The position numbers and the translations under genes are program-made. Source: a virus. From it: a stretch of 64,000 bases of DNA. The stretch covers positions 1 to 64,000 of IMG/VR virus record IMGVR_UViG_3300031963_000063. One strand, 5' to 3'. Below, piece after piece: positions 1 to 64,000 of this stretch; within the stretch, counting starts at the first letter, position 1, and every line of letters begins with the position of its first letter. The notes under the pieces were generated by a model that was not told the origin of the DNA, ran no database searches, and worked only from the letters and a program-made list of their open reading frames with translations.

Positions 1-3000
1 CAGAAATAATACCACCAAATCCATGGTTTCTATCAAAACTTAAAGTCGCAATTCCAGTAGAACTTGTAACAGTGGTAATACCTAAACCAAATCCAAAAGA
101 CTTAGCAAACTTATCAGTTGTTTCTCTAGTTAAACTATGCTTTTGATCATTTGTAACAACTTTACCTAGAGGTGTTCTTAATGCATATGATTTTGTCGAT
201 GGTGGGTTATCATTGATGTTGTCTCTATCTAACTGGGGATAAAGGTCAACAACGTTTTGAGTATAAGTGCTATCTGTAAATTCTTCTTCTACGGTGTTTG
301 ATGCATTTAATGCAAATAAATGATAAACACCATCTTTTTGCCCTTCAATATAATCAGAAATGACTACACTTCTGTAGATAATAAAATTATCCTTAACGTC
401 ATTTCTCTCAAATCTTGGCCAAGATGTATTTTTAGTTGTTGGGAATGTTGGGAATGTAGAAACCCCTGCAGTAATTTGATATGTAAATGACATATCATTT
501 ACTACAGATTTGACATCATACTTGCCATTATAACCATACCCAAATTCACCAAATGGGTTTAGAATAGAATCCTTAATACCGTAGATTTTAACGTCATTAC
601 CAACATTAAGATTGTGTGGTTTTTCAGTTTCAACCGTTACTGTATAGACACCATTAACAGCTGCAGACCTTGAACAACTTGAAATAAATCTTGGATTTTT
701 GTTATAGTTGTAATCAGAAGAAGTTAGATTTCTCGTAGTTGGTAAGATAAAGTCAGTATCATTTCTTACACCAGTAAAACTACTCTCTTGTATAATAAAA
801 CCAGGTTCTGGTGCTTTTGCACCTAAAAGTTCTTTTGGAATGACAACTCTAAGTTTGTAAAGTCTTTCATCTAAACTTCTTGTATCTGGAATTCTCTTAA
901 TATAAGATGCATCTGTTCTGATTTGATAACCACCGACACCAAGAGAACTTAATGTTGAGTAAATTGTATTATTTGTAGATTTTACATTGATATACCACTG
1001 TTTCTTGGTGTTATCAAACTGAACAGGGTGACCAAGATCACCAGCTTGCTTATCATGAACTCTACTAAGAATTTTTAACTTTATTCCGCCGTATACTGTT
1101 ACTGGAACTCCCAAACTTGCATCTGCTTGAGATGTTGCAAGTTGAACTTCTGTTGATTGTAACGTTACTCCATCTGTTCTTGTTGCATTAATTGCAGATG
1201 TAATGACATAATAAACCGTATGTTCTGTAATATTTTCTGGTAGGTCACCATCTATACTTTGAATTGTAACTTTCTCTGCATTTTCAAGAGTGTGGGCACC
1301 ACTTAAAACAAATCTATTATTACTTACTTGACTTACAGTATATTCTTTTGCACTTGAAGTAACTCCATCTGACATAACAATGTCAGCAGAATATTCAACC
1401 TTATTAATTGTTGCATATAATTTATCATTTACGGCACCACCAATGCGATATCCTTGAGTTAGAATTGGTGGTACATTATCTTGAGAGTTGAATCCAAATA
1501 GATATATTTTATTTCCAGATGGGTTGAAAGTTGGACTCGTTGTTACTCCAACATCAATTGCCTGCCAGTCAACGGTTTTTGGTGTACCAGTAATTGCTTT
1601 TGGTGTGACAACATTTGTTAAGAATAAATTATTATCTTTATCAAATGCCTTTGCTCTAAATCCATCTCCATTCAAGGAGATTTGACCAAAGTTGGAGTTG
1701 GAGTTTGTGATGCTATAGTCTGCACCAGATTCACCATCAAAATGTTTCGCAAATCCAATCGCAAAAACAGAAACAACCTGAATGAATGAATCATTAGATG
1801 CTTTAATATGAGAGGTTTCCCATCCTTTTCTGTAAATTGCAGAAGCATCTAGGTGATATGCGGTTCCAGGATCTGTTGATGATGATCTAGAAGATAGTTC
1901 TGCTCCTGTTACCTTAGATACACTAATACCAATATATTTTCTTGAGTCTTGGAAATATTTTACAAATGCACGGTCGTCTTTTTGTAGAGAAACACCAGTA
2001 AACTGAGCAACAACCATTGAACGGAAACCTGATGCCTTGCTACCATCAGCGTGCATACCGTTCATACCCCATACAGAACGTAAGGAGATATTAAAGATAT
2101 ATGGAGAAGCACCAGAAACAGTATCAGTTTCAATAACAACTGTTGCTGAAGAAATACTACCATTTAGATCAAGATCTCGTCTTGCATTTGGAATCAGGTA
2201 AGTAAATCTAGTGTCACTTAAAACTGTCTGAACTTTTGTTGAAATATTATAATCAGTAGGAACTACGTTTCTAATTTTAATAGGTGTCCCTTCGTTAAAT
2301 TCGTGAGGAACAGAAGTTGTGACAGTAACTAAATTACTTCCAGAAGAACTAATACTGATTGAGGCAAGTGGAATTACGTCACTATCAAATGCACCTACAA
2401 TTTCCCATTCTGGACGTTGTTTTGCAAATCCACCTGCATCTGCTGGGTATTTCTGATCGATTTCTCTAGTACCAGCACTAGTGCCATATGCATTCGATAA
2501 CTTGGCATAGTACATATCCAGGTCAGTAAGACCCGTATTACCATATTTGTTTACGCCATCAACATATTCAAAACAAGTTAGTTTATGGTGAGAAAATGTT
2601 GGTTTTGCAGTATCAGTAAAATCAGTTGGGTTAGTATATGCTAATTCAGTTTCTCGTGCATCAAAGAATGAAAACTGCCATAAGTAACATGCACCAGTTA
2701 CTCTAAAAATAGCAGACTTTGCGGCAGATGGATCTGTTGGGTTTGGGATATATTTTGGTCTAACCTTTGTCTTTCTTAAGTCAAGACCAACAATAGATAC
2801 ACCTCTTGGTACAATAACACCACCGTAGATGCTATTGAATTTATATAAAATGTTATCAACTTGTGTCAAATCAAAGTTTGATGACAGTGATAAACCTAAT
2901 GCCGACGATGCTGTTGGATTGCTGCCACTAATACTCTGATCTGGTGCTACAACTTTTGCCGTTCCACCATCATTATAAAGTCTAAAACCAGGTCTATTAT

Positions 3001-3241
3001 CAATTAAATGCTCACCAGGTAATAGTAAAATAGTCGTTTTTTCTGTAATATCATTATCATCACCCTTTACATATGAAAATCTTGCTGCCTCTAAAAGTGC
3101 CCTTTGAATTGTTTTAAAAGGTCTCGCAAGTGAATTTCCCTGATTATCAATACTATCAGTGGAATCAAGATCACTTGGACTTACATAAAGAATACGCCCA
3201 TCAGTATTCTTTATAAAATTATCTAACTTATTAAGAGGCAT
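1..3241 (-). CDS. Large virion structural protein, 3' end off window
   Basis: The reading frame is open from an ATG at 3241 down to base 1, so about 1080 residues are visible and the C-terminus lies outside the window. The N-terminus begins MPLNKLDNFIKNTDGRILYV and is followed near residues 40-75 by a segment (SLARPFKTIQRALLEAARFS, then ILLLPGEHLIDNRPG) like the start of right-handed beta-helix or pectin-lyase-type phage proteins. The rest is Thr/Ser/Asn-rich beta sequence. Large proteins of this type are conserved in T4-like cyanophages and annotated only as structural. A late-promoter box sits 33 bases upstream. It is probably a virion appendage protein; the exact role is unknown. Confidence 0.8.
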   Translation of the reverse strand, partial: MPLNKLDNFIKNTDGRILYVSPSDLDSTDSIDNQGNSLARPFKTIQRALLEAARFSYVKGDDNDITEKTTILLLPGEHLIDNRPGFRLYNDGGTAKVVAPDQSISGSNPTASSALGLSLSSNFDLTQVDNILYKFNSIYGGVIVPRGVSIVGLDLRKTKVRPKYIPNPTDPSAAKSAIFRVTGACYLWQFSFFDARETELAYTNPTDFTDTAKPTFSHHKLTCFEYVDGVNKYGNTGLTDLDMYYAKLSNAYGTSAGTREIDQKYPADAGGFAKQRPEWEIVGAFDSDVIPLASISISSSGSNLVTVTTSVPHEFNEGTPIKIRNVVPTDYNISTKVQTVLSDTRFTYLIPNARRDLDLNGSISSATVVIETDTVSGASPYIFNISLRSVWGMNGMHADGSKASGFRSMVVAQFTGVSLQKDDRAFVKYFQDSRKYIGISVSKVTGAELSSRSSSTDPGTAYHLDASAIYRKGWETSHIKASNDSFIQVVSVFAIGFAKHFDGESGADYSITNSNSNFGQISLNGDGFRAKAFDKDNNLFLTNVVTPKAITGTPKTVDWQAIDVGVTTSPTFNPSGNKIYLFGFNSQDNVPPILTQGYRIGGAVNDKLYATINKVEYSADIVMSDGVTSSAKEYTVSQVSNNRFVLSGAHTLENAEKVTIQSIDGDLPENITEHTVYYVITSAINATRTDGVTLQSTEVQLATSQADASLGVPVTVYGGIKLKILSRVHDKQAGDLGHPVQFDNTKKQWYINVKSTNNTIYSTLSSLGVGGYQIRTDASYIKRIPDTRSLDERLYKLRVVIPKELLGAKAPEPGFIIQESSFTGVRNDTDFILPTTRNLTSSDYNYNKNPRFISSCSRSAAVNGVYTVTVETEKPHNLNVGNDVKIYGIKDSILNPFGEFGYGYNGKYDVKSVVNDMSFTYQITAGVSTFPTFPTTKNTSWPRFERNDVKDNFIIYRSVVISDYIEGQKDGVYHLFALNASNTVEEEFTDSTYTQNVVDLYPQLDRDNINDNPPSTKSYALRTPLGKVVTNDQKHSLTRETTDKFAKSFGFGLGITTVTSSTGIATLSFDRNHGFGGIIS

Positions 3242-3273
3242 TTTATTACGACTTTTAATTGTTTTCTATCTTT

Positions 3274-3280
3274 TATTTAT
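3274..3280 (-). promoter_or_regulatory. Late promoter box ATAAATA
   Basis: On the minus strand this reads ATAAATA, the core of T4-type late promoters. It lies 33 bases before the ATG of the large structural gene and overlaps the stop region of the small gene upstream. Confidence 0.55.
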
Positions 3281-3582
3281 GAAGTCAAATCTTCCTCGTC
3301 ATATTCAAATTCAATATCATCAGGCATATCTTCAGGGTTCTCTAACTCAACTGGGAAGAAACAAGGGTGTACTTCTTCATCTATCAAGTAGAAAGAATTT
3401 CTATACAAATCATCTGGTTCAAATGATCTGTTCTTATCTGCTTCTCTACAAAGATCCTGATCATACAAATGACCTTCTGGCATTTCATCAAACGTAAAAG
3501 GTATATGATTGATGAAATACATTTTCACAATCATACTGCCATTATTGTACCAGCAGTATGCAGAATCGATACGATAAGACAT
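3277..3582 (-). CDS. Hypothetical acidic protein (101 aa)
   Basis: I do not recognise a family. The protein begins MSYRIDSAYCWYNNG and has a very acidic C-terminal third (ENPEDMPDDIEFEYDEEDL). Another in-frame ATG lies five codons upstream at 3597, but an ATAAATA box at 3604-3610 would put transcription start at about that position, so the internal ATG at 3582 is preferred. It is the first protein gene after tRNA-Leu and could be read from the early promoter at 3713-3741 as well as from the late box. Four Cys/Trp-rich positions near the start do not form a recognisable metal site. Confidence 0.65.
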   Translation of the reverse strand: MSYRIDSAYCWYNNGSMIVKMYFINHIPFTFDEMPEGHLYDQDLCREADKNRSFEPDDLYRNSFYLIDEEVHPCFFPVELENPEDMPDDIEFEYDEEDLTS

Positions 3583-3603
3583 AGGAAAAATTCCCATATC
3601 TTA

Positions 3604-3610
3604 TATTTAT
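3604..3610 (-). promoter_or_regulatory. Late promoter box ATAAATA
   Basis: Minus-strand ATAAATA between tRNA-Leu and the 101-aa gene. Its position favours the downstream start codon at 3582. Confidence 0.45.
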
Positions 3611-3616
3611 TTTCAG

Positions 3617-3700
3617 TAGGGCGAGGGGGAATCGAACCCCCACGGGAATACTCCCAGCAGATTTTAAGTCTGATACGGCTACCAGTTACGTCACCGCCCC
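3617..3700 (-). tRNA. tRNA-Leu(UAA)
   Basis: The minus strand folds as a class II tRNA. The acceptor 5' strand GGGGCGG starts at 3700 and pairs with TCGCCCT (two G-U pairs), and the T arm is GGGGG-TTCGATT-CCCCC. The anticodon loop in CAGACTTAAAATCTG places TAA as anticodon, with a long variable arm typical of Leu. The discriminator base is A at 3617 and CCA is not encoded. It decodes UUA, a codon expected to be common in this AT-rich phage. A strong sigma70-type promoter ends 13 bases upstream. Confidence 0.93.
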
Positions 3701-3712
3701 GTGTATGGGACC

Positions 3713-3741
3713 ATTATAACTCAGAGAGTTGTAGTGGTCAA
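3713..3741 (-). promoter_or_regulatory. Sigma70-type early promoter, TTGACC-17-TATAAT
   Basis: On the minus strand -35 is TTGACC (3736-3741) and -10 is TATAAT (3713-3718), separated by exactly 17 bases. Predicted transcription start is near 3706, just before tRNA-Leu. The -35 box almost touches the 3' end of tRNA-Met, so the promoter exactly fills the gap between the two tRNAs. Confidence 0.85.
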
Positions 3742-3742
3742 G

Positions 3743-3815
3743 TGCTGGTTGTCGGGATCGAACCGACCTGTCTTGCCTTATGAGGGCAGTGCTTTCGCCA
3801 GAGAGCTAAACCAGC
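3743..3815 (-). tRNA. tRNA-Met(CAU)
   Basis: The acceptor stem GCTGGTT/AACCAGC is fully paired and the T arm is GTCGG-TTCGATC-CCGAC. The anticodon loop CTCATAA gives CAU. CAU may read Met, or Ile AUA if modified to lysidine. Because a separate tRNA-Ile(UAU) for AUA sits close by, an elongator Met role is the more economical reading. No CCA is encoded. Its 5' base overlaps the last base of the HNH gene stop codon, so it is probably processed from a longer transcript. Confidence 0.88.
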
Positions 3816-4192
3816 TATTTTATATTCAACGCTCGATAAGTAGGAGTTAATGAATGACAGTTAGGGCATAATACTCGAAGATTGTCTTTACTAGCATTCT
3901 TCCTATTACCATCAATGTGGTCGATTTCTAGTGTTGTATTTCCAGAAACTGGATTGACACCTGCCCAACTACATTGAGAGCATTTGTATCCTGCTTCTTC
4001 TAGCAAATGTCTTCTAACATAACCAGAGAGTGAATTACCCCTTATTATACCAGATTTTGTGCCATTCAACCATTCAGTGATATATTCACGATCTTGGTTG
4101 TCTTGCTGACATTTACGAGAACAGTATTTACCTGTCGATTGTGACGGCATATACTTAAAGTTTTTTTCACAAGATAAACACTTACCAATCAT
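3815..4192 (-). CDS. HNH endonuclease (125 aa)
   Basis: A small HNH nuclease of the type found as free-standing homing endonucleases in T4-like phages. An N-terminal zinc-ribbon-like part has CLSC (5-8) and YCSRKC, then CSQC about residue 76. The HNH core is LEIDHIDGN followed by DNLRVLCPNCHS, supplying the His, Asn and His of the motif. Its TAG stop shares one base with tRNA-Met, and it lies between tRNA-Met and tRNA-Ile, a position typical of a mobile endonuclease inserted into a tRNA cluster. A perfect TATAAATA late box lies 24 bases upstream, inside a large inverted repeat. Confidence 0.9.
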   Translation of the reverse strand: MIGKCLSCEKNFKYMPSQSTGKYCSRKCQQDNQDREYITEWLNGTKSGIIRGNSLSGYVRRHLLEEAGYKCSQCSWAGVNPVSGNTTLEIDHIDGNRKNASKDNLRVLCPNCHSLTPTYRALNIK

Positions 4193-4201
4193 TGAACTAT
4201 A

Positions 4202-4237
4202 AGTTAGAACAATAGTATTTATACGATTGTTCTAACT
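4202..4237. repeat. 12-bp perfect inverted repeat enclosing a late promoter
   Basis: The arms AGTTAGAACAAT (4202-4213) and ATTGTTCTAACT (4226-4237) are exact reverse complements, separated by 12 bases that contain TATAAATA on the minus strand. It lies between the HNH gene and tRNA-Ile. It could be a hairpin terminator, an operator for the HNH gene, or a remnant of the insertion site. Confidence 0.85.
4216..4223 (-). promoter_or_regulatory. Late promoter TATAAATA for HNH gene
   Basis: Exact T4 late consensus on the minus strand, 24 bases before the HNH ATG and centred in the 12-bp inverted repeat. Confidence 0.65.
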
Positions 4238-4239
4238 AA

Positions 4240-4311
4240 TGGGAATGCTGGGACTTGAACCCAGTTCTACCGCTTATAAGGCGATGGCCTTAACCCATAG
4301 GCGACACTCCC
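4240..4311 (-). tRNA. tRNA-Ile(UAU)
   Basis: The acceptor stem GGGAGTG/CATTCCC has one G-T pair and the T arm is CTGGG-TTCAAGT-CCCAG. The anticodon loop CTTATAA gives UAU, which reads AUA. The discriminator is A. Bacteria normally read AUA with a lysidine-modified CAU tRNA, so a UAU tRNA lets the phage read its own AT-rich codons without that enzyme. It sits immediately downstream of a rho-independent terminator, so it needs readthrough or an unseen promoter. Confidence 0.9.
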
Positions 4312-4312
4312 A

Positions 4313-4334
4313 TAAAAACCCTGAAGATCAGGGT
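4313..4334 (-). terminator. Rho-independent terminator of the early mini-operon
   Basis: On the minus strand ACCCTGA-TCT-TCAGGGT is a perfect 7-bp stem followed by TTTTTA. The stem contains the TGA stop codon of the Phd-like gene, so the gene ends inside its own terminator. Confidence 0.85.
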
Positions 4335-4498
4335 GCTTCGTCGTGCTCAGTGTGTATTCGCACAAAGTCATCATCCGCAGGTATCATCACAGCAGCTCTA
4401 CCTTCTTCATCCACAATTCCTAACGTCTCTCCATTCTCAACTCTTTTGATTAATTCATCCCATCGTTCTTGAAATTCTTCCACGGTAAAAATTTCCAT
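4328..4498 (-). CDS. Phd/YefM antitoxin-like small protein (56 aa)
   Basis: The sequence starts MEIFTVEEFQERWDELIKRV, then ENGETLGIVDEEGRAAVMIP and a short acidic tail. The order of elements (beta strand, F..RWDEL helix, VENGE turn, then G.AAVMIP) is that of the DNA-binding N-terminus of Phd/YefM antitoxins, normally about 75-90 residues; here the toxin-binding C-terminus is nearly absent. It follows a 65-aa gene in an operon with its own sigma70 promoter and terminator. No Doc- or RelE-type toxin is adjacent, so a repressor or an antitoxin mimic acting in the host is possible. Assignment is by motif reading only. Confidence 0.72.
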   Translation of the reverse strand: MEIFTVEEFQERWDELIKRVENGETLGIVDEEGRAAVMIPADDDFVRIHTEHDEAP

Positions 4499-4504
4499 TT
4501 TGGA

Positions 4505-4512
4505 TATTTATA
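4505..4512 (-). promoter_or_regulatory. Late promoter box TATAAATA
   Basis: Exact TATAAATA on the minus strand, only six bases before the ATG of the Phd-like gene. A transcript from here would be almost leaderless, so its activity is uncertain. Confidence 0.4.
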
Positions 4513-4514
4513 AA

Positions 4515-4712
4515 TCAGAGAGGATTGGAATATGCAAGACAATCATCACTGACTTGATCACGAACAACTTCTAGTACATTCATGAATTGATCTACGGTCT
4601 CACACTCCACAACTCGTTCGTTACCTTCACTCGAATACAAATAGAACTTACGTGCCAAAGTATCGACAACACAACGACTCAGGATTTCTTCGGTGGGCAT
4701 TGGGTGATTCAT
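4515..4712 (-). CDS. Small conserved-looking protein (65 aa), early operon
   Basis: I do not assign a family. The protein begins MNHPMPTEEILSRCVVDTLA and continues with KFYLYSSEGNERVVECETVD and an amphipathic helix near residues 42-52. It is first in a two-gene unit with the Phd-like gene, directly under a perfect sigma70 consensus promoter. The predicted transcription start, near 4720, is only about eight bases before the ATG at 4712, so the mRNA would be nearly leaderless; a second ATG at 4700 is an alternative start. Strong immediate-early expression is the best clue to its role. Confidence 0.8.
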   Translation of the reverse strand: MNHPMPTEEILSRCVVDTLARKFYLYSSEGNERVVECETVDQFMNVLEVVRDQVSDDCLAYSNPL

Positions 4713-4726
4713 TTGATTACCCCCAT

Positions 4727-4755
4727 ATTATAGGGGGTCTTGGTCCTGGTGTCAA
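4727..4755 (-). promoter_or_regulatory. Consensus sigma70 promoter, TTGACA-17-TATAAT
   Basis: -35 TTGACA (4750-4755) and -10 TATAAT (4727-4732) are both perfect, with a 17-base spacer. C5 and G5 runs flank the -10 box as an inverted repeat, which may serve as an operator. Confidence 0.92.
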
Positions 4756-4762
4756 GGGGGTC

Positions 4763-5698
4763 TTAGGAAAAACTTTGAACTGCAGCAATTGCCGATGTAT
4801 TTTTAGTTTTTCTTGCGGTAACTCTTTCTCTTAAATTTTTACATCCCCAATTTTGAAGTTCTTTCTCTTTTTTTGTATTTTTTACGGCATTTAAATTCGT
4901 TCTATTTACTGCAGCATCTCGTTGTGCTCTTAAAGATACAATTTGTGCTTGAAGTGCTGTAATTGAATTGGCAATTGATACACAAGTTGCACCAGGTACT
5001 GTTGCTCCAGTATAGTAAACATTAGGGACAGTTGAAATACGTCTGGCACTGTGATCTGTCGTTATTCCAGACACATCAAATCTTCCTTGACTTGTAACTA
5101 ATGATCCACCATCATCTTGCTTTACATTTTCATAACCATATCCAGCATAAGATGTTGATAGTGTTACAGTATCATCCGGATCAAAGGGATCTTCTGCGGC
5201 AAAATTTTGATTTGGTCCAGACATACTTTGAAATATCTTTAATGCATCTCTATCTTGATTGATTACGGTATAAGTGGCAAGATCTGTAGTTACTCCCGAA
5301 CATATTGTATTACCAGGCAATGTGGTGCTGCAAGCAACTCCAGGCCAGCAGTTTCCACTAGTTGCTTGTGCAGATAACGTTGCAATTTGAGATTTTAATT
5401 CATTAATCTGTGCATTGAATGATATAATTGTATTATCAGGAATTGCACAAAACTGTTGAAGAGTTTTGACATCATCCTCAATTTGCTGTTCAACTTTTCC
5501 AACTACACTCTCATCATATAAACCACTATCTTCTTCTACTTCTTCTTTTGACCAAGTTCCATTAGCATTTTGAATGATGTTCACTTTCATCATCTTTGTT
5601 GGTGCCGTAACATCAGATTGTTTATCAAAGACACCGTTTAATTGATTTTGCTCATTCTCAAAAACTTTAAGAGCATTATTTCTTAAATTTTCATCCAT
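4763..5698 (-). CDS. Putative virion structural protein (311 aa)
   Basis: Unrecognised family. The N-terminal 60 residues are charged (MDENLRNNALKVFENEQNQL). A coiled-coil stretch with IISFNAQINELKSQIATLSA lies near residues 90-110, a cysteine-containing Gly/Thr-rich middle follows (CWPGVACSTTLPGNTICSG), and a second helix SIANSITALQAQIVSLRAQR appears near 240-260 before a basic tail. Paired coiled coils around a beta region suggest a fibrous, oligomeric part. It is the last gene of the minus-strand baseplate block and has its own ATAAATA box upstream, so late expression as a minor tail protein is likely. Confidence 0.6.
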   Translation of the reverse strand: MDENLRNNALKVFENEQNQLNGVFDKQSDVTAPTKMMKVNIIQNANGTWSKEEVEEDSGLYDESVVGKVEQQIEDDVKTLQQFCAIPDNTIISFNAQINELKSQIATLSAQATSGNCWPGVACSTTLPGNTICSGVTTDLATYTVINQDRDALKIFQSMSGPNQNFAAEDPFDPDDTVTLSTSYAGYGYENVKQDDGGSLVTSQGRFDVSGITTDHSARRISTVPNVYYTGATVPGATCVSIANSITALQAQIVSLRAQRDAAVNRTNLNAVKNTKKEKELQNWGCKNLRERVTARKTKNTSAIAAVQSFS

Positions 5699-5722
5699 TT
5701 AATTGAATCATCGTAATAATTT

Positions 5723-6517
5723 TTATTTATTTCCTTCTAGGTCTGTTATTCTTTGCTTTAGTTCTTCAATTTGTTGTTGTTGTTCTTTAATTGCTTCAAT
5801 TAAAACAGCTGTTAAATTTCCATATTCAACAGTTTTTAAATCTTCATTTTCTATTTTTTCTCTAACAACAACTTCTGGAATAACTTTTTCAACTTCTTGA
5901 GCAATAAGTCCAATTGCAATATCTTGTTTTTTTGCTCTACCAGGTACGACATCAGGATTCCAACTAAAAGAAACTCCTCTTAAACTTAATACTTTTTCAA
6001 GAGAATTTTCTAAATTAACAACGTTGGTTTTTGATCTTTGATCTGATGGGCACGGAGCACAAATAGTAGATCCGTTGTAAAGCCATGCACCTTTAAGTTT
6101 TCCTGCAGGTGATTTTAAATCCATTGTGAATGCGTTTGCATCAAATTTTGGAGCAACTGTACTCCACTCAGGAACTGCGGCAGCTTTAATTCCATTAAGT
6201 TCAGAATTAACACCATTATAAGATATGTCTAATGCTCCAAGAGAAATGTTTGATCCAATTTTGATGTCAGATCCAAAACAATTTCTAATACCAGTTAGTT
6301 GTTCAAGTCCAATCGTATTAATTGATAATGGTGAAGTTGCTGAAGGACCGACTACCAATGAAGCAGCAAAAGGAGTTGCCATTGCACCTTGACCACAGTG
6401 CAATTTATGAATTGATGCAGTTCCAGGTTCCCAAAATCCTTTTGGAATTACAAGTGCTCCACCAACTAGAGGATTAAAAACATCTAATGTACCAACATCT
6501 AGAGTATCAAAAGCCAT
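5723..6517 (-). CDS. Structural protein with S74 intramolecular chaperone
   Basis: 264 aa. The first 150 residues are beta-rich and repeat-like (LDVGTLDVFNPL, FGSDIKIGSNISLGALDISY). The C-terminal 110 residues are a peptidase S74 / endosialidase chaperone domain: SDQRSKTNV carries the Ser-Asp and Lys of the self-cleavage site, followed by LRGVSFSWNP, IGLIAQEVEKVIPEVV, VEYGNLTAVLIEAIKE and a terminal coiled coil. Such domains trimerise a beta-helical fibre or spike and then cleave themselves off. It sits next to the spike beta-helix gene, so it may form a tip or side fibre of the baseplate. Confidence 0.85.
   Translation of the reverse strand: MAFDTLDVGTLDVFNPLVGGALVIPKGFWEPGTASIHKLHCGQGAMATPFAASLVVGPSATSPLSINTIGLEQLTGIRNCFGSDIKIGSNISLGALDISYNGVNSELNGIKAAAVPEWSTVAPKFDANAFTMDLKSPAGKLKGAWLYNGSTICAPCPSDQRSKTNVVNLENSLEKVLSLRGVSFSWNPDVVPGRAKKQDIAIGLIAQEVEKVIPEVVVREKIENEDLKTVEYGNLTAVLIEAIKEQQQQIEELKQRITDLEGNK
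5724..5730 (-). promoter_or_regulatory. Late promoter box ATAAATA
   Basis: Minus-strand ATAAATA 26 bases before the ATG at 5698, overlapping the end of the S74 gene. Confidence 0.5.
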
Positions 6518-6526
6518 AAATTCTCC

Positions 6527-7114
6527 TTATTTGCAACTAAGTGCGATTCCATCAATTAGATCCTTAACTGGACCTGGAATAAAATTTCCTAAAACACCAG
6601 CAAGTGGTGATCCTTTACTTATATCCTTACATAACATGTAAATAATACCATCGGCATTGAAAGTGATTGAATCTGGAGTTGACATGCAGATTTTTGCACC
6701 ACCCAAAGTCATTTGCTCTCCAGCAGTCATGGTAATTGCTTCGTTTGCTTTTACCATAAATGAACCATCATTGCCATCTCCAATGGTCTCAATGAAAATA
6801 TTCTTTGCTTTTAACTTAATATTTCCATTCTCGGCAATAATTGAGATATCACCTTCCTCAACAATAATTGATTTGGTTACGTTCTCTTTTTCTTTTTGTT
6901 TTCGATCATCTCCAGGTTTTTGTCCTTTGATGATCTCATGAGAAGTTCCACGAACTATTTCACCCTTGTTTCCATCCTTGGTATGAGTTTGATTATACCC
7001 ATTTGTTAATGAAACAGTGTATTGAAGTCCTGGATCTTTTTTCTTCTCTGCTCCTGGACCAAAGAATACTTTTCCGTATGGGTTATCACTAAGTAACCAT
7101 TCTGGTTTTGACAT
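6527..7114 (-). CDS. Tail-spike beta-helix protein (gp5 C-terminal-like)
   Basis: 195 aa. Residues about 80-150 form a run of short beta repeats (EEGDISIIAENGNIKLKAKN, then FIETIG and ITMTAGEQMTLGGAKI) like the triple-stranded beta-helix of T4 gp5 and VgrG spikes. The N-terminus MSKPEWLLSDNPYGKVFFGP is unlike the gp5 OB fold, which is instead encoded separately at 9555-10313. No lysozyme domain is present. Likely role: membrane-puncturing needle of the central baseplate hub. SD GAGGTAAA precedes the ATG at 7114, and the gene follows the 798-aa gene by three bases. Confidence 0.72.
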   Translation of the reverse strand: MSKPEWLLSDNPYGKVFFGPGAEKKKDPGLQYTVSLTNGYNQTHTKDGNKGEIVRGTSHEIIKGQKPGDDRKQKEKENVTKSIIVEEGDISIIAENGNIKLKAKNIFIETIGDGNDGSFMVKANEAITMTAGEQMTLGGAKICMSTPDSITFNADGIIYMLCKDISKGSPLAGVLGNFIPGPVKDLIDGIALSCK

Positions 7115-7117
7115 ATT

Positions 7118-9514
7118 TTACCTCACGCAATCAATAACTCTGATGATGTTTCTCTGCCCAGTTTGAGTTGTTGCTCCAAGTTCATCATCTGTGGCAACTC
7201 TACTTTTAACAGTAGCATCTCGACGTGTCGTTGGATCTAGAACCCTTCTACTTCCTGAGTCGATAGAAATATTTGGAGTTGCATTAGGATCTACTTGTTG
7301 TGTACCATCACCAGGGAGTGGATTGACTCTAATAATTTCAAACACAGGTTTAATCTCGACTCCAGCACCAGCATCACTATTTATTTCTATTTCAGGGATG
7401 TCCGTAATACCACAAATTCTGTTTGAAAGTTGTATGTCAATAATTTGTCCAGATTCTGTCATTTTAACAACTGCCTTAAGACCTTCAAGATTGGGAGTGA
7501 TCTTAACAGTATCAGTTGGTTTATATCCAATACCTGTTGAAAGAATTTTAAATCCAGATAAACAGACGTTGTAATCATTAACTCTTGTTCTGGTTGGATC
7601 AGGATCTATTGGTTCATCAAATTCATTCAATCCTGTTGGTTGACTTACATATCCAGCACCTGAATTTACAACTACAATGTTAGTAACTTCTCCATCATCA
7701 TTAATTTCTGCATATGCCGAAGCGTAATTTCCATTCTCACAGGGATCTAATATCGTGACAAAAGGAGGACTGCTATAATTAGATCCACCAAAGACCAGAT
7801 CAACTCCAACAATTCTACCAATTCGATCTACTACGGCATTACCAATCGCACCAGATCCACCACCACCAAAGATTTCAACTGATGGAGGACCACATCTAAA
7901 TGGTGCCGTATCACATTGAGTGATGCTATCTGGAATTGTGCCATCATATTGCCCTAGTGTTCCACCAAAAATTGGTAGATCTTTTGTCCATCCAGTTGCA
8001 CCTTCAATGATTTGAGAATCGGATGGAATTGGTAAGAAGTTATTAAAATTGTCAATATCCTGTTGATTTGGACCGTCCTTCAGAGGATTACCTATGAAAC
8101 TTTTAACCTGCGGACAGTTTGGCTTTGCACACAAGAATGATTCAAATCCAAGAATAAAATCAAGTGCCTGGAAGACTGATCCTGCAATTTTACCAACACC
8201 ACCTAGTACATCATTGATTTGATCAAGTATAGGACCGATTGCCTTATCAATATCTGATGCTAACTTATTGATTAGAGAATTTGTCCACTGTTCTGCAGCA
8301 CAAAAAGGAATATTAACAACTTTACCAATGAGTTCAAATAAGAAATCACCGACCATTTGTGCCAATCCCTTGACAATATCTTTGAACTTACAAAAAATTG
8401 TATCGACGACTTTTTGTACGATAGTATTCTTAATTGCCTTGGCAACTGTTGGTATAAGAATATCGAGGAGATCTTGTATACCTGCTCTGATTTTTCCGAT
8501 TAGATAGTTTCTCAATCTCTGAATAAGAATTTTAAGAATAGCAGCAATAATACTTCCAGTGTTACGAATCAAACTACTGATCTGACCAATTTTATTGATT
8601 GTTCCATTAACATATAGTTGACCGTACTTTTTAATCTTCTTGAGAGTTTTGAAGAAACTGAGTAGTGCGGTATTGATTCCAGCAAGTTCTGATGTTCCGC
8701 AAGGATCTGGTTGAACTCTTTCCTTTTGATACGTTTGTAGAGCTTCTTGGAATGCTGTTGAATTGATATATTCTTCACACTTGGGAGGATCTACATATCC
8801 AACTCCCTTGTCAGTTTGTAATGTTTTACATGCTGCAGATTTTCTCTTTGCTTTTTCTTTGTCAATTGAATCAAGAATATTTTGAGTTGATTTAAACAGT
8901 TCTTGCTGCTCTGGAGTCCAGGTATCACTACCTTGCTCATTTAATTGTGCAACTACATCATTATTACCCTTTGCAATTCTATCAATTGTTTCGTCCGAAA
9001 CATTTGCCCATACAGGATCTGGTTGAATTGGAGTATCTGGGACAAATACTGATGGTTGCTCTGAATACGTTCGTGCATTTGGACTACTAGCAATTTTTCG
9101 TCTAATACGATTTGCTATGTCGGCACTCATCTCACCAACAATTCTTTCATTAGTTTGTTCATTGATTGCAATATATGCAGATCCATCAGAACTTACTTTT
9201 ATAGTTGTTGGTTTTCCTTCAAGATCAAGTCCAGTAAATGTATTTCCAGCAAGATCTGTTCCTGGTCTTGGTTTTCTGGGTGGTGATACTGGTCCTTGAG
9301 TTACATTTACTCCAGCAGGAATTGAAACCTTTTTTTGTGTTGGTATGTTTGGTATCTGACCTTTTGATTCTATTTCTTTAACTACATCATAATTTTCTAC
9401 AAACGTTGCCGTATAATTATCAGGTCCAAGTAAATACCACTGTGGTTTATTTTCTACTTGAACGTATATTTTTCCACCAATTACTTTAGTTTTGGTTACG
9501 TTATTTACAGACAT
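7118..9514 (-). CDS. Large baseplate/tail structural protein (798 aa)
   Basis: It lies between the OB-fold and beta-helix halves of gp5, so it probably belongs to the central hub. Residues about 280-440 are rich in Ile/Leu/Lys helices (ALLSFFKTLKKIKKYGQLYV, LLDILIPTVAKAIKNTIVQK), unusual beside the beta-rich remainder. The C-terminal half has repeated motifs ending in GSNYSSPPFVTI, GAGYVSQPTG and GIGYKPTDTVKITP, a small beta unit common in marine T4-like phage proteins. A strong SD (GGAGGTGAAAA) precedes the ATG. No enzyme motif is seen. Confidence 0.65.
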   Translation of the reverse strand: MSVNNVTKTKVIGGKIYVQVENKPQWYLLGPDNYTATFVENYDVVKEIESKGQIPNIPTQKKVSIPAGVNVTQGPVSPPRKPRPGTDLAGNTFTGLDLEGKPTTIKVSSDGSAYIAINEQTNERIVGEMSADIANRIRRKIASSPNARTYSEQPSVFVPDTPIQPDPVWANVSDETIDRIAKGNNDVVAQLNEQGSDTWTPEQQELFKSTQNILDSIDKEKAKRKSAACKTLQTDKGVGYVDPPKCEEYINSTAFQEALQTYQKERVQPDPCGTSELAGINTALLSFFKTLKKIKKYGQLYVNGTINKIGQISSLIRNTGSIIAAILKILIQRLRNYLIGKIRAGIQDLLDILIPTVAKAIKNTIVQKVVDTIFCKFKDIVKGLAQMVGDFLFELIGKVVNIPFCAAEQWTNSLINKLASDIDKAIGPILDQINDVLGGVGKIAGSVFQALDFILGFESFLCAKPNCPQVKSFIGNPLKDGPNQQDIDNFNNFLPIPSDSQIIEGATGWTKDLPIFGGTLGQYDGTIPDSITQCDTAPFRCGPPSVEIFGGGGSGAIGNAVVDRIGRIVGVDLVFGGSNYSSPPFVTILDPCENGNYASAYAEINDDGEVTNIVVVNSGAGYVSQPTGLNEFDEPIDPDPTRTRVNDYNVCLSGFKILSTGIGYKPTDTVKITPNLEGLKAVVKMTESGQIIDIQLSNRICGITDIPEIEINSDAGAGVEIKPVFEIIRVNPLPGDGTQQVDPNATPNISIDSGSRRVLDPTTRRDATVKSRVATDDELGATTQTGQRNIIRVIDCVR

Positions 9515-9539
9515 TTATATTTTCACCTCCTTATTCTGA

Positions 9540-9546
9540 TATTTAT
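9540..9546 (-). promoter_or_regulatory. Late promoter box ATAAATA
   Basis: Minus-strand ATAAATA 26 bases before the 798-aa gene, in the 40-base gap after the OB-fold gene. Confidence 0.5.
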
Positions 9547-9554
9547 GGGTCATA

Positions 9555-10313
9555 TTATCCTCTCCCAGCTGCTCTATTGGCATAGAAAGTTGCGGAAGCA
9601 TCATCTCCACGAAGTGTTGCTTCTTTACTCATTTGTAGGTTAAAAGCAGTTTCCTGCATTTTATTAAAGGTTGCGAGAGTGGAAACAGGAATATCTCGGT
9701 CTTTATAAGTATAATTTGTTTTGTTTCCATCAGCATCAATAATAGTAACAGTTTTTGTCCCATCTGGACTTTCTGTGATTATAGGTTCTTTTGGAATTCC
9801 ACTTTCTGATACATTTTTGGATTGGGGATCTTTAGTTGCTCCAGCAATTTCTTCCTTTGTCGGTTGTGCTGGTCCTTTTGGTTTTGTATCATCACCAATG
9901 ATCTGATGAGCTCCAGGAGTTAATCCAGAATTGAAACGATCTACCCTTTTGAATTCTGTCGTACCATTTTTAGATTCTCGTATGTCAAATTGAGTTAGGT
10001 TATTACCAAATACATGAACGACTGCTGGAATCTGTTCACTCTCATCCAAATAACATGCCATGACCCATTCACCACCCCACAATCCACAAGAACCACCATT
10101 CAAGTTACCATGAGAAGTTGATTTTAAAACAATTGCCCAGGGTAAGTTTTCGTCTTTTACTTCATTCATACTAGGATGCTTTCCAGGTATTCGAATTCTA
10201 ACTCGATCTCCATGGGCATCTTGCCACTTTGCATTTTTCACATGCTGATTTTGACCAGGAGCAACTTGGGCAATAAAGAATTTATTGATATTGACCGTTG
10301 CTAAATTATTCAT
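9555..10313 (-). CDS. gp5-like baseplate hub OB-fold protein
   Basis: 252 aa. Residues about 20-110 match the OB-fold region of gp5/VgrG: GDRVRIRIPGKHP, then ENLPWAIVLKSTSHGN, WVMACYLDESEQIPAVVHVF. The rest is a low-complexity linker and a short C-terminal helix. T4 gp5 is 575 residues with OB, lysozyme and beta-helix domains; here only the OB part is present and lysozyme is missing. The start shares one base with the stop of the gp27-like gene (TAATG), indicating translational coupling with its expected partner in the hub. Confidence 0.75.
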   Translation of the reverse strand: MNNLATVNINKFFIAQVAPGQNQHVKNAKWQDAHGDRVRIRIPGKHPSMNEVKDENLPWAIVLKSTSHGNLNGGSCGLWGGEWVMACYLDESEQIPAVVHVFGNNLTQFDIRESKNGTTEFKRVDRFNSGLTPGAHQIIGDDTKPKGPAQPTKEEIAGATKDPQSKNVSESGIPKEPIITESPDGTKTVTIIDADGNKTNYTYKDRDIPVSTLATFNKMQETAFNLQMSKEATLRGDDASATFYANRAAGRG

Positions 10314-11599
10314 TACTTGCTTTTATTTGTATATAGACCGTAAGTGTCACGAACTAGTGTCATTGATGTAAAAGATCTTAAAGGATCAAAATGATGACAC
10401 AAATTGACAATCAAATATTTTCCACTGTTGACCGGATCACCAACTCCCTGAGTTTTCTTTCCCTGTGACACAATCTCAAAGTCACATTGAATTGTATTAC
10501 CTGCTCTCAGATTTGGATTGCATGGAACTTGAACTTGAATGATCTGAGTGAATAGCAGATTATATCTCATTGTTGACTTTGCTTGCCATTCCTTTGGATC
10601 ATTATTTGGATCGTCTTTTATTTTAGAACTCAGAACTCCAATGTCTTTAATATGAAAATGAGTTCTTGTATAAGAATCTAATTGTGGAACAGATAGATTT
10701 TTACCTAATGATTTTTCAAGACCATTATCCGTTAACTTATAAATTCCCTCTTCATAACTAAAAGATTGAGGATCCCAAAAAATATTACGACTTTGATACA
10801 CTCCAGACTTAAGTGCCGTGATTAGATCTTCTCTTTTAATGTCTGACTTAAGTGCAATCTTAAAGTCATTTTCATCATTCTCCACACCAGATCTTAAAAC
10901 ATCTGTTCTATAATAAGTTTCAACTGGTGGTTGAGATACTAAGTCATCAATTGCTCTAAAATTAAATCCATCTCTGGTTTCATAGAAAAAATATCCAGGG
11001 TTCCCTCTTCCTGGTACAGATTTTGATGCTAGACTGCAAATGACATCAAACACATGACGAGTATTTCCAATGAATGAATATGAATTTCGAGTTGGTGTTT
11101 TAGTTGCAAGTTTTGTTTTCAGATAATCAGCAACTAATTTTTCTACAGTATTTGTGATATTACCCGAGTATGGTTTAAAAATTGCGGTCTCTTGATTTAG
11201 TACGGCAGATTTTGAAACCAAATTCATGACAATTGCTTCACGGTTTGATTCTTGATTTGGATTGATCTGCTTATCAAATACCAAAGGATTATTAGTAAAA
11301 TCAAGAGTTCCTAGTTTTGATCTGATTTTAAAGGATACATTTACATCACCATTCAGAGGAAGTGCAGAACTCAGTGTTCCAAATCTTGTTTGCTTATCAA
11401 AAGTTTTATCATAGGTAGTAGCACCACCAACATCCATTAAAGATAAAACTGCAGTAATATTTGGTGATAACAAACTCTCGTAGTAATCAAAACTTGTTAC
11501 TCTGGCACCATAAGGATCCTGACCAGTAATATCTACTCTCTTACCATTTTTTTGAATCTCAAAAAGTTCATATGCTGATGCCTGTGCTGCATTTGCCAT
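10313..11599 (-). CDS. gp27-like baseplate hub protein
   Basis: 428 aa, beta-rich. N-terminal region ITGQDPYGARVTSFDYYESL and LSPNITAVLSLMDVGGATTY resembles the tube-like beta domains of gp27/gpD/VgrG hub proteins. A central GYFFYETRDGFNFRAIDDLV and a C-terminal GKYLIVNLCHHFDPLRSFTS fit the same fold. Its position directly before and coupled to the gp5 OB-fold gene supports the assignment, since gp27 and gp5 form the hub complex. Family is inferred from context and fold-like motifs; the sequence is diverged from T4 gp27. Confidence 0.6.
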   Translation of the reverse strand: MANAAQASAYELFEIQKNGKRVDITGQDPYGARVTSFDYYESLLSPNITAVLSLMDVGGATTYDKTFDKQTRFGTLSSALPLNGDVNVSFKIRSKLGTLDFTNNPLVFDKQINPNQESNREAIVMNLVSKSAVLNQETAIFKPYSGNITNTVEKLVADYLKTKLATKTPTRNSYSFIGNTRHVFDVICSLASKSVPGRGNPGYFFYETRDGFNFRAIDDLVSQPPVETYYRTDVLRSGVENDENDFKIALKSDIKREDLITALKSGVYQSRNIFWDPQSFSYEEGIYKLTDNGLEKSLGKNLSVPQLDSYTRTHFHIKDIGVLSSKIKDDPNNDPKEWQAKSTMRYNLLFTQIIQVQVPCNPNLRAGNTIQCDFEIVSQGKKTQGVGDPVNSGKYLIVNLCHHFDPLRSFTSMTLVRDTYGLYTNKSK

Positions 11600-11604
11600 T
11601 TATC

Positions 11605-13404
11605 TTATAATCTCCATATTTCTGGTAACTTCTGTCTTTGTGGTGATGAACTGGATGCCTGTTGCATTGGGACTGGATATGGAAATGGTACAAAAGTTTC
11701 TACTGGTTGTACCGCATAAATGAACAGTGATTGATTTCCACGACTACTTGTATTATTTAATAGTTTTCTGTTACCACCTCCACCAGGTCTTTCTAATGCC
11801 TTTAAAAGGTTTCCGGCAGCTCCAGATACTGGATCACCTGATCCTGCAGGAGATAATTGTACTCCACTGGGTGGTTGTACAATCTGTGCTGGTTTGATTG
11901 CTGTTGCAGGTGGTTGTGAACCAGGAGATGGTTTTCCTTTTAAAATATCTTTAGAAACATCAACCAAAACAGAGTTTGATGCTCTAAATCCAACACCATT
12001 AACATGAAGTGATATATGAGGATATGGTTGGTTTCCTGCACCAATCGTTCTTCCAGATGCACCTTGATATCCTAATAAAGTTCCTTTAGGTATTACTTGT
12101 CCTTCTTTTGCTCCTTTAAATGGTAAACTTTTAAAGTGACCCATCAGAACTTCATATTCTTTATTACCTCTCTTGAAATAATAAGCACCATAGTATCCAA
12201 AACCTCTACCAGATCCTCCTAAAACATTTGGTGTTCCTTGAAGACCAACGGAAGGCATTCCATCTGTTCCTCTACTCTTATAAATTAAGTCAAATGGTGC
12301 ATAAATTGGTGCCCCAATACCACCAGCAAGATTCATATCCAATCCAGTTTGATTTCCGTCTGTATCTCCAGTTGGCCCAATGGAAGCACCAGATGCATAA
12401 GTTTGTCCAGAATATTGTTGCTGTCTAATTGATTGTTGATCCGGAGTCGGTTGAGGACCAAATCCAGGACCAGTTTTTCTTGTGTCAGATAACCCTGAAA
12501 GAGAACTCCATTCCCTAAAATTCTTTGACAGTTCTGCAAATGCCATTACATTTTTTTCATCTCTTTGAGCCGTTTGATTAATATTTTCAACTGCTAAAGA
12601 AAAATCTTCAAATCCATTACCCATACCTCGTTCTGCTCTTTTGAGTTGACCACTTTTTCTTGGTTGATATGGTGCTCTAGTTTGTGGTTCTGGTTGTACC
12701 GTTCCACCTTTAGAAAACTTTTGTGGTGGTTTTGCTGCAGGTGTTGGAGTTTGGGATGATTGAGATGTTGAAGACTGAGGAGTAGTTGCTGGATACATTG
12801 AACCAGGTGCCATGAGTGTCATTGGCACATTTGGTGTTGAACTTGGTTTATTATTTTTTTCTCTTTTACTGAGTTCCTTTTCTAGTTGCGATATATCTTT
12901 ATCTGATTGATCTGCCATTTTCAGACCATCATCAGCCTCTTTTTCAATTGCCTTTAAATCTTGATCTATCTCTTTTTGCTTTTGTGGTGTTAAGAGATTA
13001 ATAAGTTCTCCGAGTTTTTGAAATCCTGTTCCAATTGTTGTCAATACATTTCCTACTGATTTTATAAAGTCACTATTGAAAAATTCTTCAATTTTTGCGA
13101 TAATGGCAGGGAGTTTTTGAACTAAAATGCCAAGTGCAATTAATCCAAAGAAATCTAAAATTTGATCAAATATATTTCTAGCAGGAGCAGTTACAACACT
13201 TGCAAGTCTTGAGAATCTCGCACCAATTCCTAAATTTTTACTTTCTACTCTGGTTTCTTCTGCTCTTAATTCTCTTTGCTTCTCTAATTTAAAGAATAGT
13301 TCTTTTTTCTGAACTCTAAGTTTTCTTAGTTCTTTATTTGAACTAATCAAATAACTTTTAATGTTTGTGACATTCAGTTTAAGATTCTTGACTTGATTAT
13401 CCAT
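11605..13404 (-). CDS. Tail protein with degenerate M23 peptidase-like domain
   Basis: 599 aa. Residues 10-60 are coiled coil; VTAPARNIFDQILDFFGLIA (about 72-92) closely resembles a segment of the neighbouring tape measure; a Pro/Ser/Thr linker follows. Residues about 345-475 resemble an M23 endopeptidase: QTGLDMNLAGGIGAPIYAPF, LMGHFKSLPF, GTLLGYQGASG and PHISLHVN. The usual first zinc His of HxGxD is Gln, and the HLHFE motif is altered, so catalysis is doubtful. In cyanophage tails this domain may contact or once cut peptidoglycan during infection. Likely an internal tail or hub protein. Confidence 0.65.
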   Translation of the reverse strand: MDNQVKNLKLNVTNIKSYLISSNKELRKLRVQKKELFFKLEKQRELRAEETRVESKNLGIGARFSRLASVVTAPARNIFDQILDFFGLIALGILVQKLPAIIAKIEEFFNSDFIKSVGNVLTTIGTGFQKLGELINLLTPQKQKEIDQDLKAIEKEADDGLKMADQSDKDISQLEKELSKREKNNKPSSTPNVPMTLMAPGSMYPATTPQSSTSQSSQTPTPAAKPPQKFSKGGTVQPEPQTRAPYQPRKSGQLKRAERGMGNGFEDFSLAVENINQTAQRDEKNVMAFAELSKNFREWSSLSGLSDTRKTGPGFGPQPTPDQQSIRQQQYSGQTYASGASIGPTGDTDGNQTGLDMNLAGGIGAPIYAPFDLIYKSRGTDGMPSVGLQGTPNVLGGSGRGFGYYGAYYFKRGNKEYEVLMGHFKSLPFKGAKEGQVIPKGTLLGYQGASGRTIGAGNQPYPHISLHVNGVGFRASNSVLVDVSKDILKGKPSPGSQPPATAIKPAQIVQPPSGVQLSPAGSGDPVSGAAGNLLKALERPGGGGNRKLLNNTSSRGNQSLFIYAVQPVETFVPFPYPVPMQQASSSSPQRQKLPEIWRL

Positions 13405-13407
13405 ATC

Positions 13408-15288
13408 TTATCCGATTAACTGAATTCCATATAATCCAGGTGTGACTTCCATATAAGGATTGGCAAAGTTCACTGGAGATATCACAGGAACATCTGTTGC
13501 TTTACCTTGCATTTGTGGTATTTGTGGTGGTTTTGATGATTGTTTTGGTAATACCATTGGTAGGAAAGTCATTCCACCACCAGAACCAGCAGAAACATTC
13601 ATACTGATGTTTGTAATTCTTGGTGCCGCAGATACCGATGGAGATGGAGCACTAGTTTTTGGAGAGATTGATGGTGATCTCATCCCACCTCCACCAGGTT
13701 TAGTTGGTTTAGTTTTTTTCTTTAAGATCTCTTCCTTTAAATATTTGTCAAAATCTTTAATAACTTTTGAAAATTCTTCAGATACATCTCGTTGATAATC
13801 AGAAACCGTGAACAATTTACGAATTGCTTGTGTAAAAAGTACCCATAGTCTTCCAGCATTATCATTGATGTCTTTTAAGAGAGGTCTGAACAACATTGAA
13901 GAAGTTGTTCGAATAACTTCCTCTCCTGGAGCAAGCATTGCTTTGACACTATCAACAAATCCGGATCCTTTACCAGGAACTGTTCCCCCACTTGCAAATC
14001 TTGGTGTTTCTCCAAGATCTTTCAGAAGTGATAAAAGAAAGTCCATTTTTACTTCACTCTGTGTAGCAGAACCTAGATTTATTATTTTTTCAAGAGAATG
14101 TTGCGGTGAAGATTGATAATTTTTTTCTTTCTCTAAATCAGATTGTATCCTTTCAATAGTTTTACTTCTTTTATTTGGATCATAACTGTTAATCCTATTA
14201 ATGGTATCTTTTCTAGTTTTTTCCATCAATGGATCAGTCACTTTTTTAATTGCAAACTTTCCTAACATCTCAAGTCCAATACCTATTCCAAGAGTAGCTC
14301 CACCTCTTAATAAAGAACCTGGTGAAATTTTAGGCAGACTAGGTAATTTAAATCCTCCAGTTCCCTTTAAAGTTCCTTCTGGTGTAAAACCACCTTTAGT
14401 TAACATTCCAGTTGGATCTATCAATCCCTTGCGAAGTAGTCTAAATCTATCTCCAATATTTGATTTTCCTTCGATAAATCTGGCGAAAGATTGATTTGTA
14501 CGACTTACTGACGGTCCAGATATTGGTTTTGGTACACTTGGTTTTGGTCCCTCAGGAGGTTTTTTTTGAAATATATTAAATAATCTTCCAGGCAACTTCC
14601 ATAAAAATCTTCCAAGCAGAAAAAGTCTTCGAACCCACTTAAAGACTTTAAATCCTATAATTGTAATAACTGCTGGTACAAATGCCTTACCAATCCAGTA
14701 GAAAATTTGATCTAATAACTTTCTATTATTTTCGTCTTGTAACCACTTAAACGCAACATTTAAAACAATACCACTAAGAATAAGAGAGAAAAATTCTTTG
14801 ATCTTATCAAAAACACTTTTAATTGGAGCAGTAACTCTTTCTGCAATCGACTGTCCAACACCAGCAATTTTTTTACCAACACCTTCTACGGATTTTTCTT
14901 TTTCTGCGACTTTTCTTTTTGACTCTGCTGATTTTATTTTTTTAACTGCTTCTTTCTCTTCTACAATTCGCATTGCAAAGTCAAGAGACAGTTGCTTCTG
15001 AATCTCAACAAGAATTCTATTTGTTTCTGCTAGTGCTTTGTAAGTATTTTCTTCTGTATCTTGCTTTTTAGATAAGACTTTTTCAGCATCTAATGGCTTT
15101 GGTTTCAGTGCCTCAAGTTTTTCTGATAAATTGATTGGTGATCTAAAACTAAATCTCGTAGTTCTTAGTTTTGGTGTGACTGGACTTGTGGATGAGATCG
15201 CAGAAGATGCACGAAGTACCGAAGAAGAGATATTTCTCTTGCTCAACTTCGGTACTGCTGGTGCTCTATAGATCTGATTAATGTCCAC
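13408..15288 (-). CDS. Tape measure-like tail protein (626 aa)
   Basis: Charged coiled coil about residues 75-150, then VTAPIKSVFDKIKEFF and two hydrophobic segments (LILSGIVLNVAFKW, AFVPAVITIIGFKVFKWV) near 165-225, a basic Pro-rich linker, and a late motif FASGGTVPGKGSGFVDSVKA followed by LAPGEEVIRT typical of tape measure C-termini. The start is GTG at 15288, inside the 3' end of gp51; no ATG lies near it. T4 uses gp29 (590 aa) for this job, so length fits. It would set tail length and enter the host membrane at infection. Confidence 0.65.
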   Translation of the reverse strand: MDINQIYRAPAVPKLSKRNISSSVLRASSAISSTSPVTPKLRTTRFSFRSPINLSEKLEALKPKPLDAEKVLSKKQDTEENTYKALAETNRILVEIQKQLSLDFAMRIVEEKEAVKKIKSAESKRKVAEKEKSVEGVGKKIAGVGQSIAERVTAPIKSVFDKIKEFFSLILSGIVLNVAFKWLQDENNRKLLDQIFYWIGKAFVPAVITIIGFKVFKWVRRLFLLGRFLWKLPGRLFNIFQKKPPEGPKPSVPKPISGPSVSRTNQSFARFIEGKSNIGDRFRLLRKGLIDPTGMLTKGGFTPEGTLKGTGGFKLPSLPKISPGSLLRGGATLGIGIGLEMLGKFAIKKVTDPLMEKTRKDTINRINSYDPNKRSKTIERIQSDLEKEKNYQSSPQHSLEKIINLGSATQSEVKMDFLLSLLKDLGETPRFASGGTVPGKGSGFVDSVKAMLAPGEEVIRTTSSMLFRPLLKDINDNAGRLWVLFTQAIRKLFTVSDYQRDVSEEFSKVIKDFDKYLKEEILKKKTKPTKPGGGGMRSPSISPKTSAPSPSVSAAPRITNISMNVSAGSGGGMTFLPMVLPKQSSKPPQIPQMQGKATDVPVISPVNFANPYMEVTPGLYGIQLIG

Positions 15289-15457
15289 TCTGCTGCTGTG
15301 CTTTTAGGTTTTCTTCTTCAATATACTGTTCAAGTAAAGTAAGGTATACTTCTCTCTCCCAGGGAATCATATTTTCGAGCTCTGTTAATGAATATTTATG
15401 GTGCTGCATGAGGGCAAAATTAACCTTGTAGTATGACTCAAGATTAGTATGAGCCAT
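15278..15457 (-). CDS. gp51: gp51-like baseplate hub assembly protein (59 aa)
   Basis: MAHTNLESYYKVNFALMQHH followed by KYSLTELENMIPWEREVYLT is the pattern of the small gp51 proteins annotated in T4-like cyanophages as the baseplate hub assembly catalyst. T4 gp51 itself is larger, so this is a short cyanophage form. It starts two bases after the stop of gp26, another hub protein, and its end overlaps the GTG of the tape measure gene by 11 bases, so the three are translated as a unit. Confidence 0.75.
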   Translation of the reverse strand: MAHTNLESYYKVNFALMQHHKYSLTELENMIPWEREVYLTLLEQYIEEENLKAQQQSGH

Positions 15458-15459
15458 AC

Positions 15460-16182
15460 CTAGCTGAAAAAACTTGCCAAACCCTCCAGAACTACTTCAC
15501 TTTCAACACCAGTGTTTGGATTTTTTACCGTGACTGTATGAGACAGTTTGGGCATCGTGACAAAAAATGTTTCGATCTCTTTGAATTGCTTTGTATTAAG
15601 TTGCTCTAGAAATTCATCAAGTTCTTTTTTGGTGCAATCTGCTGCACTCCAACTTTCTTCCGAATCGTAGATGATGTCAATACAAGACGTGATCATACTC
15701 AGAGACTTATTAACATCACTTGAATCATCACTAGTTTCAAAGTTATTTTCAACAAACTGTTCCAGTGATGGATACTTCAGTTTCATTGAAAGATTGTCAT
15801 CAAGTTTGATAATGTTCGTGTGATCCTTATTTTTCTGAACCTTAATCGAATCAATATCAATCTCCATCTGAACTGTTGTTTCACCATCATCTGGGCAAGT
15901 TATATTCACTTCCACAGTTTCACCAACAGACTTGGCACGAACATTCAGGAACAAGTATTCGATATCAAATGTAGAAAGATCTGATACCTTGACAGATTTT
16001 GTTAAAATACAATCTGATAAAATCTGAACAATAGCATCCGTAATTTGCTTCATGTTCTCAGATTCGAGTGCCATGATGAGGATTTTTTCTTCTCTGACTA
16101 GAAAGGGTCTGTATCTAATTTTCTTTCCAGTCGAAGGCAATTCCAACTCATAGGTTGGAGTATTAATTTTTGGTAAAGGCAT
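15460..16182 (-). CDS. gp26: gp26 baseplate hub subunit
   Basis: 240 aa, close to T4 gp26 (208). MPLPKINTPTYELELPSTGK then IRYRPFLVREEKILIMALES is the characteristic start of this family, followed by ITDAIVQILSDCI and FDIEYLFLNVRAKSVGETVE and a short CPDDGE turn. It acts as a chaperone or part of the hub during baseplate assembly. It is followed by gp51, another hub assembly protein. An ATAAATA box at 16211-16217 precedes it. Confidence 0.85.
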   Translation of the reverse strand: MPLPKINTPTYELELPSTGKKIRYRPFLVREEKILIMALESENMKQITDAIVQILSDCILTKSVKVSDLSTFDIEYLFLNVRAKSVGETVEVNITCPDDGETTVQMEIDIDSIKVQKNKDHTNIIKLDDNLSMKLKYPSLEQFVENNFETSDDSSDVNKSLSMITSCIDIIYDSEESWSAADCTKKELDEFLEQLNTKQFKEIETFFVTMPKLSHTVTVKNPNTGVESEVVLEGLASFFS

Positions 16183-16210
16183 AATAACCTATGATAACTT
16201 CAGTTGTGAT

Positions 16211-16217
16211 TATTTAT
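16211..16217 (-). promoter_or_regulatory. Late promoter box ATAAATA
   Basis: Minus-strand ATAAATA 29 bases before the gp26 ATG, overlapping the stop of the upstream gene. Confidence 0.55.
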
Positions 16218-17086
16218 TATCGTTCTCTGGGTCCTCTAGGAGTGGTGCTTTGAGATCCTTGATTAATTCTATTTGTAGTGTCTCTGAAAGCTTGATCTCT
16301 AAATTGTTGTAATTGCTCTTGTGTATATCTCCAAGATGTATTTTTTGTAGGAGGTTGTCCAGGTTGTGTTTGTTTTGGTGTTGGTACTTGTGGAGCAGAA
16401 GAAGATCTCGTACCTAAATCAACTCTTCTTACAACATACCTATCAAAATTAAATGTAACTGTAACCTTTAATATGTCGGCAGGACCGTATGCTACTGGAA
16501 GAGGAGTAACTGCTTTTGGGAAAGCATTAACAAACTTATATTCTAAAACTTTATTAAAATCTCTCTCAAATTTGTAAATTACCATTTCTTGAACTTTATA
16601 ATCATCTGGGAAATTGAATCTTCTGTAAATATGAGGGCTCAATCCGCTTGGTATGTTTGGTGAAGAACTTGTGTATGATGCTGCTGCTGGTTCTACGTTG
16701 ATTTGATTTCCACCGGCAATATAATCCATCCAACCTTCAAAAAATCTTAGAGTACTATATTCATCATCAACGTAAAAAGTTAGATCAATATCAGTATAAA
16801 GACGAGTATGAGCAAACTCCTGAGTAACTCCCATATAATTATCTTTGACTTCGGCAGTTGCATAAGAAGATGTTGGCAACGTTGCCTCAGAACAAAGATA
16901 TCCCAATCGACTCATAAATCTGTTAATTTCTTTTAGTTGTGGGTCATCATTATAGCTAGTAGAAAAATGTTTTTGTAATGCAGTACTCAAAGGTATATTT
17001 ACAAGATAGTAATTATTTTGAGCCAGAGTCCCTATTACACCCTTAACCTGACTCATTTTAAGTTTTTGAACAAGAGAATCGCCCAC
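16217..17086 (-). CDS. Tail-tube family protein, probable gp54-type tube initiator
   Basis: 289 aa. YYLVNIPLSTALQKHF near the start, CSEATLPTSSYATAEVKDNY and LYTDIDLTFYVDDEYSTLRF in the middle are the pattern of gp19/gp54-like tube proteins, in which a flat beta-barrel interacts around the tube. The C-terminal 60 residues are Pro/Gln/Thr-rich. Position opposite gp48 and gp53 and next to gp26/gp51 favours the baseplate tube initiator gp54 over the abundant tube protein gp19. The first start is GTG at 17086; an ATG ten codons inside is an alternative. A CTAAATA late box lies 34 bases upstream. Confidence 0.6.
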   Translation of the reverse strand: MGDSLVQKLKMSQVKGVIGTLAQNNYYLVNIPLSTALQKHFSTSYNDDPQLKEINRFMSRLGYLCSEATLPTSSYATAEVKDNYMGVTQEFAHTRLYTDIDLTFYVDDEYSTLRFFEGWMDYIAGGNQINVEPAAASYTSSSPNIPSGLSPHIYRRFNFPDDYKVQEMVIYKFERDFNKVLEYKFVNAFPKAVTPLPVAYGPADILKVTVTFNFDRYVVRRVDLGTRSSSAPQVPTPKQTQPGQPPTKNTSWRYTQEQLQQFRDQAFRDTTNRINQGSQSTTPRGPRER

Positions 17087-17087
17087 T

Positions 17088-17094
17088 CTAAATA
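17088..17094 (+). promoter_or_regulatory. Late promoter box CTAAATA (plus strand)
   Basis: CTAAATA on the plus strand 33 bases before the ATG at 17128. It mirrors the minus-strand box at 17121-17127. Confidence 0.65.
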
Positions 17095-17120
17095 CCTTAT
17101 ACGAGTCTTACATTATTAAG

Positions 17121-17127
17121 TATTTAG
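17121..17127 (-). promoter_or_regulatory. Late promoter box CTAAATA (minus strand)
   Basis: CTAAATA on the minus strand 34 bases before the GTG at 17086. Together with the plus-strand box it forms two divergent late promoters whose transcripts would overlap by about 25 bases. Confidence 0.65.
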
Positions 17128-17574
17128 ATGTCATACAAAGGATATTACAACACTGATACTATTTCCAAAATTTTAAATATTCCATCTATTGGTAATATTT
17201 GGATTGACACTTCCCATGACGATGAGTGGAATTGTTATGACGATTCAACCCGCAAATTATACAGTAAAGTAACTGCATTTTACTGGAACAATCTTTCAGA
17301 AGAAGATAGAAAACTTAGGCTTAAAAACCATGGTATGACAGGAAAAAAACACTCAACAAAAACCCGTGAAAAAATGAGTAAATCTGCTATTGGAACTACA
17401 AAACCATCTTTACACAAGGGTGGAACTGTAGTATCTCCAACAGGTGAAATTGTTCACTTCAAGTCTCTTAGACACTTTTGTAAAGAACAAGGATTATCTG
17501 TAAGTCATGTATCAGAATTAATGAGTGGCAAAAGAAAATCTGTAAAAGGATGGAAAAATGGCACATCATTATAA
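17128..17574 (+). CDS. NUMOD-domain protein, homing-endonuclease relative without visible nuclease
   Basis: 148 aa. KNHGMTGKKHSTKTREKMSK (about 68-87) is a NUMOD3-type DNA-binding motif and VVSPTGEIVHFKSLRHFCKE with SVSHVSELMSGKRKSVKGWK (about 102-145) is a NUMOD1/IENR-type motif. These occur C-terminal to GIY-YIG or HNH nucleases, yet the first 65 residues show neither HNH nor GIY-YIG residues. It may be a remnant or a DNA-binding regulator. Its end overlaps the start of gp4 by 17 bases, so it has become the upstream member of the gp4-gp53 operon. Confidence 0.75.
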   Translation: MSYKGYYNTDTISKILNIPSIGNIWIDTSHDDEWNCYDDSTRKLYSKVTAFYWNNLSEEDRKLRLKNHGMTGKKHSTKTREKMSKSAIGTTKPSLHKGGTVVSPTGEIVHFKSLRHFCKEQGLSVSHVSELMSGKRKSVKGWKNGTSL

Positions 17575-18004
17575 TAAAAGTAAATATAAACCATCATCAC
17601 CAGAGAAATATAAGGGAGATCCCAATAATATCATATGTCGATCTTCTTGGGAGAGAAAATTTTGTAGATATTGTGATACCAACCAAAACATTTTGGAATG
17701 GGGAAGTGAAGAGATGTGTTTGCCATACAGATCTCCTGTGGATAATCATTATCACAAATATTTCCCTGATTTTTATATCAAAGTTAGAGAACCGAATGGT
17801 AAGATTAAGAAATACATTATTGAGATCAAACCACTGAAACAAACCATTGAACCAAAAGTTCAAAAAAGAAAAACAAAAGGTTATATCTATGAAGTTGTTG
17901 AATATGCCAAAAATCAGGCAAAGTGGGAAGCAGCACGAGAATGGTGTGCAGATCATGGTTATGAGTTTAAGGTCTTAACAGAAAACGAACTCGGTATTCA
18001 GTAA
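17558..18004 (+). CDS. gp4: gp4 head completion protein
   Basis: 148 aa, matching T4 gp4 (150). The TnsA-like nuclease fold shows CRSSWERKFCRYCD, ILEWGSEEMCLPYRSPVDN, YFPDFYIKV and YIIEIKPLKQT, so the PD...EIK acidic/lysine set is intact. In T4 gp4 is needed to finish filled heads before tail joining and may trim DNA ends. The ATG lies inside the previous gene and is preceded by AAGGATGG as a ribosome-binding site. The last base is shared with the next ATG (TAATG). Confidence 0.9.
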   Translation: MAHHYNKSKYKPSSPEKYKGDPNNIICRSSWERKFCRYCDTNQNILEWGSEEMCLPYRSPVDNHYHKYFPDFYIKVREPNGKIKKYIIEIKPLKQTIEPKVQKRKTKGYIYEVVEYAKNQAKWEAAREWCADHGYEFKVLTENELGIQ

Positions 18005-18414
18005 TGCCTAGAAAAACTCTGAGAGAAAGAAGAGAACAAAACCCCACTGATGATGACAGTAATCGTCTGCGAGAGATTGTAGACGAAATCAATGGTCTTG
18101 AAAAACCTGCAGACATGATGCAGAAGATAAAACAAACTCTTCCTGCAGTTAGTAAAACCAGTGCTCGGGTCGGGGAGATTTATACCTTTGTTTACAATGC
18201 CAAAACTCCTGGAATGAGTTATGATCCTTATCCTTTAGTTGCCGTAACTGGAGTATTTTACTGGGGATTTATGGGAATCAACTTTCATTGGGGAGAATCT
18301 CGACAGTATACTTGGAGTGAAATTATTGGTGATCTTCATCCAGTTCAAGAAGAAGAACTTTCAGACATGAAACGGATATCATATGCAGATCTTTTAGAAA
18401 ATCCTTCTAAATAA
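18004..18414 (+). CDS. Conserved phage protein of unknown function (136 aa)
   Basis: No assigned function. The N-terminal half is charged and helical (MPRKTLRERREQNPTDDDSN). The C-terminal half has YDPYPLVAVTGVFYWGFMGI followed by NFHWG, which resembles a P(L/F)(V/I)...G.N.HW/Y pattern seen in small structural proteins of other T4-like phages. It is translationally coupled to gp4 (TAATG overlap) and sits between gp4 and gp48, so a role in head completion or tail joining is plausible. The final codons include a CTAAATA late box for gp48. Confidence 0.7.
   Translation: MPRKTLRERREQNPTDDDSNRLREIVDEINGLEKPADMMQKIKQTLPAVSKTSARVGEIYTFVYNAKTPGMSYDPYPLVAVTGVFYWGFMGINFHWGESRQYTWSEIIGDLHPVQEEELSDMKRISYADLLENPSK
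18407..18413 (+). promoter_or_regulatory. Late promoter box CTAAATA (plus)
   Basis: CTAAATA overlaps the stop codon of the 136-aa gene and lies 17 bases before the gp48 ATG. Confidence 0.5.
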
Positions 18415-18429
18415 TTAAAAAATAGCCAA

Positions 18430-19332
18430 ATGGCAAGTATACTAAGATATCCATACGAAGCACTATTAGATACTACTGACTATTTGCGAGTTGATCTACT
18501 TTCATATGATGCAGTTAGATCAACTGGTCCTGGAAATTTAATAAGAAATAGTGTTGCATTTGATACAACAGTAACTCAACCAAAAAAAGCAAAAACATTA
18601 AGTAGTAGCATAATATTACCAATGCCATCTAATATTCAAGATGGTAATAGTGTCTCTTATGCTGATTCTAGTTTAGATGGTTTAACTGCACAAGTTTACA
18701 ATGTTGTAAATGATAGCATAACTGGTGGTGGACGTAATGGAACACTTGGATCAGTGACAGATGCATTGGCAAATACTTTAAAGGGTTTAGCAGATGTAAC
18801 TGTGTTAAATCCAGACGCTCAAAAAATATTTACAAAATCAATTGCAGCACAAGCAGCTAATATTCCATTTGGAGGCAACTTAACACTAAGTCAAATTCTA
18901 GCAAGAGAATCTGGTCAAATTCTAAATCCTAATATGGAACTTCTTTTTAATGGAGTGACTCTGAGATCTTTTAAATTTTCTTTTAAAATGACTCCTAGAA
19001 ATCCAGATGAAGCAAAGCAAATTAGAGCAATAATAAAAACATTTAAATTAAATATGGCACCAAAGGCTCAAAGTGATGTATTTTTGAAAACACCAAATCT
19101 TTTCCAATTAAGTTATAGAAAGGGTCCAGAGATTCATCCATATTTAAACTTATTCAAACAATGTTTTTTAACTGATATGTTGGTGAATTACACTGGTGAA
19201 GGTGTTTATTCCACCTATAGTGATGGATCTCCAATTTCATATACAATGGATCTTGGATTTAAAGAACTCGAACCAATTTATGAAGGAGATTATGCAAGTA
19301 ACATTACTCCAGCAAACAGTGTAGGATTCTAA
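18430..19332 (+). CDS. gp48: gp48 baseplate tail tube cap
   Basis: 300 aa. The C-terminal 130 residues carry the gp48 signature: NMELLFNGVTLRSFKFSFKM, FLKTPNLFQLSYRKG, HPYLNLFKQCFLTDMLVNYT and VYSTYSDGSPISYTMDLGFK then ELEPIYEGDY. gp48 sits on the finished baseplate and starts tail tube growth with gp54. The N-terminal 150 residues are more variable. It is followed by gp53 one base after the stop, an order also used in other cyanomyoviruses. Confidence 0.88.
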   Translation: MASILRYPYEALLDTTDYLRVDLLSYDAVRSTGPGNLIRNSVAFDTTVTQPKKAKTLSSSIILPMPSNIQDGNSVSYADSSLDGLTAQVYNVVNDSITGGGRNGTLGSVTDALANTLKGLADVTVLNPDAQKIFTKSIAAQAANIPFGGNLTLSQILARESGQILNPNMELLFNGVTLRSFKFSFKMTPRNPDEAKQIRAIIKTFKLNMAPKAQSDVFLKTPNLFQLSYRKGPEIHPYLNLFKQCFLTDMLVNYTGEGVYSTYSDGSPISYTMDLGFKELEPIYEGDYASNITPANSVGF

Positions 19333-19333
19333 A

Positions 19334-20023
19334 ATGGGATACTTCAGAGAATTACCAGACTTAGATTATCAATCATTTCTTTCTGACAGTATCTCGTCAC
19401 AGAGTTACTTAAGAGTTAAAAACTTATTCAGAAGAAATAAACTACGTGATGATTTAAAAAACGTATTTACTATTTTCAATAAGTATGAAATTGTTGATGG
19501 TGCAAGACCAGATACGGTTGCAGAAGAGTTTTATGGTGATGCAGAACTCGATTGGGTAGTTTTAATGACTGCTGGTATAGTAAATGTTAGAAATGAATGG
19601 CCACTATCGAACTATAATCTATACAAATATGCGGAAAATTTGTATGGTGGTGCAATTAATGATATTCACCATTATGAGACTATTGAAGTAAAAGACTCTA
19701 CAGGAAAATTAATTTTACCTGCTGGAAAAATTGTCCCAGCAGATTTTAAAATTCACTATTACGATCAAAATCAATATTATACAAATGATGCTACAGTTTT
19801 AGGTCAAAATGTTGTAAAAATATCAAACCCTGTCGTAGGTGTTAATAATTTTGAATATGAAACTAAAAAGAATACTGAGAAATCTTCAATTTACTTGTTA
19901 AAAACTTCATATCTTCAACAATTCTTGAATGATATGCGGCAAATTATGATTTATGATCGTTCTTCTCAATATATTGACGAATCTTTAGTTCGTACTGAAA
20001 ACACTAGAATCACGATGCCATAA
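19334..20023 (+). CDS. gp53: gp53 baseplate wedge subunit
   Basis: 229 aa (T4 gp53 is 196). Signature segments are MGYFRELPDLDYQSFL, VFTIFNKYEIVDGARPDTVA and EEFYGDAELDWVVLMTAGIV then NEWPLSNYNLYKYAENLY. It completes the baseplate wedge. The last 39 bases overlap the 3' end of the convergent Mom-like gene, so no room is left for a terminator between the two operons. Confidence 0.9.
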   Translation: MGYFRELPDLDYQSFLSDSISSQSYLRVKNLFRRNKLRDDLKNVFTIFNKYEIVDGARPDTVAEEFYGDAELDWVVLMTAGIVNVRNEWPLSNYNLYKYAENLYGGAINDIHHYETIEVKDSTGKLILPAGKIVPADFKIHYYDQNQYYTNDATVLGQNVVKISNPVVGVNNFEYETKKNTEKSSIYLLKTSYLQQFLNDMRQIMIYDRSSQYIDESLVRTENTRITMP

Positions 20024-20602
20024 GAGTTCTAGTTTCTTATCAAATATCATCACATATCGGTGTTTGCGGGAGCGTTCTTTCCATTCTCCTGCAGCACCTT
20101 TAACTTTGCCTCTAGAGTGTTTAGTTCCGTCTGCATAGTAGAAATCTTTCTTTGGGTCCGAAAGTCCGCAATATTTAAAATTACAAGCCCGATAGATTGT
20201 ACCAGAATGGAAATCACTATCAGCGTAAGAGATGATTGCTTTAACTTTAGTATCCTTCCGTAACTGTCTAATCGATCTTGAAACAAACCAAGAAGTGATA
20301 TTATGTTCGGTTCCTTGGATTTCAGGGTGTATGCAAAGTCGTGAAAGTTCAAAGAGTCCTTCTTGCTCATTTCGTTCTAATCCAAATGCTCCTTGTGCGA
20401 TTTCAGGCACAGGAAGTCCAGTAAAGACACAGACTCCCAGAATACCACCGATATTCAAAGGGCAAAAGTCATTGCCCTTATACAGACCATAATTATACCC
20501 TGATCGAAATCCTTTAGAAAAGTCCTTAAGATAATGAAACCGCAGAAGTAATTCTGCGGCTTCGGACTTACTTACACGATCAATGTAGTAATCAGACTTC
20601 AC
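19985..20602 (-). CDS. Mom-like / GNAT-fold DNA modification protein
   Basis: 205 aa. ELSRLCIHPEIQG, SWFVSRSIRQLRK, IISYADSDFHSGTIYRACNF, YCGLSDPKKDFYYADG and GAAGEWKERSRKHRYVMIFD are the pattern of phage Mom-type acetyltransferase-fold proteins, which in Mu carry out adenine methylcarbamoylation and protect DNA from restriction. Cyanophage relatives are known by annotation only. Start is GTG at 20602, overlapping the gp32 stop in GTGA, so it is co-translated with gp32. Its 3' end overlaps gp53 on the other strand. Confidence 0.75.
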   Translation of the reverse strand: MKSDYYIDRVSKSEAAELLLRFHYLKDFSKGFRSGYNYGLYKGNDFCPLNIGGILGVCVFTGLPVPEIAQGAFGLERNEQEGLFELSRLCIHPEIQGTEHNITSWFVSRSIRQLRKDTKVKAIISYADSDFHSGTIYRACNFKYCGLSDPKKDFYYADGTKHSRGKVKGAAGEWKERSRKHRYVMIFDKKLELLWHRDSSVFSTN

Positions 20603-21525
20603 TCTTCGGCAAGACGAGCAAAGTAAGACAGAGCATCGTCATCATCATCCTCCACAGGTGCCGCAGCACGGCGGGTTGGTTGAAGACTGTTGAGTTCGGT
20701 GCGGAGGTCTTCATCAAGATCCTTCACAGGACCACGAGAATACTCTTCTTCATCAGCAACATCAGGATCTTGATAACGAGGAGTGCCTTTGTTACCCAGC
20801 ACATATTCAAGACGCTTCTTCAGTTCATCATAGGACTTGAACTGGTCTGCAGCAACGAGTTCGGCAAGTGAATACTGCTTCTTCCACACTGCTTCCATCA
20901 CATCATCATCGTCCAGAAGAGGTGCAGAGGCAGCAAACTCACTGGAGTCATAGTTGCGATAACCAGCAACGTTCTTTGCCTTCAGTTTGAAGTTGGCACC
21001 CTGCCAGAAGTCAAACGGATCAATTGCTTCCTCATCTTCAAACTCAGGTTGCATTGCGGCAGTCAGTTTGTCAAAGATTTTTTTACCATACTTAAACAAG
21101 AAGACTTTACCCTCATTTTCAGGGTTGGCAGGGTCTTTCACCACATAGATGTTGGACGCATATGTCAGTTTGCGCTTCTGCTTACGTGCCAGTTCTTTGC
21201 CAGCATCAGTACCATTGTTCCACAGTTCAGAGTTCAGTTCCGACACAGGATCTTTCTGACCCAGAGTGGTGAGACTGTTCTCAATGTACCAACCGCCAGG
21301 ACCCTGGAATGCATGACTGTAGAGTTTCACGAACGGCAGGTCTTCACCGTTGGGGGCAGGCAGGAAACGGATTACGGCATAACCATTGCCACTCTTATCT
21401 ACATCCAGTTTCCACAGACGGTCATCACTAGAACCGCTGCTAGTATTCATTTTTTCAACTTCTTTAACCAGTTTGGCAGTAAGATTGCCAAGTTTAGATT
21501 GCTTCTTAAGGTCAGCAAAAGACAT
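20599..21525 (-). CDS. gp32: gp32 single-stranded DNA-binding protein
   Basis: 308 aa, near T4 gp32 (301). N-terminal MSFADLKKQSKLGNLTAKLV, core DKSGNGYAVIRFLPAPNGED, SHAFQGPGGWYIENSLTTLG and FLFKYGKKIFDKLTAA, and an acidic C-terminal tail (PVEDDDDDALSYFARLAEE) that recruits replication proteins. The zinc ligands of T4 gp32 are missing: the His of SHAFQ remains but the CPVC-type cysteines are replaced (KDPVSEL). The gene looks more GC-rich than its neighbours. It has its own sigma70 promoter, and direct repeats cover its SD (GAGG). Confidence 0.95.
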   Translation of the reverse strand: MSFADLKKQSKLGNLTAKLVKEVEKMNTSSGSSDDRLWKLDVDKSGNGYAVIRFLPAPNGEDLPFVKLYSHAFQGPGGWYIENSLTTLGQKDPVSELNSELWNNGTDAGKELARKQKRKLTYASNIYVVKDPANPENEGKVFLFKYGKKIFDKLTAAMQPEFEDEEAIDPFDFWQGANFKLKAKNVAGYRNYDSSEFAASAPLLDDDDVMEAVWKKQYSLAELVAADQFKSYDELKKRLEYVLGNKGTPRYQDPDVADEEEYSRGPVKDLDEDLRTELNSLQPTRRAAAPVEDDDDDALSYFARLAEE

Positions 21526-21527
21526 TT

Positions 21528-21568
21528 GGATTACCTCGGATTAATTGGATTCGGGGGATTACTCGGAT
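21528..21568 (-). promoter_or_regulatory. Tandem leader repeats over the gp32 ribosome-binding site
   Basis: On the minus strand ATCCGAGTAATCC (21556-21568) is repeated as ATCCGAGGTAATCC (21528-21541). The second copy contains the SD GAGG, eight bases from the ATG. T4 gp32 represses its own mRNA by binding a leader operator, so these repeats are a candidate autoregulatory site. Confidence 0.5.
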
Positions 21569-21597
21569 AGTATAACAGGGTTTCTCTCAACGGTCAA
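21569..21597 (-). promoter_or_regulatory. Sigma70-type promoter of gp32, TTGACC-17-TATACT
   Basis: -35 TTGACC at 21592-21597 and -10 TATACT at 21569-21574 with a 17-base spacer on the minus strand. Predicted start near 21562 gives a leader of about 37 bases. The promoter overlaps the 3' end of the DUF1825 gene. Confidence 0.85.
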
Positions 21598-21919
21598 TGT
21601 ATTTCTTGAGAGATTCAATTGTCTTGTTCATACTATTGAATAAAAATTGCATATCGGTCTCTGGTGGGAATCCCATCAGCGCCACCGACTTGCGTAGTTG
21701 CTCTTTCATTTCAACCGCTTCTGGATCGTCTGAAAGGGACAACCTAGTATACATCACTCTCTGCTTTTCTAGCAAGAGCTCAAGTTTCTCAATGTGTTCC
21801 AGTTTGGTCTCACGGGGCATTCCACCAAAAGTAAGAATACTTCCGTAAATTTCTTCCTGTAACTTATTGATTTCTTTCAGTTCATCTTGAATAATATCGG
21901 AGTCAAAAAAGCTACTCAT
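21587..21919 (-). CDS. DUF1825-like protein (110 aa)
   Basis: FFDSDIIQDELKEINKLQEE at the start, LEHIEKLELLLEKQRVMYTR in the middle and FLFNSMNKTIESLKKYI at the end match the pattern of DUF1825, a family found in cyanobacteria and their phages. All-helical, soluble, unknown function. It overlaps the end of gp59 by 8 bases and precedes gp32, so it is embedded in the replication operon. The family link supports a cyanobacterial host. Confidence 0.75.
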   Translation of the reverse strand: MSSFFDSDIIQDELKEINKLQEEIYGSILTFGGMPRETKLEHIEKLELLLEKQRVMYTRLSLSDDPEAVEMKEQLRKSVALMGFPPETDMQFLFNSMNKTIESLKKYIDR

Positions 21920-22502
21920 CTATGATTTCCCGTAAAATCTTTTTAAATTGGAACACATCAATATTTAGAAACGGATTATATTTCTTGATTTTTAGACTGA
22001 CGATTTCCCACACCGGGTCCAGCAGTTTCTTATCAAACTTATTCCCGAACAGGAATATTTTATCATAGATCACTAGGGTTTCTAGGCTAATCTTCCCGCT
22101 CAGGAACTTCTTAAGAACGGGTGGATGACCTTTGGAACAGTTCAAGGCATCGTCTAATTTTGTCTCCGAGAAGAATTCGTTGCTTTGTTCTTTGAACAAG
22201 TATGTCAAACTCTGTTGTCTTCGCATCCAATCTGCGTAAGTCCTTTCTCCAGAATTGATAATTTCTCCAATCCATATTTGATTTACACTAGTAGATTCTA
22301 CAAAATTTGCAACTAAAAAATCAACAACTTCTTTATCAGAATATTTTCTCGACGTTTTTTCGAAAAAATATTTATCACGACGACGATTAAAAGATGTAAT
22401 AGTTGCTCTTACTTTTTTGTTATATTTGAAGTAATCATATTTTGGATTTGTGAAATGCGACTTTAATGCGAGATACTCACAATAGACTTCAAACGGTGCC
22501 AT
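21912..22502 (-). CDS. gp59: gp59 loader of DNA helicase
   Basis: 196 aa (T4 gp59 is 217). MAPFEVYCEYLALKSHFTNP, YDYFKYNKKVRATITSFNRR, KYFFEKTSRKYSDKEVVDFL and WIGEII with MRRQQSLTYLFKEQSNEF are the signature of this all-helical family. gp59 binds forked DNA and gp32 and loads gp41 helicase onto gp32-coated strands. gp32 is two genes downstream, in keeping with joint action. The GIY-YIG gene ends two bases before it. Confidence 0.9.
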   Translation of the reverse strand: MAPFEVYCEYLALKSHFTNPKYDYFKYNKKVRATITSFNRRRDKYFFEKTSRKYSDKEVVDFLVANFVESTSVNQIWIGEIINSGERTYADWMRRQQSLTYLFKEQSNEFFSETKLDDALNCSKGHPPVLKKFLSGKISLETLVIYDKIFLFGNKFDKKLLDPVWEIVSLKIKKYNPFLNIDVFQFKKILREIIDE

Positions 22503-22504
22503 AA

Positions 22505-22981
22505 CTATTTTTTCTTTTCTCTGTGGTATTTTTCCCTCTTATATTTTAGCACATCATCTCTATTTTGTTCATACCATTTTTTATAAGTTTCTTTTCTTTG
22601 TTCTTTTCTTTTTTCTCTATATTGTTTTTGTTTATCTGGATTATCTTTATAATACTGTCTATGATATTTTCTATTCCACTCTTGAATATGTTTTTCTCTT
22701 TCAGCAAGGTCTCTGGATATTATGTTTCCATCTACACCACCATCCCTTAAATTAATTAGAATGCCTCCGTCACTTTTTCTACCATAAAGAGAAATAAGCC
22801 ACTTTTCATATTCGTAACTTTCTTCTTCATTTTCAAATTCTTTAACGATTACTATTCTATCTTTTGGGGGACAGATATTTGCCCCGCCTCTAATATGAGG
22901 TTTATAGCACCTTCTACCAATACCTTTACCAACATAGTAAGGAGTCCTGTCTTCTCTCAAATAGAGATAAACGTAATACAT
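22505..22981 (-). CDS. GIY-YIG homing endonuclease
   Basis: 158 aa from the preferred ATG. MYYVYLYLRED and TPYYVGKGIGRR supply the two halves of the GIY-YIG motif, with the Arg of IGRR in the catalytic place and EYEKWLISLYGR giving the conserved Glu. The C-terminal 70 residues are an extremely basic, Tyr/Lys-rich helix (YREKRKEQRKETYKKWYEQN). An in-frame ATG at 23005 is only four bases from the TATAAATA box, so the ATG at 22981 is chosen. The gene separates gp33 from gp59 and carries its own late promoter and an upstream terminator, as expected of a mobile gene. Confidence 0.85.
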   Translation of the reverse strand: MYYVYLYLREDRTPYYVGKGIGRRCYKPHIRGGANICPPKDRIVIVKEFENEEESYEYEKWLISLYGRKSDGGILINLRDGGVDGNIISRDLAEREKHIQEWNRKYHRQYYKDNPDKQKQYREKRKEQRKETYKKWYEQNRDDVLKYKREKYHREKKK

Positions 22982-23008
22982 TTCTGCTCTTAACTTAGGT
23001 GACATAAG

Positions 23009-23016
23009 TATTTATA
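23009..23016 (-). promoter_or_regulatory. Late promoter TATAAATA for GIY-YIG gene
   Basis: Exact TATAAATA on the minus strand, 27 bases before the preferred ATG at 22981 and directly after a terminator-like hairpin. Confidence 0.65.
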
Positions 23017-23020
23017 CAAG

Positions 23021-23039
23021 AAAAGGGCAGCAAGTGCCC
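23021..23039 (-). terminator. Probable terminator after gp33
   Basis: Minus-strand GGGCA-CTTGC-TGCCC stem followed by TTTTC. It isolates the GIY-YIG gene from the gp33 transcript. A further ATAAATA box lies at 23079-23085 between gp33 and this hairpin. Confidence 0.55.
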
Positions 23040-23091
23040 CCTTCTCACCTGAAAAGTGTCACCTAAGTCAGGCACTATTATTTATCTCCCA

Positions 23092-23352
23092 TTATAGAGG
23101 CAATCTTGCTCGGGAAGTTTTCTTCATGAAATTGAGACGAGTTGCATCCCACTTAAGTCTTTCTTTTAAAGGTTTTGAAATGAGTTTAGTAACTGATTCT
23201 ACCTCAAGACTATTGATTTCACAGTAATGACAAATAGCATCAATATAATTCATATTTTCTGCTGCCACAATATGTTCAATCTCAAGAGCAAACTTGGAAG
23301 GTGTTAAAAACTTATTCTCGATTGCCTGTTCTAGTTCTTTATTTGGTTCCAT
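23092..23352 (-). CDS. gp33: gp33-like late transcription coactivator
   Basis: 86 aa from the ATG at 23352 (MEPNKELEQAIENKFLTPSK). The segment FALEIEHIVAAENMNYIDAI, then CHYCEINSLEVESVTKLI and LKERLKWDATRLNF, is the pattern of the small gp33 proteins of T4-like cyanophages, which bridge host RNA polymerase, the gp55 late sigma and the gp45 clamp. A longer frame starting at 23457 would run 119 bases into the nuclease gene; the internal ATG leaves a 14-base overlap and a normal gp33 length. The late-promoter boxes found across this window are the sites where it should act. Confidence 0.68.
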   Translation of the reverse strand: MEPNKELEQAIENKFLTPSKFALEIEHIVAAENMNYIDAICHYCEINSLEVESVTKLISKPLKERLKWDATRLNFMKKTSRARLPL

Positions 23353-24022
23353 ATAGTTCCAGTCTATCTCTAACAAACTCTCTAATGTATTGGGTGAGGA
23401 GTTTGATGTACTTTGATTTGTCTCTTTCTTCATAAACGACGCATTCTCCATTTTCACAAGCCATGATGATTACAAGTTTTTTGACTGGAATACCAGTCAG
23501 TTCGTATAGCATACAACCATATGCCATACACTGAACAAAATAATGTTCAATCCACTCTCGTGGTTTAGGTTTTTTAGAAGTTTTAAAGTCGATTATTGAT
23601 AGTTCGCCATCAAACTCGGCAATACAATCTACGGTTCCAGCAATACCTAACTGCTTGCTATAAAGAGAACCTTCAAGAGCATGAATATTATTTATACGAC
23701 TAAAAGTTGACTTAGAAATCTTGAATAAGAAATCTGAAAGAGGTTGAACTTCTGGAAGATCTTCATTTCTAAGATGATGTTCTGCAAGAGTGTGCATATC
23801 AGTTCCACGACTAGTTGCCTGTCGTGTAATTTTATCTGCTTCTTCCTCTCCAACTTTTTTACGCCAGTTTGCAAAGAATTGACGATTTTTGTGACTGGTT
23901 ACAGACGTAATCGATACGAGTTTTAAGAGTTGATCTTCGTCAGGAACTTTATAATAACGAACACCATCTATAGTTTCTCTCTCAAGTTGAGGGAGATTCA
24001 AATCAACATGATTAAACATCAA
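23339..24022 (-). CDS. PD-(D/E)XK family exonuclease
   Basis: 227 aa. GIAGTVDCIAEF followed by GELSIIDFKTSKKPK is motif II-III of RecB/Cas4-like PD-(D/E)XK nucleases (catalytic Asp, then D-x-K), and YFVQCMAYGCMLYELTG is the conserved QxxxY helix. ATSRGTDMHTLAEHHL supplies the N-terminal His/Glu element. Such proteins are common next to phoH in T4-like cyanophages and are assumed to act in recombination or host DNA degradation. The ATG overlaps the PhoH stop by four bases (ATGA). Confidence 0.82.
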   Translation of the reverse strand: MMFNHVDLNLPQLERETIDGVRYYKVPDEDQLLKLVSITSVTSHKNRQFFANWRKKVGEEEADKITRQATSRGTDMHTLAEHHLRNEDLPEVQPLSDFLFKISKSTFSRINNIHALEGSLYSKQLGIAGTVDCIAEFDGELSIIDFKTSKKPKPREWIEHYFVQCMAYGCMLYELTGIPVKKLVIIMACENGECVVYEERDKSKYIKLLTQYIREFVRDRLELYGTK

Positions 24023-24777
24023 AAACCTGCTTCCATTTTTGCCATAATGTATTCTTTAACAAGTCCAGAACGAACAATGTCTTCTACACCAAATTCAATT
24101 ATATCAAAAGATGGCATTTTACGCAATACAGTCATAAAATCTACAATACCATTTCGTTCGTTAGTCTTCTGTAAGTCTGACTGAGATGCATCACCACAGA
24201 AGCAAATTTTGGTATTTTCACCAACACGAGTGATAATAGAATCCAATTCGTGGAAGTTTAGGTTTTGAAACTCATCTACAATAATAATTGCATTATCAAG
24301 AGTTGTACCACGCAAAAATGAAGTGGACCAGAACTTGATGGTTTCTTGTGATTTGAGATTTCCATAGAGCATCTCGAAGTCTGCATCAGAGGGCATCTGG
24401 AACATATACTTCACCATATTCTTATAAGGAATCTGGTAAATATCTGCCTTATCATCGTGAGTACCAGGCAGGAATCCAATCTCTCTTGTGGCGACTAAAG
24501 AACGAACAAGATAGATTCTCTCGTAAGGTGATTGCTCATCAAGAACATCTTGAAGTGCATTATAAAGTGTAATAAATGTTTTACCTGTTCCCGCACAACC
24601 ATAAGCAACAATATGCTTGTCGTCATTATAAGATTCAAAAAACTTTTTTTGATTTTCAGTAATTGGTTCAATATCAATTAGATATTCTGCACTCAGAGGT
24701 TTTCTCCTCTTCATTTGTTTTGCTGTCAGACCAACTCCGATTGGTTGGTCAATAGATCCTCTTTTCCGTCTTGCCAT
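24019..24777 (-). CDS. phoH: PhoH-like ATPase
   Basis: 252 aa. Walker A is YGCAGTGKTF (about residues 58-67), Walker B DNAIIIVDEFQNLN, and the sensor region KICFCGDASQSDL; the N-terminus has the PhoH-type LIDIEPITENQKKFFESYND. PhoH proteins are P-loop ATPases of uncertain role, common in marine phages and often used as marker genes. It is coupled to the exonuclease (ATGA) and starts one base after the 82-aa gene stops, suggesting a shared nucleic-acid job. Confidence 0.93.
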   Translation of the reverse strand: MARRKRGSIDQPIGVGLTAKQMKRRKPLSAEYLIDIEPITENQKKFFESYNDDKHIVAYGCAGTGKTFITLYNALQDVLDEQSPYERIYLVRSLVATREIGFLPGTHDDKADIYQIPYKNMVKYMFQMPSDADFEMLYGNLKSQETIKFWSTSFLRGTTLDNAIIIVDEFQNLNFHELDSIITRVGENTKICFCGDASQSDLQKTNERNGIVDFMTVLRKMPSFDIIEFGVEDIVRSGLVKEYIMAKMEAGF

Positions 24778-25025
24778 TAGATTTTCTTTACTCGTGAACC
24801 AGGTGCTTTTGATGCTTTTCCAAGAACATCATTCCAACCAGGATGTTTAGAAATTAATTTGTTTTGCCATTCACCAACCTCTCCAGGAGAAGGACAAGTT
24901 GATGGATCGGACCAATCACGGATCCAATCTGGGTTATCTTTTTTCCACTGGTCCCAATCGTGGATGCTCATTTCCACTTCTTTTTGTTCACCAGTTTTTG
25001 TATTCACTACGGGGTACGTTGGCAT
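24777..25025 (-). CDS. Conserved cyanophage small protein upstream of phoH (82 aa)
   Basis: The protein begins MPTYPVVNTKTGEQKEVEMS with a Trp-rich central part (WDQWKKDNPDWIRDWSDPST) and ends in a basic tail. The start resembles the MPTY... start of FmdB-type zinc ribbons, but only a single Cys remains, so metal binding is unlikely. Its stop touches the phoH ATG. A CTAAATA box is 22 bases upstream. Confidence 0.75.
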   Translation of the reverse strand: MPTYPVVNTKTGEQKEVEMSIHDWDQWKKDNPDWIRDWSDPSTCPSPGEVGEWQNKLISKHPGWNDVLGKASKAPGSRVKKI

Positions 25026-25046
25026 TGTTAGAAATTCAAGATAATT

Positions 25047-25053
25047 TATTTAG
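25047..25053 (-). promoter_or_regulatory. Late promoter box CTAAATA
   Basis: Minus-strand CTAAATA at the stop codon of thyX, 22 bases before the 82-aa gene that leads into phoH. Confidence 0.5.
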
Positions 25054-25685
25054 ATCCACTCAAGGGCGTCTGATACCGTTGGAAATTGTTCGATAAACAC
25101 TTTCTTACAATCAAGTGCAATATCCATATGCTCTCTCTGAGTTCCATTTGCAGAACGAAGATTGATATAATGTATCCATGACCTGCATGATCCACTCATA
25201 TAGATGCGTGTGGGGGTCGCCAAGGGCAATACAAATCTTGCACACTCCTTTGCCACCTCAGCATCTAGAAGTTGCTTGTAGAGTTCCATACCTGCCTTAA
25301 AATGGTCATTGATCTTCAACCACAAGTCTGCTTTTAGTTCTTCAGGAAGATCATTAGTGGAATTCTGACGATTCTTGGTGTCCTGACGACGAAGTTCTGG
25401 TACAGGAATTTCCTCACCTAGCAAAGAAGAATCTGCATAACGTTGTGAAAATTCTTGGTATGTAAAACTCCTGTGTCGTAAAATTTGTGCTGCGATGCCA
25501 CGATTTGTTTCGATCTCAAGAGTCATAAAAGACTGCTCAAAAACAGACCAATGATTATGCTTAATACAATAAGCAAGCAACTTGGCATAGTTTTCGTTGT
25601 CTTGATTCGCAGGGTTGCTAACTCTAGCAACATACGCCATTGTTTTTTCTGCATCGGGTGTCACACTGATGAGTTTTACTGTCAT
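25050..25685 (-). CDS. thyX: ThyX flavin-dependent thymidylate synthase
   Basis: 211 aa, normal for ThyX. The signature RHRSFTYQEFSQRY (RHRx7S) is intact, with HNHWSVFEQSFMTLEIETNR before it and YMSGSCRSWIHYINLR with EHMDIAL near the end. It converts dUMP to dTMP using methylene-tetrahydrofolate and FAD, feeding phage DNA synthesis in the host cytoplasm. The ATG overlaps the stop of the 55-aa coiled-coil gene (ATGA), so it is expressed with two small upstream genes. Confidence 0.96.
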   Translation of the reverse strand: MTVKLISVTPDAEKTMAYVARVSNPANQDNENYAKLLAYCIKHNHWSVFEQSFMTLEIETNRGIAAQILRHRSFTYQEFSQRYADSSLLGEEIPVPELRRQDTKNRQNSTNDLPEELKADLWLKINDHFKAGMELYKQLLDAEVAKECARFVLPLATPTRIYMSGSCRSWIHYINLRSANGTQREHMDIALDCKKVFIEQFPTVSDALEWI

Positions 25686-25849
25686 TTCTTTCCAAATCCT
25701 TTTGATGTTTTTGCTTCCAGTTCTGCAAGTTCTTTCTTTACTGCTTGCAGTTGTTGTTTCATTTCTACAATTCTTTCTTCAGTATAAAGGTGATCTTGCT
25801 TGACAAGTCTTTCAAGCAATTTCACGAGTTCTCGTGCTCTACTAGTCAT
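25682..25849 (-). CDS. Small coiled-coil protein (55 aa) coupled to thyX
   Basis: MTSRARELVKLLERLVKQDH followed by LYTEERIVEMKQQLQAVKKE and a basic end is almost entirely heptad-like helix. No family named. Stop overlaps the thyX ATG (ATGA), and its start lies 8 bases inside the previous small gene, so translation is chained. Similar short proteins appear beside thyX in other cyanomyoviruses as far as I recall. Confidence 0.75.
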   Translation of the reverse strand: MTSRARELVKLLERLVKQDHLYTEERIVEMKQQLQAVKKELAELEAKTSKGFGKK

Positions 25850-26018
25850 CTAAATCAGAATCCTCAAAAATTTCATCGTAATCTAAAATTGGTCTGTTTC
25901 TGACTTCTGGTTCAGTATATTTACTGTATGCAGAAACATCAGAATACACTTCTGCTTTGAGAGAATCAACTAAGAGTTCTAGATTACGAACAATGAGTTT
26001 TAGTTTGTCTTTATCCAT
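25842..26018 (-). CDS. Small acidic protein (58 aa)
   Basis: MDKDKLKLIVRNLELLVDSL followed by KAEVYSDVSAYSKYTEPEVR and an acidic end (DYDEIFEDSDLDD). Helix then disordered acidic tail. First gene after the strong terminator at 26055-26077, so it heads the thyX transcript unless there is readthrough; no clear promoter is visible between them. Function unknown. Confidence 0.75.
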   Translation of the reverse strand: MDKDKLKLIVRNLELLVDSLKAEVYSDVSAYSKYTEPEVRNRPILDYDEIFEDSDLDD

Positions 26019-26049
26019 AAGATATCATTCTCTCAAAGCATTTTATCAT

Positions 26050-26077
26050 AAAAAAAGGAGGGGATCAACCCCTCCTT
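26050..26077 (-). terminator. Strong rho-independent terminator
   Basis: AAGGAGGGG-ATCAA-CCCCTCCTT is a perfect 9-bp stem (26055-26063 / 26069-26077) with a run of T on the minus strand after it and a shorter A/T run on the other side. It ends the operon of very small genes at 26084-26870 and separates it from the thyX operon. Confidence 0.9.
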
Positions 26078-26083
26078 AAAAAT

Positions 26084-26170
26084 TTACTTATAAATCCACT
26101 GAATGTACGTTGATAACAATATCGTCATTAACGCAATTGCAGCAGTTGAAGAAATTAGAAATTGTACCAT
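26084..26170 (-). CDS. Single-span membrane peptide (28 aa)
   Basis: MVQFLISSTAAIALMTILLS followed by TYIQWIYK is one hydrophobic span with an aromatic/Lys end. Its ATG overlaps the stop of the 32-aa gene as TGATG, and a terminator follows it by seven bases, so it is the last gene of a chained operon. Too short for homology; coding status rests on coupling and composition. Confidence 0.5.
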   Translation of the reverse strand: MVQFLISSTAAIALMTILLSTYIQWIYK

Positions 26171-26268
26171 CACTTTGCTCCAACTAGTTGTGCTAGTTGT
26201 GCTTGATGACGACGATCTTCTTTTTGTTTTTGTTCTTTAATAAGTTGTAGGAAGTTAAGTTTTTTCAC
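26170..26268 (-). CDS. Small basic helical peptide (32 aa)
   Basis: Starts at GTG with a textbook SD (GGAGG seven bases upstream), reading MKKLNFLQLIKEQKQKEDRR then HQAQLAQLVGAK. It overlaps the preceding gene by GTGA and the following by TGATG. Probably a helical, RNA- or protein-binding peptide; no family known. Confidence 0.6.
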   Translation of the reverse strand: MKKLNFLQLIKEQKQKEDRRHQAQLAQLVGAK

Positions 26269-26423
26269 TTCTGCACCTCCGCATTTCTGCAAGGACGGTA
26301 TGCTACTCCACGATATGTGTTTTGTGGATGAGCAGGAGCGTGTGTTTGGTTATACCATGACACATACTCTTTCTTTGCATTTTCGGTGTCGTACTGACAA
26401 CCTCTATAAACGACTTTAGACAT
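26265..26423 (-). CDS. DUF4278-like protein (52 aa)
   Basis: MSKVVYRGCQYDTENAKKEY, then a His/Pro stretch, then NTYRGVAYRPCRN. The two YRG(V/C).Y segments match the repeat of DUF4278, a small family of cyanobacteria and their phages. SD GGAGA lies nine bases before the ATG. Function unknown; the family supports a cyanobacterial host. Confidence 0.75.
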   Translation of the reverse strand: MSKVVYRGCQYDTENAKKEYVSWYNQTHAPAHPQNTYRGVAYRPCRNAEVQK

Positions 26424-26462
26424 TAGGTTTTCTCCTTAATTTTGAGGCTAAAGAGCGTTCCT

Positions 26463-26615
26463 TCAGTCGGCTTTTGCGTCTATGGGACAAGTTTTTGGAG
26501 AGACTTGTTTAATCTCCCAAATTAAATCATTCTTTGCTTGTTTGGGAATATCTACTGTGTAAATTCTCCCAACCATTAATTGTGCCTGTAAGCAAGTTAA
26601 AATGATTGCTTCCAT
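26463..26615 (-). CDS. Hypothetical protein (50 aa)
   Basis: MEAIILTCLQAQLMVGRIYT followed by VDIPKQAKNDLIWEIKQVSP and CPIDAKAD. A hydrophobic N-terminus could be a membrane anchor. No family recognised. It lies between the secreted 68-aa protein and the DUF4278 gene on the same strand, with a weak ribosome-binding site (GGAACG). Confidence 0.6.
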   Translation of the reverse strand: MEAIILTCLQAQLMVGRIYTVDIPKQAKNDLIWEIKQVSPKTCPIDAKAD

Positions 26616-26663
26616 AGATGAACGTTCCGTTCCGAGTCGGCTTACTTCCGTCCTATTTAATTT

Positions 26664-26870
26664 TTAGCACTTTATAATTACGTCTTTTCGCAATTCTAAT
26701 AGCAATCGGTCTTCAATCTTTTGGTGAACAACATCGTCGTTTTTAACGATGTCCATTAGTTCCCACGCTGCATTACAACTTATTGTGACTGGATATTCAG
26801 TTTTGATAAGTTGTGGTGAAGCAACAGAAAGAAGTGGAACCCATGCTAAAAGCAAAAGTGCTTTAGTCAT
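26664..26870 (-). CDS. Small secreted protein (68 aa)
   Basis: MTKALLLLAWVPLLSVASPQ is a signal peptide with likely cleavage after VAS or ASP. The mature part (about 50 aa) has two Cys (SCNAAWELMDIV and the terminal KC) that could form a disulfide in the periplasm. No family recognised. It is the first gene of the small-gene operon, behind a TATAAT box. Confidence 0.75.
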   Translation of the reverse strand: MTKALLLLAWVPLLSVASPQLIKTEYPVTISCNAAWELMDIVKNDDVVHQKIEDRLLLELRKDVIIKC

Positions 26871-26890
26871 AGGATGAACGTTAGGGGATT

Positions 26891-26896
26891 ATTATA
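26891..26896 (-). promoter_or_regulatory. TATAAT -10 box inside an inverted repeat
   Basis: Minus-strand TATAAT flanked by AGGGG and CCCCT arms. No good -35 box lies 16-18 bases upstream, so it may need an activator. It is the likely promoter for the 26084-26870 operon. Confidence 0.5.
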
Positions 26897-26979
26897 CCCC
26901 TATTCATAGTATATAGGTAGTTTTGTGTGTATTTCCTGATACAATTTTAAAAAACTTTAGAAACCAAAAATTTTGCCGG

Positions 26980-27003
26980 AAAAATTTCCCCCTATTTGGG
27001 GAA
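26980..27003 (-). terminator. Probable rho-independent terminator
   Basis: Minus-strand TTCCCC-AAATAG-GGGGAA followed by ATTTTT, starting immediately after the stop codon of the 117-aa gene. Confidence 0.65.
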
Positions 27004-27357
27004 TCACTTCCTCTTTTTGGTTTTCGGTGCTTGATAACCCCACAGTTTAGGATTGATTCTACCATAACCAAAGTCAATACTCTTCAAATTCTCACGAAAC
27101 TTATCCCAGTACATATCAAACAATTTAGATCTCGTACCTCTTGTGAGATCAAAACAAATATTTTCTTCTACAAAATACTTGACAATATAAGCATCATTTG
27201 GTGCTTCTTTAGTGCAAACTTCAGCATACGAACCATTTTCAATCAGAACATCACACCCATAACGTGCTTTGCAATTCTCTTTTTCTGCTGGTGTCCAATA
27301 ATCCATATGCTTTTCCGTATTGTGGGGTTTTTCAACTACATCACGAACTTGACTCAT
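27004..27357 (-). CDS. Hypothetical protein (117 aa)
   Basis: Start chosen at 27357 (MSQVRDVVEKPHNTEKHMDY), because GGGGAGG lies six bases upstream and the ATG overlaps the previous stop as ATGA. A longer start at 27372 would use that ribosome-binding site as coding sequence. Cys residues in ENCKARYGCDV and EVCTKEAP and a basic tail (APKTKKRK) are visible. No family named. Confidence 0.7.
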   Translation of the reverse strand: MSQVRDVVEKPHNTEKHMDYWTPAEKENCKARYGCDVLIENGSYAEVCTKEAPNDAYIVKYFVEENICFDLTRGTRSKLFDMYWDKFRENLKSIDFGYGRINPKLWGYQAPKTKKRK

Positions 27358-27953
27358 GAACGACCTCCCCACCTAATTTGAGGAAATGCTTCTGAAACAA
27401 TTTCTTTTGTAATTTTATATTTTTCTTGCAGTTTTTTGTCTTTAACCAGGCAAATAATTTCTGCTTCAAGAGGATGAAGACCTTGTAAAAGATTAATAAA
27501 CATTGACTCACGCCGAATAGCACTCATACTATCGTTACCACCTTTGATAAAATGATAGAAGTGCTTGAACTCTTTACGAATTGTGGTTCTTGCTTGAGTA
27601 TCAGATACTCCTAGAGAGAAAGAACCTGATTCATACATGGCACGAATCTCTTCTGTAATCTTAGTTGAAAGAGTTCCACTATGAACGGTCTGATCATCAT
27701 AACTTGAATAAGGAACTGGTCCATCAGGAAGCATCGTGATGATAGATTCATCAAAATTCCAAATCAAAAGAGCCCGAATTGAATCGTGGTTATATTTCTG
27801 AAGTAATTCTACTTTCTTTTCTTTAGATCTTTGTTTTGAGATTAAATCAAAAATTTCAAAAGCAAGAGGATTATTGGGAAGTTCTACAATAGGAGTTTCT
27901 TTTACTGCCTTTGTTTTACTCGTCGTTGTCTTCTTCTGTGTCGTCGTAGTCAT
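27354..27953 (-). CDS. Conserved T4-like phage protein, DUF6433-like (199 aa)
   Basis: After a Thr/Lys-rich start (MTTTTQKKTTTSKTKAV) the body reads FEIFDLISKQRSKEKKVELL and YNHDSIRALLIWNFDESIIT, then FKHFYHFIKGGNDSM and INLLQGLHPLEAEIICLVKD. I recall this as a DUF6433-type protein of T4-like phages, function unknown. Predicted all-helical. The ATG at 27953 is preferred to one at 27977, as the extra residues are not protein-like. It overlaps the membrane-protein gene by 38 bases. Confidence 0.65.
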   Translation of the reverse strand: MTTTTQKKTTTSKTKAVKETPIVELPNNPLAFEIFDLISKQRSKEKKVELLQKYNHDSIRALLIWNFDESIITMLPDGPVPYSSYDDQTVHSGTLSTKITEEIRAMYESGSFSLGVSDTQARTTIRKEFKHFYHFIKGGNDSMSAIRRESMFINLLQGLHPLEAEIICLVKDKKLQEKYKITKEIVSEAFPQIRWGGRS

Positions 27954-28146
27954 GATAGTTCTCAAAATTAAATGCAATCACCTCATCTGGAATCAGGTTA
28001 CCCTGGTTATCAAACATCTCGGGGTGAGGTCTTGGAATTTCCCGATAGTTCATCATATATTCTCGTGCTACCCAACCCGCCATTACTCCCACTATAAGAA
28101 ACAAAACGGTTAGAAAGGAACCGAAAACTAAACTAACTGCGAGCAT
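27916..28146 (-). CDS. Single-span membrane protein (76 aa)
   Basis: Residues 1-25 form one membrane span (LAVSLVFGSFLTVLFLIVGV), followed by WVAREYMMNYREIPRPHPEM and an acidic cytoplasmic or periplasmic tail ending DDTEEDNDE. No family name. SD GAGG lies ten bases before the ATG. Part of a coupled set with the two genes downstream. Confidence 0.72.
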   Translation of the reverse strand: MLAVSLVFGSFLTVLFLIVGVMAGWVAREYMMNYREIPRPHPEMFDNQGNLIPDEVIAFNFENYHDYDDTEEDNDE

Positions 28147-28332
28147 TTCTTTTACCTCGGGAAACTACTTTTCTTTTCCTGGACTTAAAGGAAAATTCAA
28201 AATAGATGGTTACTTCCCGATTGAGAAAGCAAACCATCTTCTCAAAGATGAAGATGATGTGGAACGGTTGAGTCTGCTTTCTTTTGCCTCCATGAAGAAT
28301 AAGTTCAACACCACGATTTCTATGGTTGGAAT

Positions 28333-28339
28333 TATTTAT
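28333..28339 (-). promoter_or_regulatory. Late promoter box ATAAATA
   Basis: Minus-strand ATAAATA just after the glutaredoxin stop. The first clear gene downstream starts 187 bases later at 28146; the leader between holds no convincing gene. Confidence 0.45.
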
Positions 28340-28340
28340 G

Positions 28341-28583
28341 TCACTGTTTAATGATTTGTTGTTCTTTGAGGAATTTGATTGTGTCAACGGATCCTCCTAA
28401 TTTTTTATCATCACAAATAACTTGTGGAAATGTAGAACCTTCACCAAATTCAGAATAAAATTCTTCTTTAGTAAAGTGTTCATTAAGATTATATACCACA
28501 AAGCTACTTCCTGTCAATTCCAATACTTGCTTAACTTTATAGCAATATGGACAATCTTCTTTTGAATAGACTGTAAAATTCAT
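28341..28583 (-). CDS. Glutaredoxin
   Basis: 80 aa. The redox motif CPYC is at residues 11-14 (SKEDCPYCYKVKQVLE), with the TFPQV cis-proline loop and GGSVDTIKFL glutathione-binding end. It would reduce disulfides, for example in phage ribonucleotide reductase, using glutathione. The gene follows a structured RNA and terminator. A TATAAATT sequence within CTTATA...TATAAG (28596-28613) is its most likely own late-type promoter. Confidence 0.93.
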   Translation of the reverse strand: MNFTVYSKEDCPYCYKVKQVLELTGSSFVVYNLNEHFTKEEFYSEFGEGSTFPQVICDDKKLGGSVDTIKFLKEQQIIKQ

Positions 28584-28616
28584 AATTTTTTGACGACTTA
28601 TATTAATTTATAAGAG

Positions 28617-28641
28617 AAAAAAGGAGGGTTTAAACCCTCCT
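28617..28641 (-). terminator. Rho-independent terminator of the small RNA
   Basis: Palindromic stem AGGAGGG-TTTAAA-CCCTCCT followed by a T run on the minus strand. Confidence 0.85.
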
Positions 28642-28712
28642 ACTAACCACCAACTCACCTCTCCCACCACAGAGAGGGTCTTCATTCCCAAAGATACAAG
28701 GATGTTGAAGAC
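28617..28712 (-). ncRNA. Candidate structured small RNA (about 96 nt)
   Basis: A perfect sigma70 promoter predicts a start at 28712. The RNA would have three hairpins: GUCUUCA/UGAAGAC (28706-28712 with 28678-28684), immediately abutting CCUCUC/GAGAGG (28672-28677 with 28658-28663), then a 16-nt G/U-rich linker and a terminator AGGAGGG/CCCUCCU with U5. The first stem begins exactly at the predicted first base. No known cyanobacterial or phage RNA family is recognised. Alternatively it is an attenuated leader of glutaredoxin, 34 bases downstream. Confidence 0.7.
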
Positions 28713-28718
28713 TTGATT

Positions 28719-28747
28719 ATTATAAAGGGTTTTATTGTGGTTGTCAA
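28719..28747 (-). promoter_or_regulatory. Consensus sigma70 promoter, TTGACA-17-TATAAT
   Basis: -35 TTGACA at 28742-28747 and -10 TATAAT at 28719-28724, both perfect, 17-base spacer, minus strand. The -35 overlaps the stop codon of the 65-aa gene. Confidence 0.92.
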
Positions 28748-28941
28748 CCCTCTTCCGAAGATTCGGGAGTAATATCAGGCACTGGATGAGTGATAGTTAT
28801 TTCTATTTTATGTTCTGGTCCATGCTCTTCTAACATTTGTGTCACTTGTTCGATTGTATAACCAGTATCATTTGCTGGGTCTGCAGTCAAATGATAAACA
28901 TGCATCAAAGGCATGGTAAGTGTTTCAGTTCTTGTTGCCAT
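28744..28941 (-). CDS. Hypothetical protein (65 aa)
   Basis: MATRTETLTMPLMHVYHLTA, then GYTIEQVTQMLEEHGPEHKI and an acidic end. Alternating strand-helix-strand suggests a small alpha/beta domain. SD GGAGG lies eleven bases before the ATG. It follows the glycosyltransferase gene by one base and ends in the promoter of the small RNA. No family recognised. Confidence 0.7.
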   Translation of the reverse strand: MATRTETLTMPLMHVYHLTADPANDTGYTIEQVTQMLEEHGPEHKIEITITHPVPDITPESSEEG

Positions 28942-28942
28942 T

Positions 28943-29971
28943 TTAATTTTTCCTCCAAAGTTCTTTTGAAAACTGGACCCAATCTTCTATTCGGGTATCC
29001 CAGCTGTACTGTTTATTTATTACTTCAACTTGATATTGTGAATCAAATTGACCAGTTCGGTATTCCGTAAGTGTTCTTTTTAGTTCTCTAGTAAATCTTT
29101 CAATATGTTTTTTTCTGTCTGGAATAAACCCATAATGACGAGAAAATCCCATTCCAGTTTCTGGAAGAGCACCAAGATTACTGGTGAGAACAGAACATCC
29201 AGCAGAAAGTGCTTCGATCATGCAAATGCATGATGTTTCTAGAAAATAAGTTGGGTACGCAAAGATATGCGTATTCATAAGTTGCTCTCTAATTTTTGAG
29301 TTATTTGTTCTAGTGTGGCGAACAACTCTTTTATCAGCATTGGCAAGTCTTAAACAATAACGAAGAAACTCTTCCTCTTGAGGAAGAACATGAGAATACT
29401 CATAAGTCTGAAGTCCTTGCTGATATTGTTTTTTACGTTCATCTGGATCAAGTTCATGAAAAATATGAAGTTCAAAATCTTCCTCTGGAATAAGTTTAAT
29501 TGATTCAAGAAGAATATCTAAACCACGAATTGGATTCGGATGAAATATTAACTGCAATTTACCATCGGGTTTTTTGTGAGGTTCAAAAGGTTTAATCGCA
29601 TTTTTCAAAACATAACATTTTTCCATTGGCATTTTGAAAGCTTCCATGAACCTTTCATATTGCCAATTAGAAACGAAGACAAATGCTTTGAAATATTTTA
29701 CAAATTGAGGATCCATTAGATTCTCAAGATCTTGCTCTACATGATGAGGATGCAACCAGACAATATTTGAATTGTCTGGTGCGATTACATTATCTCCAGG
29801 TATGACACACCAATGCCAATCAGCAAGATCTGGTGCTGCTGGAAGAACAAGGTCTTGCCATGCACGACCCATGATTTCTGTCCCACCAACCCCATCAGGG
29901 TTGAGCACTGCCTCAAGAAGAGGTGGCATATTGTTATGCAGATATTCTGGTTTTGTATTAACTTCAGTCAT
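28943..29971 (-). CDS. GT-B glycosyltransferase (GT4-like)
   Basis: 342 aa. NPDGVGGTEIMGRAWQDLV gives the N-terminal GGTE nucleotide-sugar motif, AFVFVSNWQYERFMEAF the donor-domain entry, FHPNPIRGLDILLESIKLIP the central motif, and AYPTYFLETSCICMIEALSA then GCSVLTSNLGALPET the C-terminal E-x7-E motif. SD GAGGAGG. It would transfer an activated sugar to an unknown acceptor in the host cytoplasm. Four further glycan-enzyme genes precede it on the same strand, followed upstream by fibre genes. Confidence 0.88.
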   Translation of the reverse strand: MTEVNTKPEYLHNNMPPLLEAVLNPDGVGGTEIMGRAWQDLVLPAAPDLADWHWCVIPGDNVIAPDNSNIVWLHPHHVEQDLENLMDPQFVKYFKAFVFVSNWQYERFMEAFKMPMEKCYVLKNAIKPFEPHKKPDGKLQLIFHPNPIRGLDILLESIKLIPEEDFELHIFHELDPDERKKQYQQGLQTYEYSHVLPQEEEFLRYCLRLANADKRVVRHTRTNNSKIREQLMNTHIFAYPTYFLETSCICMIEALSAGCSVLTSNLGALPETGMGFSRHYGFIPDRKKHIERFTRELKRTLTEYRTGQFDSQYQVEVINKQYSWDTRIEDWVQFSKELWRKN

Positions 29972-30810
29972 AGTACCTCCTCAATAAATTTAGACATTGG
30001 CGATTTCTTAAAGATTTCAAGACCCCTTTCTGCCTGAGCATCAAGTTCTTCTGGTTTTTTAAGAAGTTTGTATGCTGTATCAACAAAACGATTGTAAGTT
30101 GATGTAAATACTGTACCCTCCATGTACTCAGGGAAATCAGTGTCATGATTTCTTTCAGAAAGAACGGGAACTTTATTTTGAATAAGATGTGTCACTCTTA
30201 CCATCTCAAAGATTTGATTATCCATATTATGGAGATTGATAACTAACTTTGCTCTTTTAATAAGTTCATCTCTTTCATCTCCATAGGTACTTTGAATATG
30301 CATAAAATTTATTTTTTTATTTGATGCAAATTGATCTAAAATATGAGTTCTTCTTGGAGTTGGACACCCATAAAAAAGAATGTCAATATCACGATCTTCT
30401 GGTTTGTTTCTTTCAAAGTAGGAAATTTCAGGAACGTAACCGATCTTACAGTGCTTAATATTTTCTACACCTACTTTACGTAATATCTCAACATTTCGCA
30501 TTGAATAATCCCACACTTCAAGACCACGATATTTGCGGCACCAACGTAAACATTCTGGTCCGTCTTTCATCTGTTCAAGAGAATAGACGATTGTATCTTT
30601 TGGAATATCATGCCTCACCACATCTACTGGACAGTGGTGCATTCCAAAGACAATATTTTTCTTATCGGTAGCAAAATCATTTACACTATTTGTAACATCA
30701 TGTCCCAACTCTTGTAAAGAAAAGAACATTGCTGCTTCAATCTCATGAAAGACTTGAGAGTGAACATAAAAACCATTATCAGGTACAATTCTTACTAAAT
30801 TAAATTTCAT
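29968..30810 (-). CDS. Glycosyltransferase-like protein
   Basis: 280 aa from the ATG at 30810, which is preceded by GGAGAG; a start at 30846 would overlap the upstream gene more. MKFNLVRIVPDNGFYVHSQV, GMHHCPVDVVRHDIPKDTIV, DIDILFYGCPTPRRTHILDQ and INLHNMDNQIFEMVRVTHLI with PVLSE resemble GT-B proteins that carry a C-terminal donor-binding EMVR...L..K.PV motif. Stop overlaps the next ATG (ATGA). Substrate unknown. Confidence 0.75.
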   Translation of the reverse strand: MKFNLVRIVPDNGFYVHSQVFHEIEAAMFFSLQELGHDVTNSVNDFATDKKNIVFGMHHCPVDVVRHDIPKDTIVYSLEQMKDGPECLRWCRKYRGLEVWDYSMRNVEILRKVGVENIKHCKIGYVPEISYFERNKPEDRDIDILFYGCPTPRRTHILDQFASNKKINFMHIQSTYGDERDELIKRAKLVINLHNMDNQIFEMVRVTHLIQNKVPVLSERNHDTDFPEYMEGTVFTSTYNRFVDTAYKLLKKPEELDAQAERGLEIFKKSPMSKFIEEVL

Positions 30811-32227
30811 GAATAAACTCTCCAAAATTCTTTTTAATTTCATCAATTAAATTTATATCCGCACAAATAACACCCAATCCATTACAATGACCAAAATTTG
30901 TTTTTGGTATATTGATTTCTTTAAAAAACTCACCTACACCAAAATCTTTGACCATAGTATCATGCATTATTATTATGCCATTTTTCTTTACAAATTTTGT
31001 CCATTTTTCAAAATCATTTTTAACTGCTTCATAAGTATGCAGTCCATCAATATGAAGGACATCAATTTGCTTATCCCAGTTTTTAACTACATCATCAAAG
31101 AATCCTTTAATAAAAGTAATATTATTCAGTTCAAGTTCTTTTTGCTTCTCTAAAACATAATCATAGGTATTTCTAATTCCCGCATGTTGATCTCCTTCAA
31201 AACTATCAATACCATAAATGTGTCCAATCTCTGGAAGTGCGAAGCAAAATGTAGAATAACCATAATCAACACCTAAGTCTACCACAACTTCTGGTTGAAC
31301 TCTACGAATTAACCAGTCAGCAAAAAGTCTGTGATCTCTCCAGTTAAAATTGCCCATAGAACCAATTTCTGTGAGAGTATGAACTTTGCTATATCGACGA
31401 TTTTCTTCATCACTCTTTATACTTTCATCATACATCTCTCTCGGATAATAAATGAAATATCTTTCCAGACCTTGATTATCATACTGATGATGACGACGAT
31501 AATGAAAGCAATGTTGTTTTGGAATACCAGTTGCCATCCAAAGTTCAAAACAATAACGATAGTTTTGTAGCTCTCTCATCATTGCTTCAACATCCATGTA
31601 CTCTTCAATCTTAAGTGGATGCTTCAGTTTGCGGATGTAATCATTTCGTGCCCACCAGAAGTTTCCTGCATAGTGTTGAACAACAAAATCAAGTTTAATA
31701 TCGTGCCGTTCTACCCAATCAACACCACAACAATCATATCCCTCATCTAATTTAGCAATACAGTCCTCCCACTTTTCAATGTTGTAATACTGCATATAGT
31801 GTCTCCAGTCCTTAATCGCACCAGGAATATGGGTTGAATAAGAAACCATTCCTTTATTATGGAAGTAAAAAACATATCCATCATCTTCTTGGCAGTGATC
31901 ATAAATTTTTGCAAGAGTCTGACCCTCATAAAAATTTGGTTGTTCACCTACAGACCTCATATCAATAATATTAACAAATGGATATCTATCTTTTATATAA
32001 CCAGTTACCATCTGGTCATAGGAATGTCCAGTTTTAGAATTATAAAGACCTAAAGGTAGAGTAATACACATATTAATGATTGCCTTCTCAGAAAGACCAA
32101 CCGTTTTTAGTAAACTCATTTGTTCATCAACCCACCAGATCCACATATTATTAGTGTCTGGTATATAAAGATGGTAAAATACCGTGATAGTTTTTGGTAT
32201 CTGCTTTTCGTTCTTATAATTTAACAT
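30800..32227 (-). CDS. Fusion of glycosyltransferase-like and SAM methyltransferase domains
   Basis: 475 aa. Residues 1-270: FYHLYIPDTNNMWIWWVDEQ, FYFHNKGMVSY, DCCGVDWVERHDI, YAGNFWWARNDYIRKL and MATGIPKQHCFHYR, a pattern seen in uncharacterised sugar-transfer domains. Residues about 310-470: VVDLGVDYGYSTFCFALPEI (SAM motif I), GIDSFEGD, DVLHIDGLHTYEAVKNDFEK and KNGIIIMHDT, a class I methyltransferase of the Methyltransf_24 type. One polypeptide could add and cap (O-methylate) a glycan. N-terminus MLNYKNEK resembles the two genes upstream. Confidence 0.78.
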   Translation of the reverse strand: MLNYKNEKQIPKTITVFYHLYIPDTNNMWIWWVDEQMSLLKTVGLSEKAIINMCITLPLGLYNSKTGHSYDQMVTGYIKDRYPFVNIIDMRSVGEQPNFYEGQTLAKIYDHCQEDDGYVFYFHNKGMVSYSTHIPGAIKDWRHYMQYYNIEKWEDCIAKLDEGYDCCGVDWVERHDIKLDFVVQHYAGNFWWARNDYIRKLKHPLKIEEYMDVEAMMRELQNYRYCFELWMATGIPKQHCFHYRRHHQYDNQGLERYFIYYPREMYDESIKSDEENRRYSKVHTLTEIGSMGNFNWRDHRLFADWLIRRVQPEVVVDLGVDYGYSTFCFALPEIGHIYGIDSFEGDQHAGIRNTYDYVLEKQKELELNNITFIKGFFDDVVKNWDKQIDVLHIDGLHTYEAVKNDFEKWTKFVKKNGIIIMHDTMVKDFGVGEFFKEINIPKTNFGHCNGLGVICADINLIDEIKKNFGEFIHEI

Positions 32228-32913
32228 ACAATAGCACTCTTAACGTGACCAACAATTACTGAAGGATCTACATAAACATTATAACCACTTTCGGTTACTC
32301 TTTCACAAAAATATAAATCTTCTCCTAGTGGAAGTTCATAATTAACACCATCAACCTCTTGAATAACTTTTCCAAGTCCAAACCAAGGTCTTTTAAGTGA
32401 TTCGAAAACACCAAATTTTACACACATGAAACCCAATCCAACACCATAGACTGGTATTGGAGTTTCATTTTTTTGCAATTCTTTTAATTCTTCTCTTGTC
32501 ATTGGTCGAAAATCATTCTTTTTACGATGGACCATAGCATCCATTCCTCTAGATTCAAAATATATTCCAGAAATTAAATCTTTATCCGAAACAAGAAGTT
32601 TTAAAAAATGTTCTGGATTCCAAACGATATCACTATCAATCATAAAAAGTTTATCGTAAGTGTATAGATGCTTTCCAGGAGAAGAATTGAAAACTTCTAA
32701 GTTACGACTTCCAGTGATAGTAGCCTCTCTTGCATTTGTAACTAGAGAGGCGTGTTCACTTTGATAAAACCAAGAAATTTTATTTTCTTGAAGGGTTTGA
32801 ATTGTTGCCATTAAACATTTTACATATTCGGCACACATTTTATCCCCAGGTGTTGTAATAACCACATTATAATGTGGTTTCTGTTGCTTTACTTGATTAG
32901 AATAATTTAACAT
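32221..32913 (-). CDS. GT-A type glycosyltransferase
   Basis: 230 aa. HYNVVITTPGDKMCAEYVKC, SLVTNAREATITGS, YDKLFMIDSDIVWNPEHFLK (DxD metal site), YGVGLGFMCVKFGVF and LGEDLYFCERVTESGYNVYV then GHVKS match small GT-A transferases of marine phages. It overlaps the next gene by seven bases. Paralogue of the gene upstream (same DSDI, GE/SED and VGHxK landmarks). Confidence 0.85.
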   Translation of the reverse strand: MLNYSNQVKQQKPHYNVVITTPGDKMCAEYVKCLMATIQTLQENKISWFYQSEHASLVTNAREATITGSRNLEVFNSSPGKHLYTYDKLFMIDSDIVWNPEHFLKLLVSDKDLISGIYFESRGMDAMVHRKKNDFRPMTREELKELQKNETPIPVYGVGLGFMCVKFGVFESLKRPWFGLGKVIQEVDGVNYELPLGEDLYFCERVTESGYNVYVDPSVIVGHVKSAIVC

Positions 32914-32917
32914 GTTT

Positions 32918-33637
32918 TTAAATAATTATCATTTTTTGATGTCCAACACGTACTTTTGGATTAACCCAAATATCAAATCCGTGCTTTCTAAATTCTTCAC
33001 ACATAGAAATGTCCTCAGACCCAACATCTTGTAAAATTACACCATCTGGTCTTTTTAATTCAACAACACGAGGAACAAACCAAGGATAAGGAATTTTTTC
33101 ATATACACCTTTTTTAATTAAAATCCAACCAAATCCACAATAATCAACCTTAAAGGGTTCGGATCGTCTTGCCATATCTTCTGCTGTTTCATATCTATTT
33201 GATCCTTTTTCGTAAAGTTCTTGATCATCTTCATGCTCTACAACGGTCGTTTTATTAGTTACTAATCCACCATTTGACTGCAAATACCATCCAGAAGCAA
33301 CATCTTTATTCATTTTGATAAGTTCAAGAAGGTCCTCTGTTGTAAAAATAATATCACTATCGATCCACATAATATAGTCATATGGAATTTTTCCCCTAAA
33401 AGGCGTTAACATTGTTCCAGCATAATTATCTGCTTCCAGACAATCACTCCTTGCATGATTGACCATTGAGCTATATTTTTGAGAAATATAAAAATTAATA
33501 CCCAATTGATTTAGATCAAAAATTAATTTTATAAATTGCGTCATGAAAGTTCCAGAGTACATTAGACCTGGAAGACAAAATGCTATTGTCTTTCCTTTCA
33601 AACTATTATTCGATTGATTTGTATAATTTAGAGGCAT
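32918..33637 (-). CDS. GT-A type glycosyltransferase, paralogue
   Basis: 239 aa. GKTIAFCLPGLMYSGTFMTQ, SSMVNHARSDCLEADN, YDYIMWIDSDIIFTTEDLLE (DxD), DYCGFGWILIKKGVYEKIPY and VGSEDISMCEEFRKHGFDIW then VGHQK. First gene of the glycan operon, next to the fibre paralogues. A TATAAT box lies upstream at 33661-33666 but without a -35 element. Confidence 0.85.
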   Translation of the reverse strand: MPLNYTNQSNNSLKGKTIAFCLPGLMYSGTFMTQFIKLIFDLNQLGINFYISQKYSSMVNHARSDCLEADNYAGTMLTPFRGKIPYDYIMWIDSDIIFTTEDLLELIKMNKDVASGWYLQSNGGLVTNKTTVVEHEDDQELYEKGSNRYETAEDMARRSEPFKVDYCGFGWILIKKGVYEKIPYPWFVPRVVELKRPDGVILQDVGSEDISMCEEFRKHGFDIWVNPKVRVGHQKMIII

Positions 33638-33683
33638 ACAATAAAGTCAATATAGAATTCATTATAACATAGTTATACAAGTT

Positions 33684-36600
33684 TTACCACCATGTAATTC
33701 GAATATATCCATCACCACCATTACCACCGAGTCCAAAAAAATCTTCCTCAGGTGCATAACCTCCGCCACCACCTCCGCCGCCTCCAGTGCCGCTTCCACC
33801 ATTTCCTGCACCATAGGCAGGTGATGTGTCTGCAAATGAATAAAAACCAGATAATCCAACCGCATATAATTTATTATTAGCCATTGCAGTATCCATTATG
33901 TCATTAAAAGTATTATTCCAAATTCCTCTCCAAACAATCAAATCTGTAGAGACTCTCAATACTCCCGAAGCCGCAGTAAGAGCATAATATCCACTCATAT
34001 AATTAATAGAATATATTGGCTGTACTGTTGCTGCAGTTCTAAGTTGCCAATGTATAGTATCAGTTGAAGATGCTAAAAATCCATTACCACCTCCAGTTAT
34101 AAAAATATTACTAGACTCATTAATAACCAAAGATCTCAATTCATTCGTGGTAGGAATTCCTGAAGTTCTCAGTACCCAATGAATTGCATCACTAGAAACA
34201 GACACTCTGGCGGCAGTGCCAGCAGTGATATATCTATGAGCAGTGCCTACAGATGCCCGAACTTTATAGTATGGGGGAGTATGTGCGCCAGTTCTTAAAG
34301 TCCAATGAATCGTATCTGTTGATGATGCCAGACGATTTGAACCAGTGAGTGCTGCAACCCATTTTTCTGTTACCAAATTATTGTAAGCTACAGAATAGAT
34401 GATCAGACCAGCCGAGGGAACTGTTCTTACACTCCAATTTACTCCAGAATTAGTAGATACTGCAAGACCACCAGCATTATTAAATGCCACTATATCAAAA
34501 GGTGCTCCTGCTGGAGGCGCATATAATAAAACGTCTCCGCCGCCAAAGACATAGGTAAGAGTCCAATCTGAACTTTGAACAGGTGAAGAATTAACAGCAT
34601 AATAATATCCCCCATTAATACTACCAACAAAGTATCTTCCCGAAGTATTAGATATCTCAATAGAACCATGACTATTGAAACTTAACGTTCTTGTATGCCA
34701 AGTATGAGGTCCTCTAGACTCTGCTCCGCCGCCACCTCCTCCACTACCAATATACATTACAGATGATAATGAGATCGCTGATGGTGCATTTAATGTTTGG
34801 GATAACTGCGCTTTTTGATTTATAGATAGATCAGCAGTTCCACCAAGACTAACACGACTAGTTTGATCATTATATGCTATTATACCAGCAGATCCACCTC
34901 TAGCAGATCCCCATCCACCACCCGCACCACCAGTTGATATATAAGAAAATGTACCAGCAATATTACTACCAGCACCGGCACTAGAACTTGGACTAACTCC
35001 ACCTTGACCACTTCTTGAAATTAAAAATCCTTTTTTTCCTGTAGGAGTAATGATTGCTCCAGCTCCTCCTCCGCCAGCTGCCGCAACACCACCAGATCCA
35101 GATGTTATAATAATTGATGCAGTGGTTGTTCCTAATTGAGAATGCTTATATACAAAATTTATCGAGGTATTACCACCAGATCCACCATTGCCATTGATAC
35201 CACCAACAGCTGCAATTGTGGTTCCATCCGAATCAATTGATGTAATTGATTTAGTTGCAAATAATGCAGTTCTATTAGACCAGTGAATTGTATCTGTTGA
35301 AGTAGCCAATTGCCCTAGACTATTTCCTGCAATATAAAGATTTGAACTAATAGAATTTACAATATTAGTAACGCCAGTAAATCCAGGAACAGTTCTTAAA
35401 GACCATTGAATTCCATCTGTAGAAACTATGAATTGATTAGTAGTTTGTGTAAAAGATGCAAAATATTTAAATGCAGATGTAAAAGAACTGGCGGTAATAT
35501 TATTAATAGTATTAATAGTTCCGGATGTTCTTGCAGTCCAGTGAATTGCATCAGTTGAAGATCGTATAAGACTTGAATTTCCTAAAATAAAGAGAGAATC
35601 TTTAAAAGCAAGAAATGTACTATTAACACCGATAGATGCACCTACAGTTCTATTAGTCCAGTGAATTGTGTTCGTCGAAGTAACATATCCACCAGAAGTA
35701 GTAGCGACCAGATATACTGTTCCTGTTGTATTTGTACCCTCAGATATAGAAGTAACATTGCCAGAAACATTTGATCCAAGAGTTCTTAAAGACCATTGAA
35801 TTCCATTTGTGGAGGTAGCAAGATGTCTATTTAGAAATGACGTACTTAGCATAGATATTGAACTCAATTTTGAATTAAAAACCTTACTGACTTCATTACC
35901 TGCTAAAGTTCTTAAGGACCAATTAATACCATTTGTGGATGTAATTGGACCAAAGGGTCCACCAATGATAAATTTCATATTAGAACTATATGAAATGGCA
36001 GAAAGTGTTGCACTATTAGTCGCAAGACCAGATCTTCCTTGAGTCCAAATGATACCATCTGTGCTGATGGATACACCTCGATTATTGCCACCCACACCAC
36101 CAGATCCAACAGTTAGATTTAACCAATCCAATCCATATAAATCACGATCTATAATATAAGATTCATAAGCACCCGAACCGCCGCCAGCACCAGCATAAGA
36201 TCCAAAGAAAGAAGCCCCAACTGATGCAGATGCACCACCACCTCCTGCACCCATTGCTTCAATATACAAAGTAGAAGCTGATCGTGGAATATTAAATGTA
36301 TATGAACCAGGTATATCATAAAGCACTGAACCTCTTGCACTTTCCGTAGTTCCTTTTTTAGGAACCCATTTTTTAGAAGCTATATTAGAAGTTACAATTT
36401 TTCCGGTTTGTAAAGGTGTACTACTACCATTTAAAAGTAGAATGTTTTTACTATTTGAATAATGTAAATCAGAAAAATAAGTAAAAGTTCCTATATTAAT
36501 AGTTGTTTTCAAACCCCAATGAATTGTATCTGTTGAACTATGTACAGATGTTGTATTAAAACTCGATAGAGCAAAAGCCTGATTGTTAGCACTAACAACG

Positions 36601-37514
36601 TCAACAAAACTACTAGAACTAGGTATACCACCAGTTCTCATTACCCAATTAATTGTGTCAGTTGATACTATAACAGAACCAATAGTACCGACAAGTAAGT
36701 ATAAATTATCGACATACGTTTGGTCATAATAGATATAATCTGTTGGAATAGTTCTAAGTTCCCAATGAATTGAATTAGTGGAAACTGAAACTCTACCAAC
36801 ATTACCAATATCATTTTCTTCTGTTGTCATTATATAAAGGCTATTTACATAATTAATACTTCTAATAGTAGAATTTGCTGAGAAAGCAGCACTTGATCTA
36901 GATTGCCAAAAAATTCCATTGGTAGATGTTACATACGCATTTAGTGGTCCAAATAAATGGTGAGATCCATTAAGATATGAGTAATCATAATAATAGTAAT
37001 TTATACTAGGTGGAGGTTGTAAAGTTCTTAAAGTCCAATGAATTGTATCTGTTGAAGTTACTGCAAAATTTCCACCACTAACGGTATATCTACCAGTTGC
37101 AACATATACTCCACCACCAGCTCCAACGACGTAAACACCTTGAACTATTGTGGGGTCAACACCAGGATATCCTGGGACTGGATCAGATGGAAAAGGTAAG
37201 GTGCGTATAGACCAAGTAATTGCATCAGTAGAAGCTAATAATAATCCAGAAAGAGAGTATACACCCAAATCCTGTTGCAAATATCCAGTGATAAAATAAT
37301 CATTGGTAGATGCAATATTTGCAACATCTGTAAAACGTGGAGGAATCGTTCTTATTATCCATTGTTCTCCATCATAATTTGTGACGGATAAAACCAATTC
37401 TGAACCACTGGGATTCGGATAAGAGTTATTATCCAAATATGCTTTATTGACAGCATCATCTGGATTATCTACTACATATACTTCTGTGACTTTATTAGAA
37501 TCTAGTCTAGCCAT
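33684..37514 (-). CDS. Fibre protein 1 with about 20 Asp-box-like repeats
   Basis: 1276 aa. N-terminus MARLDSNKVTEVYVVDNPDD followed by AVNKAYLDNN; then about 20 units of the form S-(T/S)-(D/N)-x-I-x-W-x-x-R-T (for example STDTIHWTLRT), about 45-60 residues apart, as in Asp-box (BNR) or YCF48-like beta-propellers but with Ile in the Gly place. Gly-rich stretches (GAGGGGA...) interrupt it twice, and it ends GGNGGDGYIRITWW. No sialidase Arg triad or Tyr nucleophile is evident. Probably a receptor-binding appendage; its neighbours are glycosyltransferases. Confidence 0.75.
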   Translation of the reverse strand: MARLDSNKVTEVYVVDNPDDAVNKAYLDNNSYPNPSGSELVLSVTNYDGEQWIIRTIPPRFTDVANIASTNDYFITGYLQQDLGVYSLSGLLLASTDAITWSIRTLPFPSDPVPGYPGVDPTIVQGVYVVGAGGGVYVATGRYTVSGGNFAVTSTDTIHWTLRTLQPPPSINYYYYDYSYLNGSHHLFGPLNAYVTSTNGIFWQSRSSAAFSANSTIRSINYVNSLYIMTTEENDIGNVGRVSVSTNSIHWELRTIPTDYIYYDQTYVDNLYLLVGTIGSVIVSTDTINWVMRTGGIPSSSSFVDVVSANNQAFALSSFNTTSVHSSTDTIHWGLKTTINIGTFTYFSDLHYSNSKNILLLNGSSTPLQTGKIVTSNIASKKWVPKKGTTESARGSVLYDIPGSYTFNIPRSASTLYIEAMGAGGGGASASVGASFFGSYAGAGGGSGAYESYIIDRDLYGLDWLNLTVGSGGVGGNNRGVSISTDGIIWTQGRSGLATNSATLSAISYSSNMKFIIGGPFGPITSTNGINWSLRTLAGNEVSKVFNSKLSSISMLSTSFLNRHLATSTNGIQWSLRTLGSNVSGNVTSISEGTNTTGTVYLVATTSGGYVTSTNTIHWTNRTVGASIGVNSTFLAFKDSLFILGNSSLIRSSTDAIHWTARTSGTINTINNITASSFTSAFKYFASFTQTTNQFIVSTDGIQWSLRTVPGFTGVTNIVNSISSNLYIAGNSLGQLATSTDTIHWSNRTALFATKSITSIDSDGTTIAAVGGINGNGGSGGNTSINFVYKHSQLGTTTASIIITSGSGGVAAAGGGGAGAIITPTGKKGFLISRSGQGGVSPSSSAGAGSNIAGTFSYISTGGAGGGWGSARGGSAGIIAYNDQTSRVSLGGTADLSINQKAQLSQTLNAPSAISLSSVMYIGSGGGGGGAESRGPHTWHTRTLSFNSHGSIEISNTSGRYFVGSINGGYYYAVNSSPVQSSDWTLTYVFGGGDVLLYAPPAGAPFDIVAFNNAGGLAVSTNSGVNWSVRTVPSAGLIIYSVAYNNLVTEKWVAALTGSNRLASSTDTIHWTLRTGAHTPPYYKVRASVGTAHRYITAGTAARVSVSSDAIHWVLRTSGIPTTNELRSLVINESSNIFITGGGNGFLASSTDTIHWQLRTAATVQPIYSINYMSGYYALTAASGVLRVSTDLIVWRGIWNNTFNDIMDTAMANNKLYAVGLSGFYSFADTSPAYGAGNGGSGTGGGGGGGGGYAPEEDFFGLGGNGGDGYIRITWW

Positions 37515-37534
37515 TTATGTTTATCCATATAAAA

Positions 37535-37541
37535 TATTTAT
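37535..37541 (-). promoter_or_regulatory. Late promoter box ATAAATA
   Basis: Minus-strand ATAAATA 21 bases before the ATG of fibre protein 1, overlapping the stop of fibre protein 2. Confidence 0.5.
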
Positions 37542-40360
37542 TACCACCAGGTAATTTTTACATATCCATCACCACCTTTCCCACCAATACCAACTGTCTC
37601 TCGATTAGCAGCGCCACCTCCTCCACCACCACCTCGAATACCATCAGCACCTCTTCCTGCTGAAAGTTTTAATTGACCGATAGAGGGAAAACCTCCTCCA
37701 GAATCAGAAGCATACACAACATCATTAAATTTATATCCATATGTAAGTCCATAAATTCCAGTTGAAGTATTAGATGTCCTCAATGTCCACACAATACTAT
37801 TCGTTGAAGTGATTATTCTACCATCACTATCACCTATAATAAATAATGAATTTCCATATGAAATTGCACGAACATCACCAGTTAATCCAGGAGTTGTTCT
37901 AAGTTCCCACCAAATTGAATTAGTGGAAACCGAAACTCTACCGGCATTGCCACCAATAAACAAAAGATTACTAGTAGTATTGCTTACAGTAGAAATAATA
38001 TTAGTATAATAAACTGTGTATATTGCTGTAGAAAAAGTTCCAATAGTTCTTAATGACCATTGAATAAGATTTGTAGACGCTCGTAGTCCCCCATTTGCGC
38101 CTGCAATCATATATCTAGCACCATCAGTAAATGCACCAGTACCAAGAGAAATAACAGAAGATTCACCACCACCAGATGTTCTAAGAGTCCAATGAATTGT
38201 ATCTGTTGAGGTTGTTGTTGCTGAAAGACCAGTGGCAATAAAAGTATTGAGTGCAGAGTTATAATCAATACTATTTAATGCTCCAAGAGCCCCAGTTCTG
38301 TATGTCCAAGTAATTGTGTCTGTTGAAGTTAGTATATATCCACCAATGGCACTTGGAACAAAAGATCCTACTGCAACATATTTACCTTGACCAAAAGTTA
38401 TACCTTCTGTTTTAACTGCCGCAGAAGGCACTGTTCTCAAAATCCAAGTAATTGTGTTTGTTGAAGACGCTATATATTTACCACCAACTAAATAAATGTT
38501 ACTAAAATCAAAATATTTAATAGTCAACATTGTATCATTAGAACCAAAACCAGAAGTTCTTAAAGTCCAAGACCAAGTATGTGTATCATATGAGACTCCA
38601 CCTCCACCTCCACCTGGACCATAAGGAATACCTGGATAAGCATATATGATATCTGGATTATTTTGCAAAGGTGTTCCACCAGATGATGATGTTGTCATAC
38701 CGTACATATTAATAGATCCTCCAGCACCTCCAGAGAAAGATGTACCTGCAGCACCATTTCCACCAGGAGTGGGTTGAAATCTTAATGATTGGGTTGTTGC
38801 GGTATTACCAACACCATGACTATTAAATTGAACACTTGCACTAAGTCCTGATTGGTTTAAAAAAACAAAATTTCCTTCAAGTAGACTACTTAAAGAAGCA
38901 CCCGCAGAAACAGATGGATAATTGAAATTCGATTGAACAGTCCCTTTCGCAGAAATTTGACAATTAATATTACCTGGACCAGTCCAGGAAACAATTGTTG
39001 ATCCTCCGTTACTACCAACAATAGTATTAAATGAAGCCCCAGTTCCACCTGCACCAACTTGAACAAATATATTTTCTGAAGTTATAAGTCCCGCGGGAAC
39101 ATACCAAGAAGTATATGCACCACTAGCACCACCCAATCCAGAAAGTAAACCATAAGATACAAGAACAGTTGTCGCAGATGCAAGATATACATTACCATTA
39201 ACTATTACAGAATCAGAAATATTCTCAGCTGTTCTACTAGTTCTTCTAGTCCAAACAATACTGTCAGTTGAACAAGATATAACACCATTCGCACCTGCGA
39301 TACCAATATATTTTCCATTATAAAAAGAAGTATTCAAAAATTGAGCAGAACTGGTTCTTAAAGTCCAATGAATCGAATCTGTAGATACATCGGTCTCAAC
39401 GGGACCTCCACCTCCAGTAAGAGCAAAGTATAAATTCGGGCCCTCAAGATAATTAATATCGGAGTAATTTCCAAAACTAATGGCTCCCGTTCTAGATGAC
39501 CAGTGTATGGTATCTGTTGATGCACTTATGAGTTTTGAATTCCCTACAATGAAAAATGTATTATTGGCATAATATGTTTTACTAATAGTATTTTGATTAC
39601 CTGCAGTTCTTAAAGTCCATTGAATTGCATTTGTTGATACAGCTACTCCACTGGTAGTTGCAGTGCTAACATGGGCTAGATAATAATTAGTTCCACCAAC
39701 ATTTCCAAAAGCAAACTCAAGAGCACCATCTGACGTTGGAATAGTTCTTAGTGTCCATACAATTCCATTAGTAGAAGTTTGAGTATAAGGAAGAGATGTA
39801 GCTTTGGAGCTCAATAAATAAAGACCATTAAAATATCTTAAATGACGAACTGAATGATTAACTCCACCAGTAAGTTGTGTTCTTCGATTCCAAATAATAC
39901 CATCAGTTGATTGTACTACATACGCAGGAAATCCAAGAGCTGCTGTTAGGATATTATTTTCATCTTTCACAATAGAATATTTGTCAGCAGAAGATCCAGA
40001 TGTAGTGGTTGTTCTTAAATACCAAGTAAAAGTTGATTCATCTAGATTTTGCCCAGCACCACCGCCTCCACCAGCACCATAAAGTTCAAAATAAAATAAG
40101 TTTGCATTTTTTGGTTTTGGAAAACCTACGGCTGCGGGTGGTGGTACAGGAGATCCAAATTCTGCAGTACCAGAAAGTTCTTCCCATGATGTTGATACTC
40201 CATCAGTGCTAACAAGAAATTTTCCAGAATTTCCAGTTTGTGTGGGTAAACTTACTCCACCCGTTAGGTTAGCATCAACATATTGCTTATTTAAAACATC
40301 ATAGGTATCAAAAATTGTAGTTGTAATTCCAGAAATAAAATTAGATCCTGCTGTTGTCAT
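37541..40360 (-). CDS. Fibre protein 2 with Asp-box-like repeats
   Basis: 939 aa, paralogue of its neighbours. N-terminus has ISGITTTIFDTYDVLNKQYV, then a Gly-rich segment GAGGGGGAGQ, then two blocks of STD/N-x-I-x-W-x-x-RT repeats (for example STDSIHWTLRT, STNAIQWTLRT) separated by a second Gly-rich region (SGGAGGSINMYG, GPGGGGGG). It ends GGKGGDGYVKITWW, as in the collagen-like C-termini of phage fibres. The repeats predict beta-propeller or beta-solenoid blades. The target is unknown. Confidence 0.75.
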   Translation of the reverse strand: MTTAGSNFISGITTTIFDTYDVLNKQYVDANLTGGVSLPTQTGNSGKFLVSTDGVSTSWEELSGTAEFGSPVPPPAAVGFPKPKNANLFYFELYGAGGGGGAGQNLDESTFTWYLRTTTTSGSSADKYSIVKDENNILTAALGFPAYVVQSTDGIIWNRRTQLTGGVNHSVRHLRYFNGLYLLSSKATSLPYTQTSTNGIVWTLRTIPTSDGALEFAFGNVGGTNYYLAHVSTATTSGVAVSTNAIQWTLRTAGNQNTISKTYYANNTFFIVGNSKLISASTDTIHWSSRTGAISFGNYSDINYLEGPNLYFALTGGGGPVETDVSTDSIHWTLRTSSAQFLNTSFYNGKYIGIAGANGVISCSTDSIVWTRRTSRTAENISDSVIVNGNVYLASATTVLVSYGLLSGLGGASGAYTSWYVPAGLITSENIFVQVGAGGTGASFNTIVGSNGGSTIVSWTGPGNINCQISAKGTVQSNFNYPSVSAGASLSSLLEGNFVFLNQSGLSASVQFNSHGVGNTATTQSLRFQPTPGGNGAAGTSFSGGAGGSINMYGMTTSSSGGTPLQNNPDIIYAYPGIPYGPGGGGGGVSYDTHTWSWTLRTSGFGSNDTMLTIKYFDFSNIYLVGGKYIASSTNTITWILRTVPSAAVKTEGITFGQGKYVAVGSFVPSAIGGYILTSTDTITWTYRTGALGALNSIDYNSALNTFIATGLSATTTSTDTIHWTLRTSGGGESSVISLGTGAFTDGARYMIAGANGGLRASTNLIQWSLRTIGTFSTAIYTVYYTNIISTVSNTTSNLLFIGGNAGRVSVSTNSIWWELRTTPGLTGDVRAISYGNSLFIIGDSDGRIITSTNSIVWTLRTSNTSTGIYGLTYGYKFNDVVYASDSGGGFPSIGQLKLSAGRGADGIRGGGGGGGAANRETVGIGGKGGDGYVKITWW

Positions 40361-40376
40361 TTTTTACTTTTCCTCC

Positions 40377-43175
40377 TTATACCCAACTGATACGAACATA
40401 TCCATCACCACCTTTTCCACCAATACCAAAAAGAGTAGAACCACCATTATAACCACCCCCTCCTCCACCAGAACCACGTTTTCCATCTCCACCATCACCA
40501 ACAAGTCCCCTTTTTGGTGATGTTAATAATACATTTGAATTTGCACTTAGAAAAAGATCTTGAGAGAATAACAAAGAACTACATGAATTAACAGTTCCAG
40601 ACGTCCTTCGTATCCAATGAATTGTATCTGTTGAAATACATAAAAACCCACCCCCACCTCCGATTAAATGAGTAATATTTCCAAAAGTATATCTAATAGG
40701 TCCAGAAGTAATGGTAGTGGTTCTTAACCTCCATTCAATTCCATTCGTAGAACTAAAGAGTTGTTGTCCAACAGTGGTCCCAATATTAAAAATTCCGTTA
40801 CCAATATTAATGTCTTCGAGAGTATTTAGTGTTCCAACCGTTCTTAGTGTCCAATGTATTGTATTTGTTGAAACAATTAATACTCCATTTGCACCAATAA
40901 CATAATAATTTGAATTATGATATAATATCTCTTTAAGAGAACCAACAAAATTAGATGTTGTTCTAAAAGTCCAATGTATACTATCCGTAGAGTGATTTAA
41001 AATAAACGGTGATCCTCCCCCATATATGAATTCATTATTACCATATTTGATAGTAACTGCAATGCGACTGTCTGCTGTACCAACTGTCCTTCTTTCCCAA
41101 GTAATTAAATCTGTAGATGCTAGTATTCCAGTTTGGGATGTACCAGCAGATATAACATATATACCATTTCCATAAGCAATATCGTGGATTAAATTACTAG
41201 TGCTTATGTTAGAAAGTGGTAAAGGTAAAAGAGTCCACGATATTCCATTAGTGGAACTATGTAGCATTCCATTCTGTGTACAAATAAAATAATTATCATT
41301 TAAATATCTCATTTTACTTACTGAGGTTGATCGAAGTCCAACTGTTCTGAGAATCCAATAAGATGCATCAATAAGAGTAGCCCCGCCACCATTTGCCCCA
41401 GAAGAAACAGGATAACCATTAACTATAGGAGAATTAGCATTAGTGTAATTTCGAGAAGCAGTATTAATGTTACTGCCATAAAGAGATGATACTCCACCAG
41501 TACAACCAAAAAATCTAAATTCATCAATAGTAGAACTTAGAGGTAACACAATTGGGGGAGATGCATATCCACCACCACCTCCTGTAGACATTGATTGATA
41601 ATGATCTAAAGATGATGGGGCAGTCCATTCTGTATTATTAAATAGTTCTCCAAGAGTTGTTCCTGGTATGGGTATTAATCCTGGTCCTCCTCCACCTCCT
41701 GGGGCTGCATATAAATAACCAGTATTTGCGGAAGGTTCAATACCTCCCGCACCTCCGAGCAAATCACCGTTGGTAGATCCACCTTTTCCACCATTTAATG
41801 TTAAAATACTAGTATCACCATTCCAAGAAACTGTAGTATTACCACCATCTGTTGCAGCAGTGCCACCAGATCCAACCGTTACTGTTAAATCAGTTTGAAT
41901 AAAACTACTTGGAATTTTCCAGGTGGCAGTTGCTCCACCTCCTCCACCTCCGCCAGCAAATCCAGAAATCAATGTATATGATGGTGAGTAACCAATCAAT
42001 TGCCCTGTATTAGCAAAAAAACTTCCATTTAAGTATCTAATACTACCAGCACTACTATTGGTTCCAACAATACCTCTTTGAAACCAAACAATACCATCAG
42101 TTGAAGTTCTCACTCGACTATAGCTTGAATCAGCAGTAGTCGCAGCAAATATATTTTCTCCAAAATCAACACCACTAAGAACTACTGCTGTTCCAATAGT
42201 TCTTAGAGACCATATTACAGAATTAGTTGAAGTATGTAACCCATTAGACCCGACAACTACGTATATTCCATTTCCATATGCAACATCATACAATGATGGT
42301 GATCCAGAAAGAATATTATTAGTCCAATTAATACTATCTGTAGATGTTGCAACTTGACCAAGATTTGCTATTAAAATAAGACCTGTTGCAAATTCACTTG
42401 GATAATATCTAATCCTAAGGATATTCTGAGCACCAGATATACCACTAGTTCTGGATCTCCAATGAATCGCATCAGTAGAGACAGAAACAGCACCAGCAGA
42501 ACCAGATATGACATATAAATTTGGAGATGGTGTACCAAATTCTGTGGCAGAAAATATAGTAGTAGAAATTAATCCAACTGTTCTTGCAGTCCAATTAATT
42601 GTGTCAGTTGAACTTGAAAGGATTCCATTGCCGCCAACGCCACCAATAATATATTTTTGTGCAATTGTTGGTATAGATGCAAGACCAACAGCATTACCTA
42701 AAAGAGAATTACCTACGGTTCTTGCTATCCATTGAATACCATTTGTTGACACACGCAACATTCTTGTACTCCCAGCAAACATATAAATTCCACCATTTTG
42801 AATGTACAAAAATTCCCAAATTGTACTGCCCGCACCAGAAGTCCTAAAAGACCAGACAGAACCAATCTTATAATTACTTGGATTAGAACTGCCACTGGCA
42901 CCGCCACCCCCAGCACCAGTAGCCGAAATTGTTACGAGTTCCGCATTTGATGGTATAGTAAAATTGTAAGTTCCTGCGGCATCATATTCCACATAACCAG
43001 AAAGTGGTTCCCAAGAAACTACACTACCATTTGTAAATAAAGACTCATTTTCATTTGATATTACCCCAGGAATTACAGTTGCTCTGTCATCAACATATTG
43101 TTTATAGACAGCATCAGTTGATGAAGTTGCTGTCGTAATTCCCGTAATCTGATCTGATTTTATTTCGACTGCCAT
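40377..43175 (-). CDS. Fibre protein 3 with Asp-box-like repeats
   Basis: 932 aa. N-terminus MAVEIKSDQITGITTATSST then DAVYKQYVDDR, a motif also present in the two paralogues and common at the baseplate-binding ends of marine phage fibres. After YDAAGTYNFTIPSNAELVTI comes ATGAGGGGASG, repeats such as STDAIHWRSRT and STNTIHWTLRT, and the terminal GGKGGDGYVRISWV. First of the triplet in transcription order. It starts one base after the S74 fibre gene. Confidence 0.75.
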   Translation of the reverse strand: MAVEIKSDQITGITTATSSTDAVYKQYVDDRATVIPGVISNENESLFTNGSVVSWEPLSGYVEYDAAGTYNFTIPSNAELVTISATGAGGGGASGSSNPSNYKIGSVWSFRTSGAGSTIWEFLYIQNGGIYMFAGSTRMLRVSTNGIQWIARTVGNSLLGNAVGLASIPTIAQKYIIGGVGGNGILSSSTDTINWTARTVGLISTTIFSATEFGTPSPNLYVISGSAGAVSVSTDAIHWRSRTSGISGAQNILRIRYYPSEFATGLILIANLGQVATSTDSINWTNNILSGSPSLYDVAYGNGIYVVVGSNGLHTSTNSVIWSLRTIGTAVVLSGVDFGENIFAATTADSSYSRVRTSTDGIVWFQRGIVGTNSSAGSIRYLNGSFFANTGQLIGYSPSYTLISGFAGGGGGGGATATWKIPSSFIQTDLTVTVGSGGTAATDGGNTTVSWNGDTSILTLNGGKGGSTNGDLLGGAGGIEPSANTGYLYAAPGGGGGPGLIPIPGTTLGELFNNTEWTAPSSLDHYQSMSTGGGGGYASPPIVLPLSSTIDEFRFFGCTGGVSSLYGSNINTASRNYTNANSPIVNGYPVSSGANGGGATLIDASYWILRTVGLRSTSVSKMRYLNDNYFICTQNGMLHSSTNGISWTLLPLPLSNISTSNLIHDIAYGNGIYVISAGTSQTGILASTDLITWERRTVGTADSRIAVTIKYGNNEFIYGGGSPFILNHSTDSIHWTFRTTSNFVGSLKEILYHNSNYYVIGANGVLIVSTNTIHWTLRTVGTLNTLEDINIGNGIFNIGTTVGQQLFSSTNGIEWRLRTTTITSGPIRYTFGNITHLIGGGGGFLCISTDTIHWIRRTSGTVNSCSSLLFSQDLFLSANSNVLLTSPKRGLVGDGGDGKRGSGGGGGGYNGGSTLFGIGGKGGDGYVRISWV

Positions 43176-43176
43176 T

Positions 43177-43920
43177 TCAGATCTCCTTCAATTTTTTCTC
43201 TAACTCATCTATTCTTAAATTTTGTTCTTTAATAGCTTCGATTAAAAGTGCAACTAGGTTACCATAAGCAACTGATTTTACTTCGTAGTCAGGTGCTGGT
43301 CCTTTAGGATAAACAATATCTGGTATTACTTTTTCTACTTCTTGTGCAATAACACCGATTTGATGCTCCCCATTATCAATACGATCATATTCAACACCAC
43401 GTAAAGATAAAACTTTTCCAAGAGCATCTGAAATTGTTTCAATATTAGTTTTTAATTTTTCATCAGAGTTTGCAGTTACAGTTCCTGCCGCGACAAGATT
43501 TCCGGTTGATGGATTAAATGTAAGTTTTGTTGATGAAACATATAAAGAAGAGGCAGTTCCTGAAGTAGTATCTTGAAATGCTATGAAACGAGATGCATTT
43601 GTGGTTGTATCATCAGAAATTGTAACAGATCCTCCACCGCCACCACCGGTAGCACTTATAGAAATATTTGCCGTACCTCCAGCAAGAGTTGCCGTTACAC
43701 CCGATCCTATAAAATTAAGCACGGTAGCAGTCCCTAAAGAAGATCCTTCTTCTTGCACTGTGAGAGAACCGCCACCGCCAGATATACCCGTTAATTGAGA
43801 ACCATCTCCTCTGTAAGAAGAAGCAGTAATAATTCCAGAAGCATTTATAGATGCTATGGTAAGTCCTGCATCAACAGTAGCAGACCCATAAATTCTTGTT
43901 CCAGATTTAAGTTTTGCCAT
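43177..43920 (-). CDS. Short fibre protein with S74 chaperone
   Basis: 247 aa. Two short repeats (ASGIITASSYRGDGSQLTGI; VQEEGSSLGTATVLNFIGSG) found also in the genes upstream, then an S74 domain: ANSDEKLKTNI (Ser-Asp and Lys), LSLRGVEYDR, IGVIAQEVEKVIPDIV, VAYGNLVALLIEAIKE and a terminal coiled coil. It could be a short trimeric fibre or a chaperone supplied in trans to the non-S74 fibre genes beside it. Confidence 0.85.
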   Translation of the reverse strand: MAKLKSGTRIYGSATVDAGLTIASINASGIITASSYRGDGSQLTGISGGGGSLTVQEEGSSLGTATVLNFIGSGVTATLAGGTANISISATGGGGGGSVTISDDTTTNASRFIAFQDTTSGTASSLYVSSTKLTFNPSTGNLVAAGTVTANSDEKLKTNIETISDALGKVLSLRGVEYDRIDNGEHQIGVIAQEVEKVIPDIVYPKGPAPDYEVKSVAYGNLVALLIEAIKEQNLRIDELEKKLKEI

Positions 43921-43923
43921 TTT

Positions 43924-46900
43924 TTATGCCTGTGCCTCCGTCCAGGAAATTCTACATGCAAGGTTCTTACTACCATTAGGTTCCAAGTTAGTGGCCGCAA
44001 TAAGAAGAATATCTGGTCCAACTGGATAACCAGGATTTACTGATCCTACGTCACCATTACCACTAAGAATTGAAGTTCCAAGATCACGAACTTTTTCTAG
44101 GTTAAATGAAGTTGCCGAAAAGTTGCTACCACCGGAGTTTTCTGTATAGAAACCAAAAATTCTATCTCCACCGGTAAATGCACCGGTGGCATTTACCGCA
44201 GTAGCTGCATACGATTGAGTGCCATTGAAATAAACTACTTGAGCAAGAGAACCCGAACCAACAGGAACCGTTTGCCAATCTGAAGGTAATGTTAAATCAC
44301 CACCAGTCATGGTTTGAGGATTCAAAATTCCCTGTATAAGAAACTGTCCTTGAGAATAAACTCCCATACCAGATAATGTTAATTGCATTCTATTTACAAT
44401 TTCTCTAACACCAAAATTCTTTCCGACACCAAAATCAACAGAAGGTGCGATACGAATTGCTAGAAGTGGTTTAGTAGTACCAGCATCAACTCTCAAATAT
44501 CTATTCATACCAGCAGTGAATAAGATCGCCTTATCATCATCATATCTACCATCCATAATAACCGAAACACCCCAATGACTAACAACTGGAGCACATGTAC
44601 AATGCAAATATTGAACATTAACTTGTGCTGTTCCCGAAGCAGATGATTGCACACCAGGATCTGGAGTAAACGTATAGTTTGCTGTTCCTCCAGAAAGTGT
44701 ATATGCGGATGAACTAAAATTACCTTGTGTGGAAATACCAGCAACACTATAACTAGTCCTTCTAGTTAGTCCAGTAAGTGGGTAACCACGGACACTAGCA
44801 TTATATGCACCAATTCCAGTATATTGAACAAGTTCAGAATTGGTAGAGTCCTGAATCATTACAAATCCAGCTGTGGGCCAATTCAAAGCGTTGTCAATGA
44901 ACAATGTTGTATCATTGGAATTTAAAGCAGATCCTCTAGATGCACCGCTACCAGAAACTAATCTACTAAAAGGTCCTTGATTGATTGCTTCAAATCTACC
45001 AGGAATATTTCCAGAACGCATATACGCAGCAGTATTTACGTTATTATTTGGCATCTTATGGCAGTAAATAATATCCCCATTTACAGCACGAAATCCAAAA
45101 CGAATAAAACCAGCTCCATACCAGGTATAATCAATGTATGCCATCTGCATCTTGGAAATTTGCAGATTATACCCACTTGGTCCAGATCCATCCATCTTAT
45201 CCATGTTCCACTGGTTTTGTGGTACACGATAATTTTGTGTTTTTAAATATTTTACAGGTCTTGATGGATTAGGACCGATGTATGCTGGGTTGATTCTAAG
45301 TGTAACATCATCTGTAATTTGTGCTATTTCATAAGATTGACCTTTAATAATAATTTTTTCCCCAACAACTAATTGCTCTCTAAATTTTGTATTAGTTCCT
45401 GTAACAGATCCACTATTTTGAGTTACTGTGAGAAGACCAAATAATTCTTTAACAGAATCTCTTCTACAAGCGTATAAAGTTGCTCCATCAAATTCAAAAA
45501 AGAATCCATTCTGTTCATCAAATAAACCAGTTCTAACAGATGCACCCCTCCATGCAGTAACAGTAACTAAAGCATTTACTCCACCAGGAGATGTATCTGT
45601 TGGTACTCCAGATGCGGTATAGGTAAATGTTTTTTCACCAGTGACGGTTTGTACGGTAAAACTTCCATTATATAAATTGCTATCCGTAGATCCATTAGAA
45701 GATTCAATACCTTCGATTAAAACAGTAACTCCGACTTGAACATTATGTGGTTGTATAGTTGTTAATGTGATAGTATTTCCAGATGCAGATATCGCAGCAA
45801 TATCATAGGTTGGAGTAAATTTTGCCCCAGTAGAAAATTGCATTGCCTTACCAGACTGATAACGAAAATATCTTCTGGTCTGACGAATTTGTTGAACTCC
45901 AGTTACATTATTGCCAGTGGTTATTAATACTCCACCATCTGTTGCTCTATGCTGTTGATATCCTTCTGGTGCAGTATATAATAAGGCGTTTGCAAAATTT
46001 GTACCTGATGCAAGAGACCCCGTTGGAGCAACATTAACTGGAAATACAAATGTTGTTGGTGATTCTACAGTTTTGATAACCCATGATCCATTTGGTGCGT
46101 TAGTTGTTGCAGTTACTCCAGAAATCATAATTGGTGTGCCGGGGTATAAACCATGGGCTGCTGCAGTAGTGACTGTAATATCAGTCCCATTATAAGTCAT
46201 AGCAGAAGCAGAAACCGCAAGTGGAATTCTTGCTCCAGGAAATATACCACCAGCTGCAACTACAGTATAACCAGTATCTAAAACAGATCCATTTACTTGA
46301 CCTTTTGCATAATAATTAAATTCTGTTGCGTTAGCTGAAGCAGTAATCAAATATGTTCCATCTGCACGTTCATTCAAAGAATCTTGTACAGACACAACGT
46401 CTCCCACTACTAATCCATGATTAGTAGAAGTAGTTACAGTCATTAAAGATTTTGTGGCATTATTACCAACAATTGAAACAATATCAAGTGCTACTCCACC
46501 ACTCCCCTTTGCATAAAAAGATGGATAATTTTGTACAAGTGCCAAGGATTCCCACTTTGATGGTTGCACAGAATACTCAAAGTCAGTATCAATCAATGTT
46601 TGAGGAGTTGATACCCTCATTTTTGATACTGGATCCGTAAAAGTCTCTGAAGGAGTAAATTTCTCATCATATTCATCTACGATAATTTGAAGTTTATCAT
46701 TGGCACTCATCGATGTTGTATTATAAACTAAATCAATCGTAGTTGTATCTCTTGCTCCAGTTACAACTTTACTATCCGCATCCTGAGTAACTCCCTGTGC
46801 ATAGTTAGATGAGTTTACTGAATAAGCAGTTGCCCCCAAATTAGAATCTGAAAAATTATAAATTACTGTATTGGTCGTGACATTTGTAATCAGAATCAAT

Positions 46901-46989
46901 CTTTCACGAAGAATAGCACGAGGAATAGTTATTCTTCTACTGATAGGAACAAATGTATATGCGGTTTCCAGTATTGCCTTTCTTGCCAT
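43924..46989 (-). CDS. Large virion structural protein (1021 aa)
   Basis: N-terminus MARKAILETAYTFVPISRRI then TIPRAILRERLILITNVTTN. Three or more units of the form TTSTNHGLVVGDVVSVQD (residues about 190, 280, 420), a small beta motif of marine phage structural proteins. The middle has YLKTQNYRVPQNQWNMDKMD and RSGNIPGRFEAINQGPFSRL. Proteins like this occur in many T4-like cyanophages without defined role. ATAAATA box upstream; late virion protein. Confidence 0.7.
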   Translation of the reverse strand: MARKAILETAYTFVPISRRITIPRAILRERLILITNVTTNTVIYNFSDSNLGATAYSVNSSNYAQGVTQDADSKVVTGARDTTTIDLVYNTTSMSANDKLQIIVDEYDEKFTPSETFTDPVSKMRVSTPQTLIDTDFEYSVQPSKWESLALVQNYPSFYAKGSGGVALDIVSIVGNNATKSLMTVTTSTNHGLVVGDVVSVQDSLNERADGTYLITASANATEFNYYAKGQVNGSVLDTGYTVVAAGGIFPGARIPLAVSASAMTYNGTDITVTTAAAHGLYPGTPIMISGVTATTNAPNGSWVIKTVESPTTFVFPVNVAPTGSLASGTNFANALLYTAPEGYQQHRATDGGVLITTGNNVTGVQQIRQTRRYFRYQSGKAMQFSTGAKFTPTYDIAAISASGNTITLTTIQPHNVQVGVTVLIEGIESSNGSTDSNLYNGSFTVQTVTGEKTFTYTASGVPTDTSPGGVNALVTVTAWRGASVRTGLFDEQNGFFFEFDGATLYACRRDSVKELFGLLTVTQNSGSVTGTNTKFREQLVVGEKIIIKGQSYEIAQITDDVTLRINPAYIGPNPSRPVKYLKTQNYRVPQNQWNMDKMDGSGPSGYNLQISKMQMAYIDYTWYGAGFIRFGFRAVNGDIIYCHKMPNNNVNTAAYMRSGNIPGRFEAINQGPFSRLVSGSGASRGSALNSNDTTLFIDNALNWPTAGFVMIQDSTNSELVQYTGIGAYNASVRGYPLTGLTRRTSYSVAGISTQGNFSSSAYTLSGGTANYTFTPDPGVQSSASGTAQVNVQYLHCTCAPVVSHWGVSVIMDGRYDDDKAILFTAGMNRYLRVDAGTTKPLLAIRIAPSVDFGVGKNFGVREIVNRMQLTLSGMGVYSQGQFLIQGILNPQTMTGGDLTLPSDWQTVPVGSGSLAQVVYFNGTQSYAATAVNATGAFTGGDRIFGFYTENSGGSNFSATSFNLEKVRDLGTSILSGNGDVGSVNPGYPVGPDILLIAATNLEPNGSKNLACRISWTEAQA

Positions 46990-47010
46990 GATTAATGAGT
47001 ACCTTTTTTA

Positions 47011-47017
47011 TATTTAT
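47011..47017 (-). promoter_or_regulatory. Late promoter box ATAAATA
   Basis: Minus-strand ATAAATA 22 bases before the ATG of the 1021-aa structural gene. Confidence 0.55.
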
Positions 47018-47024
47018 GTGTTAG

Positions 47025-47315
47025 TTAAATAGTAGTAATTTCATCAATCTCATTATAAACAATCACAGACATATCAGTATTTTGCCTCATAAATGTTCCT
47101 TGCCCTGGACCATACAAGACCCCAGCAAAGTCATCATATACAATATCATAAGGAGCAAAGACATTTGCAGTAATTGTTGTAACACCAACATTTTCGGCAA
47201 ATTCTGAGGCATAAAAAGTTCCAAGACCAGTTATACTTGGATTATTTGCTGTGGTCTCATCAAACTCCCCAGCAAGCATTGAACCGTATTGATCTAATCT
47301 TCCTACGACTGGCAT
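47025..47315 (-). CDS. Small virion-associated protein (96 aa)
   Basis: MPVVGRLDQYGSMLAGEFDE, FYASEFAENVGVTTITANVF, DIVYDDFAGVLYGPGQGTFM. Beta-rich, acidic; no family name. It lies between two structural genes with a 4-base gap and its composition matches theirs, so a small virion component is likely. Confidence 0.7.
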   Translation of the reverse strand: MPVVGRLDQYGSMLAGEFDETTANNPSITGLGTFYASEFAENVGVTTITANVFAPYDIVYDDFAGVLYGPGQGTFMRQNTDMSVIVYNEIDEITTI

Positions 47316-47319
47316 AATC

Positions 47320-48699
47320 TTATCCTGCTACAAAGTCCAAACTATTTGCAGTTGAGTTATACTGTATGTAGAAGTTCGTGGTGCCTGCAGTTCCACCAAA
47401 TCTCATTTTGTTTTGTGATCGAACTCTTACATCTCCATTTACATCAATTTTAAATAATGCATTTGTCGTTCCAATACCAACATTTGATGTTGTCGTAACA
47501 CCTGTGGCAGTTGTAATCCACTGTGTACCAATTCCACTACCACCACCTCCAGCAGATCCAGTTACAGTAACAATACCAGAAGACGGAGCAGATACACTTA
47601 AGTTGGCACCAAAATCAATAATAGTTGCAATTCCAAGTGGTGCGGTATCATCCCTAATACTAACTCCAGAAGAACCTCCACCACCAGTGGCAGAAATTGT
47701 GATTGATTTTGGAGTAGAGGAATTATTTGCAGTAATTGTAACTCCTGTACCCGCAATAAGGTTTAATGGTTCTTCACCAGTTGCGGTTACTCCAGTATTG
47801 CCATTAATTTGTATAGGGTTAAATGATGATTCTGAATTGATTAAAATTTCACCATTACCAAGATCAGTTACACTAAAAGGTGCTTTAGCGAATCTAATTG
47901 CCTTTACATTAGAAACTGCATCACTGGAGTTAATTCCAGCAATTCGTGTGCTGACAGTTAATGCTAAACCAGCAGATGCCCCAGAAATTGCAATAGTGGC
48001 AACACCATTAGAGAATGTTGCCGTCGCCCCTGCACCGACAAAGTTAATTGTTGCCGCGGTCCCTACAGTAGATCCTTCTTCTTGAACAACAACACCAGAT
48101 CCAACAGCTGTAATTCCAGTAAGACCAGAACCATCCCCAACAAATGATTGTGCAGTTATAATTCCAGTGGTATTAATGCTGCCACTAGACCCAATTCCAA
48201 CTCCACTGCCAGAACCAACACCCTTTGTACCAACATACTTATAAAAAGAAACTCTTGGTAATTGTGCTGCACTAACATTAGCTGGGTTACCAGCATAGAA
48301 AAATACTGTTCCTCCAGAATAATTTAAAATCCAATCATTTGTTCCAAAAGGAATTTCTGTAGTTCCATTACTTTGATATAACTTTGGATTATAAGTAGCA
48401 TCAAATCCATAAGGAATACAATCTACTAAATCGGATAAGTAGTATGCACTAGCGGCACCAGATACCGCGGTCATAGTTCTTTTTTCAAAAAATCTAATGA
48501 CCCCGCTTGTAGCACCATTAGCCAAGGCAGGAGCAGTTGCTGGAATTTGATCTGCTTGTTGCCACACTTGAGAAGGTAAAACAATATCTCTCGCACTAAT
48601 ACTTTCATTAAAGAAATCTCTAGGTAAAGCAGTTTCTGCTACCTGTGCAACTGCCTTTTTATATACAAAACTAGTTTTTTGTGCGTCTGTTAATGCCAT
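47320..48699 (-). CDS. Structural/fibre protein (459 aa)
   Basis: The N-terminal 165 residues (MALTDAQKTSFVYKKAVAQV, YYLSDLVDCIPYGFDATYNP, WILNYSGGTVFFYAGNPANV) form a globular virion-type domain. The rest is modular: TTGIITAQSFVGDGSGLTGI, VVVQEEGSTVGTAATINFVG, FNPIQINGNTGVTATGEEPL, GIGTTNALFKIDVNGDVRVR. The same modules recur in the 603- and 2843-aa proteins, so these genes exchange segments. Confidence 0.72.
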   Translation of the reverse strand: MALTDAQKTSFVYKKAVAQVAETALPRDFFNESISARDIVLPSQVWQQADQIPATAPALANGATSGVIRFFEKRTMTAVSGAASAYYLSDLVDCIPYGFDATYNPKLYQSNGTTEIPFGTNDWILNYSGGTVFFYAGNPANVSAAQLPRVSFYKYVGTKGVGSGSGVGIGSSGSINTTGIITAQSFVGDGSGLTGITAVGSGVVVQEEGSTVGTAATINFVGAGATATFSNGVATIAISGASAGLALTVSTRIAGINSSDAVSNVKAIRFAKAPFSVTDLGNGEILINSESSFNPIQINGNTGVTATGEEPLNLIAGTGVTITANNSSTPKSITISATGGGGSSGVSIRDDTAPLGIATIIDFGANLSVSAPSSGIVTVTGSAGGGGSGIGTQWITTATGVTTTSNVGIGTTNALFKIDVNGDVRVRSQNKMRFGGTAGTTNFYIQYNSTANSLDFVAG

Positions 48700-48713
48700 T
48701 TATTTACTCAGTA

Positions 48714-50525
48714 TTAAGATACGTTACTAATTGTTATATTATTAAAAGTTTTATTACTTGAAGCTGGAAGACCTATACGTATGTATAGTTGACCAGTTCT
48801 AGTAGTTGCACCGAAAGTAATTCTTTTCACAGTGGCAGTGCTATTACCAACTACCAGTGCAGCTGCTCCATCTGCAGATGGACTTGTTCCAGGTGAGAAT
48901 GCTGCATTACCGTCAATCCACCCAGTAACTCCTTCAATTTTTGCATAGATTTTAATACCACTCATAAGTGCACTACTACCAAAGTTAGAAGAACCAGTAA
49001 AAGTTAAATCAAAACTACTACATGCGGTAACAGATTGTGGATTAAACGTTACCCACCGATCACCAGCGCCCATACCAGTAGCATAGTCTGGTCCCACTAC
49101 TGGAAGATTATTGGTATAAGTACCACTAGGCCATTGGAATTTTCCATTTAGAAACTGAAGTTCATTAGTATATGTTGTTTTTAAATCAGCATTAGAATCA
49201 TAAGTAGAAGTATATCCAGTTGTTGGATACTGACCTGTTCCAGAGGGTTTTCTACTATTTTCGTTAGTGGCAGATAATGTATCAACTCTTACTCTAAGTG
49301 AATGTGTCGCTGTTCCTGAGGATCCTTGTGAGTTATAACTCGTTATTGTTATAGTATTTGTTTCTGAATACTTGTTACTTCCAACAGTAAGTGGCAAATC
49401 TGAAACAGTTACTGCTGCACTGGGGGTTTGAGTTCCAGTGAGAACTCTTGTTGCACTTGTACTTAAAATTGTGGATGCACTAACTTCTGCGATTCTGGTG
49501 GTATTATAAAAACTTTTTATTGCATTGTTAACAGTAAAATTGACAGAAAATGTTGATCCAAAACTCACTGTTGGAACACCACTAATATAGTGTGAGGTCG
49601 TATTTGGATAAGTTGTACTAATTCCAGTAACAGTTGTGGCTACTGGATCATCCACATAAAATGTCAAATTTGGGGTGCTTCCAGTTCCACTATGCGTAAG
49701 GTTATATGTATGAATACCAACAGACAATGAAGAAGCTGGAACTATTCTTGCGGTCATTTGTTTCCAGAATCCTTCTTTTCCAGCTTGACCAGAATAAGGA
49801 TCTGATTCTGAAACAACATTTAAAGAACCGAAAGTTCCGGTATTAGTTGCAGTTGTCAATGCAGTTGTTCCTACACCAACATTATCAATAAATGCTGTTA
49901 GAGTTCCAGAATCAGCATCATAAAAATTAGAAGTAGTATTTGTCGCAGGAGATGCACTGTTAGTAACAATAGTTCTTACTGTTCCGGTGCTTGTTTGTGT
50001 TGCAGAATAAGATGATGCAAGAGAAAGAGTTAAAGTTGATAAATTAGCTGGTTTTGATGGTGCAAGTTTATTTAAAATCTCATTAACTTCATCAATAGCA
50101 TCAGTAACTGTAGTGGTTGGAGTAAAAGATAATAGACCATCGGCAAAAGAAGTGTCAGTGGGTGTCCCAAGTGTAATTCCTGTACCCACACTAGAACCAC
50201 CACCACCACCACCTTCACCACCAGAGATCGTAATAGTGGCAACACCATTAGAGAATACTGCAGTGGCACCTGCACCAACAAAATTAATAGTTGTTGCTGT
50301 TCCTACATTAGCACCTTCTTCTTGAACAACAACGCCAGATCCTGTTGCAGTAACTCCAGTAAGACCAGAACCATCCCCAACAAATGATTGTGCGGTTATA
50401 ATTCCAGTATTAATACGAATTCCACTAGATGAAATAGTGGCACCAGATCCAACAGTAAGAGTACTTGCATTGATAATATTTCTACTATCATCAATAATAG
50501 TTGATCCTGATATCTTAATTGCCAT
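48714..50525 (-). CDS. Fibre protein (603 aa) with shared repeat modules
   Basis: N-terminus MAIKISGSTIIDDSRNIINA, then INTGIITAQSFVGDGSGLTG and VVVQEEGANVGTATTINFVG. A Gly-rich hinge (GGEGGGGGGSS) separates this from a C-terminal beta domain with YNLTHSGTGSTPNLTFYVDD and QLYIRIGLPASS. The pattern suggests an adaptor N-terminus and distal beta domain. No enzyme motif. Confidence 0.7.
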   Translation of the reverse strand: MAIKISGSTIIDDSRNIINASTLTVGSGATISSSGIRINTGIITAQSFVGDGSGLTGVTATGSGVVVQEEGANVGTATTINFVGAGATAVFSNGVATITISGGEGGGGGGSSVGTGITLGTPTDTSFADGLLSFTPTTTVTDAIDEVNEILNKLAPSKPANLSTLTLSLASSYSATQTSTGTVRTIVTNSASPATNTTSNFYDADSGTLTAFIDNVGVGTTALTTATNTGTFGSLNVVSESDPYSGQAGKEGFWKQMTARIVPASSLSVGIHTYNLTHSGTGSTPNLTFYVDDPVATTVTGISTTYPNTTSHYISGVPTVSFGSTFSVNFTVNNAIKSFYNTTRIAEVSASTILSTSATRVLTGTQTPSAAVTVSDLPLTVGSNKYSETNTITITSYNSQGSSGTATHSLRVRVDTLSATNENSRKPSGTGQYPTTGYTSTYDSNADLKTTYTNELQFLNGKFQWPSGTYTNNLPVVGPDYATGMGAGDRWVTFNPQSVTACSSFDLTFTGSSNFGSSALMSGIKIYAKIEGVTGWIDGNAAFSPGTSPSADGAAALVVGNSTATVKRITFGATTRTGQLYIRIGLPASSNKTFNNITISNVS

Positions 50526-50566
50526 TTACGTTACCGTCGTCGTGTTTCCACTGGGTATGTTATTAT

Positions 50567-50573
50567 TATTTAT
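50567..50573 (-). promoter_or_regulatory. Late promoter box ATAAATA
   Basis: Minus-strand ATAAATA 42 bases before the 603-aa gene, overlapping the stop of the giant gene. Confidence 0.5.
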
Positions 50574-53500
50574 GATAGTTTTGACTTCAATTCATTTATT
50601 TGATTTTGCTGTTCTTTGACAACCTCAATGAGAAGACCAATCAAACCATTATAGTTAACAGACTTGATATTATCTGTTGAATTTCTAACTAGTTCTGGCA
50701 TAATTTTTTCAATCTCTTGTGCAAGTACACCAGCAGAAGACTGACCATTTTCTTTCCATTCAAAATTAACACCACGAATTGACATCACTTTTGCAAGTGG
50801 ATCTTCAATCGTGCGTACATTATTCTTTAATGCAGCATCAGAACTTGAGTTAAAGTCTGTTGCAGTTACGACACCAGTTACAATAATGCCACCAGCAACA
50901 GTCAAGGTATCAGTTGTCTTATTATAAGTTAATCCACTATCACCACCGAAGGTGGATCCACCATCGTTAAATTGAATTTGAGTATCAGAACCACCAGGTG
51001 TTCCTCCACCCCCGCCTCCACCACCAGAAATAGTAATCGTAGCAGTTCCACCAGAATAAGTGGCAGTGACACCAGAACCGACAAAGTTAAGTGTTGTCGC
51101 AGCAGTGCCTACATTAGATCCTTCTTCTTGAACCGTAAGAGAAGAACCACCACCTCCACTAGCATTAATAGTTACTTTACCAGTAGAACCAGAGATGGTG
51201 ACATTAGTACCAGCAACAATACTGGTAACAATACCTGTTAGATTTACTCCATTACCAGTTGTAGTTAGATAAGTGTTAGCATCAGTAGAACCATCTCCCT
51301 TCAAGAATTCTGATGATGTGGATCCAGGTTTGACAAAAGAATTTGCTGTAATAATTCCTGTCGTATTAATATTTTCATCGATAGCAACAGAAGTATTGCC
51401 AATAACCATGTCTCCATTTATTGCAGGAAGAACAACAACGGCATTGCCACCATATTGATTATGAGGTGCAGCTTGAAGTCTGGTATAATGAGCATTTCCA
51501 ATTTCACAGAATAGATCAATTCTTCCTGGATTTGAATCAGAACTTTGAATTTTTATCTGATTTGCTGCTGTTATAATTCCAACAGAAATACCATTAGTAG
51601 TGGTTCTTCCTCTAGTCGTTACACTATCTAAAGTATCAGTTTCGGTATAAGAAGTCAGATAAGTGCTAGAATCAACTGAACCATCTGCCTTTAAGAACTG
51701 TGATGAGGTACCACCAGATCTTACGAATTGAGATGCCGTTACAATACCAGTGTTTATTCTGATTCCACTAGGTAAAATTGTAACTCCAGTACCAACATTA
51801 ACTCCACCAGTGACACTTAAAGTATCAGTGGTCTTATTATAAGTTAATCCACTATCGCCACCAAAAGTTGATCCACCATCGTTAAACTGAACCTGAGTAT
51901 CAGAACCACCAGGGTTAGTGGATCCTCCACCACCTCCACCAGAAATAGTAATAGTTGTAATCCCAGCATTGTAGGTTGCAGTAACTCCAGCACCAACAAA
52001 ATTAAGAACTGTTGCTGCGGTGCCAACTTGACTACCTTCATCCTGAACAGCAATATTTGAACCACCACCTCCAGCATTAATTGTAACTTGACCAGTAGAA
52101 CCAGAAATGGTTACATTAGTTCCAGCAACAATACTAGTAACAATACCTGTTAGGTTTATTCCATTACCAGTCGTAGTCAGATAGGTACTAGAGTCAACAG
52201 AACCATCTGCCTTTAAGAACTGAGATGAGGTACCACCAGACTTAACAATTGATGTTGCCGTTAAAAGACCAACAGAAATACCATTAGTAGTGGTTCTTCC
52301 TCTAGTCGTTACACTATCTAAAGTATCAGTTTCGGCATAAGAAGTTATATAGGCACTAGAGTCAACAGAACCATCTGCCTTTAAGAACTGTGATGAAGTA
52401 CCACCAGACTTAACGAAAGATGATGCCGTTACGATACCAGTATTCGTTCTTAAACCACTAGGGAGAATAGTAACTCCAGTACCAACATTAACCCCACCAG
52501 TGACACTTAAAATATCAGTTGTCTTATTATAAGTAAGTCCAGAGTCACCACCGAAGGTTGATCCACCATCATTAAATTGAATTTGAGTATCAGAACCAGA
52601 AGGCACCGAATTAAATGTAATTGCCTTAGAGAAGGTGGTTCCAATACCAGCAGATGCAACTTCTTTTGTCGTAATTGCAATGCCAGGTCCAGCAATAAAT
52701 TCAATTGGCTCTTCACCAGTTGCCTTTAGTGTTCCTTGCCCATTAACATACCATGGGTTAAAGGTTGATTCAGACTGAATCAATACCTCTCCACTACCAA
52801 GATCAGTTACGCTGAATGGTGTCTTAGCAAATCTAATTGCTTTAACATTTGATACTGCATCATTATTGTTTACTCCCGCAGTTCTTGTTCCGACTGTTAG
52901 GGCAAAACCAACTCCAGTAAGTCCAGAACCATCACCGACAAATGATTGTGCCGTTACAATACCAGTGTTTATTCTGATTCCACTAGGCAGAATCGTAACT
53001 CCAGTACCGACATTAACACCACCAGTAACTGATAAGGTATCAGTTGTCTTATTATAAGTAAGTCCAGAATCACCACCTAGAGTTGAACCACCATCATTGA
53101 ATTGAACCTGAGTATCAGATCCACCAGGAGCACCACTACCTCCTCCACCACCAGAAATAGTGATAGTTGTAATACCTGCATTATAAGTAGCAGTAACTCC
53201 AGCACCAACAAAATTAAATGTTGTTGCGGCAGTACCAATTTGAGTTCCTTCTTCTCTTACTTCAATTTGTCCTGAATATGTTGAAGAGTCAACTGAACCA
53301 TCTGCCTTTAAGAACTGAGATGAGGTACCACCAGACTTAATAAGTGATGTTGCAGTTAGAACTCCAACCGAAATACCGTTAGAAGTTGTTCTTCCTCTTG
53401 TGGTTACAGAATCTAGAGTATCAGTTTCGGTATAAGAAGTCAGATAAGTGCTAGAATCAACTGAACCATCTGCCTTTAAGAACTGAGATGAGGTACCACC

Positions 53501-56500
53501 AGATCTTACGAATTGAGATGCCGTTACGATACCAGAGTTTATTCTTAAACCACCAGAAGTAAGAGTTACACCTGTACCAATGACAAGTTGAGTTACAGTT
53601 ACTAAACCTACTGAAATACCATTACTGGTAACATTACCTCTAGTTGTAACACTATTGAGTGTGTCAGTCTCAGTATAAGAAGTCAGATAAGTGCTAGAAT
53701 CAACTGAACCATCTGCCTTTAAGAACTGAGATGAGGTACCACCAGACTTAACAAAAGATGATGCGGTTACGATACCAACAATTTTAACATTGCCACCAAC
53801 ATCAAGTTTTGATGTTGGATCTGCAGATCCAATGCCGACTAATCCTGTTCCACGAATAGTTATAGCATTTAACTCACTAAGCCCAGTATAAAAAGCACCT
53901 AAAACAATAGCAGTTCTATTCGATCCACCGACATTTCCATCTGCATGAATCCTTATTCCACCAGTATATGAGTCATTTGAATCTACAACTCCTAGATCCA
54001 GCAATGAATAAGTATTTGAAGGCCAAGGAGTGATATTTAATTTGTTAATTATATTAAAAGTATTGGTATTATTTGTTCTCAGGTCCTCAGATCTAATGCC
54101 GTCAGCACTAACATTTAGTTTTAATTGTGGAATATCTGTTGAGAAAATTGTAATTGGTGCAGTTGGATTTGTGGTTCCAATACCAATAGATCCAGCAGCA
54201 CCTACACGAATACCGCCTGTTGCTGTAACAATACCAGTTACATTTAGTTGTGGTGACTGTAAGGTTCCAAAGACAGTAGCACCATATCCTGTGGTTTCAA
54301 ACTTCTTGGAGGCATCATAATAAAGTTCCACTGCTCCGTTAGTAATAAATCTTGCTTTATACTCTGAAGCAGCAGTATTTCCAATCCATACCTCATTATC
54401 ACCAAGAATAGCTAAATTTCCAGTCCCTTGATCTGTAATATAACTATTTGATCCATCATGAACAATTCTTAAATCATTTCCATCACCAAAATACAGATTA
54501 TTATTATCACCAAGTTTTACATCACTCTGGAATGTGGCAACACCAGAAACATTCAGTTGTCCTAATGTTCCAACCGAAGTCAGTGAAGAATTAACAACAC
54601 CACTTCCAAGAGTAGTAGATGAAAGAACATTAGTACCATCAATCTCATAAACTTTACCAGAAGCAAGATTAAAATTCTCACTTGACTTTAATGCTGTATT
54701 GGCATGATCATATAATAAGGTATTATTTGGTCCAATTTTAATACCAGCACCATCTGCTAATAAATCAGTAGTAGCAGTTGAGGCAATACCAACAATAAAA
54801 TCAGCAATTTCTAAAGAAGTGGAATTGATTTGTGTTGTAGTGCCATCAACATATAAGTCACCTTTAATTCTTACTGATCCAGTGTTATCACCAACACCAG
54901 CGGGATCAATAATAACTTCAGAAGGACCACTAATAGTATTCTGAGTAATATTAATACCAACTCCAGAAGCACCAGTAGAAAGTCTTGTGGTTGCTGTAGC
55001 AATGCCAGAAATAAAATTAGTACTATTTAAAGTTGTGATAGTACCAACACCACTATAATTTAAAGTAGTACCAGAAATAGTAGTAACTAATCCAGTAACA
55101 ATATTACCAGTAGTGGCATTAAGAGTATCAATATTTCCAGTCGTATAAGTTGCTGTTGTACCAGAAATAGTGGTAACTAAACCAGTAACAATATTACCAG
55201 TTGTAGCATTGAGAGTTGCAATCGTAGCAATACCAGATGTAGTTAAGTTGGTTATAATGCCAGTCTTAACATAACCAAGATCAACTGAAGCAGTAGCAAT
55301 TGTACCAATACCAGTTGTAGTCAGATTGGTTACAATACCAGACTTAATGTATGCTAAGTCAATTGATGCCGTATTGATAGTGCCAATACCCGAAGTTATT
55401 AGATTGGTGACAACACCAGTTGCAATCGAAGCAATACCAGTTGTAGTCAGATTGGTTACAATACCAGTCTTAACATAACCAAGATCAACTGAAGCAGTAG
55501 CAATTGTACCAATACCCGAAGTTATTAGATTGGTTACAATACCAGTTACAATATTACCAGTCGTATAAGTTGCGGTAGAACCACTTAAATCAGTTATAAC
55601 CCCAGTAACAATATTACCAGTGGTTGCATTAAGAGTGGTTATCGTACCAATACCAGTTGTAGTCAGATTAGTTACGATACCAGAATTAACGTATGCTAAG
55701 TCAACTGAAGCAGTATTAATAGTTGCAATACCACTTGCAGTTAAGTTGGTTATAATACCAGACTTAACGTATGCTAAGTCAACTGATGCAGTAGCAATAG
55801 TAGCAATTCCACTAGTGGAAAGGTTGGTTACGATACCTGTGTTAACATAAGCAAGATCAACTGATGCAGTATTGATAGTACCAATACCAGTTGTGGTTAA
55901 ATTGGTTACGATACCAGACTTAACGTATGCTAAGTCAACCGAAGCAGTATTGATAGTACCAATACCAGTTGTGGTTAAATTGGTTACGATACCAGACTTA
56001 ACGTATGCTAAGTCAACCGAAGCAGTATTAATAGTTGCAATGCCAGTGGTCGTTAAGTTAGTGACAATACCAGACTTAACATAAGCAAGATCAACTGATG
56101 CTATTGCAATCGTAGCAATTCCAGTTGTTGTTAAGTTGGTTACAATACCAGTCTTAACGTAAGCAAGATCAACTGATGCTATTGCAATCGTAGCAATTCC
56201 AGTTGTTGTTAAGTTGGTTACAATACCAGTCTTAACATAACCAAGATCAACTGATGCAGTATTGATAGTACCAATACCAGTGGTTGTTAGGTTAGTAACA
56301 ATACCAGACTTAACGTATGCTAAATCAACCGAAGCAGTATTGATAGTGCCAATACCCGAAGTTATTAGATTGGTGACAATACCAGTTGAGATTGTAGCAA
56401 TACCAGAATTTAATTGACCATCAAATTTTAAAGCAGTTATAATACCAGTAAATCTAGAATCACCAAATACATCAAGCCTTGCAGTTGGATTTGTGGTTCC

Positions 56501-59101
56501 TATACCAATATTTTGAGAATTATTAATTCTAAATGCTTCTATATTATCAGTATTGAATCTGATTGTTCCATTAGAACCAGTATCATCAATTGCAATAGAA
56601 GAATCTCCTATTTGTAAGGCACTGGTTTGAAGAACAGATGCTGTCAGAATACCACTGACATTTAGGTTACCATCAATATTAGTTTCGGAATTTCCCGATG
56701 GATTGATATTGATATCACCAGAAGTTGATGTGATCTCATTTCCAGATATCTGAATATTACCAACTGTCAGATAAGTTGGTGTTAAAGTATTTGTATTTGT
56801 CCCGTCCGTAACATTTAGATCAGAAAGACTATTAAGTGTAAAGTTCTGTCCACCAAAGTTTACAGTACCTGCTTCCTGATTGACATAAAATGCCTCACCA
56901 ACTCTAAAGTCTCCAGACTGGTCAATAGAAACAAAATAAACATTTGCATTATTAGAAGTTACAACCTCATCTGCTTGATTGACTAAAGATATGTCTTGAC
57001 TAAAATCTTTTCCTGATCCAATGTGTCCGAAGTTAAATGCAAACAATCGGAGACCAACACCTGGTCCATCAGCACTAATACCAGTATTACCAAAGACTAC
57101 AGCAGATCCGATAGATCTCATTTCAGCACCAAACTGCTGATAGTCTGCTAATGTAATTTTAGTTGCCGTTGCAATTCCTACACCAGAACGAACCCAACGA
57201 ATGTCTTGTGCTGGAATTGAACTATCAATAAAAGAAGTACTGGCAGATGCACCATCAAGATGGAGAAGAAGTTTATCACTACCATCAGAATTAAATTGAG
57301 TTGTTGATGGAGTGAAAGTTCCAGTATATCTTGCAGTATTTGAAATTCTAACTTCATCAATATAACCAACAAAAACATTGGATGAAGAACTATCAGCACC
57401 AATTGTCAGTTGTCCAGTGTTACCAATGGATGAAGAATTTGTTTCTGTCGTACCAAGTGCAGTTCCATTAACATAAGCAGTAATTGTTGATCCAGAACGA
57501 ACTAATGCAATGTGTGTCCAGGTATTGATCGAAATCGAACCACCAAACGTTGTAGAAGCACTGCCAAAGAAATTACCAGTTACAACTCCACTTTCCAATG
57601 AAAGGTGATATCTACCAGTTGTTTCGGTTCCTAATGAGAAAAGATAACGACTTCCAGTTACACTTGTTGGATAAATCCATGTTTCTGCTGTAAAGTTTCC
57701 AGAGAATGCAAAGTCTGATCCACCTTCACATCTCGCATAGTCTCCTGTACCATCAAGATATAAAGATGCAGTTCCAATCTTTTTCTGCAGTGTCGATAAC
57801 TGGGCATCACCATAAGCAGTTACAGTCTTGCCAAGTCTCGATGTTGGGAGTTCAAATAGTCCCTCACCCTTACCAGTAATTGAAGAAAGACCAGTTGCTG
57901 AGGTATAACTCCTAACCGTACCAAATCCAAGTGCTTCTTTGTAAGATATATTACCACTGGTGGTTGCAGAACCTGCCATGGTAACAGAGAATGTATTAAC
58001 TCCAACGTATCCAGTAACACGATAGAATCCATCTGTTGCCGTACCAGAAGTAAAGTCAGCAAAAACTCTATCTCCAACAGTCAAACCATGGCCGACTCTG
58101 GTGATTGTAAGTGCAGTTCCTACTTGAGAATAAGTACCAGACCTATAGTTTGCTTCAAGGTAATAAAGTTCGTCATTCGTGGTTGGATATCCAGAACCAC
58201 CGGTAATAATTCCAGAAGTTTTAATTCTTACATAACCAGTACTTGCTACACCAACAGTTCCATCATATGCATGAATTCCTTTATCAGCAAGATAAGAGAA
58301 ACAGTTGACCCATTCGGTTCTTGCACCGTTGGTCATCTCTAGTGCAGTGTTGTTAGGAGTGATAAATGTACACTCATTGAACAACATTGCTGGTTCAAGT
58401 GTGTCTGTAGTAACGACACTACCATCAATTAATGCACCACGACCTGCTTTGTAAGTAGATGGTGGCGAATGTGGAGTATCAAATCCATATGGATCTGTAG
58501 AGGAAGTGACTGATCCTCTGTTTAATACTGTTACTCTCTGAATGTATGGTGAACGAGTTGTGGTCTTACTGTTGTTTGCGAATCTAAAACCATAACCAGG
58601 TTCATAAAAATTACCAATACTTAAATCTTCAACTGTCGTTTCACCATTAAGCAAGAATCCATCATTCTGCTTTGTTCCTTCTGTTGGTTGAATGAATGTA
58701 CCACGAAGACCAACACCTCTAATAGTTACACCAACTGGAACTGTTAGTGGAAAAATTTCAGTGAATGTACCTGACTGAACAAAAATCGTATCACCAGACG
58801 TTGCAACACTCAGAGCATGTTTAAGTGTGGCATATGGTTCGTTTAAATTATTTCCAGTATTACCATCACTTCCATTTGTCGCAACATAATATGTCTTACC
58901 TGGTGCATTTATACTTCCATCAAATCTAGTAGCACTAATGATTCCACTAGCACCATACATTGTAATTGCGGCACCTACTTGAAATGTACCTAATGGATTT
59001 GTTATCCCTACACCAACATTTCCTAACGGTGTTGCAATTAAAACTGTACCACCTACACCTACTTCTAGCCCGCGCTTTACCCTAAAGTTCTGTTCTGCCA
59101 A
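50570..59101 (-). CDS. Giant fibre protein (2843 aa): beta-helix, LamG, repeats, S74
   Basis: Order of parts: GVGVGITNPLGTFQVG leader; pectin-lyase-like segment from YYVATNGSDGNTG (about 71-230); a LamG/concanavalin-like domain near 460-620 (FSGNFTAETWIYPTSV, TWTHIALVRSGSTITAYVNG, VGYIDEVRISNTARYTG); about 15 tandem 26-residue units (SGIVTNLTTTGIGTINTASV) around 900-1350; modular blocks shared with neighbours (STAQFNDGG-type QVQFNDGGSTFGGDSGLTYN); and a C-terminal S74 chaperone (SSDAALKNNV, AGVLAQEIEKIMPELV). Likely a self-trimerising, sugar-binding side fibre. Confidence 0.82.
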   Translation of the reverse strand: MAEQNFRVKRGLEVGVGGTVLIATPLGNVGVGITNPLGTFQVGAAITMYGASGIISATRFDGSINAPGKTYYVATNGSDGNTGNNLNEPYATLKHALSVATSGDTIFVQSGTFTEIFPLTVPVGVTIRGVGLRGTFIQPTEGTKQNDGFLLNGETTVEDLSIGNFYEPGYGFRFANNSKTTTRSPYIQRVTVLNRGSVTSSTDPYGFDTPHSPPSTYKAGRGALIDGSVVTTDTLEPAMLFNECTFITPNNTALEMTNGARTEWVNCFSYLADKGIHAYDGTVGVASTGYVRIKTSGIITGGSGYPTTNDELYYLEANYRSGTYSQVGTALTITRVGHGLTVGDRVFADFTSGTATDGFYRVTGYVGVNTFSVTMAGSATTSGNISYKEALGFGTVRSYTSATGLSSITGKGEGLFELPTSRLGKTVTAYGDAQLSTLQKKIGTASLYLDGTGDYARCEGGSDFAFSGNFTAETWIYPTSVTGSRYLFSLGTETTGRYHLSLESGVVTGNFFGSASTTFGGSISINTWTHIALVRSGSTITAYVNGTALGTTETNSSSIGNTGQLTIGADSSSSNVFVGYIDEVRISNTARYTGTFTPSTTQFNSDGSDKLLLHLDGASASTSFIDSSIPAQDIRWVRSGVGIATATKITLADYQQFGAEMRSIGSAVVFGNTGISADGPGVGLRLFAFNFGHIGSGKDFSQDISLVNQADEVVTSNNANVYFVSIDQSGDFRVGEAFYVNQEAGTVNFGGQNFTLNSLSDLNVTDGTNTNTLTPTYLTVGNIQISGNEITSTSGDININPSGNSETNIDGNLNVSGILTASVLQTSALQIGDSSIAIDDTGSNGTIRFNTDNIEAFRINNSQNIGIGTTNPTARLDVFGDSRFTGIITALKFDGQLNSGIATISTGIVTNLITSGIGTINTASVDLAYVKSGIVTNLTTTGIGTINTASVDLGYVKTGIVTNLTTTGIATIAIASVDLAYVKTGIVTNLTTTGIATIAIASVDLAYVKSGIVTNLTTTGIATINTASVDLAYVKSGIVTNLTTTGIGTINTASVDLAYVKSGIVTNLTTTGIGTINTASVDLAYVNTGIVTNLSTSGIATIATASVDLAYVKSGIITNLTASGIATINTASVDLAYVNSGIVTNLTTTGIGTITTLNATTGNIVTGVITDLSGSTATYTTGNIVTGIVTNLITSGIGTIATASVDLGYVKTGIVTNLTTTGIASIATGVVTNLITSGIGTINTASIDLAYIKSGIVTNLTTTGIGTIATASVDLGYVKTGIITNLTTSGIATIATLNATTGNIVTGLVTTISGTTATYTTGNIDTLNATTGNIVTGLVTTISGTTLNYSGVGTITTLNSTNFISGIATATTRLSTGASGVGINITQNTISGPSEVIIDPAGVGDNTGSVRIKGDLYVDGTTTQINSTSLEIADFIVGIASTATTDLLADGAGIKIGPNNTLLYDHANTALKSSENFNLASGKVYEIDGTNVLSSTTLGSGVVNSSLTSVGTLGQLNVSGVATFQSDVKLGDNNNLYFGDGNDLRIVHDGSNSYITDQGTGNLAILGDNEVWIGNTAASEYKARFITNGAVELYYDASKKFETTGYGATVFGTLQSPQLNVTGIVTATGGIRVGAAGSIGIGTTNPTAPITIFSTDIPQLKLNVSADGIRSEDLRTNNTNTFNIINKLNITPWPSNTYSLLDLGVVDSNDSYTGGIRIHADGNVGGSNRTAIVLGAFYTGLSELNAITIRGTGLVGIGSADPTSKLDVGGNVKIVGIVTASSFVKSGGTSSQFLKADGSVDSSTYLTSYTETDTLNSVTTRGNVTSNGISVGLVTVTQLVIGTGVTLTSGGLRINSGIVTASQFVRSGGTSSQFLKADGSVDSSTYLTSYTETDTLDSVTTRGRTTSNGISVGVLTATSLIKSGGTSSQFLKADGSVDSSTYSGQIEVREEGTQIGTAATTFNFVGAGVTATYNAGITTITISGGGGGSGAPGGSDTQVQFNDGGSTLGGDSGLTYNKTTDTLSVTGGVNVGTGVTILPSGIRINTGIVTAQSFVGDGSGLTGVGFALTVGTRTAGVNNNDAVSNVKAIRFAKTPFSVTDLGSGEVLIQSESTFNPWYVNGQGTLKATGEEPIEFIAGPGIAITTKEVASAGIGTTFSKAITFNSVPSGSDTQIQFNDGGSTFGGDSGLTYNKTTDILSVTGGVNVGTGVTILPSGLRTNTGIVTASSFVKSGGTSSQFLKADGSVDSSAYITSYAETDTLDSVTTRGRTTTNGISVGLLTATSIVKSGGTSSQFLKADGSVDSSTYLTTTGNGINLTGIVTSIVAGTNVTISGSTGQVTINAGGGGSNIAVQDEGSQVGTAATVLNFVGAGVTATYNAGITTITISGGGGGGSTNPGGSDTQVQFNDGGSTFGGDSGLTYNKTTDTLSVTGGVNVGTGVTILPSGIRINTGIVTASQFVRSGGTSSQFLKADGSVDSSTYLTSYTETDTLDSVTTRGRTTTNGISVGIITAANQIKIQSSDSNPGRIDLFCEIGNAHYTRLQAAPHNQYGGNAVVVLPAINGDMVIGNTSVAIDENINTTGIITANSFVKPGSTSSEFLKGDGSTDANTYLTTTGNGVNLTGIVTSIVAGTNVTISGSTGKVTINASGGGGSSLTVQEEGSNVGTAATTLNFVGSGVTATYSGGTATITISGGGGGGGGTPGGSDTQIQFNDGGSTFGGDSGLTYNKTTDTLTVAGGIIVTGVVTATDFNSSSDAALKNNVRTIEDPLAKVMSIRGVNFEWKENGQSSAGVLAQEIEKIMPELVRNSTDNIKSVNYNGLIGLLIEVVKEQQNQINELKSKLS
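55871..56026. repeat. Exact 78-bp tandem repeat, two copies
   Basis: 55871-55948 and 55949-56026 are identical base for base and encode one 26-residue unit each, in frame, within the giant fibre gene. Adjacent units on both sides are diverged copies. Confidence 0.9.
56101..56238. repeat. Near-exact 78-bp tandem repeat
   Basis: A second pair of copies starts at 56101 and 56179, identical for about 57 bases before diverging, again 26 codons apart. Confidence 0.85.
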
Positions 59102-59131
59102 GGTTCACTATCCCCTATGGTTCTTTTTATC

Positions 59132-59138
59132 TATTTAT
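59132..59138 (-). promoter_or_regulatory. Late promoter box ATAAATA
   Basis: Minus-strand ATAAATA 31 bases before the ATG of the 2843-aa gene. Confidence 0.55.
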
Positions 59139-62100
59139 CAAACTACGATAGAAGTAAAACTAATCTTAAATGTTGTTGAAGAAGAACTTGCAGGGGTTGC
59201 CAGTAACCTTATATTTGCACCAGAAATATCCACATCATAACTAGCAACAGTTCCATTATTATAGACAGTTCCATATTCAGTCAAATATGCATTTGTACTA
59301 TCATGAACTACAAGTATCTTTGTAGTATGGAAATTAGTTCCTTCAACTGCCTGAACAAGGTATTCGACAGAACGATACTGGTTTCTTGAAATAGTATGAA
59401 TAGATGTTTGTGATGTTGTAGTTGTTGTTGCAGTTGCTGATCCTGTTCTGGTTGAAGTTGTATCATGAGTTGGTGCAGTTATTATACCAGAAACATTTGC
59501 ATTGGTGTAAGTTAAGTCAGTACCAGAGATTGTGGTAACAACACCAGTTACAATGTTTCCAGTAGTAGCATTAGCAGTCGTAAAGTTACCAGTAGTATAA
59601 GTAGCATTAGAACCACTAAGTGTGGTAACAACACCTGTTACAATGTTACCTGTGGTAGCATTAGCAGTCCCAAAATTACCAGTCGTATAAGTTGCTGTTG
59701 TACCGGAAAGAGTTGTAACGACACCCGTAACGATATTACCAGTTGTCGCATTAGCAGTTGTAAAGTTACCAGTGGTGTAAGTTGCATTGGTGCCACTTAA
59801 GGTTGTGACCAAACCAGTAACAATGTTACCAGTAGTAGCATTAGCAGTTGTAAAGTTACCAGTGGTGTAAGTTGCATTGGTGCCACTTAAGGTTGTTACG
59901 ACACCAGTGACAATGTTACCAGTGGTGGCATTAGCAGTTGTAAAGTTACCTGTAGTGTAAGTTGCCGTGGTTCCAGAAAGAGTTGTTACGACACCAGTTA
60001 CAATGTTACCAGTGGTGGCATTAAGAGTCGTGATAGTACCAATGCCACTGGTGATTAAGTTGGTAACAACACCAGTAACAATGTTACCGATATTGGTATT
60101 AGCAGTTGTAAAGTTACCTGTAGTGTAAGTTGCCGTGGTTCCAGAAAGAGTTGTTACGACACCAGTAACAATGTTACCAGTAGTTGCATTAGCAGTTCCG
60201 AAGTTACCGGTCGTATAAGTTGCCGTGGTTCCAGAAAGAGTTGTTACGACACCAGTTACAATGTTTCCAGTAGTAGCATTAGCAGTCGTAAAGTTACCAG
60301 TAGTATAAGTAGCATTAGAACCACTAAGTGTGGTAACAACACCTGTTACAATGTTACCTGTGGTAGCATTAGCAGTTCCGAAGTTACCAGTGGTGTAGGT
60401 AGCAGTAGTACCACTGAGTGTGGTAACAACACCAGTGACAATGTTACCAGTGGTGGCATTAAGAGTCGTGATAGTACCAATACCACTGGTGGTTAAGTTG
60501 GTTACAATTCCAGTCCTAATATTTGCTCTATCAATTGAAGCATTAGTATAGGTAGCAGTAGTACCTGATAAAGTTGTTACGATTCCAGTAACGATGTTAC
60601 CTGTTGTAGCATTAAGAGTCGTGATAGTACCAATGCCATTTGTGATTAAGTTGGTAACAATACCTGTTACAATGTTGCCATTCGTAACATTGATATTTGT
60701 AATGGTACCAATTCCAGAAGCACTGATATTTGCTACTGTTAATAGAGTCGAACTTAAAACTTCAGTGCCATTAATCTCATAAGATTTACCAACAGCAAGA
60801 TTAAAGTTCTCACTAGACTTTAAAGCAGTATTAGCATGATCATATGTTAATGTATTATCAGGACCAATTTTAATTCCAGCCCCATCTGCTAATAAATCAG
60901 TTGTTGCTGTAGAAGCAATTCCAACGATAAAATCAGCAAGTTCGATTGTTGCAGAATTGATGATGGTTTGTGTTCCATCAACGAATAGATCTCCTTTAAT
61001 TCTTACGGCACCAGTATTATCTCCAACTGCTGCCGGATCAATAATAAGTTCTGAAGGGCCTTGAATTTGACCAGTTAATTTAATATTACCAACTACATCT
61101 AATTTTGATGTTGGATTTGTGGTTCCAACTCCAAGATTACCAGAAACATAAGCACCACCAGTGACTTGAAGTTGTTGTGCCGTTAAATTAGTTGTTGAAG
61201 TAATACCAAGAGTGCTTATTCCAGTATAATTTAAATTTGTACCACTTAGAGTTGTGACTACACCAGTAACAATGTTACCAGTGGTGGCATTAAGAGTCGT
61301 GATAGTACCAATGCCACTGGTGATTAAGTTGGTAACAACACCAGTAACAATGTTACCAGTGGTGGCATTAAGAGTCGTGATAGTACCAATGCCACTGGTG
61401 ATTAAGTTGGTAACAACACCAGTAACAATGTTACCAATATTAGTATTAGCAGTTACAAAATTACCAGTCGTATAAGTTGCTGTTGTACCAGAAAGAGTTG
61501 TTACTAAACCAGTAACAATATTACCAGTGGTAGCATTAAGAGTGGTGATAGTACCAATACCACTTGTGATTAAGTTGGTTACGACACCAGTGACAATGTT
61601 ACCAGTGGTGGCATTAGCAGTTGTAAAATTACCGGTCGTATAAGTAGCAGTAGTACCTGATAAAGTTGTTACGACACCAGTTACAATATTACCAGTGGTG
61701 GCATTAAGAGTCGTGATAGTACCAATGCCACTGGTGATTAAGTTGGTAACAACACCAGTAACAATGTTACCAATATTAGTATTAGCAGTTACAAAATTAC
61801 CGGTCGTATAAGTAGCAGTAGTACCTGATAAAGTTGTTACGACACCAGTTACAATATTACCAGTGGTAGCATTAGCAGTTCCGAAGTTACCGGTCGTATA
61901 AGTTGCCGTGGTTCCAGAAAGAGTTGTTACTAAACCAGTAACAATATTACCAGTGATGGCATTAAGAGTTGTGATAGTGCCAATGCCACTTGTGGTTAAG
62001 TTGGTTACAATACCAGTCTTAACATATGCTAGATCAATTGATGCGGTAGATACGGTAGCAATACCAGATACAATAAAATTAGTAACAATACCAGTTCTAA

Positions 62101-64000
62101 TATTTGCAGTATTAATTGATGCATCAGTGTAGGTAGCAGTGGTACCAGATAAAGTAGTTACAACACCAGTTACAATGTTACCTGTTGTGGCATTAAGAGT
62201 CGTGATAGTACCAATGCCACTTGTGCGTAAATTAGTTACGATTCCAGTAACGACATTACCGATATTAGTATTAACAGTTGTAAAATTACCTGTAATATAA
62301 GTTGCTCCTACACCAGAAAGAGTTGTAATAACACCAATATCTACAATAGCGTTAGTTACATTAGCAGTGTCAAAATTACCGGTCGTATAAGTAGCAGTAG
62401 TACCTGATAAAGTTGTTACGACACCAGTTACAATGTTACCAGTGGTGGCATTAAGAGTCGTGATAGTACCAATGCCACTTGTGCGTAAATTAGTTACGAT
62501 TCCAGTAACGATGTTACCTGTTGTGGCATTAAGATTTGTGATAGTGCCAATGCCACTTGTGGTTAAGTTGGTTACAACACCAGTTACAATATTACCAATG
62601 TTAGTATTAATAGTTGTGAACGTAGATATTCCTATTACATTCAGTTGGGATGTGTTTAATATTCCATAAACAGTTGCCCCAGCACCTGTAGTTTCAAATT
62701 TTGTGCTACTGCCATGATAAAGTTGTACAGATCCATTCTCAGTAGCAACAACCATTGGTTGACTATTAAGAATTAAACTAATATTTCCACCATTAGATCT
62801 AAGATTTAAAGTTCCAGGTCCTTGTTCATAAATCCAACTATCAGTTCCATCATGATAAATTTTTAAATCATCATCATCACCTAAAATTATTTGATCATTA
62901 TCTCCCAATCTTATATTGCTTTGGAATGTAGCAACACCAGATACAGTTAGATTAGTTACAATACCAGAAGTAATGCTGGCAATACCAGTGGTTATTAAGT
63001 TAGTTGTAATACCAGTCTTAACATATGCTAGATCAATTGATGCTGTAGCAATAGTACCAATACCAGAGGTGGTTAAGTTGGTTACAATACCAGTAACAAT
63101 ATTAGCATTTGTAATATTGGTAGTAGTACTATTAAGTGTTGCAATAGTACCAACACCAGTTACATTCAGGTTATTGGTTGTCGTTAAACCACTAGAGTTA
63201 ATATTTGCTACGGTTAGAAGAGTTGAACTTAAAACCTCAGTACCATCAATCTCATAAACCTTTCCAACAGCAAGATTAAAGTTTTCACTAGACTTTAATG
63301 CCGTATTAGCATGATCATATGTTAATGTATTATTAGGACCAATTTTAATTCCAGCACCATCGGCAAGTACATCTGTTGTTGCCGTTGAAGCAATACCAAC
63401 GATGAAATCTGCAATTTCTACTGTTGTTGAATTGATAACAGTCTGAACACCATCAACGAATAGATCTCCTTTGATTCTAACTGATCCAGTATTATCACCA
63501 ACACCAGCAGGATCAATAGTAATTTCAGAAGGACCACTGATTGTATTTTGAGTAATATTAATTCCTGTACCAAAATTACCAGTAGAAAATCTGTCGAAGG
63601 ATGTTACTACTCCAGTTGAGATTATATTTTCATTTACTTCTACGTTACCAATGAACTTAGCATTCGTATTAAAAGTAGAAATACCAGAAACAATTAATCT
63701 ATCGTCAATGAGTATAGTACCATCTGCAGAATCAATAGTTAGATTTCCGACAGTAGTATCAATTTCATTATCACCACTAATTCCTATTTGAACATTATCA
63801 ATTGTGACACCATTATTTGCATCTAAAAGTTGACTAAAAGTTGCTATGCCAGAAACAATTAATGATGAATCAATGTTAACAAGATTATTATCCGAATCTA
63901 GGATTAAATCCCCAGTGTTGGTGTAAATTTTATTAATATCCCCAACACCAATTAAAATATTATCAATAAATGCACCCTTTTCTGCAAAAATAGTTTCGGC
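59138..64000 (-). CDS. Giant repeat fibre protein, 5' end off window
   Basis: The frame is open from 64000 to the stop at 59138, so at least 1620 residues are visible and the start lies outside. A TTG at 62908 could be mistaken for a start, but the sequence runs through it (GVATFQSNIRLGDNDQIILG). Most of it is two kinds of tandem unit: 26 residues (ATTGNIVTGVVTNLITSGIG...) and 30 residues (TTLSGTTATYTTGNF...), sharing GNIVTGVVT. A module GPSE..IDPA.VGDNTG, then ADFIVGIASTATTDLLADGA occurs twice here and once in the 2843-aa gene. The C-terminus is a small beta domain without S74. Confidence 0.82.
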   Translation of the reverse strand, partial: AETIFAEKGAFIDNILIGVGDINKIYTNTGDLILDSDNNLVNIDSSLIVSGIATFSQLLDANNGVTIDNVQIGISGDNEIDTTVGNLTIDSADGTILIDDRLIVSGISTFNTNAKFIGNVEVNENIISTGVVTSFDRFSTGNFGTGINITQNTISGPSEITIDPAGVGDNTGSVRIKGDLFVDGVQTVINSTTVEIADFIVGIASTATTDVLADGAGIKIGPNNTLTYDHANTALKSSENFNLAVGKVYEIDGTEVLSSTLLTVANINSSGLTTTNNLNVTGVGTIATLNSTTTNITNANIVTGIVTNLTTSGIGTIATASIDLAYVKTGITTNLITTGIASITSGIVTNLTVSGVATFQSNIRLGDNDQIILGDDDDLKIYHDGTDSWIYEQGPGTLNLRSNGGNISLILNSQPMVVATENGSVQLYHGSSTKFETTGAGATVYGILNTSQLNVIGISTFTTINTNIGNIVTGVVTNLTTSGIGTITNLNATTGNIVTGIVTNLRTSGIGTITTLNATTGNIVTGVVTTLSGTTATYTTGNFDTANVTNAIVDIGVITTLSGVGATYITGNFTTVNTNIGNVVTGIVTNLRTSGIGTITTLNATTGNIVTGVVTTLSGTTATYTDASINTANIRTGIVTNFIVSGIATVSTASIDLAYVKTGIVTNLTTSGIGTITTLNAITGNIVTGLVTTLSGTTATYTTGNFGTANATTGNIVTGVVTTLSGTTATYTTGNFVTANTNIGNIVTGVVTNLITSGIGTITTLNATTGNIVTGVVTTLSGTTATYTTGNFTTANATTGNIVTGVVTNLITSGIGTITTLNATTGNIVTGLVTTLSGTTATYTTGNFVTANTNIGNIVTGVVTNLITSGIGTITTLNATTGNIVTGVVTNLITSGIGTITTLNATTGNIVTGVVTTLSGTNLNYTGISTLGITSTTNLTAQQLQVTGGAYVSGNLGVGTTNPTSKLDVVGNIKLTGQIQGPSELIIDPAAVGDNTGAVRIKGDLFVDGTQTIINSATIELADFIVGIASTATTDLLADGAGIKIGPDNTLTYDHANTALKSSENFNLAVGKSYEINGTEVLSSTLLTVANISASGIGTITNINVTNGNIVTGIVTNLITNGIGTITTLNATTGNIVTGIVTTLSGTTATYTNASIDRANIRTGIVTNLTTSGIGTITTLNATTGNIVTGVVTTLSGTTATYTTGNFGTANATTGNIVTGVVTTLSGSNATYTTGNFTTANATTGNIVTGVVTTLSGTTATYTTGNFGTANATTGNIVTGVVTTLSGTTATYTTGNFTTANTNIGNIVTGVVTNLITSGIGTITTLNATTGNIVTGVVTTLSGTTATYTTGNFTTANATTGNIVTGVVTTLSGTNATYTTGNFTTANATTGNIVTGLVTTLSGTNATYTTGNFTTANATTGNIVTGVVTTLSGTTATYTTGNFGTANATTGNIVTGVVTTLSGSNATYTTGNFTTANATTGNIVTGVVTTISGTDLTYTNANVSGIITAPTHDTTSTRTGSATATTTTTSQTSIHTISRNQYRSVEYLVQAVEGTNFHTTKILVVHDSTNAYLTEYGTVYNNGTVASYDVDISGANIRLLATPASSSSTTFKISFTSIVV
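61263..61440. repeat. Exact 78-bp tandem repeats
   Basis: Copies begin at 61263, 61341 and 61419; the first two are identical and the third diverges after about 17 bases. Each encodes a 26-residue unit in frame on the minus strand. Confidence 0.92.

Follow-up and report, generated by a model that had tools for sequence, protein, structure and literature searches.

Why phages carry tRNA genes is a question of long standing. One answer, set out in the available sections of three reports, is that tRNAs supplied by a phage counter host defences that cut tRNA (PMC11555353; PMC13096335; PMC10264068). On the host side, the accessible part of one paper gives toxin-antitoxin genes for 65 of 67 freshwater picocyanobacteria (PMC13366656), and excerpts of another place yefM/yoeB, phd/doc and vapBC in strain CB0101 and record a twofold rise of its relE at 30 min after infection with phage (PMC5498466). 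Recurrence of an antitoxin-fold gene together with one particular tRNA offers a direct test of whether phage tRNAs answer host toxins, and the case considered here lies in phages of abundant cyanobacteria.

The locus comes from a window of 64,000 nt, meaning the whole stretch of DNA analysed (positions 1 to 64,000 of IMG/VR record IMGVR_UViG_3300031963_000063). The source virus record, of 85.5 kb, has T4-like baseplate and tail genes, and the nearest named relatives of the virus are cyanophages. Central to the locus is a gene for a 56-aa protein whose family is already known: PHROG 375 of S-SM2, S-TIM5, S-SKS1, S-PM2, Bellamy and others is the same family and is annotated in RefSeq. In open-licence PMC papers no description was found of its linkage to tRNA-Ile(UAU), its acidic face or its tail, nor of the exchange of tRNA bodies dealt with below. 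The reading preferred here, with a probability put at about 0.38, is that an orphan protein of Phd fold inhibits a host toxin and has a replacement tRNA, tRNA-Ile(UAU), as its partner.

Organization of the locus

The features, in their minus-strand order, are as follows.

4727 to 4755, minus strand: sigma-70-type promoter, TTGACA-17-TATAAT, score 12/12
4515 to 4712, minus strand: 65-aa protein, DUF7294 / phrog_662 (PF23966, phrog_662)
4505 to 4512, minus strand: late-type (T4-like) promoter motif TATAAATA, exact, between the two ORFs
4328 to 4498, minus strand: 56-aa Phd/YefM-fold orphan antitoxin-like protein, phrog_375 (profile, Foldseek and VIA)
4331 to 4369, minus strand: conserved C-terminal tail, residues 44-56 of the Phd-like protein (alignment, codon analysis)
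4313 to 4334, minus strand: terminator-like hairpin with the stop codon in its stem, plus T-run (pairing kept in relatives)
4239 to 4312, minus strand: tRNA-Ile, anticodon UAU, reading AUA (ARAGORN; Rfam tRNA, 57.8 bits)
3815 to 4192, minus strand: free-standing HNH endonuclease between tRNA genes (PF01844, phrog_1271)
3742 to 3815, minus strand: CAU-anticodon tRNA, called tRNA-Met (ARAGORN, Rfam)
3713 to 3741, minus strand: second sigma-70-type promoter, TTGACC-17-TATAAT, before tRNA-Leu, score 11/12
3616 to 3700, minus strand: tRNA-Leu(UAA) (ARAGORN, Rfam)

The order thus runs from the sigma-70 promoter through the 65-aa ORF, TATAAATA, the 56-aa ORF and the hairpin to tRNA-Ile(UAU), and beyond it on the same strand to the HNH ORF, the CAU-anticodon tRNA and tRNA-Leu. 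An initial annotation of this DNA had recognized a perfect promoter (4755 to 4727, at 12/12), two genes (4712-4515 and 4498-4328) and a terminator containing the second stop codon, and all three stand, the TGA at 4330-4328 being within the terminator-like hairpin at 4334-4318. Its description of the unit as self-contained does not, for the tRNA-Ile at 4312-4239 abuts the hairpin and is the usual neighbour of the Phd-like gene. The HNH ORF (Pfam PF01844, 25.3 bits against a cut-off of 21.4; phrog_1271, E 3.3e-20) is a free-standing endonuclease that could be a driver of tRNA allele exchange. S-SRM01 likewise has an HNH gene downstream of the Phd-like gene.

The 65-aa protein is a DUF7294 member (PF23966, 72.4 bits against a cut-off of 27; phrog_662, E 9.9e-17) with a predicted b-b-b-a-b structure (pLDDT 80.6), for which Foldseek gave weak FtsH N-domain matches only (best E 0.06, TM about 0.5). 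That it forms a pair with the 56-aa protein, as first supposed, finds little backing: DUF7294 adjoins the Phd-like gene in only 45 of 88 loci, and the remaining 43 gave no match to it. The DUF7294 island of S-SM2, SynMITS9220M01 and Bellamy, flanked by virion structural and tail fibre genes, is without the Phd-like gene, which sits 121-134 kb off in each. This makes DUF7294 a companion of the gene within one lineage and not a fixed partner. Two clearly different versions of it occupy the same place in related loci.

Promoters and timing of expression

Perfect sigma-70 matches are rare, with a mean of 0.15 per strand expected from mononucleotide shuffles of the 64 kb. The window has three, at 4755, 28747 and 28517 of the minus strand, of which the latter two probably mark another early region. 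Among the 45 loci with DUF7294 before the Phd-like gene, the promoter scores 12/12 in 36, 11/12 in eight and 10/12 in one, and since 44 of the 45 reach 11 or 12, an early start from it is credible on sequence grounds. In addition, TATAAATA at 4512-4505 is presumably a late promoter of T4-like type. Of the distinct regions upstream of the Phd-like gene, 14 of 32 in the DUF7294 group and 3 of 29 others have the exact motif no more than 40 nt before the gene (as background, ATAAATA is within 40 nt of 8 of the 51 minus-strand ORFs of the window). Given its frequency in the DUF7294 group, the cassette of Phd-like gene and tRNA is probably expressed again late. The earlier label of an 'early' unit is consequently credible as far as the promoter goes, near-perfect as it is in relatives, and is incomplete in that a late-type motif also precedes the Phd-like gene. 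A second copy of TATAAATA, at 4223-4216 on the minus strand, stands before the HNH gene.

Linkage to an AUA-reading tRNA

The Phd-like gene is linked to tRNA-Ile(UAU). In 70 of the 88 loci chosen by the protein (80 of the 87 relatives in the sample were kept), this tRNA adjoins the gene, starting -1 to 47 nt past the stop codon; five others have tRNA-Met(CAU), one tRNA-Arg and 12 no tRNA, a UAU tRNA not called by ARAGORN being visible by eye in two of the 12 (L044 and L066). Counted per distinct protein (n=64), the figures are 49, four, one and ten. A tRNA of any kind lies, by way of control, within 60 nt of 299 of 5043 other ORFs. The 70 adjacent pairs are found in several contexts, 43 behind DUF7294, 20 behind tRNA-Pro and seven elsewhere.

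The reverse test chose loci by two tRNA body patterns, blind to the Phd-like gene, yielding at least 120 and at least 119 (L157, matching both patterns, was counted in the first set); when 27 of the 239 without a tRNA call and seven without upstream room are left out, 205 remain. Among the matches listed, a Phd-like gene is no more than 150 nt upstream in 135 of these 205 tRNA-Ile(UAU), made up of 70/94 and 65/111 for the respective patterns, and the 70 that lack it count against the cassette; by distinct 200-nt upstream flank the listed matches divide into 116 with and 68 without. No other tRNA type among the 40 commonest listed has the Phd-like gene within that distance, with the exception of CAU tRNAs (100 of 199 among the matches listed), and those CAU tRNAs are presumably for the most part the second tRNA of an array. 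In the 16 phage records that were fetched, tRNA-Ile(UAU) adjoins the Phd-like gene in nine and a CAU tRNA does so in Bellamy. Also to be counted against the cassette are the six with no tRNA up to 60 nt downstream, namely S-PM2, S-SCSM2R, S-BM3, S-RSM4, Sf-CH1b and Sf-FS3. Adjacency with a tRNA for AUA, a rare codon, hints at joint action of the two against the host cell.

A more mundane possibility, tentative yet to be taken seriously, is that tRNA-Ile(UAU) is retained for AUA codons, with the Phd-like gene, whose small role would be unrelated, merely sharing a promoter and recombination unit with it. Phage tRNAs commonly track codon use; across the 16 large ORFs counted in the window, AUA accounts for 179 of the 990 codons for Ile. 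Codon supply alone can explain the tRNA, and occurrence of the pair in compact islands and tRNA clusters is also as hitch-hiking would have it. Harder to accommodate are a pair that persists across three or more contexts and two widely separated places in the genome, and a reverse test that, among the matches listed, is strong and specific to the anticodon.

Exchange of tRNA bodies

Common to all 39 distinct tRNAs behind the Phd-like gene is little but the loop CTTATAA/C and the T-loop. Where the Phd genes are 90-95% identical, median tRNA identity is 0.64 (31 locus pairs); where they are at 95-99% or above, it is 1.0 (32 locus pairs). One form is non-canonical (examples are L083:3184-3274 and L085:3231-3320). 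Its anticodon stem has 7 bp and its D-loop 4 nt, a single nucleotide separates acceptor and D-stem, the variable arm carries the loop CAGATTA, and the D-arm is fixed by the search motif. All 82 distinct copies of this form from the fetched loci have the UAU anticodon; the 7-bp anticodon stem is complete in 75 and the variable stem in 76, with several compensating versions. At the non-canonical sites in L005, L080, L083 and L085 the Rfam tRNA model is below threshold, and in the S-SKS1 and S-SRM01 records this RNA is unannotated.

The usual bacterial reader of AUA is a CAU tRNA modified with lysidine, and a UAU tRNA would for that reason be independent of the modification. For T4-like phages, a lysidine-modified CAU tRNA for AUA features in the available portion of one report (PMC1524935). 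An elaboration that we consider doubtful is a two-part counter-defence against a tRNA-destroying toxin, in which a Phd-fold inhibitor and a replacement AUA tRNA would act together and the exchanged bodies would reflect an arms race; the tRNA body would have been swapped repeatedly, as far as the non-canonical form with its long variable arm, the UAU anticodon and the Phd-like gene beside it being kept.

Fold and charge of the 56-aa protein

Both profile search and structure prediction bear out the likeness to Phd/YefM antitoxins that had been noticed at the outset. The phrog_375 'Phd-like antitoxin' profile matches residues 3-51 of the 56-aa protein with E 4.7e-10, and VIA gives Z 8.2 to 3hs2_A (rmsd 3.1, 55 aligned). 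Curated cut-offs were missed, with Pfam PhdYefM at 20.9 against 29.8 bits and NCBIfam at 11.8 against 20.8. The model, predicted from 28 rows of which one was doubled, is b-a-a-b-b-a with pLDDT 81.8, its final five residues being under 50. At the top of the Foldseek PDB list are truncated P1 Phd (3hs2), VapB46 and YefM, with probability about 1.00 and, for a query of just 56 aa, E about 0.01; VapB46 is the best PDB match by sequence. The modelled structure shows a fold of Phd/YefM type.

Its surface is another matter. Net charge is -12 in 56 aa (family median -11 for 64 distinct proteins), the N-terminal helix has E7, E8, E11, D14 and E15, and three cellular relatives carry +1 to +2 across the 43 matching residues, a stretch that is acidic in the phage protein. 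The N-terminal helix in the Phd family touches DNA, and judged by its charge the 56-aa protein would be without a DNA-binding face. This bears on the suggestion, also made in the initial annotation, of a repressor; as a transcriptional one, a Phd-type dimer on an operator at the early promoter would shut the unit off. Although the Phd/YefM fold would suit it, antitoxins of that fold being autoregulatory, such a role is unlikely for so acidic a protein, and because the acidity extends to the helix with which members of the family contact DNA, an inhibitor is ranked above a repressor.

The tRNA junction and the C-terminal tail

The hairpin at 4334-4318 has seven pairs followed by TTTTT, with the TGA of the 56-aa ORF (4330-4328) inside. 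A 12-kb scan found six hairpins with T-run against a shuffle mean of 6.5, and on its own the hairpin is accordingly not significant. Across the 29 distinct junctions of DUF7294-bearing loci, however, 12 have a hairpin plus T, versus 94 of 1450 in shuffles; seven of the 12 enclose the stop codon, and stems have changed yet still pair (compare ACCCTGA/TCAGGGT with AGCTCAG/CTGAGTT). As the terminator of a closed unit the hairpin was ruled out, given that the tRNA abuts it and that 37 of 48 distinct tRNA-bearing junctions have no hairpin plus T.

A toxin-neutralising tail had been thought lacking. The alignment does reveal a short conserved C-terminal tail, the last 13-15 residues of the Phd-like protein being kept even where the linker is longer; proteins of the S-TIM5 group are without it. 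Canonical Phd has 73 aa, and the comparative shortness of the tail counts against an antitoxin. A general cyanophage C-terminus could be dismissed as an account of the tail, since among 29,490 ORFs the tail is found in 131 Phd-like ones and four others. All four of the latter, short ORFs without the Phd domain (ending at L253:8752, L278:4865, L301:5861 and L309:3205), stand directly before tRNA-Ile(UAU), and tblastn with one of them gave no match in phages. In those of L253, L278 and L301 the tail encodes TTGACA-18-TATAAT-like promoter sequence.

Codon choice in the tail is skewed. Ile is ATA in 74 of 85 tail codons, as against 85 of 198 for the domain and the 179 of 990 given above for large ORFs of the window, and ten codons before the stop, with the AUA-reading tRNA just downstream, it is ATA in 39 of 39, these counts being from related sequences and hence not independent. 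Within the DUF7294 group the adjacent CGA and CAC codons are just as invariant, which weakens an AUA codon sensor as the sole cause of the bias. Such a sensor would be part of an improbable form of cis-regulation in which tail codons and stop-codon hairpin make up a translation-coupled attenuator of the tRNA, with ribosomes reading ATA-CGA-ATA shortly before the hairpin. The ATA preference and the enclosure of the stop codon in 7 of the 29 DUF7294-group junctions would be expected of it. Against this, 17 of the 29 are without hairpin plus T, conservation of CGA and CAC means that AUA alone is not at issue, Leu codons take their place in many marine relatives, and in the protein of the window itself the first of two Ile positions is Val.

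Orphan state

Each of 17 records, 16 from phages plus that of the window, has one Phd-like gene (28 phage records were listed, the ones not fetched being duplicates or S-B43, S-H68, S-TIM61 and S-TIM66). PIN, Fic/Doc, YoeB and ParE/RelE toxins gave no match in any of the 17, the window's record being a fragment, in agreement with the first impression of 'no obvious toxin'; PADLOC gave no match. Synechococcus elongatus, one of the control genomes, returned PIN, YoeB and ParE matches, and beside two of the three cellular relatives, the actinobacterial L091 and L092, the next ORFs were read by eye as putative PIN/VapC. A search for close host antitoxins, a check proposed in the initial annotation, found none: genome_contigs contributed three distant matches, none of them cyanobacterial, and plasmids no match. 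An orphan antitoxin against host defence is nevertheless plausible from the sequence.

The gene is under purifying selection, with a median dN/dS of 0.13 and no value as high as 1 among the 479 usable pairs (of 861, from 42 coding sequences). A decayed remnant of a toxin-antitoxin module, though it would explain why 17 records are free of toxins of four families, is scarcely credible, being refuted in the main by this selection and by the presence of one copy in every record.

Possible mode of action and comparison with known systems

For the preferred reading, an orphan inhibitor with a replacement tRNA, the cassette would consist of an orphan Phd/YefM-fold protein of T4-like cyanophages with an AUA-reading tRNA-Ile(UAU) behind it. 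The protein would bind and block one of the host's type II toxins directed at translation (of VapC/PIN, YoeB/RelE or Doc type), with the tRNA sustaining AUA decoding when the AUA-reading tRNA of the host is limiting or destroyed. The tRNA gene is intact by ARAGORN and the Rfam model; its counter-defence role is putative. Fold, orphan state, selection and tRNA linkage are demonstrated, while we infer target, neutralisation, rescue and the way in which protein and tRNA would share the work, toxin blocking combined with tRNA supplementation being suggested by how common type II toxins are in picocyanobacteria and by the use of phage tRNAs against tRNA-cutting defences.

Parallels can be drawn in two directions. 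With P1 Phd (of Phd-Doc), YefM and VapB46 the 56-aa protein shares the fold of the N-terminal domain, but it has no adjacent toxin and its tail is short; that domain is acidic in the phage protein and near neutral in the three cellular relatives. With the tRNA-Tyr of T5/T6 and the mycobacteriophage tRNAs directed against VapC, as far as the available sections of those reports describe them, the similarity is that the phage supplies the tRNA. Unlike in the T5/T6 and mycobacteriophage cases, the tRNA here is paired with an antitoxin-fold gene.
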